Positions 1 to 33,773 of a DNA stretch of 33,773 nucleotides are shown here, one piece after another. The number at the start of each line of letters is the position of its first letter. The first letter of the stretch is position 1. The position numbers were made by a program, and so were the translations under genes. The stretch lies in NCBI GenBank assembly GCA_026388125.1, contig JAPLKJ010000256.1, forward strand, positions 1 through 33,773, in the 5' to 3' direction. The stretch is from Elusimicrobiota bacterium (lineage in GTDB: Bacteria > Elusimicrobiota > Elusimicrobia > Elusimicrobiales > UBA9959). The notes beneath the pieces are model-generated. The model searched no databases, had not been told where the DNA came from, and was given only the letters and a program-made list of their open reading frames with translations.

Positions 1-68
1 ACGGAGCGCCTGCGCTCCAGCACCGCGTCCAAAGCCAGGTTAAGTTCCTTGTCGGGCCCGGTCGTCAT
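1..68 (-). CDS. 5' end of an unidentified protein, cut by window edge
   Basis: On the minus strand an ATG at 68 opens a frame that stays open to the window edge (22 codons, beginning MTTGPDKELN). A GAGGAGAGC Shine-Dalgarno sequence lies just upstream, so the start is convincing. Too little protein is visible to name a family. It is divergent from the receiver gene at 179, and the AT-rich stretch between them (about 90-130) probably holds both promoters. Confidence 0.6.
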   Translation of the reverse strand, partial: MTTGPDKELNLALDAVLERRRS

Positions 69-114
69 CAGCTCTCCTCATGAAAAATCAAAGTTATTTG
101 AACGCTTTTTATTT

Positions 115-129
115 TATACTATTTATACA
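115..129 (+). promoter_or_regulatory. probable promoter -10 region(s) of the receiver gene
   Basis: TATACT at 115-120 and TATACA at 124-129 are two -10-like hexamers in a locally AT-rich stretch. TTGAAC at 98-103 is a possible -35 element, but its spacing (11 or 20 bases) fits neither hexamer well. The leader would be about 45-55 bases and includes the Shine-Dalgarno sequence. Confidence 0.4.
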
Positions 130-178
130 AGCAGCGGGCCCCTTAACTGTTCCGGGGCGGATGATTCGAGGAGAGGCT

Positions 179-601
179 ATGTCCAAGATCCTTGCAGTGG
201 AAGATAACCCCGCCATACTGGATTTTTACCAGGAATTTTTTTCCGACGCCGGCTTCGACGTAAAGACCGCCGACGACGCGCTAAAGGCGATAGCCGCGCA
301 GACCGAGTTCAAGGCCGACCTGATACTGCTCGACCTTAACATCCCGGAGGGCGGCGGCCTGCTGGTGTTCGAGACCCTGCGGGCCCGGCAGGACATGGTG
401 CCGATAATATTTTCCACCGGCAAGCCCGAGACCATCGTGAACCTCGCCGAGCTCCCCAACGTGAACGTCGTAAAAAAGCCCACGGCCCCCGAAGTGCTTA
501 TGGCGCTGGTCCAGAAGACCATCGCCAGCTCCAGGCCCGCCGAGCCGAAGATGAACCCGGTCCCGCCGCCCCCGCCCAGGCTGCCGCCCGGCCGGCCGTA
601 A
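179..601 (+). CDS. stand-alone CheY-like response regulator receiver with proline-rich tail
   Basis: This 140-residue protein is a single receiver domain. It starts MSKILAVEDNP with the acidic pair, has the phospho-acceptor Asp in DLILLDLNIP, a Thr in FSTGKPE and the conserved Lys in VVKKPT. After the domain comes a short tail with six consecutive prolines in place of an output domain, so it probably signals by protein contact. An in-frame ATG exists at 80, but ATG 179 is preferred because it has a GAGGAGAG Shine-Dalgarno sequence and begins exactly at the canonical first strand. No kinase is adjacent. A bidirectional terminator separates it from the convergent HD-GYP gene. Confidence 0.9.
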   Translation: MSKILAVEDNPAILDFYQEFFSDAGFDVKTADDALKAIAAQTEFKADLILLDLNIPEGGGLLVFETLRARQDMVPIIFSTGKPETIVNLAELPNVNVVKKPTAPEVLMALVQKTIASSRPAEPKMNPVPPPPPRLPPGRP

Positions 602-621
602 GAAAAATACCGTTGGAGCAG

Positions 622-664
622 TAAAAAGACCGGCGCAGCCCCTAACGGCTCCGCCGGTCTTTTC
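622..664. terminator. bidirectional intrinsic terminator
   Basis: The inverted repeat AAAAGACCGGCG / CGCCGGTCTTTT lies between the convergent receiver and HD-GYP genes. It has A/T runs on both outer sides and can serve both strands. Confidence 0.8.
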
Positions 665-678
665 AGGCGCCGCCGCCT

Positions 679-1788
679 TTACGGCTTGTTCCCGGCGGCC
701 ACTTTAATTATTTCGTGGTACATCCTCTCGAACCCCTTCACCACTTCGGGGTCGAAGGCCTTCCCGCTTTCGCTGACAATGAATTCCCGCGCCTTTTCCG
801 GCGGCCAGGCCTGCTTGTACACCCGGGGCATGCACAGCGCGTCGAACACGTCGGCCACGGCCATGATGCGCGCGTACAGCGGGATCTGCTCGCCTTTCAG
901 CCCCGCGGGGTAGCCCGTGCCGTCGAACTTCTCGTGGTGGGATTCGGCTATCTCGCAGGCTATGCGCAGCAGGTCGCTTGCCGCGTCGCTGAGGATCTTG
1001 CCGCCGTAGCCGGCGTGCTTCTTCATCTCGGCGTATTCCGTCTCGCTGAGCTTGGCCGGTTTTAAAAGTATGGCGTCCGGGATGCCAACCTTGCCGATGT
1101 CGTGCAGCGGGCTGGCGCTGCGGATGTTCTCGATCTCCTGCTCGGACAGGCCCATGCCCTCCGCTATCAGGGCGGTGTACGCGCTGACGTGCTTCAAGTG
1201 CACGGCGGTATCCTCCTGGTCCCTGTATTCCGCCGTCATGGCCAGCCGGTAAATGGTCTCCAGCTGCGCCTGGTACAGGCGCTCGTAGAGCCGGGCGTTC
1301 TCTATGGCCGAGGCCGCTATGGAGCTGATAAGCTGCAGCACGCCCTCGTCGTCGGAGTCGAACGCCCCAGCGTTCTTGTTGATGGCCTCGAACACGCCCA
1401 TTATATTGCCGCCCGCGTCCTTAAGGGGCACGGCAAGTATGCTGCGGGTGCGGTACCCGGTAATAAGGTCTATCTCGCGGTTGAACTGGGGGGAGCCGTA
1501 AGCGTCGCCGATATTGATGATGCGGTCTTTGGTGGCCACCTCGCCGGCTATGCCCTTGCCGCTCGGCATGCGTATCTCGCTGTCCTGAATACCCTGCGCC
1601 ACCTTGGACCAGAGCTCGTCGGTCTTTTTATCCAGGATAAAAACGGTGCAGCGGTCGCAGTCCAGCGCTTTTTTCAGCTGGGCCGCTATCAACTCGAGCA
1701 GCTTGCCCAGGCGGGTTTCCTTGTACACCACTTCGCCGAACTGCAGCAGCAGGTTCAGCCGGTTCCGCAGTTTTTCCGTTTCGGTCAT
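679..1788 (-). CDS. GAF-HD-GYP protein, probable cyclic-di-GMP phosphodiesterase
   Basis: The N-terminal half (residues about 10-165) is a GAF sensor domain that starts after a short helix. The C-terminal half is an HD-GYP domain, which hydrolyses cyclic di-GMP. It contains the HDIGK metal-binding pair, HHEKFDGTGYP and a DVFDAL segment, all typical of catalytically competent members. There is no signal peptide or membrane segment, so it is cytoplasmic and probably senses a small ligand through the GAF domain. ATG 1788 is chosen. A TTG three codons upstream is also possible, and neither has a clear Shine-Dalgarno sequence. The upstream leader contains a strong GC hairpin. Confidence 0.92.
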   Translation of the reverse strand: MTETEKLRNRLNLLLQFGEVVYKETRLGKLLELIAAQLKKALDCDRCTVFILDKKTDELWSKVAQGIQDSEIRMPSGKGIAGEVATKDRIINIGDAYGSPQFNREIDLITGYRTRSILAVPLKDAGGNIMGVFEAINKNAGAFDSDDEGVLQLISSIAASAIENARLYERLYQAQLETIYRLAMTAEYRDQEDTAVHLKHVSAYTALIAEGMGLSEQEIENIRSASPLHDIGKVGIPDAILLKPAKLSETEYAEMKKHAGYGGKILSDAASDLLRIACEIAESHHEKFDGTGYPAGLKGEQIPLYARIMAVADVFDALCMPRVYKQAWPPEKAREFIVSESGKAFDPEVVKGFERMYHEIIKVAAGNKP

Positions 1789-1816
1789 AGGCAGCAAAGC
1801 CGTTCGGTCAGGGCCC

Positions 1817-1839
1817 GGGGCCCTCCGCCTCCGGGCCCC
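1817..1839 (-). promoter_or_regulatory. GC-rich stem-loop in the leader of the HD-GYP gene
   Basis: Perfect 7-bp arms GGGGCCC/GGGCCCC enclose a 9-base loop that on the transcribed (minus) strand reads GGAGGCGGA. The stem lies between the TAGAAT promoter (1860-1865) and the ATG at 1788. It has no T-tract, so it is not an obvious terminator. A role in translation control is inference. Confidence 0.4.
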
Positions 1840-1859
1840 GCGTTATTCCTTCCCCGTCT

Positions 1860-1897
1860 ATTCTACCAAAACAAAACCGCCGGGCCATCCCGGCGGC
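1860..1897 (-). promoter_or_regulatory. terminator-promoter module between PLD gene and HD-GYP gene
   Basis: Read on the minus strand, a CCGCCGGG/CCCGGCGG hairpin ends the phospholipase-D-family gene. Its T-rich tail runs straight into TTTTGGTAGAATA, an extended -10 (TG-N-TAGAAT) for the HD-GYP gene. The same join recurs near 30882 and, in degraded form, near 10840 and 24680. Confidence 0.65.
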
Positions 1898-1921
1898 GCG
1901 GCGGCAGCGCGGACAGGCGCT

Positions 1922-3532
1922 TTAAAGGAGCCCGCCGAACTGATCGGAGATATGGTCCATCAGGCTGGGCGAGTAGTGGGTAATGCGCTCGCTCTGCGGG
2001 ATGTCCGCGCCGAACAGCCGCGTCTCTATGTCCGTGGCCACCGCGGCGTCGTTGATCACCAGGTTCAGCTCGTCGTTGTTCTTCATGCTGCGGGTATCCA
2101 GGTTCGAAGAGCCGAACGTGGCCCAGACGCTGTCTATGGCCGTCACTTTCAAATGCGCCATGCGGCCTTTATATTCGTATATCTCCACCCCTGCCTTGAT
2201 CAGCTTAGGGTAGTTGGCCCGGGCCGCGCTCTGCACCAGCGGGATATTGTTCTCCTTCGGGAAAACAAGCTGCACTTTTACCCCGCGCCGGGCGGCGGCG
2301 CGCAGGGCGTTGATCACGTCCTTGTCGGTGAAATAAGGAGTGGCTATGCGCACGGTCTTCTGCGCGGTGCCGATAGCGCGCAGGTACACGGCCTTGATGT
2401 TCTGGTCGTTGCGGCCGATATGCCCCACCACCTGGGTCTCTGCGCCGTCCGCGGCCTCCGCCAGCGCCGGGAAAAGGTCCTCCGCCGGCGAATAGCTGCC
2501 GCCGGCGTTCTTCCAGCGCTCCAGGAAAGCTTCCTGCAGCCTGGCCACGGCCGGGCCTATCACGAGGGTCTGCTGGTCGTGCCATTTTTCCTGGTAGTCG
2601 AGGCCGATGTTCATCCCGCCGGTGAAGGCGGTCTTGCCGTCTATCACTATCACCTTGCGGTGGTCCAGGTGGCCTTCGAAATGCGCCGACGGCTCCTTTA
2701 CTATCACGGCAGCGCCGCTCGCGCGCAGCGAGGCTATAAGCTTCTGCAATTCCGGCTCATGCTCGGCCTTGGAGCCGCGCTCGTCGATAAGGAAGCGCAC
2801 GGCCACGCCGGCCCTGGCCTTGGCGGAAAGCACATTGGCCAGCCCCCAGCCTATCTTATCGGCCTGGAGATGGAAGATCTCTATATGTATGGACTTGGCG
2901 GCGGCCTGCAGTACCGGCCCGGCGGCGGGCATCACTTCGCGCCCGTCTATAAGGAACTTGATATAGTTGCGGCCGGCGGAGGAAGTCTCGGTAACGGCGT
3001 CCACGTACCGGCGCATGCCCTGCCAGTCGCCGGGCACCACGGTGGCGCGGTACTTGTCCGCCAGGTTGCTTATATCCTTGTACCAGCCTACGGAACGGCT
3101 GAGCTGGCCGTGGTCCAGGCGGTAATACACATAGTCGAAGGCAGCGGCGTCGGGGGCCGACCCCAGCACGCGCAGAATGGCTTTTTCGAGGTCAGGCTGG
3201 TCCCAGTTATTGCCGTCGGAATTATTCTGGTCGGGATGCGAATCGTTGATCAGGGTCTTCAGCATCTGGATCTTCTGGCCGGGAGAGGCCGCGGCCAGGG
3301 CCTCGTCCGTCAGCTTCATTATTTTCTGGGATTCCCTGCTCGCGGAGGATTTTTCCGCGCCGCCGCCGGGAACGGCCGGCGGGGTTAGAGGTACGGCCGC
3401 GCGCGCGCTGCCGGGGTCGGAAAGCAGTTCCGCGTAGGCGGCGCTTTGGGAATAGGCGGCAGGCGAAGAAATTAAAGGGAAGAGAAGGCTGAACAGGATC
3501 ACGGCAGGGCGGTTACTTTTTTCATTTAGCAT
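1922..3532 (-). CDS. secreted phospholipase D / cardiolipin synthase family protein
   Basis: This 536-residue protein has a Sec signal peptide (residues 1-28, hydrophobic core ending in AYS). It has two HxKxxxxD catalytic motifs: HRKVIVID near residue 290 and HLKVTAID near residue 459, each followed by the usual G/S-rich segment. Paired HKD motifs define phospholipase D and cardiolipin synthase enzymes, which exchange phosphodiester head groups. Bacterial cardiolipin synthases normally start with two membrane helices. This one has a cleavable signal and an N-terminal region of about 130 residues that I do not recognise, so it probably works in the periplasm or outside. The chosen ATG lies six bases after TATACT; a longer in-frame start (3574) is rejected because it precedes the signal peptide and promoter. 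Confidence 0.88.
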   Translation of the reverse strand: MLNEKSNRPAVILFSLLFPLISSPAAYSQSAAYAELLSDPGSARAAVPLTPPAVPGGGAEKSSASRESQKIMKLTDEALAAASPGQKIQMLKTLINDSHPDQNNSDGNNWDQPDLEKAILRVLGSAPDAAAFDYVYYRLDHGQLSRSVGWYKDISNLADKYRATVVPGDWQGMRRYVDAVTETSSAGRNYIKFLIDGREVMPAAGPVLQAAAKSIHIEIFHLQADKIGWGLANVLSAKARAGVAVRFLIDERGSKAEHEPELQKLIASLRASGAAVIVKEPSAHFEGHLDHRKVIVIDGKTAFTGGMNIGLDYQEKWHDQQTLVIGPAVARLQEAFLERWKNAGGSYSPAEDLFPALAEAADGAETQVVGHIGRNDQNIKAVYLRAIGTAQKTVRIATPYFTDKDVINALRAAARRGVKVQLVFPKENNIPLVQSAARANYPKLIKAGVEIYEYKGRMAHLKVTAIDSVWATFGSSNLDTRSMKNNDELNLVINDAAVATDIETRLFGADIPQSERITHYSPSLMDHISDQFGGLL

Positions 3533-3538
3533 ACCTAT

Positions 3539-3544
3539 AGTATA
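3539..3544 (-). promoter_or_regulatory. -10 element TATACT, six bases before the ATG of the PLD gene
   Basis: On the minus strand TATACT is followed by ATAGGT and then the ATG. The usual start point about seven bases after the hexamer would be the A of the ATG, giving a leaderless mRNA. No Shine-Dalgarno sequence is present. Confidence 0.6.
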
Positions 3545-3647
3545 GCCGGCCCGGGGGCCGGGCACGAGGGTCAAAGGTATTAATTGTTCCGGTCTTTGGC
3601 CTGCCGGGCCGTAGGCCCATGGGCCCGCCAGCGCCGCCGCCGGCCGC

Positions 3648-4274
3648 TCAGTGGAAGAAGGCTTTCTTCGCGCCGTCTATGATGAACTGCACGGCGGTGG
3701 CGGCCAGCATCAGGCCCATAAGGCGCGTGGTGATGTTCATGGCTATGGGATTGATCTTGGGCGCCTTTTTTATGGCGATGCGGAAAATAAGGTAACTGGC
3801 GAACCCCACCAGCAGGAACAGCAGGAACAGCACGCCGTCGTAAACAAGGTTCTTGGCCCTGGATTCCAGCAGGATGGCGGTGGTGATGGCGCCGGGGCCG
3901 GAAAGCATGGGGATGGCCAGCGGCGTTATGGAGATGTCGGCCTTGGCTATGCCCTCTATCTTTTCTTCCTCGGTCTCCTGCACGCCCGAGCGCTTGGCGC
4001 GCAGGTTGTCCAGCGAGACCAGCAGCAGCAGCAGGCCGCCGGCCATCTGGAAAGCGGCTATGGTTATGCCGAAAACGGAGAACAGCGTATTGCCGGTGGC
4101 CGCGAAAACGATGAGCACGCCGGTGGCGGTGAAGCAGGCCGTGCGTGCCATCCTCACGCGCTCGGCCTCGGTATTGTCCGGGGTCATGGCGAAAAAAGTA
4201 GGCACGGCGGCCAGCGGGTTGATGATCGCGAACAGCGACCCCGCGCTCATCAGCGCGAAATTAAGTATTTCCAT
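3648..4274 (-). CDS. MarC/UPF0056 family integral membrane protein
   Basis: This 208-residue polytopic inner-membrane protein has about six hydrophobic segments. It shows the MarC family signature regions: AIINPLAAVPTFFAMT near the N-terminus and PLAIPMLSGPGAITTAIL in the middle. The family is widespread and its biochemical role remains unsettled; older links to multiple antibiotic resistance are not well supported. Length and topology fit a complete protein. The ATG at 4274 is preceded only by TATACT and a six-base gap, so translation is probably leaderless. A perfect 28-bp inverted repeat lies just upstream, between it and the arrestin-like gene. Confidence 0.93.
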   Translation of the reverse strand: MEILNFALMSAGSLFAIINPLAAVPTFFAMTPDNTEAERVRMARTACFTATGVLIVFAATGNTLFSVFGITIAAFQMAGGLLLLLVSLDNLRAKRSGVQETEEEKIEGIAKADISITPLAIPMLSGPGAITTAILLESRAKNLVYDGVLFLLFLLVGFASYLIFRIAIKKAPKINPIAMNITTRLMGLMLAATAVQFIIDGAKKAFFH

Positions 4275-4280
4275 CCCGTA

Positions 4281-4286
4281 AGTATA
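4281..4286 (-). promoter_or_regulatory. -10 element TATACT, six bases before the ATG of the marC-like gene
   Basis: Read on the minus strand: TATACT, TACGGG, ATG. The spacing is identical to that of the PLD gene. No Shine-Dalgarno sequence is present. Confidence 0.6.
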
Positions 4287-4303
4287 TAAATTTACCGGCC
4301 CGG

Positions 4304-4383
4304 GGGGACGTATTTGACTTTTTGACTATTTACAGCAGAAACGTAACTCCGCCCCAAATAGTCAAAAAGTCAAATACGTCCCC
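4304..4383. repeat. 80-bp palindromic element, GGGGAC type 1, complete copy
   Basis: Perfect 28-bp inverted arms begin GGGGACGTATTTGACTTTTT and close with the complement ending CAAATACGTCCCC. They enclose a 24-base loop. The element sits six bases from the stop codon of the arrestin-like gene and just upstream of the MarC promoter. It is the best-preserved copy of a repeat found in fragments elsewhere in the window. It contains no ORF and resembles a REP- or MITE-type element. Confidence 0.85.
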
Positions 4384-4388
4384 TGCCT

Positions 4389-4904
4389 TCACTGGTCCAC
4401 CGCTATGCGCTGGCTGGAGGACAGGTCCACGCCTTCCGCGTCCAGCCGCACTTCTATCCGCCACGAAATACTCCGCCCGGCGCCGCTCAGCATGCCCAGC
4501 GCCTGCCCCAGCATGGAGTCGGACCCCGCCTCCGCCCGCCCGCCGGGCACGAGGATCTTGAAATCGTACCGGGCGGTGGAGCCGGCGGGATAGACCTTGG
4601 CATGCTCCAGCGTCTGGCCGGTCCTGGAGAGCTCGCGGGTGTGCGTGGTGCTCCTGCCATTATAGCCGCGTTCCCGGATAACCTCCGTGGCCACCAGGGC
4701 CGCGCTGAGGTTGTTGCCGCGCACTTCCTGGCGGGTGACCATTTCGAAAGAGCCTTCTATCGTCTCGCCCGACGCGAAGGACGTCCGCGGCAGCGAAATA
4801 ATGATGCTGCCTTTAAGATACTGCACCAGGTAATACCCGCCCGCCACGCCGAGCCCCGCTACGGCGCCAACTATCAGAAGAACGTTGATCGGATCGGACC
4901 CCAT
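4389..4904 (-). CDS. membrane-anchored arrestin-fold (Spo0M-like) protein
   Basis: This 171-residue protein has one N-terminal membrane helix (residues about 6-28). A beta-rich domain follows. It resembles the arrestin-like N-terminal fold of Spo0M and related proteins, with a segment like SFASGETIEGSFEM and later YPAGSTARYDFKILVP. The match is by pattern, so the family call is moderate. Start choice: GTG 4910 is in frame, but ATG 4904 has GGAGGTG seven bases upstream. A TATAAT hexamer near 4938-4943 is a plausible -10. Downstream the transcript meets the type 1 palindrome, which may act as its end. Confidence 0.6.
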   Translation of the reverse strand: MGSDPINVLLIVGAVAGLGVAGGYYLVQYLKGSIIISLPRTSFASGETIEGSFEMVTRQEVRGNNLSAALVATEVIRERGYNGRSTTHTRELSRTGQTLEHAKVYPAGSTARYDFKILVPGGRAEAGSDSMLGQALGMLSGAGRSISWRIEVRLDAEGVDLSSSQRIAVDQ

Positions 4905-4978
4905 ATGCACCTCCGCCGGAAAATATACCGCTGACGATATTATACAAAGCCGCTCCGGGCCTTACGCCCGGCGTCCGC

Positions 4979-5485
4979 CTATTTCGGGCCGGCCGGCGGC
5001 GCTTTGTACGGGTTCAGGACGTTCCCGGTAAAGTACCGGTAGCCCAGTTTCGCAAAAGCTCCCATCAGGGCGGCCAGCAGCGTGCCCAGCGCGCTCAGCA
5101 GGCCGAAGGCCCCGCCCCACCCGGGCCCCTTGGGATCGAGGTTGAACTGCGCGGCGACCGCGAACACCAGGTACGCGGCCGCCGCCGCCAGCGCGGAACT
5201 CAGGCCCTGCTTTGCCGCGTCGGCAAAACCCGCCGGCCTGCTGGTAAGCCAGAAGGCCGTAAGGAAGCACAGCGAAGAGCCGAACAGGAACAGCACATAC
5301 AGCGCGGTGCCGAAGTAATCCGGCCAGGTGAGCGTATACGCGTCGAACCGCGGCGAAGCCGCGGCGGCGGCGCTCTCCAGGGTGGCCGCCCAGATAGGGA
5401 TGGTCCACAAAGCTCCGCGCAGCGCCGCGGCGCGGTGAACGCACCGGCAGCAGGCTCTTTCCGCGCTGGTTCCGTTGTTATTCAT
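4979..5485 (-). CDS. hypothetical membrane protein with about four helices
   Basis: This 168-residue protein has a short Cys-containing cytoplasmic N-terminus (ACCRCVH). Hydrophobic segments follow at residues about 57-80, 95-113 and 125-146, with a Pro/Ala-rich tail. I do not recognise a family. The ATG has GAGGAAG eight bases upstream, and TTGCTATTAT upstream matches the extended -10 pattern seen at other genes here. An overlapping reading frame (5444-4962) lacks membrane character and is rejected. It may be cotranscribed with the M50-like gene 138 bases upstream, but the intervening promoter-like motif argues for its own unit. Confidence 0.65.
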   Translation of the reverse strand: MNNNGTSAERACCRCVHRAAALRGALWTIPIWAATLESAAAAASPRFDAYTLTWPDYFGTALYVLFLFGSSLCFLTAFWLTSRPAGFADAAKQGLSSALAAAAAYLVFAVAAQFNLDPKGPGWGGAFGLLSALGTLLAALMGAFAKLGYRYFTGNVLNPYKAPPAGPK

Positions 5486-5623
5486 AGCTTCCTCTGCTCC
5501 GGCCGATAAAAAATAATAGCAAGTTATTGCACTTCCGGTTCAGTTTCAATGCCCGCATCATCCAAGCCGCTAAGGCCAGTTAAAACCGCCCGGAACATTT
5601 TACTCCACAAAATTCTCAGTGAA

Positions 5624-6472
5624 CTATTCTTCCGCGGAAGGTTCGGGGCAGCGGCGCAGCAGGAACCAGGAATAAAATACCGCCACGAACCCCCAGGCCG
5701 CTTTCCCGAGCAGCAGATAGCGGTCCGCCGCCTGCCTTGCCGTCCAGCCCGAGCCGGCCACCAGGCGCGCGATATCCTGCCCGGCCACCTGCGGATCGGA
5801 AATATCAATGCCGTAGATGCCGTTCACGGGATCCGCCCCGGCTTTAAGCCAGAAGTGCCAGGCGGCCGCCAGCGAGCAGGCCGCCGCCGCCATTACCGGG
5901 TATCTGAACCAGTCCCAGCGCCAGCCGGCGGGGCCGGGGTAATAGAAGGCCGCTATAAGGACGGCCGGAAAAATAAATTCCCCGGCGTGGCCCCCGAAAA
6001 GCAGATACGCATGGAATTCTTTCGGGCTGGCGCTGAACTGGAGATAAAGGAACCCGCAGATAAGCAGCGCGCTGCAGAAAAGCAGCAGCGGGTTGCGGTT
6101 CGTGACCGCCTGCCAGGCCAGCCAGACCAGGACCCCGGCTACCAGCGCGCTTAAAAAAAGCGACGGGGCATAATCCGTAACGGCCACGCCGGCTATTACG
6201 GGGAACGACCAGCGCCCGGCCAGCCAGGACACCAGCGAGTGCCCCAGTTCATGGCACATAACATGGAACGGGAACCCGATGGTAGGCCAGAGATCCTTAA
6301 GCAGCCAGCCGGCGGCCAGGGCCGTCGGCACCGCCCAGGGGCTTGAGCGGAAGACAGGCGCCGCGCCGCCCTGGGCGGCACCGCCGATGGAGAGCCCGCC
6401 GCCGGACTGCGCTACGATCCGGTAAAGATAGAAAGCGATAGCAAGAGCCAGCAGGCATATGAAAGCTATCAT
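5624..6472 (-). CDS. polytopic membrane protein with HELGH zinc-protease motif (M50-like)
   Basis: This 282-residue multi-spanning protein has H74-E-L-G-H78 inside a hydrophobic stretch (FHVMCHELGHSLVSWLAG). That arrangement is typical of M50 site-2-type intramembrane metalloproteases and of the M50B-like family. The second motif of S2P proteases (NPDG-like) is not obvious. The segment FGGHAGEFIFPA may be its counterpart, so proteolytic activity is likely but unproven. No PDZ domain is present. The start is ATG 6472, with GGGAG about 12 bases upstream, which is rather far. Confidence 0.6.
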   Translation of the reverse strand: MIAFICLLALAIAFYLYRIVAQSGGGLSIGGAAQGGAAPVFRSSPWAVPTALAAGWLLKDLWPTIGFPFHVMCHELGHSLVSWLAGRWSFPVIAGVAVTDYAPSLFLSALVAGVLVWLAWQAVTNRNPLLLFCSALLICGFLYLQFSASPKEFHAYLLFGGHAGEFIFPAVLIAAFYYPGPAGWRWDWFRYPVMAAAACSLAAAWHFWLKAGADPVNGIYGIDISDPQVAGQDIARLVAGSGWTARQAADRYLLLGKAAWGFVAVFYSWFLLRRCPEPSAEE

Positions 6473-6617
6473 AGGGACCGTGACTCCCGTTTCGGCCGGC
6501 CCGGTGGCGCTTTGTGCGGGGCTATGATGCTCCGGGCAGTGTAAGTTTCGTTTATATCCATATCGGCCAGGAAGTTAACGGCCGTTCCCCCTTAGTTCAA
6601 ATATTCGGCTCAGGCCG

Positions 6618-7109
6618 TTATTCCGTTTTCTGGACTTTCCGGCTTTTGGGGATGCAGGCCTCGTTTATACTGGTTTCCCGCCGCTTCTTTTCCGCGGCAA
6701 GGACCTTGAGCGCTCTTTTCCATTTAGCCGCGCATTTAGGGGCGCAGGCTGCGGGATACGCGGGGCCGCTCTGGCAGCAATCATAAAGCTTTTTTTTCGC
6801 TTCCTCTATTTTCTGTTCGAGCGCTTTCTTTTCTTCAGCCCGCGCCTGCTCCGCTCCGCGGCAGGCCAGCAGTTCGTCGCAGGTCAAAAGGCCCTCGTAG
6901 AAGGGAAGCTCCGGGCCGGGCGTGTATTTCAGTTCCCGGCACCTGGGCGTGGCAGGCTTCAGCTTGATCAGATAATACGGCCGCTGGAAGCCGCCCACAT
7001 ATTTTACGCAGAAACAGCGGTCCTGCCGTTCAGGCTCCTCGTCGGCGGCCTGCTGTCCGGCTGCCGCCTGCAGCAGGCCGGCGGCCAGGATGAACAATAC
7101 CTTGTACAT
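6618..7109 (-). CDS. secreted cysteine-rich protein with coiled-coil segment
   Basis: This 163-residue protein has a clear Sec signal peptide (residues 1-18). The mature part has about 12 cysteines, including CFC, DCC and C-x3-C pairs, suggesting disulfides or metal binding outside the cytoplasm. A charged helix of about 30 residues (residues 85-115, rich in E/K/A) looks like a coiled coil. I recognise no family. The ATG has a strong GGAGGAAA Shine-Dalgarno sequence. The gene follows the PhzF-family gene by 36 bases, and part of that gap is a GGGGAC repeat fragment. Confidence 0.7.
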   Translation of the reverse strand: MYKVLFILAAGLLQAAAGQQAADEEPERQDRCFCVKYVGGFQRPYYLIKLKPATPRCRELKYTPGPELPFYEGLLTCDELLACRGAEQARAEEKKALEQKIEEAKKKLYDCCQSGPAYPAACAPKCAAKWKRALKVLAAEKKRRETSINEACIPKSRKVQKTE

Positions 7110-7124
7110 TTTCCTCCGGAACCG

Positions 7125-7139
7125 GTCAAATACGTCCCC
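7125..7139. repeat. GGGGAC type 1 fragment
   Basis: GTCAAATACGTCCCC matches the outer end of the 4304-4383 palindrome. It lies between the PhzF stop codon and the Shine-Dalgarno sequence of the next gene. Confidence 0.6.
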
Positions 7140-7145
7140 GCCCCT

Positions 7146-7925
7146 TCAGGCCAGCTCGCCCCTGAATATCGTCACGGCCGCGCCCGTTATCTTCACGCGG
7201 CCTCCGGCCAGCTTTACTCTCAGCGAGCCGCCCCGCGCCGAAGCCTGGTAGGCGTTGAATTCGGTCTTGCCAAGCTTCGCCTGCCAGTAATACGCCAGGG
7301 CGCAGTGCGCAGAGCCGGTTACCGGGTCCTCGTTCAGGCCCTCCGCCGGGGCGAAGACCCTGGAGACGAAATCATATTCCCCGCCCGCGCGCGCGGTAAC
7401 CGTAATGTCGTCCATGGGCAGGGCTTTAAGCCTGGCGAAATCCGGCGCCAGGGCGCGCACCCCGGCCTCCGAAAGTTCCGCCACGTAATGCCGGCCGCTG
7501 CGGGCGAGCTCTTCGGGCTCCGCGCCCAGCGCGGCCGCCAGCCCCGCGGGCGCCGCGGCCTTTTCCAGGGGAATGAGCGGCAGGTCCAGCTCTATGCCGC
7601 CTTCCTTTTTGAGCGCGGACAGCGGTCCGCTTTTCGTATAAAAGCGGACGGTGAAATCGTCCGGCATGCCGTTCTCGTAGATCACGTGCGCGCTGGCCAG
7701 CGTGGCGTGGCCGCACAGGTCGACTTCCACCGCCGGAGTGAACCAGCGCAGGCGCCAGCCGTCCTTTTCAGGGACGAGGAAGGCGGTCTCGGAAAGGTTC
7801 ATTTCCCGGGCCACCGCCAGCATCCAAACCTCATCCGGCATCGTCTTAAGAAAAACCACGGCGGCGGGGTTGCCCGCGAAAGGCTTATCGGTAAAAGCGT
7901 CTACCTGGAATATCGGTATGCCCAT
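7146..7925 (-). CDS. PhzF family isomerase/epimerase
   Basis: This 259-residue protein is the full length of the PhzF fold, two similar halves related to diaminopimelate epimerase. Hallmarks are FQVDAFTDKPFAGNPAAVV at the N-terminus, ETAFL with the catalytic Glu, DLCGHATLASAHV, and EDPVTGSAHCALA in the second half. PhzF itself isomerises DHHA in phenazine synthesis. No other phenazine gene is present here, so the substrate is unknown and the phzF symbol is not warranted. The ATG lies six bases after TATACT, within 16 bases of the upstream stop codon. The gene can therefore be made from its own leaderless transcript as well as by readthrough. Confidence 0.92.
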   Translation of the reverse strand: MGIPIFQVDAFTDKPFAGNPAAVVFLKTMPDEVWMLAVAREMNLSETAFLVPEKDGWRLRWFTPAVEVDLCGHATLASAHVIYENGMPDDFTVRFYTKSGPLSALKKEGGIELDLPLIPLEKAAAPAGLAAALGAEPEELARSGRHYVAELSEAGVRALAPDFARLKALPMDDITVTARAGGEYDFVSRVFAPAEGLNEDPVTGSAHCALAYYWQAKLGKTEFNAYQASARGGSLRVKLAGGRVKITGAAVTIFRGELA

Positions 7926-7931
7926 AAAAAA

Positions 7932-7937
7932 AGTATA
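7932..7937 (-). promoter_or_regulatory. -10 element TATACT, six bases before the PhzF-family ATG
   Basis: On the minus strand TATACT is followed by six T residues and the ATG. It lies between closely spaced genes, so it would be an internal operon promoter. No Shine-Dalgarno sequence is visible. Confidence 0.5.
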
Positions 7938-7941
7938 CCCC

Positions 7942-8529
7942 CTATTCCACTATCCAGATCTTTTTGCAGGCCGGGCAGATGATCTCGGTGGCTTTTTCTT
8001 TCTTTGCCGGGAGCACGTGCAGCCTGGCGGGACACAATCTTTCTCCGCCCGCCAGCGCTTTAAGTTCGCCGGAACAGGAAGTGCAGCTGCCGGCGCGGGA
8101 AACGGACGGGAGAAGGCAGCCGGGGCAGTACGCCAGGGCGTCCGGGAAGGCTTCCTTCGCTTCAGGCACCGTTTCGTCCCGGCCGATAAAGTTTATTTCG
8201 TACCCGCAGTCCGGGCAGCGGGTCCATTCCTCCGAAGGCAGGTTGAACTTGTGGCCGCAGTTGGGGCAGACCAAAGCGGCACTCGCGTCGGGCGCGGGCA
8301 GGCCGGCAACGGCCTGGGCAAGAATGGCCCGGGCCTGTTCCGCCTGCGTATGGGGAACCACCAGCCGTATCTCCACCGCAAAGTAGCCGCCGTAACCGGC
8401 GGTATTATTGCTTGCGGCGTCCAGCATCACGCACATGAGGCCGGAGGAATCCAACAAAGACTTCATAAGCGCTGCATGGGAATAATGCCCGGTCGTATAC
8501 ACCACCACAGGCTCTGTTTCATCTTTCAT
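7942..8529 (-). CDS. DUF2007-like protein with zinc ribbons
   Basis: This 195-residue protein starts with a short alpha/beta region (VVVYTTGHYSHAALMKSLLDSSGL and EIRLVVPHTQAEQARAIL) that looks like the DUF2007 putative signal-transducing domain. Paired CxxC knuckles follow: CPNC/CPDC, CPGC/CTSC and a terminal CPAC. These suggest two or three zinc ribbons. No catalytic residues are evident, so it may be an adaptor or nucleic-acid or metal binder. The AAAGGA Shine-Dalgarno sequence overlaps the gap after the GNAT gene (14 bases), indicating cotranscription. Confidence 0.65.
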   Translation of the reverse strand: MKDETEPVVVYTTGHYSHAALMKSLLDSSGLMCVMLDAASNNTAGYGGYFAVEIRLVVPHTQAEQARAILAQAVAGLPAPDASAALVCPNCGHKFNLPSEEWTRCPDCGYEINFIGRDETVPEAKEAFPDALAYCPGCLLPSVSRAGSCTSCSGELKALAGGERLCPARLHVLPAKKEKATEIICPACKKIWIVE

Positions 8530-8543
8530 AAGTTCCTTTTTAG

Positions 8544-9080
8544 TCAGGTCACCTCGTGGAACTCCGGCGGGTAGATAATTTCTCCCTGCACTCCGTTCAA
8601 GGCGCCCGGCGCCAGTTCCAGCGCCATGAACACCTCGGGCGGGGCTTCGAACGGCAGCTTAAGACCTTTTTCGCCGGCTTTTATAAAGCCGAAGCGCGGG
8701 TAATATTCGGGGTGGCCTACCACCACGACTATTTTATGCCCGGCTTTCACGCACTTTTCCAGGCCGCGCTTCACGAGCGCGGTCCCTATCCCCTGGTTCT
8801 GGAATTCCGGCAGCACGGCCATCGGCGCCAGCGCCAGGGCCGGAGCAGTGCTGTTCAGGCCCTTGATGCTGATAGGACTGAAAAGGATATGCCCGACCAC
8901 CTGCCCGTCTTTTTCCGCCACCAGGGAAAAGGCCGCGATAAAACTGTCAGACTCGCGCAGGGCGTCCACCAGCTTGGACTCGCTGCTTCCTTTGAACGCC
9001 CGCTTATTCAGTTTGCGTACCGCGCGGATGTCGTTTTCCGCCTCCGGGCGTATCGTAACCGGACTTTGAGTATTTTCCAT
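8544..9080 (-). CDS. GNAT family N-acetyltransferase (YhbS-like)
   Basis: This 178-residue protein transfers an acyl group from acyl-CoA to an amine. The acetyl-CoA-binding motif A is seen in LPEFQNQGIGTALVKRGLE, followed by a GHPEYYPRFGFIKA segment typical of YhbS-type members. No substrate can be inferred. The ATG 9080 has AAGGA about 11 bases upstream. It heads a run of closely spaced genes (GNAT, DUF2007/zinc ribbon, PhzF, Cys-rich secreted protein), though an internal promoter precedes the PhzF gene. Confidence 0.88.
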   Translation of the reverse strand: MENTQSPVTIRPEAENDIRAVRKLNKRAFKGSSESKLVDALRESDSFIAAFSLVAEKDGQVVGHILFSPISIKGLNSTAPALALAPMAVLPEFQNQGIGTALVKRGLEKCVKAGHKIVVVVGHPEYYPRFGFIKAGEKGLKLPFEAPPEVFMALELAPGALNGVQGEIIYPPEFHEVT

Positions 9081-9158
9081 GATAACAATTCCTTATTCCT
9101 GGCGCGCAGGGCGGCTTCGCTTATATCTTACTTTATTGACGGTCCCCTGCCCGGCGCC

Positions 9159-9929
9159 TCAGTTCCAGAGTATCACCGCGTCCATCGGCCCGTAATTCCT
9201 GCCGTCGCTCAGGCCGGTCTTGCCCTTTTTTTTCCAGGCGGCGTTCTCGGCCTTAATGAAACCCTCCAGGTCCCCCAGTGTCACGGCTCCCCGCGCGCCG
9301 CCGTATTTCAGTTTCAATAATTTCCAAAGGTAAGGGCCGAAGCCCACCTCGCCGATGGTCTTCGTGCCGCTTTCCTCGCCGCTCGTAGCAATGGCGAACC
9401 CGGGCCGCGGCGTTTCGCTCCATTCTTCGTCCGGATCGGAGAAAAGCCCCGAATAGCAGGCGCTCACCAGCAGCACCTTGAACCCGGCGCCGGAACGCCG
9501 CATATAGCCAAAAAGCTCGTCCGGGGAGATAGACTTCTCGTCGGCGGCCACTATTCCCGAATAATCCCCGTGCCCGCCGTAATAGACCACCAGTACGTCT
9601 TTAGGCCCCAGGCGCAGGCCGGTAATGGCCGCCATTATCCGCTGCTTCGTGGCCGCAGCTCCTTTCAGCGCCGCAACGCCGCCCTTCCGGAAACATTTCC
9701 ATTTTTTAAGGAACCCCGCCAGTTTGTCGGCGTACGGGACATGGCAGGTGGAGCCGGAACCTTTTACTACTTTACGGTCGACCCCTATGATCAGCGCATG
9801 ATAGGTGAAATCGCCGTAATTTGAAGGGTTCGGATAAAATAATCCGGCGCCGGCCGCCTGAACCGCGCCCGCGGCCGCCGGCAGCAGCCCGCCCGCGCAT
9901 AAACAGACAGACAGCAGCATCTTACGCAT
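9159..9929 (-). CDS. secreted caspase-like cysteine peptidase (C14 / metacaspase type)
   Basis: This 256-residue protein has a Sec signal peptide (about residues 1-25). A single caspase-fold domain follows. The catalytic His120 lies in VVYYGGHGDYSG and the catalytic Cys158 in VLLVSACYSG, the classic clan CD dyad spacing. The substrate pocket cannot be read reliably. Its export suggests an extracytoplasmic role rather than cytoplasmic programmed death. The ATG has AAGGAG seven bases upstream. It follows the alpha/beta hydrolase gene by 42 bases on the same strand, so the two are probably cotranscribed. Confidence 0.85.
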   Translation of the reverse strand: MRKMLLSVCLCAGGLLPAAAGAVQAAGAGLFYPNPSNYGDFTYHALIIGVDRKVVKGSGSTCHVPYADKLAGFLKKWKCFRKGGVAALKGAAATKQRIMAAITGLRLGPKDVLVVYYGGHGDYSGIVAADEKSISPDELFGYMRRSGAGFKVLLVSACYSGLFSDPDEEWSETPRPGFAIATSGEESGTKTIGEVGFGPYLWKLLKLKYGGARGAVTLGDLEGFIKAENAAWKKKGKTGLSDGRNYGPMDAVILWN

Positions 9930-9971
9930 GATTCTCCTTATCTGTCCCGCCGCCGATTACCAGTTGATCGG

Positions 9972-10826
9972 TCAAAGCGGACGCGTCAGGAACGCCAGCA
10001 CCGGGGCGGCCCGGTTCCGGATAACGTGCGGCGAATCCGGCCGGTAATCTATCTCTACGGCCGGCAGAAGGCTTTCAAGCCGGCGCCGCGCCGTAACGGA
10101 GTCCACAAGCACGTCCTTGCCGCCGAGTATGGCGAAGACCGGCATGGTGAGCCGCCGCAGGGCCGCGTCGGTGAACTTCGGCAGGTTTTCCATGCGCGGC
10201 CGGCAATGCCTGGCTATCAGCGCTATGAATTCGAAGAATTCGCGCGCGGCCTCCGAGCTGGCCGGCCGGGCTTTGCCGTATATCAGCTCTCCCGCTTTGC
10301 GCGCGCCCCACGGCCCGAGCCGCAGCAAAGGCATAACGGTGTACAGGAATTTCAGCTGGCTGCTCAGCCCCCCCGGAACTATCAGGGCCAGCCGTTCCAC
10401 GGCCCCGGGCCGGCGCGTTGCGTAGGCCAGGGCAAGCCAGCCGCCCAGCGATTCCCCCACTATGGAAACCCGCTCAAGGCCGAGCCCTTTCAGCACGTCC
10501 TCCAGCCAGTCCGCGTAGACTTCGATATCGAGCGGCGGGCGCGAAGGCGCACTGAGCCCCGGCTCGCCGATAACGTCCACTATATACAAACGGAAATGTC
10601 CGGCCCAGACCGGCGCGTCGAACTTCCACATGGCTGCGTTGCCCAGCGCCCCGTGGAGAAGCAGCAGCGGCGGCGCGCCCTCCGGCCCGCACACCAGCAC
10701 GAAGGTCTCGCCCTGGCGCGTAGCCACCCGCCGGCGCTCGCTCTTTACCGGCCAGCTGTCCAGCGCTCCGAGATAGCGCGCCAGCACTTCTTTCCGGCCG
10801 GCCTCCGACTTAAAGATATCCGCCAT
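9972..10826 (-). CDS. alpha/beta hydrolase
   Basis: This 284-residue soluble enzyme has the oxyanion-hole segment LLLLHGALGNAAMW. The nucleophile elbow is GES126LGG, the acid is Asp238 (GGKDVLVD) and the base is His267 (SPHVI), so the triad is complete. The family includes esterases, lipases and C-C hydrolases, and the substrate is not predictable. There is no signal peptide. It is divergent from pilT. TAGAAT ends nine bases before the ATG, and a GGGG run in the gap is a poor Shine-Dalgarno sequence, so the leader is at most a few bases. Confidence 0.9.
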   Translation of the reverse strand: MADIFKSEAGRKEVLARYLGALDSWPVKSERRRVATRQGETFVLVCGPEGAPPLLLLHGALGNAAMWKFDAPVWAGHFRLYIVDVIGEPGLSAPSRPPLDIEVYADWLEDVLKGLGLERVSIVGESLGGWLALAYATRRPGAVERLALIVPGGLSSQLKFLYTVMPLLRLGPWGARKAGELIYGKARPASSEAAREFFEFIALIARHCRPRMENLPKFTDAALRRLTMPVFAILGGKDVLVDSVTARRRLESLLPAVEIDYRPDSPHVIRNRAAPVLAFLTRPL

Positions 10827-10835
10827 ATTACCCCT

Positions 10836-10868
10836 ATTCTACCAAAACAGGACCGCCTGCCTTCCCCT
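10836..10868 (-). promoter_or_regulatory. extended -10 TTTTGGTAGAATA with degenerate hairpin upstream
   Basis: The same promoter sequence as at 1860 and 30889 drives the alpha/beta hydrolase gene. Beside it is a decayed CCGCC...GGCGG inverted repeat. No minus-strand gene ends here, because pilT is divergent, so a terminator has no obvious client at this site. Confidence 0.5.
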
Positions 10869-10877
10869 GCCCGGCGT

Positions 10878-10906
10878 TTGATTTGAGCGGTGAGAAGTAG
10901 TATTCT
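10878..10906 (+). promoter_or_regulatory. promoter of the pilT gene, leaderless
   Basis: TTGATT (10878-10883), a 17-base spacer and TATTCT (10901-10906) form a standard sigma70-type promoter. The ATG follows six bases later (10913) with no Shine-Dalgarno sequence. This is the clearest complete promoter in the window, and its geometry predicts transcription starting at the ATG. Confidence 0.65.
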
Positions 10907-10912
10907 TTCCGC

Positions 10913-11983
10913 ATGGCTACAATGGGATATGATCTGTCCGCTCTTCTTCTGAACGTGGCGTCGTGCGGAGGCTCGGACGTGCACCTTATGCACGGCCTGC
11001 CGCCGGTGGCGCGTATCGCTGGCGCTATCAGGGCGCTGCCTTACCCCCCGCTCCACTCCGATGTGATCATGGAGCTGCTGAACCCTTACATAACCGAGAT
11101 CCAGAGAGGGATCTTTAAGAAGGAGAACCGCGTCAACTGCTGCCACACCATCGGCGAAGGCCGATACCGCTTCAACATCTACATGTCTCTGGGCACGGTA
11201 GGCGCGTCCATCCGCATTCTCCCCCAGAAAACCTACCCCCTCGCGGCCCTGGGGTTGCCGCCCATCGTCGGCACGCTGGCCTACCGGAAGTCCGGCATCG
11301 TCTTCGTTACCGGGGCTACCGGCAGCGGCAAGAGCACTACCATGGCGGCCATGCTGGACTGCATCAACCAGGACGGGCGGCCCAGCAAGATCATTACCGT
11401 AGAAGATCCCGTGGAGACCATCTTCAGGCCCTGCCATTCCGTCTTCGTGCAGCGCGAGGTGGGCGTGGACACCCCGTCTTTCGCCATGGGCATCATGGAT
11501 TCCATCCGGCAGGACCCCGACGTGCTTTGCATAGGCGAACTGCGGGACGAAAAATCCATCTACGCGGCCATGGTAGCGGCCGAGACCGGGCACCTGGTGC
11601 TGACCACGCTGCACACCCGCGACGCCTCCACTACCGCCCAGCGCCTCGTGTCGGCCGTACCCGCGGCCGACCAGGAGATCCTGCGCGACCAGCTGGCCTC
11701 TACGCTGGAGGCAGTGATCTCCCAGGAACTGCTGCCGCGGGCCGACGGCAAGGGCGTGGTGGTAGCCTGCGAGATCCTGGTGAGCACGCCGGCGGTGCGC
11801 CAGATGATACGCGAGAACAAGCTGGATTCCATCAACGACGCCATCCAGGCCGGGATGAAGTACGGGATGATCACGAAAGATATGGCCATCAAAAACCTTT
11901 TCACCAAAGGGACCATAACCAAAGAAGTGGCGCTGGAGCACATGCGCCATCCGGAGGCCTTAGGTTCGGCGTATTCAGGCTAG
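10913..11983 (+). CDS. pilT: PilT-family type IV pilus retraction ATPase
   Basis: This 356-residue hexameric secretion ATPase depolymerises type IV pili for twitching. It has the N-terminal PAS-like segment with SDVHLMHGLPPVARI. The Walker A motif is GATGSGKST (residues 134-142), the Asp box ITVEDPVE, the Walker B region DVLCIGELRD and the His box GHLVLTTLHT. Length and motif order match PilT/PilU. The PilT-specific AIRNLIRE motif is not evident (IRENKLDSINDAIQ lies nearby), so PilU-like function is possible. No other pilus gene is adjacent. It ends at a strong bidirectional terminator. Confidence 0.92.
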   Translation: MATMGYDLSALLLNVASCGGSDVHLMHGLPPVARIAGAIRALPYPPLHSDVIMELLNPYITEIQRGIFKKENRVNCCHTIGEGRYRFNIYMSLGTVGASIRILPQKTYPLAALGLPPIVGTLAYRKSGIVFVTGATGSGKSTTMAAMLDCINQDGRPSKIITVEDPVETIFRPCHSVFVQREVGVDTPSFAMGIMDSIRQDPDVLCIGELRDEKSIYAAMVAAETGHLVLTTLHTRDASTTAQRLVSAVPAADQEILRDQLASTLEAVISQELLPRADGKGVVVACEILVSTPAVRQMIRENKLDSINDAIQAGMKYGMITKDMAIKNLFTKGTITKEVALEHMRHPEALGSAYSG

Positions 11984-11998
11984 GCTTCTATCGCGGAT

Positions 11999-12032
11999 AA
12001 AAAAACCGCCGGGCTCTCCCGGCGGTTTTTTT
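11999..12032. terminator. bidirectional terminator between pilT and receiver gene
   Basis: The AAAAAACCGCCGGG/CCCGGCGGTTTTTTT hairpin has A and T runs on both sides and serves both convergent genes. Confidence 0.9.
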
Positions 12033-12054
12033 ATTCGTTTCGGCCCCTGTTCCG

Positions 12055-12441
12055 TTAAGGCCGCCCGCCGCGGCTTTCCACGGCAGCCAGTATTTTTTTA
12101 TTCAGCGCGGAGAGGGAGATGGTCTTATCCAGGAAGTCGAGGCAGTTGGGTTCCTGCTTGAACACCGCTCCCATTTGAGTATCGAAGGCGGAGCCGGTGA
12201 TGATGAAGACCGGGATATGTTTGGTCTCCTCCTCCGCGCTCAGCTCTTTCAGGGCCTCAAGGCCGCCCATATCCGGCATCATCACGTCCATCAGTATCAG
12301 GTCAGGCTTCGCCGCGAGCGCCATTTTAACTCCCTCGCGGCCATTGTCGGCGTTCACCACCTTGTGCCCCATCATCATCAAATAGTCGAAAACCACGCCC
12401 TTGAACTCAGCGCTGTCGTCGATAACCAGTATTGTGGCCAT
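12055..12441 (-). CDS. stand-alone response regulator receiver
   Basis: This 128-residue receiver has no output domain. It has the acidic pair in VIDDSAEF, the phospho-acceptor Asp in DLILMDVMMPDMGG, Thr in FIITGSA and the conserved Lys in FLDKTIS. It is CheY-like in size. GGAGAGAC lies upstream of ATG 12441. It sits 23 bases after the zf-TFIIB membrane protein on the same strand, so it is probably the second gene of that unit. It belongs near pilT only by position; a role in motility control is possible but not shown. Confidence 0.92.
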   Translation of the reverse strand: MATILVIDDSAEFKGVVFDYLMMMGHKVVNADNGREGVKMALAAKPDLILMDVMMPDMGGLEALKELSAEEETKHIPVFIITGSAFDTQMGAVFKQEPNCLDFLDKTISLSALNKKILAAVESRGGRP

Positions 12442-12464
12442 AGTTGTCTCTCCGGCGCCGGGCG

Positions 12465-13052
12465 CTAGTCTATCCAGTTCAGACCGAAAATTCCGCCGAC
12501 AAAGAACGCGACGCTGGCAACGGACAAACCCACGGACGGCGCATACGCCACCGACCCCGCCGGGATAAAATAAAGGTAGAGTTCGAAGCTTACGCCGATA
12601 AGCCCCGCTATCGCCGCGGCCGAGGAGACTATCTTTACCAGCGTAGCTTTAACGTCCCGCGCCGGCGGCGCCGCCGGAACCGCGGCGGGCCTGTCCACCT
12701 TCACTTCAGTGGCCCCCCCGGAAAGGCCCAGGAGTTTTTTTAAGAGCTCCAGTTCGTGCGGGTCCAGCCAGACGCCGCCGCAGGACTGGCATCTATCCAC
12801 CAATAAGAGCGGATTCACCAGGCCTCCGCGCGACATTTTAGCCTGGCAGCGGGGACAGACGAGGCCCTCGGCCTTGGGGTTAATAAGAGCAAGGTCAGCC
12901 GGGCTGCCGCCCTGAGATTGCTTAAGCAGGGCTTCAAGCTCGCCCTTGTCGAACCAGATCCCGGAGCAGCCCGGGCAGACGTCGAGCGGGATATTTCCCA
13001 GAGCGGGGGTCTCAACCAGCGCCTCGGAAGAACATTTGGGACAATTGATCAT
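12465..13052 (-). CDS. double zf-TFIIB zinc-ribbon protein with C-terminal membrane helices
   Basis: This 195-residue protein carries two zf-TFIIB-type ribbons. The first is CPKC...CPGCSGIWFDKGELEALL (residues about 4-45) and the second CPRC...CQSCGGVWLDPHELELL (residues about 68-108). After a Pro/Ala-rich linker come two hydrophobic segments, so it is probably anchored to the inner membrane with its zinc domains in the cytoplasm. The family is common and its function unknown. The Shine-Dalgarno sequence is distant (GAGGAG about 15 bases from the ATG). Confidence 0.8.
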   Translation of the reverse strand: MINCPKCSSEALVETPALGNIPLDVCPGCSGIWFDKGELEALLKQSQGGSPADLALINPKAEGLVCPRCQAKMSRGGLVNPLLLVDRCQSCGGVWLDPHELELLKKLLGLSGGATEVKVDRPAAVPAAPPARDVKATLVKIVSSAAAIAGLIGVSFELYLYFIPAGSVAYAPSVGLSVASVAFFVGGIFGLNWID

Positions 13053-13141
13053 ATAGTTCGCGCCAATCTCCTCTTTGAATTTTCAGCCCCGGGCCTAACG
13101 GCCCAAAAGCCCGGCTGCTCTATATTTTAACTTTTAATAGG

Positions 13142-13166
13142 CCCGCGGCGTGTTAAGTACCGCGGG
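13142..13166. repeat. GC-rich palindrome CCCGCGG/CCGCGGG
   Basis: Seven-base perfect arms with an 11-base loop lie between the 63-residue membrane protein gene and the zf-TFIIB gene. There is no T-tract on the 3' side of the minus strand, so it is only a weak terminator candidate. It could be an operator. Confidence 0.4.
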
Positions 13167-13202
13167 AAAAACTTTGCCGGCCAGCGAACGGTCAGCCGGG
13201 CG

Positions 13203-13394
13203 TCAGCGCATCATCCTGTTTTTTTTGATCTTCTCAAGCACCCATACTACCGCCAGCAGCGCGAAGAAAAGGCCGCCCAATATCCCCATAAAATACTTGT
13301 CGCCCGTAGTAACATTCCTCATCTGCCCGTAGGCGAAGGCGGGAAGACAGCAGAACAGGAGCGGCGCGCACAAAACCAGTTTTTTTGTTTTCAT
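13203..13394 (-). CDS. small membrane protein, 63 residues, with signal peptide
   Basis: The N-terminus is a signal-peptide-like segment (residues 1-23, ending AFAYG). A second hydrophobic segment (residues 36-54) is followed by a basic tail (KIKKNR). No family is recognised. The ATG lies one base after the TGA of the receiver gene (TGACATG), with AAAGG upstream, so translation is likely coupled. It would be the third gene of the unit that starts at 13898. Confidence 0.6.
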   Translation of the reverse strand: MKTKKLVLCAPLLFCCLPAFAYGQMRNVTTGDKYFMGILGGLFFALLAVVWVLEKIKKNRMMR

Positions 13395-13395
13395 G

Positions 13396-13779
13396 TCATG
13401 CCTTTCCGCAGAAACGAGAAACTATAGACGTTAGCGTTTCCACTCGCGACGGCTTGTAAAGCACGTCCACCGCCCCGATAGCCGCGGCCGTCTCTCCCAT
13501 GTCGGGCAGGCCGGTAATGATGGCCACGGGGATACCGGCGAGCGCGGGGTCTTCCTGCTGGACCTTCCGGAATTCCCAGCCGGTCATTTCCGGCATCATC
13601 AGGTCGAGCAGGATAAGCCTGGGCGGCCGGGAGGTGCTTCTGAGATAGACCAGCGCTTCCTTGCCGTTGCCGGCGCAGGCCGTCTCGTAACCCTGCCCGG
13701 CCAGAACGGAACTGATCACATCGCAGGTGGTCTTGTCGTCGTCCACCACAAGAACAGGTGCCGCTCCCGCTGCGCTCAT
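13396..13779 (-). CDS. stand-alone response regulator receiver
   Basis: This 127-residue single receiver has the acidic pair in VVDDDKTT. The phospho-acceptor Asp is in LILLDLMMPEMTG, Thr in AIITGLP and Lys in VLYKPS. ATG 13779 is chosen, with GGGGGAT upstream. A TTG at 13806 that overlaps the stop of the preceding 31-residue ORF would add nine residues and is an alternative. This is the third orphan receiver in the window and again no kinase is adjacent. Confidence 0.88.
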   Translation of the reverse strand: MSAAGAAPVLVVDDDKTTCDVISSVLAGQGYETACAGNGKEALVYLRSTSRPPRLILLDLMMPEMTGWEFRKVQQEDPALAGIPVAIITGLPDMGETAAAIGAVDVLYKPSRVETLTSIVSRFCGKA

Positions 13780-13802
13780 AGGATTATCCCCCGCATCTCC
13801 GC

Positions 13803-13898
13803 TCAAAGAGCCTCTCCGGCCCCGGCCAGCACCGCCTGCACGGGCGTGTCCACATTACCGTTCTTGCGCAGGCTTCCGCTTTTACCGACAACTTTCAT
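13803..13898 (-). CDS. 31-residue small ORF heading the receiver operon
   Basis: The short basic peptide begins MKVVGKSGSLRKNG and ends AGAGEAL. It has a good promoter (TGGTATAAT, 13935-13940), a G-rich Shine-Dalgarno candidate (GGGGG before TTATC and the ATG), and lies immediately before the receiver gene, which begins 23 bases after its stop or overlaps it if TTG 13806 is used. These signals argue for real translation, either as a peptide or as a coupling leader. There is no recognisable family. Confidence 0.5.
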   Translation of the reverse strand: MKVVGKSGSLRKNGNVDTPVQAVLAGAGEAL

Positions 13899-13934
13899 GA
13901 TAACCCCCGGAAAAGCGTTGTGCGGCTTGTTAAA

Positions 13935-13943
13935 ATTATACCA
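13935..13943 (-). promoter_or_regulatory. extended -10 TGGTATAAT
   Basis: A perfect extended -10 on the minus strand, about 37 bases before the 31-residue ORF. It drives the small ORF, receiver and small membrane protein unit. Confidence 0.65.
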
Positions 13944-14006
13944 TCGAAACCGCCGCGGAAGGCAGCCGGGCGCCGGTTTAAATGCCGTAGAACAGTGAAC
14001 GTGCCC

Positions 14007-14035
14007 TGGCAAAAACGGCTCGCTAACGCTATAAT
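14007..14035 (+). promoter_or_regulatory. promoter of the 138-residue membrane protein gene
   Basis: TGGCAA (14007-14012), a 17-base spacer and TATAAT (14030-14035) are followed by AAGGAG and ATG 14054. Unlike the leaderless genes, this one has a short leader with a Shine-Dalgarno sequence. Confidence 0.6.
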
Positions 14036-14053
14036 TACAAAAGGAGAACGGCT

Positions 14054-14470
14054 ATGGATAAAGATCTCAACTTGGGCGAGCGGCACCAGACTCTGGCGGT
14101 CACCGTCCTCGCGTGGCTGTACATCGCCTTTTCGCTTTATGGGCTGGTCAGCGGCATCCGCCAGCTGTCCGCAGGCACGGCGATGAAGCTGACAAGCGCC
14201 CAGCCGAACCTGTATCTCGGGTTCAATCTGGCGGTCATGGTTTCGGCCATAGGCGCACTTCACCGCAACGACCTGGCCCGGAAGGCGCTTATCGGGCTCC
14301 TCTGCCTGGCGGCGGTCCTGAATGTCAGCATCCCGGTTTATATGGTGTTGGCCTTTAATGCCACCCTTCCCCTCTACAGCCTGAGCGTTGTGGCCGCCAC
14401 TCTCCTGTTCTTCGGCGCCGGCATCTATAAGTTCTCCCGCAAAAAAGTGATCAAAGAATTCAGGGCATAA
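14054..14470 (+). CDS. hypothetical four-helix membrane protein
   Basis: This 138-residue protein has four predicted membrane segments (residues about 15-37, 52-70, 77-96 and 103-124) and a basic C-terminal tail (FSRKKVIKEF). I recognise no family. The start is secure: TATAAT promoter, AAGGAG Shine-Dalgarno sequence and ATG in order. It is convergent with the O-antigen-ligase-like gene, with only a GGGGAC-type repeat between the two stop codons. Confidence 0.75.
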   Translation: MDKDLNLGERHQTLAVTVLAWLYIAFSLYGLVSGIRQLSAGTAMKLTSAQPNLYLGFNLAVMVSAIGALHRNDLARKALIGLLCLAAVLNVSIPVYMVLAFNATLPLYSLSVVAATLLFFGAGIYKFSRKKVIKEFRA

Positions 14471-14488
14471 AAAGCTCCCTCAAAAAAA

Positions 14489-14510
14489 GGGGACAGGCTG
14501 CTTTTTCCTA
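14489..14510. repeat. GGGGAC type 3 repeat at a gene 3' end
   Basis: GGGGACAGGCTGCTTTTTCC followed by TA lies between convergent genes. Its inner end supplies the TAG stop of the O-antigen-ligase-like gene on the minus strand. Confidence 0.55.
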
Positions 14511-16040
14511 TCTTCCCGGGGCCGCCCATCGCGCGCGGATCCGGGGATTGGCGGGGTCAAGCCACGCGGCGTGCCTGAACTGCGCGGCCGTATGCGCCTT
14601 GCTGTAGAGCGCCATCGCGGCCACCTGCCCTGAACTGCGCAGCACCGCGGCGGCCCCGGCTAACGCCACCGCTTGCACCAGCCTCCGCCGGACGAGCGGT
14701 GAGAGCTCCACATACCGCAGCGCCGGAGAAGCAGGCGCCAGCGCGCCGAAGAGCGCCCAAGCGATGAACGCGGGCGCCGGGAGCAGCAGCACGGCGTCGA
14801 AGCACGCGACGATAACGGTCACCACGAGCGCAGCCGCCAGCGCAAGCCCTTCCATATAGTCGTCCACGCCTGCAGCTTCTTCGGCCCGCCGCCAGGCCCC
14901 CCGCAGCAGCCCGAGGAACACCAGCAGGAGCGCGGCCAGCGCCGGCACCCCGCGCTCGGAAATTATAGCCATCCAGTCGCTGCTCGGCCACGGATTTATA
15001 GTCACCCCGCTATGGTAGTCGATAGAGCGATCGTAGTTCTCTACAAATTTCGGGTAAGCCACTGCCCAATTGCCCGGCCCGACGCCGAGCAGCGGATGCG
15101 CGGCCGCCATGCGCAGCGTTCTCCCGTACTGTACGAGGCGCCCGTGTCCGCTCCCCTTCTGGTAGTTCACCACGCCGGTAACCGTGTCGAGATACGGGGA
15201 ATCGCTCTTCCACTCCAGCGTGTTCGGCAGGGTCAGGGCGGCCAGGATCCCTGCCGCTACCGATAGCGCGATATACTTTATCCGCAGCGCAAGTTTAGGA
15301 TCGTTCCAGCGGCCGTGCGCGCGCCGGAGCCCGAACGCCAGCAGCCCAGCGCCCGCGGCCAGGCCCAGGTAGGCGGCGCGCGACCGTGAAAGCACCAGCG
15401 CGTCGGAGATGATGGCCAGCCCGACGGCGCAGGCGGCCACGGTAAAAGAGCGGCGCGCCTTGATGGCGACAAGCACCAGCGCCGGCGAGCAGATAACGAC
15501 GAGGTGCGCCATGAAGTTGCGGTTGCCGAAGGTCCCGCCGGGAACGCGGTGAAGGCTGAAAAGATCGCTTGTGAAGCCGTACGCCTGCGCAAGCGCGGCC
15601 GCGGCGCTGATCACCGCCGCCGCCGCGGCGGCAGCGACTATCGTACGGCGCGCGCCCGCCCCTGCGGCGGCGCGCGAGGCCCAGAACACTCCCGCGCCCG
15701 AGAGCGTTACCGCCAGCGCGCGCGTGGAAAGCCAGTGGTCGGCCGCGAACAGCGCGCTCGTGAAGCTGAGCGCCAGGTATAGCGCGAGCTGCAGATCTAT
15801 CCGGCTGAATTCGAACGCCTTTGCCCGGCGCAGGCCCAAGAGCGCCAGCGCGAGCGCGGCCGCGTGCAGCACCAGTTCTTTGGGGACCAGGAAACGGTCG
15901 AGATCGAACAGGCGGTAAGGCGTGGCCGCCAGCACCACCATGATGGCGCCGGCGACTAGCAGAAGGCGGTCGGCAAAACGATCGTTCCTGTCTGTATTTG
16001 GAACGCTTGCTAAAATGGCTGATTGCGCCGTGGATCCCAT
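14508..16040 (-). CDS. O-antigen ligase / polymerase (Wzy_C) family membrane protein
   Basis: This 510-residue polytopic protein has about a dozen hydrophobic segments. Two Wzy_C landmarks are visible: GGTFGNRNFMAHL in the middle and the large periplasmic loop with LLGVGPGNWAVAYPKF and an SSDWMAIISERGVPAL segment. Members polymerise or ligate glycans on the periplasmic face. No other glycan-assembly gene is nearby, so its substrate (lipopolysaccharide, exopolysaccharide or glycoprotein) is open. The very Ala-rich helices reflect the GC content. The ATG follows TAGAAT by seven bases with no Shine-Dalgarno sequence, and the TAG stop lies in a repeat. Confidence 0.85.
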   Translation of the reverse strand: MGSTAQSAILASVPNTDRNDRFADRLLLVAGAIMVVLAATPYRLFDLDRFLVPKELVLHAAALALALLGLRRAKAFEFSRIDLQLALYLALSFTSALFAADHWLSTRALAVTLSGAGVFWASRAAAGAGARRTIVAAAAAAAVISAAAALAQAYGFTSDLFSLHRVPGGTFGNRNFMAHLVVICSPALVLVAIKARRSFTVAACAVGLAIISDALVLSRSRAAYLGLAAGAGLLAFGLRRAHGRWNDPKLALRIKYIALSVAAGILAALTLPNTLEWKSDSPYLDTVTGVVNYQKGSGHGRLVQYGRTLRMAAAHPLLGVGPGNWAVAYPKFVENYDRSIDYHSGVTINPWPSSDWMAIISERGVPALAALLLVFLGLLRGAWRRAEEAAGVDDYMEGLALAAALVVTVIVACFDAVLLLPAPAFIAWALFGALAPASPALRYVELSPLVRRRLVQAVALAGAAAVLRSSGQVAAMALYSKAHTAAQFRHAAWLDPANPRIRARWAAPGR

Positions 16041-16047
16041 TGAGAAT

Positions 16048-16058
16048 ATTCTAGCAAA
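16048..16058 (-). promoter_or_regulatory. extended -10 TTTGCTAGAAT, seven bases before the ATG
   Basis: On the minus strand TTTGCTAGAAT is followed by ATTCTCA and ATG 16040. The same TTTGCTAGAAT occurs upstream of the genes at 27998 and 32311, and TTTGCTAAAAT upstream of 22683. Confidence 0.65.
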
Positions 16059-16186
16059 TGGAACTATACGGCCCGGGCGCTTACCTTTGTACCCATAGCC
16101 TTCCGGGTCTTTCGGTACTGTCTGAGCGGCGGGAATAGTCTTAAAATAACTGCAGGGCCCTTAGCGGCCGATCTACGGAGGATAAA

Positions 16187-16888
16187 ATGAGAAAAACCGC
16201 ACTGTTCATTCTTGCCTTTACTTTTTCCGCCGGCGCCTACGCCGCTGAACTCAACAGGATGTGTGCCAAGGATATAAAAACCAGTTTCCCCGCCGCCGTG
16301 CCCTCCCCCTTCATTACAAAAGCGTATACGCCGACGTCCGCGGCCTCTGCCTGCGAAACAGCGCTGGCCAAGAGCCTCGATTTCAGGCCCACCATTTTCC
16401 GCGACGCCAAAGGCCAGCCTCTGCGCGGTTTCGAGAAAAGTTACTATACAGAGTACGGCCCCATGCTGGTAGCGCTGGTGCTGCAGACCAGCAAGGAAGC
16501 TTATTATTATTACGAGGATTGCGACATCTGCGCCGAAATAGATAAATGCGACCTTAAGACCGGCGCCATCAGCCGCGTAGTAGCGGCGCATTCCGCCGGT
16601 TGCCAGGACATAGCCCCCTTTGCCGCCGGCGCGGTATATAACGCCTGCGCCAAGCCCGAACCTGCCTGCTCCAGAGTGGGAGAGGCCGTACGGATACCGG
16701 ACGAATGCTGCTCGAAGACCGCGGAGCCGGCCTACGGCGGGGAAATGGTGTGCGTTGAAGCGCCGCCCCCCGCTAATTCCACCTGCGCGAAGATCGGCGA
16801 CGCCGTACGGATACCGGACGAGTGCTGCTCGAAGACCGCGGAGCCGGCCTATGGCGGCGAGATGCAGTGCATAGAAGCGGCCCGCTGA
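16187..16888 (+). CDS. secreted Cys-rich protein with a duplicated 39-residue unit
   Basis: This 233-residue protein has a Sec signal peptide (residues 1-19, ending AYA). The first 155 residues are a Cys-containing domain I do not recognise, with a CDICAEIDKC cluster. The end is two near-identical units sharing AVRIPDECCSKTAEPAYGGE, 39 residues apart. Each has four Cys, suggesting a small disulfide module. The ATG has a strong GGAGGATA Shine-Dalgarno sequence, and TTAAAATAAC upstream is a candidate -10. It ends at a bidirectional terminator. Confidence 0.75.
   Translation: MRKTALFILAFTFSAGAYAAELNRMCAKDIKTSFPAAVPSPFITKAYTPTSAASACETALAKSLDFRPTIFRDAKGQPLRGFEKSYYTEYGPMLVALVLQTSKEAYYYYEDCDICAEIDKCDLKTGAISRVVAAHSAGCQDIAPFAAGAVYNACAKPEPACSRVGEAVRIPDECCSKTAEPAYGGEMVCVEAPPPANSTCAKIGDAVRIPDECCSKTAEPAYGGEMQCIEAAR
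16661..16877 (+). repeat. tandem duplication, 117-base period, two copies, inside the secreted Cys-rich gene
   Basis: Two copies start about 16661 and 16778. Over roughly 65 bases (from GTACGGATACCGGACGA) they differ at only a few positions, mostly synonymous. This indicates a recent duplication or gene conversion. Confidence 0.8.
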
Positions 16889-16910
16889 ACCAGGAACCTT
16901 TATAAACGCT

Positions 16911-16938
16911 AAAACCGCCGGGACAGCCCGGCGGTTTT
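16911..16938. terminator. bidirectional terminator
   Basis: AAAACCGCCGGG/CCCGGCGGTTTT lies between the convergent genes ending at 16888 and 16976. Confidence 0.85.
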
Positions 16939-16961
16939 GCATTTTTTTAATGCGCGGATCA

Positions 16962-16976
16962 GGGGACGCTGGGACT
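16962..16976. repeat. GGGGAC type 2-like fragment
   Basis: GGGGACGCTGGGACT adjoins the stop codon of the minus-strand gene. Its orientation is opposite to most other copies. Confidence 0.4.
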
Positions 16977-17500
16977 CAGGACTTGCGGGCGAAGGAGGAC
17001 CTTACCAGCCTGGCCAGGCGGGTGGGCAGGTCAGGGTAGCGTTTGCGCAGCTTTTCCATGTACTTTTCCCCCAGGGGGGTAAGTTCCCAGGTGCGCATAT
17101 TATAGAGCTGGTCCTTCGGAACCTTCGTGCGCACGGCTTCCAGAAAGGTAGTGTACACCATACGTTCTTCCAGCGCGTCCCGTTTATTGCCGCAGGTATC
17201 CGACACGGAGTAACACTTGAGCATCAGATAATGCCCGTCCGCATCTATTTTGCCCAGCGCGAAGGCCACGGAGCCGGGAAAGAAACGGTTGGGCTCGGCA
17301 GATTCTATCTCTCTGTTGCGCTCTGTGAACATTTCGATGAACCCCGTAGCAGCAAGGTTCCAGTTGAACGGAGGTATTTCCTCGGAGCCGGAGTCGGCCG
17401 CTTTGGCCGCAGCCCGGTGTTTTTTGGCGGCCTGGGCCGCGGGCGCAAGGGAAAGCAACAGACCGGAAAGAAGTACGAGGGATACGATATATAAGCGCAT
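16976..17500 (-). CDS. hypothetical secreted protein
   Basis: This 174-residue protein has a Sec signal peptide (residues 1-24, ending AQA). A Lys/Ala-rich linker follows, then a mixed alpha/beta region with two Cys (LKCYSVSDTCG) and a basic C-terminus (LARLVRSSFARKS). No family is recognised. No Shine-Dalgarno sequence precedes ATG 17500; the AT-rich upstream region has several -10-like hexamers, so the leader is short or absent. Confidence 0.65.
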   Translation of the reverse strand: MRLYIVSLVLLSGLLLSLAPAAQAAKKHRAAAKAADSGSEEIPPFNWNLAATGFIEMFTERNREIESAEPNRFFPGSVAFALGKIDADGHYLMLKCYSVSDTCGNKRDALEERMVYTTFLEAVRTKVPKDQLYNMRTWELTPLGEKYMEKLRKRYPDLPTRLARLVRSSFARKS

Positions 17501-17584
17501 GATTTTGTAATTTAAGCTATATAAAAGCCGCTTGTCAACGAAAGAGGACGCTATAGGCCTTTTTTCCCGGAGCGGGTAGGTCTT

Positions 17585-17620
17585 TTGACACTTCAGGCCG
17601 GGGCTCGCTCGTGGTATACT
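17585..17620 (+). promoter_or_regulatory. candidate promoter with TGGTATACT extended -10
   Basis: TATACT (17615-17620) is preceded by TGG. A perfect TTGACA lies 24 bases upstream, too far for standard spacing, so the extended -10 is the more credible element. CAGGGG lies between it and ATG 17641. Confidence 0.5.
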
Positions 17621-17640
17621 ATTACAGGGGAAAAGATATC

Positions 17641-17895
17641 ATGATCAGATCCAGTATTTTTCGCCGCGTCATCACGGTTGAAAACCACGACGAAAAGCCC
17701 GTAATTCCGCGCCCCGTTGTTCCTGCCGCACCTACCGAGCGCATACGGACCGTCTGGCGTTTTTCTCCCGCTACAAATCACATTTCCGCCCATACAGTGC
17801 ATCTCAAGGCCGGCACTACAGCGCCGGCGCATCAGCCGGAACCCGGCGCGAACGAAACGCCCCCGGGCGACGCCTTCCGCCGTTTCAGGCATTAA
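17641..17895 (+). CDS. hypothetical 84-residue protein
   Basis: This small protein has no signal peptide and no membrane segment. It is Pro/Arg/His-rich, with a PVIPRPVVPAAP stretch and a C-terminus ending RRFRH. It looks poorly structured and I recognise no family. Support comes from an extended -10, a CAGGGG Shine-Dalgarno candidate and its own terminator-flanked unit. An in-frame GTG at 17611 lies inside the promoter and is rejected. Confidence 0.5.
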   Translation: MIRSSIFRRVITVENHDEKPVIPRPVVPAAPTERIRTVWRFSPATNHISAHTVHLKAGTTAPAHQPEPGANETPPGDAFRRFRH

Positions 17896-17916
17896 CATCA
17901 TTCACGGTTCCCCGAT

Positions 17917-17945
17917 AAAACAAAACCGCCGGGCTTTCCCGGCGG
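17917..17945. terminator. CCGCCGGG-type hairpin between convergent genes
   Basis: AAAACAAAACCGCCGGG/CCCGGCGG with the T-tract on the minus-strand side. It lies between the genes ending at 17895 and 17995. Confidence 0.7.
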
Positions 17946-17963
17946 CTTCGCATGACTTGTTGA

Positions 17964-17992
17964 TAAATAGTCAATTAGTCAAATACGTCCCC
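17964..17992. repeat. GGGGAC type 1 half-element
   Basis: A half-copy (AAATAGTCAATTAGTCAAAT then ACGTCCCC) two bases from the stop of the repeat-protein gene. It differs from the 4356-4383 arm by a few bases. Confidence 0.65.
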
Positions 17993-17994
17993 TG

Positions 17995-19119
17995 TCATTT
18001 AAGCGGCGAAAGCTCCGTCTGCCCGCAAGCCGCGGAAGCGCGGTCCGAATAGCATACGGACGCCGAGCCGGGCGCGATAGAGACCAGGCCGGGTTCCAGC
18101 AGCCCGGCCGCGGCCTGCTCCAGCCCCTTGTTGGCGCCGGCGGTCTTGGCCGTGCCCATCGTCTGCTCTATCCACTGCAGTTTGAACATGGTGCTGATGC
18201 TGTCGGGCGCGCCCCAAAGCTGCTGGTAGTAAGGGAACTGCGTATTGTAGGCCGCTCCCACCATGCGCGTAAGGGTTTCTATCCCGTCGCCCTGCTGGCC
18301 GTAGGGGTTCATGGAACCGTCCGGGTTGTACCAGGTGTTCGCGCCGCCGAGCGCGTACTTGCCGTTAGGATATTTCCAGGAGCCCGCGTCTGAGTACGCC
18401 GGGCCCACATAGGCGAAACCGCCGCCCGGGTACCTCCAGGATTGCTTGTCCTGGTAGTATTCACCTACGTAAGCGAATTTTCCGTTAGGCCAGCGCCACG
18501 AGCCCTTGTCGGCGTAGGCTTCGCCCACGAAAGCGAAAGAGGTGCCAGGATATCTCCAAGACCCTTTGTCCTGGTAATTCGGCCCCACAAAGGCGAAGTT
18601 GCCGTTCGGATACCGCCAGGACTGCCTGTCCTGGTAATATTCGCCCACGTAGGCGTATTTCCCGTTGGGATATTTCCACGACCCCTTATCCGCGAATTCC
18701 GGGCCGACGAACGCTACCTTCCCGTCGGGATATCTTACGGTCTGGACAGGCTCCGCGCGGAAGCTGCAGATGAAGCTGACGAAATTCCCCGTCTCATCCG
18801 AAATATCGGCGCCGGCAAGGCGGGAGAGCAATTCCATATTGCGGGCGTCCTGGCATTTCTGATACATGCCCGGCTGAGGCCAGGGCTGGTTGCCGGGACC
18901 GCCGGGATGATGGCCGGGGCCGGGAGGAGGGAACTGATGCTGGCCCGGGCCGGGCTGCGCGTGCTCATGGGAGGGCGCCGCGGGAGCGGCCACTTTTACT
19001 CCGGCGATATTTGAAACATTCAGGCGAGCCTCGAACGAACCGCCCGCGGCGTCCGCCGCCAGGCAGGACCCGGCCGAAACGAACGCGATAAGACCCGCTA
19101 TACCTATAATATTTTTCAT
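17995..19119 (-). CDS. secreted protein with 20-residue W-Y-P-N-G tandem repeats
   Basis: This 374-residue protein has a Sec signal peptide (residues 1-21). A Pro/Gly/His-rich low-complexity stretch covers residues 45-85. Six full units of exactly 20 residues run from residue 129 to 248, followed by a partial seventh. A typical unit is RYPNGNFAFVGPNYQDKGSW. Conserved positions are Tyr/Trp-Pro-Asn/Gly, Phe/Tyr-Ala-Phe/Tyr-Val-Gly, Tyr-x-Asp and Ser-Trp. The pattern resembles MORN-type beta-hairpin repeats but does not match the MORN consensus. The C-terminal 115 residues are a separate helical region. The function is unknown; surface binding is a guess. The Shine-Dalgarno sequence GAGGT and a TATAGT -10 candidate are present. 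Confidence 0.8.
   Translation of the reverse strand: MKNIIGIAGLIAFVSAGSCLAADAAGGSFEARLNVSNIAGVKVAAPAAPSHEHAQPGPGQHQFPPPGPGHHPGGPGNQPWPQPGMYQKCQDARNMELLSRLAGADISDETGNFVSFICSFRAEPVQTVRYPDGKVAFVGPEFADKGSWKYPNGKYAYVGEYYQDRQSWRYPNGNFAFVGPNYQDKGSWRYPGTSFAFVGEAYADKGSWRWPNGKFAYVGEYYQDKQSWRYPGGGFAYVGPAYSDAGSWKYPNGKYALGGANTWYNPDGSMNPYGQQGDGIETLTRMVGAAYNTQFPYYQQLWGAPDSISTMFKLQWIEQTMGTAKTAGANKGLEQAAAGLLEPGLVSIAPGSASVCYSDRASAACGQTELSPLK
18343..18735 (-). repeat. coding tandem repeat, 60-base period, about 6.5 units
   Basis: The DNA encodes residues 129-259 of the secreted repeat protein, with an exact 20-codon register and no indels between units. Nucleotide divergence between units is moderate while the aromatic and Gly positions are kept, so selection maintains the motif. 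Confidence 0.85.
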
Positions 19120-19264
19120 TATTACCTCGCACCCCGCACTTTACTATAGAAATTGTAACAAGTGAGACGGCCGGAGCGATAAGGCCAAGGGCCCAGGCGC
19201 CCGTCTTCTTTCGCCTTGCCGCCAGGTAGGCCTTTCGTCCCCCTGCTCTATATTTTCCCGCCGA

Positions 19265-19294
19265 TAAAAAAACCGCCGGGCCTCCCCGGCGGTT
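19265..19294 (-). terminator. intrinsic terminator of the DUF3592-like gene
   Basis: On the minus strand: ACCGCCGGGG, loop, CCCGGCGG, then seven T residues. It follows the gene ending at 19342. Confidence 0.85.
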
Positions 19295-19318
19295 CAGAAT
19301 TATTCAGCGTTTTCAGTC

Positions 19319-19342
19319 ATCGAGTTATCGTGCAGCGTCCCC
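19319..19342. repeat. GGGGAC type 2 half-element
   Basis: The minus strand reads GGGGACGCTGCACGATAACT then CGAT, immediately after the stop of the DUF3592-like gene. A closely similar copy occurs at 20631-20654 and a diverged one at 31501-31528. Confidence 0.65.
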
Positions 19343-19815
19343 TATTCATTCTTTGCAGCAGAACACCCGTCAACTATCAGCAGACATCCGGCGCAACCAG
19401 CCACCGCCAGGAAAAATACGCCCATGCGCCAATCCTTCGGTTCGGGGCCGTCCAGCCTGGAACGCCGCGGCTCGTCCGGATTATAGCGAACCGTTACCGG
19501 CAGGCCTTCCGGATATTTTTGGGAAAGGGCGTTGGCGCCAGCCCAGCCTACGCCGAAAAAACTGTTGTCGTTTATTTCGGTCCTGGCATGATACTTGTCA
19601 TAAACGTATTCGACATAGATCCTGCAGCCGCCCTTGCTGTTTCTGGAGCAGTCGTTCCAGGAGCGCGTGATCACGCCTTTTGCTATGGGCCAGCCCCGGC
19701 TTCGCTTGTAATTCTTCACGTCGTTGTACACGTTGAAGGCGAAGAGCAGGAATAGGACCGGGACCAAGTACATTCCCGCCTTTAAGATCCTGCTGCCGGC
19801 CTGGCTGTTATCCAT
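19342..19815 (-). CDS. DUF3592-like membrane protein
   Basis: This 157-residue protein has an N-terminal membrane helix (residues about 12-30). A beta-rich domain with WPIAKGVITRS...VEYVYD...YPEGLPVTVRYNPDEPRRS follows, then a second helix near the C-terminus. That layout, including the YNPxxP segment, matches DUF3592 proteins, whose function is unknown. The start is well defined: TATAAT, CAGGAG, ATG 19815. It is followed by a GGGGAC repeat and then a clear terminator. Confidence 0.75.
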   Translation of the reverse strand: MDNSQAGSRILKAGMYLVPVLFLLFAFNVYNDVKNYKRSRGWPIAKGVITRSWNDCSRNSKGGCRIYVEYVYDKYHARTEINDNSFFGVGWAGANALSQKYPEGLPVTVRYNPDEPRRSRLDGPEPKDWRMGVFFLAVAGCAGCLLIVDGCSAAKNE

Positions 19816-19912
19816 TAAAGACTCCTGTTTTTCACCATTATAAGAACAAAGGGTTTTCCGTGAGATCGGAACGTCAGCAGCGTTCCCTTTCCCGGACAGC
19901 GGTAACTCTTAT

Positions 19913-20581
19913 TCAATTGCATGAGAGCAATTCGGGCCGCAAAGAGCGATCGCAATACGGCCTGCGGGTGCAGGCCGGGTCCGGGTAAGACCGGGCTCCG
20001 CAGCGGCAGACTGTTCCCGGTAAAGGATAACGCGGACAAAGCCCCTCTTTCAGCCGCTCCAGGTCCTTCCGGGCATTGGAGCATTCCACGGCGGTATATT
20101 TCCACAGCATGCCGTGGGCCAGGAATCTGGCCGGCAGGGCGAATACACTTGCAAGCTGCCGGCTGCCTGCCGCAAGCGCCTCTTCACGGGCGGAGATAGA
20201 CGGCAGAGTGCCCGCCTTACGACAGGAGTGCATTGCATTATTTATGTGGAAACCAAGACCGTAAACAAAAAAGCAGGTAATAAAAAGCAGCAGACTGACG
20301 CCGCAGATAACGAGGGTGCGGAGTTTCGGGCCTTTTTCGCCGGCCTTCCGGCAGTATTCCTCAAAAGCTTGCCAGCCCTCGTAAAGCCCATAGAGAAAAG
20401 CCACCAGGCAGGCTCCCAGCGGAAGCGCCAGGAGCCTTACGAACGGCCTGAGCTGAACCGCGCCGACCGCGTCTTTAAGCGAATCTATCAATATCAACAG
20501 CAGTATCGCTGCGCCCGGCGCTGCTGTGACCTTTGCCAGCCAGGGGATACTCCGGATCATGTCGGCGGCTTTTTTATACAT
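19913..20581 (-). CDS. hypothetical membrane protein with Cys-rich C-terminus
   Basis: This 222-residue protein has three hydrophobic segments (residues about 18-33, 45-67 and 88-112). A soluble C-terminal half contains eight or more Cys, with a tail of C-R-C, P-A-C and Y-C-D. No family is recognised. Overlapping frames on both strands are shorter and lack membrane character. There is no Shine-Dalgarno sequence before ATG 20581; the region just upstream is a stem-loop of the GGGGAC type 2 repeat. Confidence 0.6.
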   Translation of the reverse strand: MYKKAADMIRSIPWLAKVTAAPGAAILLLILIDSLKDAVGAVQLRPFVRLLALPLGACLVAFLYGLYEGWQAFEEYCRKAGEKGPKLRTLVICGVSLLLFITCFFVYGLGFHINNAMHSCRKAGTLPSISAREEALAAGSRQLASVFALPARFLAHGMLWKYTAVECSNARKDLERLKEGLCPRYPLPGTVCRCGARSYPDPACTRRPYCDRSLRPELLSCN

Positions 20582-20605
20582 GCCAGTTAAATTTTGGCTG
20601 CGCCG

Positions 20606-20654
20606 TACGATAACTTGAGCGTTCTAAATTATCGAGTTATCGTGCAGCGTCCTC
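20606..20654. repeat. GGGGAC type 2 palindromic element
   Basis: TACGATAACTTGAG on the left pairs with TCGAGTTATCGTG on the right, followed by CAGCGTCC. It fills the gap between the M48 gene stop and the upstream region of the next gene. It is the only copy of this type with both arms visible. Confidence 0.6.
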
Positions 20655-21374
20655 TCAGGGTTTAACAAGGTACCGGCGGATATAGGCTTCCACGTACTGG
20701 ATACGCTCCGTGGTAGGCGGGTGCGACCGGAGGTACTTCTCGATGGTGATATCGTGCTGGTCACCCTCCAGGGGCAGGATGCTCCTCAGGAATTTCAGGG
20801 AACTGTCCGGCGGATAGCCGAGCCGGGCCAGGTACCGGACGGCGCAGACATCGGCCTCCAGCTCCATCTCCCTGCCGTAGCCCAGCCCCATGATCTGGCT
20901 GGTCATGTTGCCGGCCTGCTTGGCTGCGGAATCCCCGAAGCCGAAAATGATAGTGCTGAGCAGCCCGTAGCCCAGTTGGGACTGCAGGGTTTCGGCGCCG
21001 TGCCGCCGCGCGATATGCCCCGTTTCGTGCGCCAGCACGCCGGCCAGGGCCAGCTGGTCCTGCCCGATCAGCTTCAGGAGCCCAGTTGTTACGAAGATGG
21101 AGCCGTCGGGCACGGCGAACGCGTTCACGGTGGAGGACTCCACTATGTAATACCTGTAATGGTAAGCCGGGCGCTCAGAAACGGCGGCTATCTTGCGGCC
21201 CATATCCTCGATATACTGCTGCCAGGCCGGGTCGGTATGCGCCGGCATCTGAGCCAGCACCGACCTGGTCACCAGCTCGCCGATGCGGTTCTCTATTTTT
21301 TCCGGGACCAAGATCCGGGAGCAGCCCGAAAGCAGCAGGGCCAGCGCCGGCAATATGAGCTTTAACCGTGCCAT
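20655..21374 (-). CDS. M48 family zinc metalloprotease, lipoprotein
   Basis: This protein of about 239 residues has a lipoprotein signal (LLLSGC) and so is probably anchored to a periplasmic membrane face. The catalytic motif is AHETGHIARRH, and the third zinc ligand lies in MELEADVCAVRYL, as in M48 proteases such as the BepA/LoiP group. Those members act in outer-membrane protein quality control. Start ATG 21374 has AGGTGG upstream; a GTG three codons earlier is also in frame. It begins within about 20 bases of the preceding gene's stop, so the two are an operon. Confidence 0.9.
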   Translation of the reverse strand: MARLKLILPALALLLSGCSRILVPEKIENRIGELVTRSVLAQMPAHTDPAWQQYIEDMGRKIAAVSERPAYHYRYYIVESSTVNAFAVPDGSIFVTTGLLKLIGQDQLALAGVLAHETGHIARRHGAETLQSQLGYGLLSTIIFGFGDSAAKQAGNMTSQIMGLGYGREMELEADVCAVRYLARLGYPPDSSLKFLRSILPLEGDQHDITIEKYLRSHPPTTERIQYVEAYIRRYLVKP

Positions 21375-21393
21375 GGATGCCACCTGTCGGGAT

Positions 21394-22683
21394 CTATAAC
21401 ATCGATGAAAAGTCCTCGGCGTCGAGCAGCTGCCAGCGCCTTTTGATCAGGACAAAACCTACCCGCTTTATCTTTCCCAGCCCGTTCCCGGCCGGATCGC
21501 GGATCAGGAAATATTGAGAGCCGAAGCTCAGGCGTTTCTCGCAGATGTCGAGGATAAGGCCGCCGGAAGGATCATAAACCTTCAGTTTTTTACGGAAGAA
21601 CATTCCCAGCACCACGCCGACTACCATCATGATGTTCGCCAGCGAAAGCAGGCGGAGGATCAGCGCCACTACTATCGGAGGGATACTGCCCAGGTCTACG
21701 CCCGCGAAGATCAGCAGCTGGACCAGCGCCTTTAGCAGGAAATACAACACAACGCCGGTTCCCAGCAGCAAGGCCGGCACCCGGTAGGAGACCGCTTTAT
21801 ACTGCTGCCCGGCCGCGTCCTTGACGTCGAAGACTATGGGAAAAGAGAAATACCGCCTTTCAACGCGGAAAGGGAACAGGGAACCCGGGACGGGTTTTGC
21901 CTCAGGGCCCTCCGGGGCCTTGCGGGCAAGCGCCCGGTACCCAAGGGCGGCCGCCGACAGCGCTGCCGCTATCAGAAAAAGCCAGAGCGCTCCGCCTACG
22001 TCCCGCTTCGGCAGCGGCGGCAGGTCCGGGGACTTCGGCCGGGCCCCCCCGGCGGCGAAGGCAGCGCCGGCGGGCGGCGCGCCCAGCGTAGCCGTGGAGA
22101 CCGCGGGCGGCATGTTCGCCGGAGGCGCGGGCAGCGCCGCCGCCGCGGGCGCGGGCGCGGAAACAGGCGCGGCCGGCTCCTTCCGGGCTTCCGCGGAAGG
22201 TTTCTCTTTGCCCTGCAGCGGCACCAGGGAATTGTATATCCCCTCGAATTCGGAGTTGGAAAGGTTGGTCACCAAAAAGCCGTAGGACCGCCCGGCCAGA
22301 TTAAAATAGCCCGAGCGATATCGCTTGCCTTTCGAAACGAACTGGAGGAAGATAATTTCTCCGCCGTCTTCGGTAGAGACGGTGAATATCTTATTGGGCA
22401 CCGCAACCCCGCCCTTTCTAAGTTTTTTCTGGGAGGCTTGCAGTTTCGCTTTCAGGGCCTTTTCCGTTGAGAACGCGGAAAGGGCACGGATCTTTATCTC
22501 GGCCCGCCCTTTTTTTACCTGCAGGACGCTGCCGGGATCGGCAGCCGCCGCGGCCTGCCACTTGCCGGGAACGTTCAGCAAAAAACCGTTGTCCGCCGAT
22601 TTCAGCGTGGCGGCTGAAACCGCCGCCTGGCACAGCATGAAAAGAACGATGCCGGTCGGCAGTGAAGCTTTTTTAAAGGTCAT
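21394..22683 (-). CDS. membrane protein: secreted N-domain, Pro/Ala linker, scramblase/Tubby-like C-domain
   Basis: This 429-residue protein begins with a Sec signal peptide (residues 1-24). An extracytoplasmic domain follows to about residue 150; its pattern (NGFLLNVPGKW...) resembles PsbP-like folds but only loosely. A low-complexity Pro/Ala linker (about 165-225) leads to several membrane helices. The last 60 residues (VYDPSGGLILDICEKRLSFG...FLIRDPAGNGLGKIKR) look like the Tubby/scramblase-like beta fold. The domain calls are tentative. An extended -10 (TTTGCTAAAAT, 22731-22741) lies about 48 bases upstream. It is cotranscribed with the M48 lipoprotein. Confidence 0.55.
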   Translation of the reverse strand: MTFKKASLPTGIVLFMLCQAAVSAATLKSADNGFLLNVPGKWQAAAAADPGSVLQVKKGRAEIKIRALSAFSTEKALKAKLQASQKKLRKGGVAVPNKIFTVSTEDGGEIIFLQFVSKGKRYRSGYFNLAGRSYGFLVTNLSNSEFEGIYNSLVPLQGKEKPSAEARKEPAAPVSAPAPAAAALPAPPANMPPAVSTATLGAPPAGAAFAAGGARPKSPDLPPLPKRDVGGALWLFLIAAALSAAALGYRALARKAPEGPEAKPVPGSLFPFRVERRYFSFPIVFDVKDAAGQQYKAVSYRVPALLLGTGVVLYFLLKALVQLLIFAGVDLGSIPPIVVALILRLLSLANIMMVVGVVLGMFFRKKLKVYDPSGGLILDICEKRLSFGSQYFLIRDPAGNGLGKIKRVGFVLIKRRWQLLDAEDFSSML

Positions 22684-22730
22684 TTATCCATTACCTGATT
22701 CAGTAACAGCGCCCCCCGTCCATCCCGGAT

Positions 22731-22741
22731 ATTTTAGCAAA
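22731..22741 (-). promoter_or_regulatory. extended -10 TTTGCTAAAAT
   Basis: Matches the TTTGCTAGAAT promoter seen at 16048, 28054 and 32345. It probably drives the two-gene unit ending with the M48 lipoprotein. The leader is about 40 bases. Confidence 0.55.
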
Positions 22742-22799
22742 TGGTTCCTGCAACGGACCGGTCACTTTTTGTACTATAGGAAAAGCCCAACGACCGCTT

Positions 22800-23573
22800 A
22801 TGCCCACTACGCTCAGGAATATTTTGATCGCCCTCGTCAGTTCAGCCGTCCTGTGCTCGCTCGCCTACGTGCTCTGGCTGCCGGACGTGCGGTTCTACGC
22901 GCGGCAGAACCCGAAGGAAACCGCGTATACGCTGCTTCGGGCGAAACAGGCGCGCAAGGCAGGGAAAAAATTCATCAAGCAGATGTACTGGGTGGGCATG
23001 GGCGGGATATCGGAGCACCTTCAGCATGCCGTGGTTATCGCCGAAGACGACACGTTCTATCGCCACAACGGCGTAGACTGGGCCCAGTTCCGGATAGCAG
23101 TGGAAACTAATATCCGGGAAAGGCGGTTCGCCTACGGCGGCAGCACCATAACCCAGCAGCTCGCCCGTAACCTTTACCTTTCCCCGTCGAAGAACCCTTT
23201 GCGCAAGATAAAAGAAATGATCATCGCCCGGAGGCTGGAGAAACATCTCGGCAAACGGCGCATCCTCGAGCTTTATCTTAACGTAGCGGAATGGGGCAAG
23301 GGGATCTTCGGCGCGGAGGCGGCCAGCCGGGCGTATTTCGGAAAACCCGCGGCCGGGATAAACCCGGAGGAGGCGGTAGCGCTGGCCTCCATAATGCCCA
23401 GCCCCGCAAGGTGGAAGGTGAACAGCACCAGCAGCGGGCTGATCCGGCGGCGCGACAACATCCTGGCGCGCATGCGCGCCTCGGGCTACCTGCCCGACGA
23501 GGTGGAGATGCGGCTGGACGAAACGCCGCTCGACCTGACCATTTCCACCGCGCCTCTGATATCGGCTCAATAG
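22800..23573 (+). CDS. mtgA: monofunctional biosynthetic peptidoglycan transglycosylase
   Basis: This 257-residue protein has one N-terminal membrane anchor (residues about 7-27) and a single GT51 domain. The conserved blocks are present: AEDDTFYRHNGVD with the catalytic Glu, GGSTITQQLARNLYL, RKIKEMIIARRLE and ELYLNVAEWGKGIFGAE. There is no transpeptidase domain, so it polymerises lipid II into glycan strands without cross-linking. The ATG lacks a Shine-Dalgarno sequence. TACTAT (22772-22777) preceded by TTTTTG gives a leader of about 16 bases. Confidence 0.95.
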   Translation: MPTTLRNILIALVSSAVLCSLAYVLWLPDVRFYARQNPKETAYTLLRAKQARKAGKKFIKQMYWVGMGGISEHLQHAVVIAEDDTFYRHNGVDWAQFRIAVETNIRERRFAYGGSTITQQLARNLYLSPSKNPLRKIKEMIIARRLEKHLGKRRILELYLNVAEWGKGIFGAEAASRAYFGKPAAGINPEEAVALASIMPSPARWKVNSTSSGLIRRRDNILARMRASGYLPDEVEMRLDETPLDLTISTAPLISAQ

Positions 23574-23590
23574 CAGCGGCTCTCCCCTCT

Positions 23591-23622
23591 CAAAACAAAA
23601 CCGCCTGGCTCCCCAGGCGGTT
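23591..23622. terminator. terminator between mtgA and the 78-residue gene
   Basis: AAAACAAAACCGCCTGG/CCAGGCGG hairpin with a compensated T/A change relative to the common CCGCCGGG form. The T-tract faces the minus strand. Confidence 0.75.
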
Positions 23623-23691
23623 CCTAGAACTGGCAGATCCCCAGGAGGCCTTAACTACCGCCCTGCAGGCCATCCGCGCGAAAATACAGCG

Positions 23692-23928
23692 CTAGACCGG
23701 GAAAGCCCGGCTTTTCTTATGAAAGGTTATACGCATGCCGTTCTCCGTGGGGGAGGCGGAGGCGATCAGCGCCGACACGCTCTTAGGAAGCTTCTGCATG
23801 TTCCCGACATAGAAAGATTTCGCGATCACCGTTATGGTGCCGTTCTCGATCAATTCCCGGAGGTTGGCGGGGACGGCCATGCCTAAACTCATTCTATCGA
23901 CTTTATTTTTTATGTCGTCGTAATTCAT
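23692..23928 (-). CDS. hypothetical 78-residue protein coupled to the CopZ-N/VF530 fusion
   Basis: This small soluble protein contains NLRELIENGTITVIAKSFYV in its middle and a basic C-terminus (FHKKSRAFPV). There are no Cys and no membrane segment. Its ATG overlaps the TGA of the preceding gene (ATGA), so it is translationally coupled and probably acts with the fusion protein. I recognise no family. Confidence 0.65.
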   Translation of the reverse strand: MNYDDIKNKVDRMSLGMAVPANLRELIENGTITVIAKSFYVGNMQKLPKSVSALIASASPTENGMRITFHKKSRAFPV

Positions 23929-24641
23929 AAGGTCTTTTTCGGCTTCGGAACCTCGCAGACATACCAGTTCTCCAGCTTCTCGCGCGCCCAGGGATTCGAC
24001 CGCAGGAAGACCAGGCTGGACTTAATGCCGGGGTCGTACTGGAAACAGCGGATGGGAATGCGGTTGAACAGCCCTTCCCAGCCGTGCAGCCTGAGCATAT
24101 GGTTAAGGATGGTTTCCAGCGTAAGGCCGTGCAGGGGGTCGCGTGACTTAACAGCGGGCACGGGCTTGGCGGAGGATCCGGCTATGGCCGCGGCGTAAGC
24201 GTTCCCGGAGCAGCACTTGCCCAGCGGGTTGGTTTCTTCGCAGCGGCATTTCGGCACCGCGCCGGTTATCGCCTTGATCACAGTGGCCCAGCGCGTGGCC
24301 CCGGTCTTCTTGACGGCGGCCACTACCTGGGCTTTAGTAACCTGCGCGCAGTAACAGGCGTACACGGGCTCCGCCCCGGTCTTGAAATAAACAGGCACAA
24401 GAACGTCCTCCTGTTTGAACACGCCGCCCTTCGGGTGAAAATAGACCGCGGCGCAGGCGGGCGTTCTGCATATCAGGTATCTGTCCCGCGTTACGGCGAT
24501 GCCGGGCTTAAGCAGCCTCCGCACCGTAGTTCCATGCACTATCTCGCCCGGCTGCCCGCAAAGCGGACAGGCTATGCTGTCGCCGCCCTGCGCTGGCTTG
24601 CCGCAGCAGGGCTCCCCGCATCCGCACGATCGTTCGTTCAT
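23925..24641 (-). CDS. fusion of CopZ-type [2Fe-2S]/zinc domain with VF530 domain
   Basis: This 238-residue protein has three parts. Residues 24-85 match the zinc-binding start of archaeal CopZ: CPLC, then C58 and C63 in ICRTPACAAVYF. Residues 94-144 match its BFD-like [2Fe-2S] part: CYC at 96-98, CRC at 132-134 and NPLGKCC ending at 144. Residues 168-232 match the VF530 family, whose name derives from a Vibrio DNA-binding protein: DPLHGLTLETILNHM, IRCFQ and SLVFLRSNPWAREKLE. In CopZ the C-terminal part is a copper-binding HMA domain; here VF530 stands in that place. An extra Cys-rich N-terminus (CGCGEPCCG) may bind metal. A role as metal- or redox-responsive regulator is inference. Start ATG 24641 lies three bases after an in-frame TGA. 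Confidence 0.85.
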   Translation of the reverse strand: MNERSCGCGEPCCGKPAQGGDSIACPLCGQPGEIVHGTTVRRLLKPGIAVTRDRYLICRTPACAAVYFHPKGGVFKQEDVLVPVYFKTGAEPVYACYCAQVTKAQVVAAVKKTGATRWATVIKAITGAVPKCRCEETNPLGKCCSGNAYAAAIAGSSAKPVPAVKSRDPLHGLTLETILNHMLRLHGWEGLFNRIPIRCFQYDPGIKSSLVFLRSNPWAREKLENWYVCEVPKPKKTL

Positions 24642-24676
24642 ATATCACATCCGGGAAAGCATCTTTTCACACCTCC

Positions 24677-24715
24677 ATTCTACAAAACAAACCGCCGGGC
24701 TTCCGCCTACAGGCC
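24677..24715 (-). promoter_or_regulatory. -10 TAGAAT and decayed hairpin module upstream of the CopZ-N/VF530 gene
   Basis: TTTTGTAGAAT (24677-24686 region) is followed at once by GGAGGT on the minus strand. Beside it is a damaged CCGCCGGGC...GCCCGC inverted repeat. The flanking genes are divergent, so the hairpin has no minus-strand gene to terminate. Confidence 0.45.
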
Positions 24716-24720
24716 CGCTT

Positions 24721-24752
24721 TTTGCTAAACTTTTATCATGGCGCGCGGATAA
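24721..24752 (+). promoter_or_regulatory. promoter and four-codon leaderless mini-ORF before the kinase gene
   Basis: TTTGCTAAACT (hexamer 24726-24731) is followed by six bases and then ATG at 24738, which reads four codons (M-A-R-G) and stops at 24752. The kinase ATG with GAGG is 13 bases further on. The spacing is that of the leaderless genes here. Whether the mini-ORF is translated is untested. Confidence 0.4.
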
Positions 24753-24765
24753 GCCTGAGGTGTTT

Positions 24766-25455
24766 ATGAATAACACGGATCAAAAAACGGAAAAACCGGA
24801 CCTTCTGAAGAGGATGTGCAGCGTGGCCGGCCACGAAATACGCAATCCTCTGGCTATCATCTCCAATTCAATTTATTACATCAAAACCAAATTGGGCGCC
24901 GGCGGGGCGGCCGTGGACCCGAAGATAGCGAAGCATATAGGGATCATCGAGGGAGAGGTAAGGAACAGCAACAACATCATCGAGGCGATGCTCGCTTTCT
25001 CCCGCGTAAAGGAATTGAACTGCGCGCCGGCCGCCGTGAACTCCGCAATCAAGGACCTGACGGGGGCTTACCAGTTCCCGCCTTCCGTCACGGTAAAGGC
25101 CGTCCCCGACCCCGCCGACCCCTGCGTGAACGCGGACATGGAAGCCGTGTCCTACGCGCTGCGCTGCGTGCTTGACAATTCGGTGCAGGCTATGCCGGAA
25201 GGCGGCACGGTCACCATCGAGGCCTCTCACGACGCCGCGCGGGCGATGCTGAGCATCACCGACAGCGGCCCGGGGCTGCCCGACGGCGACGGCGAGAAAG
25301 TGTTCGAGCCCTTCTTCACCACAAAGCCGCGGGGCATAGGGCTTGGCCTTACCATCGCGCGCAAGTTCCTGGAGCAGCAGGGCGGCACCGTAACGGCGCA
25401 GAACACCGCCGGCGGCGGCGCCAGGGTAACCCTGGCCCTGCCGCTGAAGCCGTAA
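24766..25455 (+). CDS. soluble histidine kinase without sensor domain
   Basis: This 229-residue protein is only a kinase core. It has a HisKA-like segment with His23 in AGHEIRNPLAI. The N box is VLDNSVQAMPEGG, the G1 box DSGPGLP, the F box FEPFFTTK and the G2 box GIGLGLTIARK. There is no membrane segment, PAS or GAF domain, so input must come from a partner protein. No receiver gene is adjacent, although three orphan receivers lie elsewhere in the window. The ATG has GAGG nine bases upstream. A longer in-frame start upstream crosses the promoter and is rejected. Confidence 0.9.
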   Translation: MNNTDQKTEKPDLLKRMCSVAGHEIRNPLAIISNSIYYIKTKLGAGGAAVDPKIAKHIGIIEGEVRNSNNIIEAMLAFSRVKELNCAPAAVNSAIKDLTGAYQFPPSVTVKAVPDPADPCVNADMEAVSYALRCVLDNSVQAMPEGGTVTIEASHDAARAMLSITDSGPGLPDGDGEKVFEPFFTTKPRGIGLGLTIARKFLEQQGGTVTAQNTAGGGARVTLALPLKP

Positions 25456-25494
25456 AGCAAAAAGCTCCTGACGCCTTTTCACCATTCCCCACGT

Positions 25495-26214
25495 ATGAAG
25501 GAACAGCTCTCTCCGGATCCCGGGGCCGCGCCAAAGGGGACTGAAAAGTCCTTCTCTCCTGTTTTGCTGGCGGCGCTGCTGGCCGCGGGTCTTTGCCTGG
25601 CATTAATTCCCCAGTGGCATAGGTCAGGCCGCGTTCCGGCTTCCCCGGCCGCGGGCGGCGCCGCCCGCGGTACGCCGGCAGCGCAGCCCCCGGCCGCCGC
25701 CCCCGCCCCGGCAATGATGCCGCTGGGCAGAAGCATGGAAGGGATCACCACACGCTACAAGGGCATGAAGCCCGGCTGGATAGAGCCTATAACCGCGGGG
25801 CCGCTCCGGGGCGGGACCATTAGAAAATATACTACCAGCTACGCCACCGACGACCTCTATACCTTTAATGGCGCAGTATACCGCCGGGTAATGTCCTTCA
25901 GGCTGGCCGATATGCTGGAGACGGTGGAGGGAACGCACGCTAATTTTTCCGGGCTGGTTTTCACCTACGCCCTTTACCCGAGCGCCTTCGACGAGCAGCA
26001 CGAAAGCGGGCAGGTGCCGCCGGAGCTCAAAAAACTTGCCGACGCTTACGGCGAGAAATGCGGACAATTGGCCGAGCCGGGCAGCCGCCCGGCGGAACAC
26101 CGCGAACTGCACGGCGGCTACGTGTTCTACTGCTCGAACAGGATCACCACCCGGCTGATCTACGGCGTCTGCTCCGAAGGCCTCCTGGCCGCGGAAGCGG
26201 CCGGGGTGAAATAG
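25495..26214 (+). CDS. hypothetical membrane-anchored protein
   Basis: This 239-residue protein has an N-terminal cytoplasmic tail, one membrane helix (residues about 22-40) and a Pro/Ala-rich linker (46-75). A soluble extracytoplasmic domain containing three Cys near the end follows. No family is recognised. There is no clear Shine-Dalgarno sequence before ATG 25495. It lies 39 bases after the kinase gene and its TAG overlaps the GTG start of rlmN (TAGTG), so kinase, this gene and rlmN look like one transcription unit. Confidence 0.65.
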   Translation: MKEQLSPDPGAAPKGTEKSFSPVLLAALLAAGLCLALIPQWHRSGRVPASPAAGGAARGTPAAQPPAAAPAPAMMPLGRSMEGITTRYKGMKPGWIEPITAGPLRGGTIRKYTTSYATDDLYTFNGAVYRRVMSFRLADMLETVEGTHANFSGLVFTYALYPSAFDEQHESGQVPPELKKLADAYGEKCGQLAEPGSRPAEHRELHGGYVFYCSNRITTRLIYGVCSEGLLAAEAAGVK

Positions 26215-27260
26215 TGTCCGCACCTGCGCTGTTGAATAACTATATGCAACCTGACCTGCGGGGTTTAACCCGCGCCGATATTGAAACAGCGCTGACTGGC
26301 CTGGGCGAGAAGCCCGGCAACGCGGGCGCGGTGTTTATGGCCGTGCACCGCCGCGGCGCCGCCGACCTTGCGCAGCTGCCGGGCGTACCGGCGCGCGTCT
26401 GCCGGGCGCTGGGCAGTGCCTTCACGCTGCAGCCCCTGCCGCTCCCGGAGCGCAAGCTGGTTGCAGCCGACAGCACCAGGAAACTGCTCTTCCGGTTCCC
26501 CGGCAACGCCCTGGCCGAATGCGTGGTGCTGCCGGGCAAAGACCAGCAGACCGCCTGCCTTTCCTCGCAGGCCGGCTGCGCCTGCGGCTGCACTTTCTGC
26601 GCCACCGGCGCCCTCGGATTTAAACGCTCGCTGACGCCGGCTGAGATAATAGCCCAGTTCGAGGCCTGCCTGCGCGAGGCGGTGGACCTGAAGAGCCTTG
26701 TATTCATGGGCATGGGCGAACCTTTCCTGAACTGGGAGAACGTAAAGAAAGCGATAAAGATTCTTTCCGACAGCCGCGGCCGCCATTTTCAGCAGGTGAA
26801 GATGACAGTATCGACGGTGGGCGTGATACCGGTAATAGAGGAGCTAACAACTTCTGACCTGCGGGTAAGGCTGGCAGTATCGCTGGTGGCGGCAGACCCC
26901 GGACTGCGCGCGCGCCTGGCGCCGATGGAGAATACTTACCCGCTCAACCGCGTGCTGGCCGCCGTAAGGGAATACTGCCGCGCGCGGCAGGCGCACGTTA
27001 TGCTGGAGTACATCCTGCTCCCCGGCGTGAACGACCGGCCGTGCGACTCCGCGCTGCTGGCGAAACTTATAGAAGGCATCCCCTGCCGCCTCAACCTGAT
27101 CCCCTACAACCCGCCGGGCGGCCCCGGCCCTGTAACGCCGCGCATAAAGGAGTTCCAGCAGGAACTTATAGCCGCCGGCGTGCGCGCCTACCTGCGGCAG
27201 GAAAAAGGCGCGGACATTGCCGCCGCCTGCGGCCAGCTGGCCGCCGGGGCGGACAATTAA
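26214..27260 (+). CDS. rlmN: 23S rRNA/tRNA adenine-C2 methyltransferase RlmN
   Basis: This 348-residue radical SAM enzyme methylates C2 of A2503 in 23S rRNA and of A37 in some tRNAs. It has the cluster motif C122-x3-C126-x2-C129 (GCACGCTFCATG). MGMGEPFLNWENV follows, and the methyl-carrying Cys339 lies in the RlmN-typical ADIAAACGQLA at the C-terminus. Residues such as KDQQTACLSSQAGC fit RlmN rather than Cfr, but I cannot exclude a Cfr-like relative by eye. Start GTG 26214 overlaps the upstream stop; ATG 26244 is an alternative that trims ten residues without harming the domain. Confidence 0.93.
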   Translation: MSAPALLNNYMQPDLRGLTRADIETALTGLGEKPGNAGAVFMAVHRRGAADLAQLPGVPARVCRALGSAFTLQPLPLPERKLVAADSTRKLLFRFPGNALAECVVLPGKDQQTACLSSQAGCACGCTFCATGALGFKRSLTPAEIIAQFEACLREAVDLKSLVFMGMGEPFLNWENVKKAIKILSDSRGRHFQQVKMTVSTVGVIPVIEELTTSDLRVRLAVSLVAADPGLRARLAPMENTYPLNRVLAAVREYCRARQAHVMLEYILLPGVNDRPCDSALLAKLIEGIPCRLNLIPYNPPGGPGPVTPRIKEFQQELIAAGVRAYLRQEKGADIAAACGQLAAGADN

Positions 27261-27287
27261 AACAGAACCGCCGGGCTTACCCGGCGG
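27258..27287. terminator. terminator between rlmN and the DTW gene
   Basis: ACCGCCGGG/CCCGGCGG hairpin just after the rlmN stop, with a T-rich side (TTCTGTTTTAATT) for the minus strand. Confidence 0.7.
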
Positions 27288-27314
27288 CCATGAAGAACCT
27301 GTTTTAAATAATAA

Positions 27315-27998
27315 TTAAGTTTTCTTCCTCTTATTTTCTTCCCTTCTTCTGCCTTTGCCGTTCTGATACGGCAAATGGGTGTCCACCAGTTTCTTGAAAA
27401 CGACCATCAGGTTTTCATTTTGCGCGTTAAGATTTTCATAGCCGGCTTCCTCGGCCTCTTTGCATAAATAATAGATGGCCTCGATGGTAGAGACACAATG
27501 CTGCATGGGCTGCTTTTTGATCGCGAACTGGGAAACGTAGCTGCTGGAAAAAGAAAGGCGGGGCAGGGCGCTGATATTCTTGCTTCTGAACAAAAGGCTC
27601 TGGGCGCAGTTCCAGGTGCCGTCTATGACAAAGATCAGAAGAGTTTTTCCTTCTGTGGCGAAAGCATTCCCCGGAGTTTTGAAGTTCACGGCTTTAGGCC
27701 CGGGATACAGCACAAAGGGGTTATAGGAGGGGTCCTGGAGAAGAGAATTAACCCGCTCATTGTGGGTAAAATCAGTGCCTACCAAAAGCTCCGCGTTCGT
27801 TAAACATAATTTTGCAAGCCGGGCCGTCCCTGTTTTTTGTTTTCTGGCTTCCTTGCTATGCATCAGTATCACGAAACGCATCCGCGTAGCAAATGGTCTT
27901 ATGCTGCCGCATAAGCAGGTTTTTTTCGCCCTGCGGCAGGTATAGCAGTACTCACGGTGGTCGGTCCGGATATCCGGAAGATCAGTTTTATTTAACAT
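27315..27998 (-). CDS. tapT: DTW-domain tRNA-uridine aminocarboxypropyltransferase (TapT/YfiP family)
   Basis: This 227-residue protein adds the 3-amino-3-carboxypropyl group from SAM to tRNA uridine (acp3U) if it acts like E. coli TapT. It has the N-terminal zinc Cys pattern YCYTCRRAKKTCLC, the family-defining DGTW (IFVIDGTWNCA) and an ST-x-E segment near the C-terminus (CVSTIEAIYYL). The gene is clearly poorer in G+C than its neighbours and the C-terminus is very basic (KGRRREENKRKKT), both suggesting acquisition. ATG 27998 is chosen because the upstream in-frame extension runs through a GGGGAC-type repeat. Confidence 0.88.
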   Translation of the reverse strand: MLNKTDLPDIRTDHREYCYTCRRAKKTCLCGSIRPFATRMRFVILMHSKEARKQKTGTARLAKLCLTNAELLVGTDFTHNERVNSLLQDPSYNPFVLYPGPKAVNFKTPGNAFATEGKTLLIFVIDGTWNCAQSLLFRSKNISALPRLSFSSSYVSQFAIKKQPMQHCVSTIEAIYYLCKEAEEAGYENLNAQNENLMVVFKKLVDTHLPYQNGKGRRREENKRKKT

Positions 27999-28015
27999 GA
28001 AAGCGTTAGAGCGCA

Positions 28016-28043
28016 GGGGACACATGCTAGACACATAAGCCCC
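28016..28043. repeat. GGGGAC type 4 element upstream of the DTW gene
   Basis: GGGGACACATGCTAGACACA followed by TAAGCCCC has the same head as the other repeats but a different body. It lies in the leader between TAGAAT (28054-28059) and ATG 27998. Confidence 0.4.
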
Positions 28044-28053
28044 TGACAAAACT

Positions 28054-28064
28054 ATTCTAGCAAA
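28054..28064 (-). promoter_or_regulatory. extended -10 TTTGCTAGAAT upstream of the DTW gene
   Basis: Same sequence as at 16048 and 32345. Transcription would start near 28047, giving a leader of about 50 bases to ATG 27998, or almost none to a TTG at 28049. Confidence 0.5.
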
Positions 28065-28168
28065 TGGGAATCAGCCTTGCGGCTAAGGTTGCCGGGTTGA
28101 GCCGGCGGCGGGGAAAGAAGTATGATTCTGATTGAGCTTTTAATAAAAATATCAAAGGAGTACTACTA

Positions 28169-28546
28169 ATGAAAAACAGAATACTTGCCAGCTGCCTCGC
28201 CCTCGCCATCCTGGCCGGCGCCGGGGTTATCGGCGCGCGGGCGCAGGATAAAGCGAAAGCGAAGAACGAAGTTGTGACGAAAACTGGCGTTATAGAGATA
28301 ATAAAGGCCGACCCGGCGAAGAAAGAGAAGTACGACACGATCCTTCTCAAGATCGACAAAGAGACCATCAAGCTCCTTCCCGGCGCCGACAAGAAAGCCT
28401 TCAAGCCACTCGAGAAGCTCAACGGCAAGACCGTAACCGTGACCGGCGAACTGCTGCCCCCCAACCCGCCCAAATACCCCCTGGCGGCCCTAAAGGTAGC
28501 CTCAGTAGCCAAAGCCGCGGCCCCCGCGGCGCCCGTCAAGAAATAA
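28169..28546 (+). CDS. small secreted Lys-rich protein
   Basis: This 125-residue protein has a Sec signal peptide (residues 1-25, ending ARA). A small beta-rich domain follows (TKTGVIEIIKAD...YDTILLKID...NGKTVTVTGELL), suggestive of an OB-like barrel, and then an Ala/Pro/Lys tail. No firm family is recognised. The ATG has AAAGGAG. TATGAT near 28120 is a plausible -10. It ends at a strong terminator. Confidence 0.75.
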   Translation: MKNRILASCLALAILAGAGVIGARAQDKAKAKNEVVTKTGVIEIIKADPAKKEKYDTILLKIDKETIKLLPGADKKAFKPLEKLNGKTVTVTGELLPPNPPKYPLAALKVASVAKAAAPAAPVKK

Positions 28547-28566
28547 CCGCAACAGCAGTACAACAG

Positions 28567-28600
28567 AGCGCCCCGGCAAAGTCGCCGGGGCGCTTTTTTT
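28567..28600 (+). terminator. strong intrinsic terminator
   Basis: GCGCCCCGGC/GCCGGGGCGC stem followed by seven T residues, 20 bases after the secreted protein's stop codon. Confidence 0.92.
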
Positions 28601-28603
28601 GTA

Positions 28604-28687
28604 GGGGACGCTTTTGACTTTTTGACTTATTATTAACAATTCCTGGCACGGCGGCGGATAAATAGTCAAAAAGTCAAATACGTCCCC
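28604..28687. repeat. GGGGAC type 1 palindrome, second complete copy
   Basis: The left arm (GGGGACGCTTTTGACTTTTT...) and right arm (...CAAATACGTCCCC) are 28 bases each with a few mismatches, and the loop is 28 bases. The right arm is identical to that of the 4304-4383 copy, while the loop is unrelated. Confidence 0.85.
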
Positions 28688-28701
28688 TCTCCCCAAAAAG
28701 G

Positions 28702-28707
28702 TAAACT
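28702..28707 (+). promoter_or_regulatory. -10 element TAAACT, seven bases before the MATE gene ATG
   Basis: TAAACT, then AGTAACC, then ATG 28715. AAAGG upstream of the hexamer is 13 bases from the ATG, too far for a good Shine-Dalgarno sequence. Confidence 0.5.
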
Positions 28708-28714
28708 AGTAACC

Positions 28715-30088
28715 ATGAAGCGCTGGCTTAAAGACCCGCTGGACCGCGAGATATACAGCATTGCTTTTCCGGCCTTCCTGGGCTTTCTGGCCTTCATCCT
28801 TTTCGACGTAATTAACATCTTCTGGGTTGGCAAGCTGGGGACGTCCGCCATAGCCGGCGTGGCCTCGGCCGCCTTCCTTACGTGGGCGGTCTACGCGGCC
28901 ATGAACGCCACCACCGTAGGCGCGAACACGCTTATAGCGCAGCTCTTCGGCGCCGGCCGCACCGAAGAAGCGCGGCGCACGGCCGTGGAGGCCGCCTGGC
29001 TGAGCCTGGGCGCCAGCCTGCTGATAATCGCGCTGCTGCTGCCTTTTATCGGCGCCATTTTCCGGCTCATGGGGCTGCAGCCGGCAACGGCGGCGTACGC
29101 GCGGCAGTACCTCACCATCTACGTGTGCGCGCTGCCGCTTTTCTACCTCTGCAACCTGGCCGGCAATATTTTCAACGCCTACGGCGACGTCCGCACCAAC
29201 GTGCTGATAATGTCGGCGTCCGTGGCCCTCAATATGGTGCTGGACCCGGTGCTGATACTCGGTTATTTCACCGGGCGGCCTTTCGGCGTTACGGGCGCGG
29301 CCGCCGCCACCGTGATCTCCACCGCCGGCGCGCTGGCGCTGCAGGTAGTCTATCTGCGCAGGCGCGGTTTTCTGCCGCCGCTGGGCGAAGTGGCGCGGCT
29401 CCCCGCCTTCACCAACGCGCGGCGCATACTGCGCATAGGCGTGCCGTCCGCCTCTGTGAACCTGGTCTGGTCCCTTATCTATCCGGCGCTTACGGTAATA
29501 ATCACGCGCTTCGGCGAGGCCCCGCTGGCCGGCCTGAGCGTCTGCTTCCGCCTGGAAGGCGTCCCCTATTACCTGGCCATGGGCTTCTCTACCGCCATGG
29601 CTACCCTGATCGGGCAGGCCTTCGGCCGGGGCGATACGCGCCGCGTGCGAGCGATAGCCGGCCGCGGCTGCGTGCTCATCACCGGCCTTTTGGTGCCCGT
29701 AGCCCTGGCCTTCATCTTCATCCCCGGCTGGCTGGTGCGGCCGCTCACCTCCGACCCCGACGTGATAGCCAACGCCGCCCGCTACCTGCGCATCATAGGC
29801 TATTTCGAGATATTCCTGGGCTGGGAGCTGCTCTTCCAGGGGGCCTTCAACGGCCTGGGGCATACCCGCGATTACATGCTGATAGCCGTGCCGCTCACCG
29901 TGGCGCGCTGGCCGGCGGCCTGGCTGCTGGCCGTCACCTGCGGGCTGGGCGCCGCCGGCATCTGGTGGGCCATCAGCCTGTCCACCTTCGCCAAGGGCGC
30001 CTGGCTGGGCTGGCTTTTCTATAAAGGCCGGAGCACCGCCCGCCTGCTCGATACGCCGGTAACCCCGGAACTTGCCCTGCAGCAATAA
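28715..30088 (+). CDS. MATE family efflux transporter
   Basis: This 457-residue inner-membrane protein has twelve hydrophobic segments in two similar halves. It exports cationic compounds in exchange for Na+ or H+. Family landmarks include FPAFLGFLAFILFDVINIFWVGKLGTSAIAGV at the N-terminus, NTLIAQLFGAGR and, in the second half, ATLIGQAFGRGD. The length is standard. The substrate is unknown. A 477-residue frame on the opposite strand is a composition artefact. The gene has its own probable leaderless promoter and is bordered upstream by a GGGGAC palindrome. Confidence 0.94.
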   Translation: MKRWLKDPLDREIYSIAFPAFLGFLAFILFDVINIFWVGKLGTSAIAGVASAAFLTWAVYAAMNATTVGANTLIAQLFGAGRTEEARRTAVEAAWLSLGASLLIIALLLPFIGAIFRLMGLQPATAAYARQYLTIYVCALPLFYLCNLAGNIFNAYGDVRTNVLIMSASVALNMVLDPVLILGYFTGRPFGVTGAAAATVISTAGALALQVVYLRRRGFLPPLGEVARLPAFTNARRILRIGVPSASVNLVWSLIYPALTVIITRFGEAPLAGLSVCFRLEGVPYYLAMGFSTAMATLIGQAFGRGDTRRVRAIAGRGCVLITGLLVPVALAFIFIPGWLVRPLTSDPDVIANAARYLRIIGYFEIFLGWELLFQGAFNGLGHTRDYMLIAVPLTVARWPAAWLLAVTCGLGAAGIWWAISLSTFAKGAWLGWLFYKGRSTARLLDTPVTPELALQQ

Positions 30089-30095
30089 CCTCCGC

Positions 30096-30131
30096 AAACA
30101 AAACCGCCGGAAACTGAAACTTTCAGCGCCC
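30096..30131. repeat. decayed CCGCCGGG hairpin module between two plus-strand genes
   Basis: CAAACAAAACCGCCGGA...GCGCCCGGCC with an inner palindrome CTGAAACTTTCAG. Its T-rich side faces the minus strand, so it cannot efficiently end the MATE transcript. Confidence 0.5.
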
Positions 30132-30178
30132 GGCCGCATCTAAATCAAGAAGATGAAATTTATACCACGCGAGGATCA

Positions 30179-30535
30179 ATGAGCATCAACCCTGAAACCC
30201 TGCAGCAGTATCTAGTGCCGGCAGGGGTAGCCGCCTATCTCCTTTTCCGCTATTCACGTTTCCGTTCAGTCCGGCGAACGCTGCCCGGCCTGGCGGCGGA
30301 GGGAGCGCTGTTCGTGGATGTGCGCACGCCCGCGGAATTCGCTGCGGGCAACAGGCCCGGCAGCGTCAACATCCCCATGGGAACGCTGCCGAAGGGAGCG
30401 GGAACCCTGGATAAAACCAAGCCGGTGGTCCTCTGCTGCGCCTCAGGTGCGCGCAGCGGCATGGCCGTAGGAATATTTAAAGGACTGGGCTTCCGGCACG
30501 TTACCAACGCCGGCCCCTGGCAGAACACCCTGTAG
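30179..30535 (+). CDS. membrane-anchored single-domain rhodanese
   Basis: This 118-residue protein has an N-terminal hydrophobic segment (residues about 10-24) and a rhodanese domain. FVDVRTPAEFAAGNRPGSVNIP and the catalytic loop VVLCCASGARSGMA are present; by alignment the second Cys of the pair is the sulfur carrier. The family transfers sulfane sulfur or handles thiols. GAGGATC precedes the ATG and TATACC (30159-30164) is a possible -10. It follows the MATE gene on the same strand by 90 bases. Confidence 0.9.
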   Translation: MSINPETLQQYLVPAGVAAYLLFRYSRFRSVRRTLPGLAAEGALFVDVRTPAEFAAGNRPGSVNIPMGTLPKGAGTLDKTKPVVLCCASGARSGMAVGIFKGLGFRHVTNAGPWQNTL

Positions 30536-30573
30536 CGAGGGCCGGCGTCCTTAACGCCGCCGCGCGGCGAAGG

Positions 30574-30882
30574 TCAGCGCTTATCGTCCGCGGGCTTCTC
30601 GAAATATTGTGTGATATCTATCCCCTCGCCAAAGGCTATCTTATAGGATATTTTTTTAAGGAAGCTCCCCAGCGTATACAGCGCCGCCAGCGCCAGCAGG
30701 GCGAACGCGTAATCGATGCCTGTATAGTTGATCCGGAAATAGAGCACGAGAGGCCACAGCGTCAGGACGAGGGCTATGCCCAGCAGCCCCGCCAGGCAAA
30801 ACCAGCTGCCGATACGCCAGAACCAGCGCCCGCGCGACCCGCGGCGTACCAGCTCCTCATAAAGCGGCTGATCAGGTTGCAT
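30574..30882 (-). CDS. hypothetical two-helix membrane protein
   Basis: This 102-residue protein has two hydrophobic segments (residues about 24-48 and 56-73) with charged ends (RRGSRGR at the start, EKPADDKR at the end). No family is recognised. The ATG follows TAGAAT by six bases with no Shine-Dalgarno sequence, one of the cleanest leaderless cases. Confidence 0.65.
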   Translation of the reverse strand: MQPDQPLYEELVRRGSRGRWFWRIGSWFCLAGLLGIALVLTLWPLVLYFRINYTGIDYAFALLALAALYTLGSFLKKISYKIAFGEGIDITQYFEKPADDKR

Positions 30883-30888
30883 ACCTAG

Positions 30889-30926
30889 ATTCTACCAAAA
30901 CAAAACCGCCGGGTTTCCCCGGCGGT
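30889..30926 (-). promoter_or_regulatory. terminator-promoter module
   Basis: On the minus strand an ACCGCCGGGG/CCCGGCGG hairpin follows the GNAT gene. Its TTTTGTTTTGG tail runs into TAGAAT (30889-30894), then six bases and ATG 30882. This is the most complete copy of the module. Confidence 0.75.
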
Positions 30927-30948
30927 CAGAAGGACTGCTGCGAAATTA

Positions 30949-30969
30949 TCAATTAGTCAAATACGTCCC
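30949..30969. repeat. GGGGAC type 1 fragment containing a stop codon
   Basis: The minus strand reads GGGACGTATTTGACTAATTGA. The GNAT gene reads into it and stops at the TAA, so its last residues (RDVFD) are encoded by the repeat. Confidence 0.65.
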
Positions 30970-31456
30970 TATTCCACTTGAACGTAACATACTCTACCGG
31001 CCCGGCATAAGTGCCGCACGGAGGCTTTGTCTCATAGCCGATCTGCACGAACCCTCCCGCCAGCAGACTTCTGATAGCCGCAGTATTCTCTTTGCGCGTT
31101 GCCGCAGTGACCGGCTTCCCCTGGCAATGCACCTTGAGGTATACCCCCGCGGCGCGTATGATCCGGGCCATTAAACCCCGCCCGCGGAACTCTTTAAACA
31201 GCCCGAAGCCGAAATTAAAACCGGCCTCCTCATCCACTATAGTAATAAACCCGGCCTTTTCTTTATCCAGCAGCACTATCCTTTCAATAACCTTCAGCCG
31301 CGCTGCTATTTTCAAGCGCCGTTCTTCGGCCAGCGAAGCGAAAGGAATTACAGGGGAATCCGGCTCGTTGCACATCCGGTAATCCTCGTAAATACGGACC
31401 ACATCCGCCTCCGACGGCTCTATAAACCCTATTTCCATTTGGCTCCCGAACTTCAT
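30953..31456 (-). CDS. GNAT family N-acetyltransferase
   Basis: This 167-residue protein has acetyl-CoA binding motif A in FGLFKEFRGRGLMARIIRAA. It also has the typical NTAAIRSLLAGGFVQIGYE segment near the C-terminus. The substrate is unknown. The ATG has GGAGAAC close upstream; an internal Met seven residues in is possible. The C-terminal RDVFD comes from a repeat element. Confidence 0.87.
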   Translation of the reverse strand: MKFGSQMEIGFIEPSEADVVRIYEDYRMCNEPDSPVIPFASLAEERRLKIAARLKVIERIVLLDKEKAGFITIVDEEAGFNFGFGLFKEFRGRGLMARIIRAAGVYLKVHCQGKPVTAATRKENTAAIRSLLAGGFVQIGYETKPPCGTYAGPVEYVTFKWNRDVFD

Positions 31457-31500
31457 AAGTTCTCCGCACCATGAACAGCGCTTCTGATCTTCCCTGTTTT

Positions 31501-31528
31501 AGTTATCGGGTTATCGCGCAGCGTCCCC
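31501..31528. repeat. GGGGAC type 2 fragment containing a stop codon
   Basis: The minus strand reads GGGGACGCTGCGCGATAACC. The SGNH hydrolase reads GDAAR and stops at the TAA inside it. Confidence 0.6.
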
Positions 31529-32311
31529 GGCCGGTCTGGCCTCATTGGCCAGTGTCTGAATGGCAGAAGCGATGTCAGCTTTTATTTCCGGCGGGTAGGG
31601 CAGGCCCACGGGGCTGTCCTCAAAAATAACCGCGTAGAAAACACAGGCGGCCAGGTACGTTCCAGTAAGGCTTGGATGCACCTCGTCCAGGTACAGGTTC
31701 AGCGCCGGGCGCTGCGCGCGGAGCTTCTGCCACACCTCGCCGACGGGGATAAGGAGGCCCTGGTTCTCCAAGGCCATTTTAGAATAGGCTTCGTTCACTT
31801 TTTTCTGCATGCCCTCGTAACTATCCGCCGCGGGGGCGGAGCGCCCCTTCTGCGCGGCGCCGTTCTTCCTGGCCATAGTTTCGTAAAAAGCCACTTTAAC
31901 GCCGGGATTGGCTTTCCTGGCGGCCTGGCTGAGCTTTTGCGCGTCCTGGTAGAACTGCGCTGCGGCCGGCGGCGCTTCGGGGACCTGGCTCTGCGCCTGA
32001 AGCACTACGAGGTCCCAGCCCCCCTCCGCTATTTTCCGCTGCGCTTTCGGGGAGGCGGCATGTTTGGCTAAAGAATAGCCGTTCGGGGTATAAGTAGCGT
32101 ACTCCATGGTGAAATTGCGGGACTTCGCCAGCCGCGCGGTAACCCCGGGCAGGTCGTTCATATAGGTTAAACTGTTGCCGATGAACAATACGCGCAGTGG
32201 TTTCGCTGCCGCCGGGGAGACCGGTTTCTCTTCGCAGTAAACGGAAGAAAGCGGCACGAGCAGCGCCGCGAAGAACACCAACGCGCATTTTATAAAGGAG
32301 GATCGTCTCAT
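31511..32311 (-). CDS. secreted SGNH/GDSL hydrolase (DUF4886-like)
   Basis: This 266-residue protein has a Sec signal peptide (residues 1-26). The SGNH nucleophile block is RVLFIGNSLTYMNDL and the closing Asp/His block is LDEVHPSLTGTYLAA. Such enzymes are esterases or deacetylases, often acting on carbohydrates outside the cytoplasm. The arrangement resembles DUF4886 proteins. No good Shine-Dalgarno sequence precedes ATG 32311. An extended -10 (TTTGCTAGAAT, 32345-32355) gives a leader of about 27 bases. The last five residues lie in a repeat. Confidence 0.85.
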   Translation of the reverse strand: MRRSSFIKCALVFFAALLVPLSSVYCEEKPVSPAAAKPLRVLFIGNSLTYMNDLPGVTARLAKSRNFTMEYATYTPNGYSLAKHAASPKAQRKIAEGGWDLVVLQAQSQVPEAPPAAAQFYQDAQKLSQAARKANPGVKVAFYETMARKNGAAQKGRSAPAADSYEGMQKKVNEAYSKMALENQGLLIPVGEVWQKLRAQRPALNLYLDEVHPSLTGTYLAACVFYAVIFEDSPVGLPYPPEIKADIASAIQTLANEARPAGDAAR

Positions 32312-32344
32312 AATACTGACCGCGCCCCGCGGCCTATCGCAGTT

Positions 32345-32355
32345 ATTCTAGCAAA
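32345..32355 (-). promoter_or_regulatory. extended -10 TTTGCTAGAAT of the SGNH hydrolase gene
   Basis: Same extended -10 as at 16048 and 28054, in the gap between the preceding terminator and ATG 32311. Confidence 0.6.
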
Positions 32356-32390
32356 TGGAACTATATCGGCTGCCGCGCGGTGTAAAGCTA

Positions 32391-32425
32391 AAACAAAACC
32401 GCCGGGCTTCCCCGGCGGCTTTTTA
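32391..32425. terminator. CCGCCGGG-type terminator after the gene ending at 32441
   Basis: AAAACAAAACCGCCGGG/CCCGGCGGCTTTTT hairpin with T-tracts on both sides. It serves the minus-strand gene. Confidence 0.85.
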
Positions 32426-32440
32426 ACACCATCCGCGGGC

Positions 32441-33535
32441 TCAGCGGTGTCTTTCGAAGAAAACGTTCTTGATAGCCTCTTCCTCTTCCACGTAGGCCAG
32501 CTTAAGCGCCACGCCGCTGGGTTCGCTTTTAGTGACCCACTTCCCGTTCTCCTGGGCCACGAACCAGTGAGTGCTGGTCTTATTGGCCTGGTACAGCCCG
32601 GACAGGCGCACCACAGGCTCTTCTTTTTTCTCACGCTGCTCTTCGCCGTACTCGTAGGCGGTGGTGCCGGCGGTAGCGTACATGGCGCATTTTTTCTCCA
32701 GCATGTACCGTATCCATTCTTCTTTGATCACGTTATGGGTGGCCTTCTCCACCAATATGCCGGCCACCAGGCAGCCCGCGCCTATGCCGGCAAAAGCGTT
32801 GTTGCCCGTGCCCACGTCCAGAGCTATCTCCATGGACTCGCCGAACAGCCCTATGGGCCCGGGGACGAACTTTACCACTTTATACATGCGCTGCAGCGAC
32901 TTTATATCCTTGCGCAGCAGAAATTTGGCGATCACGGGGCGCTGGGCCTCGACAGTCTTGTAAGCTTCGGCGCACATGCCGTTGAAGTTATTGATACTGT
33001 TGAGCACGCTCACGGGATCCTTCGAAGTAAAAGGGGCGCCGTTCCGGGCGAACAAGGAGGCGTTGCCCTCGAACTGGACGGTGATGGTCCGCCCGGCCTT
33101 GGGCCCGGTAGTCCAGGTGACTATGCCCAGGTCACCGCCCTTATCGTTGCTGAACTGCATGTTCATGGCGAACCGGGAACCGACCTGGGCGAATTTAGAG
33201 CACCTGTAATACACCTTAAAGCCCTGCGTGCCGGTATCCACGTTCTGCGTTCCGGGAAGATAGTCGAAGTCGCTGCGCCCCTGCAGCCAGCCGGTCCAGT
33301 TGCCGTTGCCGGCAACCGGGGCGGGGTCCATGCTCTTGGCTTCGCTCGCCGTCGGCACGGGAACCGGCGCGGAGCCGCTGTACTCGGCCGCCAGGGAGGC
33401 ATATGCGCTTGAGTTGGGCGCGTCGCGCAGGTCAGCGGGCACGGCGGAGGGCGCCTGCATAAAACGGCCGAAGCCCGTAAAGGCCCCCGCCATAACGATT
33501 ATCAGAAAAACTATCGGAACCGTTCTCTTTATCAT
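32441..33535 (-). CDS. hypothetical secreted protein
   Basis: This 364-residue protein starts with a hydrophobic segment (residues 5-22) that is a signal peptide or anchor. A Pro/Ala/Ser-rich stretch leads to a beta-rich region (residues about 78-150, WTGWLQGRSDFDYLPG...). A helical region and a charged tail (EYGEEQREKKEEP) follow. A Gly-rich segment GNNAFAGIGAGCLVAGILV is hydrophobic enough to enter a membrane. No family is recognised. ATG 33535 has GGAGATAAAG upstream. Confidence 0.65.
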   Translation of the reverse strand: MIKRTVPIVFLIIVMAGAFTGFGRFMQAPSAVPADLRDAPNSSAYASLAAEYSGSAPVPVPTASEAKSMDPAPVAGNGNWTGWLQGRSDFDYLPGTQNVDTGTQGFKVYYRCSKFAQVGSRFAMNMQFSNDKGGDLGIVTWTTGPKAGRTITVQFEGNASLFARNGAPFTSKDPVSVLNSINNFNGMCAEAYKTVEAQRPVIAKFLLRKDIKSLQRMYKVVKFVPGPIGLFGESMEIALDVGTGNNAFAGIGAGCLVAGILVEKATHNVIKEEWIRYMLEKKCAMYATAGTTAYEYGEEQREKKEEPVVRLSGLYQANKTSTHWFVAQENGKWVTKSEPSGVALKLAYVEEEEAIKNVFFERHR

Positions 33536-33548
33536 ATCTTTATCTCCG

Positions 33549-33586
33549 CGTATTCATATATGATACGTGACCCCCCTTGACATGTC
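33549..33586. promoter_or_regulatory. palindromic operator-like sites upstream of the 32441-33535 gene
   Basis: CGTATTCATATATGATACG (33549-33567) is a near-perfect palindrome overlapping the likely -10 of the minus-strand gene. TGACATGTCA (about 33577-33586) is a perfect 10-base palindrome. No bound regulator is known. Confidence 0.4.
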
Positions 33587-33773
33587 ATGGGCCTTTAGAC
33601 CCCCTATAAAAGAAACCTGGGGACGCTACACAATAACTGATTCCGCTGAAAAACCCCTTGTTTTAATTTTCGGGGGCGCAAAACAAGATTTTATTTTTTG
33701 CTCCGCTGATATTTTTATCGTTCAGTTACGTTTTTTTCATATAAAAACACTTTTCGTCGCGCAAACACGTGCT
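33587..33773. other. AT-rich intergenic end with a GGGGAC repeat and small inverted repeat
   Basis: No ORF with a credible start is visible. A GGGGAC type 2-like copy (GGGGACGCTACACAATAACT, 33619-33638) is present. CTTGTTTT and AAAACAAG (within about 33657-33690) can form a stem. TATAAA at 33605-33610 could be a promoter for a plus-strand gene beyond the window. Confidence 0.4.

What the first reader, a model, noticed from the sequence alone, without database searches (positions are those of the whole stretch)
17995..19119. Secreted protein built on an exact 20-residue aromatic repeat
Six gap-free units with the pattern [RK]-[YW]-P-x-G-x3-A-[FY]-V-G-x2-[YF]-x-D-x2-S-W and a partial seventh, after a Pro/Gly/His-rich stalk. 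It looks like a beta-hairpin repeat related in style to MORN but with a different signature. It may be a new repeat family used in surface binding.
Basis: partly seen in the sequence, partly recalled or inferred. Interest (0 to 1): 0.5.

Follow-up and report, generated by a model that had tools for sequence, protein, structure and literature searches.

The report
Exported β-hairpin repeat protein, unnamed family
An uncultured Elusimicrobia bacterium makes an exported protein built from a repeated 20-residue aromatic unit that probably forms an open ribbon of β-hairpins; it belongs to a small family with no name in the libraries searched, and its binding partner is unknown.

Summary
The minus-strand ORF 17995-19119 encodes 374 aa with six gap-free 20-aa units (residues 129-248) and a partial seventh; 65 of 120 positions match at lag 20, against at most 23 in 10,000 shuffles. 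The window protein has no significant Pfam, NCBIfam, PHROGs or PDB-sequence match. Selection keeps it (dN/dS 0.124 overall, 0.065 in repeats). Relatives are few: 5 of 340 Elusimicrobiota genomes, itself included and one distant, and 2 of 368 genomes in the phylum of a Bacteriovoracaceae MAG. More distant kin with shorter units are on Acaryochloris plasmids. AlphaFold2 gives a hairpin-like array between helical caps; the nearest solved architectures are TCP10 of CPAP, radial-spoke sheets and OspA, at low Z of 4-5. Best reading: an exported, capped, open single-layer β-hairpin scaffold presenting repeated aromatic and basic side chains for multivalent binding; ligand unknown. It is not MORN_2 by score. 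Kinship with choline-binding repeats is not shown: tests point both ways.

The parts
17995..19119 (-). Whole gene: 374-aa exported repeat protein (P0001)
   Evidence: ORF and translation; dN/dS 0.124 against the 96%-identical relative L018
19054..19119 (-). Probable Sec signal peptide, residues 1-22
   Evidence: By eye from the sequence; no predictor run
18868..18981 (-). Pro/Gly/His-rich stalk, residues 47-84
   Evidence: 25 of 38 residues are P, G or H; 13-15 of 38 in L019, L024, L020
18766..18867 (-). N-terminal helical hairpin cap, residues 85-118, with Cys89 and Cys118
   Evidence: Two helices in both AlphaFold2 models; Cys spacing 27-33 in the seven proteins measured. A disulphide is inferred
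18376..18735 (-). Six 20-residue units, residues 129-248
   Evidence: per-position conservation over 27 units; strands at the same two places in each unit
18343..18375 (-). Partial seventh unit, residues 249-259
   Evidence: strand in model
18310..18333 (-). Terminal W-Y-N-P-D-G motif, residues 263-270
   Evidence: WYYP[ND] stands at this place in L019, L020, L024, L030; short strands in the model
18157..18285 (-). C-terminal two-helix cap, residues 279-321, around LQWIEQTM
   Evidence: Helices in both models; aligned with lower identity in L020 and L030
17998..18156 (-). C-terminal tail, residues 322-374, with two further Cys (356, 365), loosely kept
   Evidence: dN/dS 0.56 over residues 326-374; Cys positions; absent in L019, L020, L024

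Best explanation
It is an exported scaffold and binding protein. After signal cleavage, a Cys-bridged helical hairpin caps one end of an array of about eight β-hairpins and two helices cap the other. Each 20-residue unit is strand (W-K/R), short loop (Y-P-N-G-x), strand (Y-A-F/Y), linker loop (V-G-x-x-Y-x-D-x-G-S). Successive hairpins continue one open, single-layer sheet of the kind seen in the TCP10/G-box domain, MORN arrays and OspA. The repeated aromatic and Lys/Arg side chains partly stack on each other to hold the sheet, and partly form a periodic surface that binds an extended polymer by many weak contacts: a glycan, cell-wall strand or Pro-rich peptide. Shown: the units, the conserved ends, selection and the family. 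Predicted: helices and strands. Inferred: export, disulphide, strand pairing into one sheet, binding and the class of ligand.
For: Two AlphaFold2 models with different lead sequences (but the same six proteins) give the same pattern, two strands per unit with helices at both ends: pLDDT 83.7 for the window protein, 86.8 for L019. The second-look aligner puts TCP10 of CPAP first for both (Z 5.3), with radial-spoke chains (Z 5.0 and 4.3; MORN proteins by recall) and OspA (about 4) near the top. Viral-library Foldseek lists four named MORN proteins among 35 rows, best E 0.088. W20, S19, D16, A8, G5, P3 and Y2 are kept in 25-27 of 27 units from five proteins. In P0001, 31 of 120 array residues are aromatic. 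The repeats evolve under strong constraint (dN/dS 0.065). In two other genomes the gene sits among genes for proteins with leaders (by eye): trypsin-like proteases (both), YkuD L,D-transpeptidases and a polysaccharide deacetylase (G021), a chagasin-type inhibitor (G155). The TCP10 domain shows that such a sheet can bind Pro-rich peptide through aromatics (PMC3776556, passages).
Against: Only one of five models was confident for the window protein and two of five for L019. No Foldseek match reaches E 0.001, and all Z values are below 8, which the tool calls common; rmsd to TCP10 is 11.9-13.3. PDB Foldseek ranks choline-binding proteins and designed proteins first (E 0.09-0.23), and NCBIfam choline-binding models match L020 at 1.9e-8. 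No coordinates were available, so strand pairing was not read. The exported-gene neighbourhood of G021 and G155 is not found in the window. Nothing tests binding.
Confidence: 0.45

Rival explanations
1. It is a cell-wall-binding ββ-solenoid like the pneumococcal choline-binding repeats: 20-residue hairpins coil into a left-handed solenoid, and aromatic pockets between neighbouring units bind a cationic or sugar group on a surface polymer.
For: Same period of about 20, hairpin plus linker, aromatic-rich (PMC4929436, passages). Choline-binding entries make 13 of 40 and 16 of 45 rows of the weak PDB Foldseek lists. NCBIfam models of PspC and PspA match L020 at 1.9e-8 and 3.1e-7, L019 at 0.005 and 0.002; PspC matches P0001 at 0.12. 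None of nine column-permuted L020 arrays hit PspC or PspA. The published consensus fits the unit profile better than most shuffles of it: 14 of 2000 reach ungapped, 2 of 300 gapped. Acaryochloris P0002 has Choline_bind_1 at 0.15.
Against: The nine permuted arrays gave chance matches of like strength to unrelated models (2.9e-8 and 1.5e-6), so such E-values carry little weight for this kind of sequence; the real array alone scored 7.4e-6. Against the real Cp-1 lysin repeats, 44-130 of 1000 permuted arrays score as high, and profile comparison gives probability 0.3%. No Pfam choline-binding model appears for the six members scanned at E 10.
Confidence: 0.2
2. It is a divergent MORN_2-type (YwqK-like, name recalled) repeat protein with the usual, still unclear, roles of that family.
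For: The Acaryochloris relative P0002 scores 26.3 bits with MORN_2 (E 6.3e-6), just under the cut-off of 29.6; L025 has E 0.01. MORN-type sheets are near the top structurally.
Against: P0001 has no MORN match at E 10 as a full protein and 7.2 as a fragment. The own genome's best MORN_2 match, L042, itself below the cut-off, aligns no better than to permuted controls (123-634 of 1000 reach) and 0.2% in profile comparison. The published MORN consensus fits no better than its shuffles (158 of 300 reach). GxG and YEGEW motifs are absent from the unit consensus.
Confidence: 0.12
3. It is a structural or protective element, such as a spacer or coat component, without a specific ligand.
For: Unit number is nearly constant (six to seven plus a terminal motif), as a fixed-length spacer would be. 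Trypsin-like protease genes are neighbours in G021 and G155, so a protease-resistant part is imaginable.
Against: Conservation of aromatic and basic positions over long divergence is more than a spacer seems to need, though these residues may only hold the sheet together.
Confidence: 0.2

Closest known systems
TCP10 domain / G-box of CPAP (PF07202, PDB 4BXP, 4BXR)
   Same: Tandem hairpins with P-D-G turns in an open β-sheet; first in the structural second look for both models (Z 5.3; 145 and 140 residues aligned)
   Different: Centriole protein; sequence match only E 0.028-0.67 in this family and far below the cut-off of 36 bits; no Cys-bridged helical cap in the passages read
MORN repeats and MORN_2 (PF07661)
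   Same: Hairpin plus linker loop with aromatic stacking; radial-spoke chains at Z 5.0 and 4.3
   Different: 23 residues with GxG and YEGEW motifs, absent here; sequence not above permuted controls
Choline-binding repeats (PF01473 and relatives)
   Same: About 20-residue hairpin-plus-linker, aromatic-rich; weak Foldseek and NCBIfam resemblance
   Different: Pneumococcal cell-wall modules in a ββ-solenoid; kinship not shown, tests point both ways
Acaryochloris plasmid proteins P0002 and P0004 (WP_261891618.1, WP_261892547.1, hypothetical)
   Same: Leader by eye, two-Cys stretch (spacing 33), W-Y-Y-P-N-G hairpins; 0-4 of 1000 permuted arrays score as high
   Different: Units of about 15 residues, three and four of them after a leading D-W-G-N-G; C-terminal region not shown to be related

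Membership tests
MORN / MORN_2 | Score over the Pfam cut-off for MORN_2 | tested here: not met
   P0001 none at E 10, fragment E 7.2 with 7.6 bits, cut-off 29.6
MORN / MORN_2 | GxG motif and YEGEW motif in a 23-residue unit | tested here: not met
   Unit is 20 residues, consensus without either motif; definition
MORN / MORN_2 | Hairpin array forming one sheet | tested here: inconclusive
   Two strands per unit in the models, Z 4.3-5.0 to radial-spoke chains
TCP10 / G-box | Score over the Pfam cut-off for Tcp10_C | tested here: not met
   P0001 11.3 and 13.4 bits, L025 14.5, against 36
TCP10 / G-box | Extended open sheet of antiparallel strands, both faces exposed | tested here: inconclusive
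   First structural match but Z 5.3 with rmsd 13.0 and 11.9
Choline-binding repeats | Match over the cut-off of a choline-binding model | tested here: not met
   No Pfam choline-binding model for six members at E 10; NCBIfam PspC/PspA at most 33.5 bits against whole-protein cut-offs of 700 and 850
Choline-binding repeats | Sequence similarity beyond shared period and composition | tested here: inconclusive
   Against: 44-130 of 1000 permuted arrays reach the score with Cp-1 lysin, hhalign 0.3%. For: 14 of 2000 and 2 of 300 shuffles of the consensus reach its fit; none of nine permuted arrays hit PspC/PspA
Choline-binding repeats | Left-handed ββ-solenoid with inter-repeat aromatic pockets | tested here: inconclusive
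Family of this protein (Cys-capped YPNG-hairpin proteins; my name) | Leader, C-x(26-32)-C, then W-x-Y-P-x-G units | tested here: met
   Seven proteins measured; L018 not measured there but has both Cys in the alignment; L030 lacks its N-terminus. L025 and Acaryochloris supported by profile and permutation tests

The most novel reading that the evidence does not exclude
A so far unnamed superfamily of exported bacterial proteins, spanning Elusimicrobiota, Bdellovibrionota and Cyanobacteria, in which a disulphide-closed helical hairpin nucleates an open sheet of W-x-Y-P-N-G hairpins. The linker length is elastic (about 15 to 20 residues per unit), and the sheet serves as a multivalent aromatic binding strip outside the cytoplasm: a bacterial counterpart of the TCP10 proline-recognition sheet.
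Probability: 0.25. Interest if true: 0.55.

Novelty: new variant of a known kind. Interest (0 to 1): 0.35.

Why it matters
Open single-layer β-sheets without a hydrophobic core are useful models for how repeat units alone hold a sheet together. A natural bacterial family with 15- and 20-residue versions of the same hairpin would let one ask what linker length changes, and would add a family that the libraries searched here do not hold. It is otherwise an orphan exported protein of unknown partner in uncultured bacteria.

Tried and rejected
Rfam over the window at gathering scores: nothing. PDB by sequence with P0001, alignment A3, L020 and L019 at E 10: no meaningful match. PHROGs with P0001 and P0002: best 0.04. 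Phage records with P0001 at E 0.1: none. Viral contigs: 0 of 7 and 0 of 90 pattern stretches confirmed. Pfam DUF3185 matched L020 at 0.0013, 19.1 bits against 25.3: below cut-off, taken as chance.

Hits set aside. Escherichia plasmid and phage matches to L020 (4 and 2 records, E down to 3e-16): the two that I translated read -SLVAGRW- over and over, and the DNA of the one that I read is the heptamer CTGGTCG repeated; not relatives. The other four records were not read. Methylobacterium bullatum (E 2e-4): an ORF with a local repeat, set aside by eye. G047 match to L025 (3.1e-4): lies antisense to a 754-aa peptidase-like ORF (by eye). The 14 weak matches (E 6.9e-4 to 0.57): 11 lie within residues 1-111; not pursued. 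Variovorax 15-residue repeats (P0003): not above control (24 of 300; 46-121 of 1000).

Choline-binding kinship: pursued because NCBIfam gave 1.9e-8 for L020; lowered, not excluded, after the controls. MORN_2: rejected. Literature, in the held library only: no paper contains the strings WKYPNG, SWKYP, KYPNGKYA or WYYPNG; 'Elusimicrob' with 'repeat protein' and 'secreted' gave three papers, unrelated by listing; 'YPNG', 'repeat', 'secreted' gave two, unrelated by listing. Papers: PMC7725318 (passages and one section), PMC3776556 (passages), PMC4929436 (passages).

Full report
What is there. The window lies in a 3.47-Mb, 311-contig genome; its nearest named relative is an uncultured Elusimicrobia MAG. 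The minus-strand ORF 17995-19119 encodes 374 residues. In order it has a probable leader (by eye), a stalk rich in Pro, Gly and His (25 of 38 residues), a stretch with Cys89 and Cys118, six contiguous 20-residue units from 129 to 248, a partial seventh, a W-Y-N-P-D-G motif, and a helical C-terminus. Lag-20 identity is 65 of 120 against a maximum of 23 in 10,000 shuffles.

The gene is real and old. Against the 96%-identical relative L018, dN/dS is 0.124 for the whole protein and 0.065 in the repeats; the tail (326-374) is loosest, at 0.56. Within the window's array the units are near saturation at synonymous sites (pS 0.51 to 1.03 over 15 pairs), so the likeness of units is kept by selection and not by recent copying. 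In L019, units 3 and 5 are 98% and units 4 and 6 are 95% identical in DNA, which looks like a recent two-unit duplication. Transcription is open: a terminator-like site lies at 19295-19270 between this gene and the one upstream, but the scan found fewer such sites (2) than shuffles do (mean 3.7), and no promoter-like site just upstream of the gene. By eye a GC-rich inverted repeat followed by T-rich sequence lies past the stop near 17918-17947; the scan did not list it.

Who else has it. With the four-protein profile A1, 5 of 340 Elusimicrobiota genomes match at E 0.001, the window's own included: four over nearly the whole profile (window, G010, G021, G155) and one distant (G170). In the phylum of the Bacteriovoracaceae MAG UBA2428 (Bdellovibrionota by recall), 2 of 368 match: G340 (L020) and G616 (L030), which is cut by its contig end. 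A shallow pattern scan of the genome collection gave 3 confirmed loci from 29 stretches; G155 was not among them, so it is no census. Phyla beyond these two could not be searched with the profile. Caution on L020: GC falls from 0.64 to 0.50 just upstream of the gene, so an island or a joined contig is possible. More distant relatives with units of about 15-19 residues are L025 in G170 (hhalign 95%, E 4e-8, cap included) and two proteins on Acaryochloris marina plasmids (hhalign 95.7%, repeat region only). Against them 0 of 1000 and 0-4 of 1000 column-permuted arrays score as high. The two cysteines are 27-33 residues apart, with 8-12 residues to the first hairpin motif, in the seven proteins measured; L018, a near copy, was not measured, and L030 lacks that end.

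Fold. AlphaFold2 on residues 83-336 with six sequences gave pLDDT 83.7 and pTM 0.82, but only one of five models was confident. With L019 leading the same six proteins, two of five were (86.8 and 82.4). Both best models show two N-terminal helices, then two short strands per unit at the same places (around W-K/R and Y-A-F), and two C-terminal helices. Foldseek found nothing at E 0.001 in PDB or viral models; its weak PDB lists hold 13 of 40 and 16 of 45 choline-binding rows, its viral list four named MORN proteins of 35. The second-look aligner put TCP10 of CPAP first for both models (Z 5.3, rmsd 11.9-13.3 over its rows), with radial-spoke chains and OspA near the top. These Z values are low by the tool's own note. 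What those proteins share is an open, single-layer hairpin sheet, and I read the array that way.

Is it a known repeat? For P0001 Pfam gives only sub-threshold Tcp10_C (E 0.28 whole, 0.06 fragment) and a MORN_2 value of 7.2 on the fragment. The choline-binding idea deserved a real test: same period, hairpin plus linker, and NCBIfam PspC/PspA values of 1.9e-8 and 3.1e-7 for L020. Arrays with the 20 columns permuted alike in all units keep period and composition. None of nine hit PspC or PspA, but two hit unrelated models at 2.9e-8 and 1.5e-6, while the unpermuted array alone scored 7.4e-6, so such values are within chance for this kind of sequence. Against the repeats of the Cp-1 phage lysin, 44-130 of 1000 permuted arrays score as high and profile comparison is negative. 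One test leans the other way: only 14 of 2000 (ungapped) and 2 of 300 (gapped) shuffles of the published consensus reach its fit to the unit profile. Verdict: it may work like a choline-binding array; membership is not shown and not excluded.

How it may work. The strongest functional hint is setting, and it is weak. In G021 and G155 the gene lies in a run of mostly same-strand genes for proteins with leaders (by eye): trypsin-like proteases in both, two YkuD L,D-transpeptidases, a polysaccharide deacetylase and an FGE-domain protein in G021, a chagasin-type inhibitor in G155. This setting is not found in the window, where the neighbours are a DUF3592 protein, an M48 peptidase and two unassigned proteins with leaders by eye. 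The TCP10 precedent shows that aromatics on such a sheet can hold Pro-rich peptide. I commit to a capped, exported, multivalent binding strip at 0.45, the ligand being open.

Novelty. A small family without a name in Pfam, NCBIfam or PHROGs as searched, built on a known kind of architecture. The held literature contains none of four signature strings. Not categorically new.

Noticed in passing
window 16187-16888 (+): Exported-looking 233-aa protein with two near-identical Cys-rich segments around VRIPDECCSKTAEPAYGGEM; no Pfam match at 0.001.
   Followed up: partly
L043 4549-7659 and 16469-17341 (G021): Four paralogous trypsin-like exported-looking proteases, three in tandem, near the repeat-protein gene; two checked with Pfam, two by BLAST likeness.
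   Followed up: partly
L045 about 13720-20000 (G340): Sharp GC drop from 0.64 to 0.50 beside the relative's gene: genomic island or contig join in the UBA2428 MAG.
   Followed up: no
L040 2406-3023 (phage PhiR12_3) and L041 1504-1854 (E. coli plasmid): Annotated 'hypothetical proteins' that are a seven-residue repeat; in L041 the DNA is the heptamer CTGGTCG repeated. Probably not genes; the phage one carries a transporter note.
   Followed up: partly
L031 1402-1728 (Variovorax plasmid): Small exported-looking protein made almost wholly of 15-residue units such as GDTTYGPNGQTYQQI; similar in style but not above control.
   Followed up: partly
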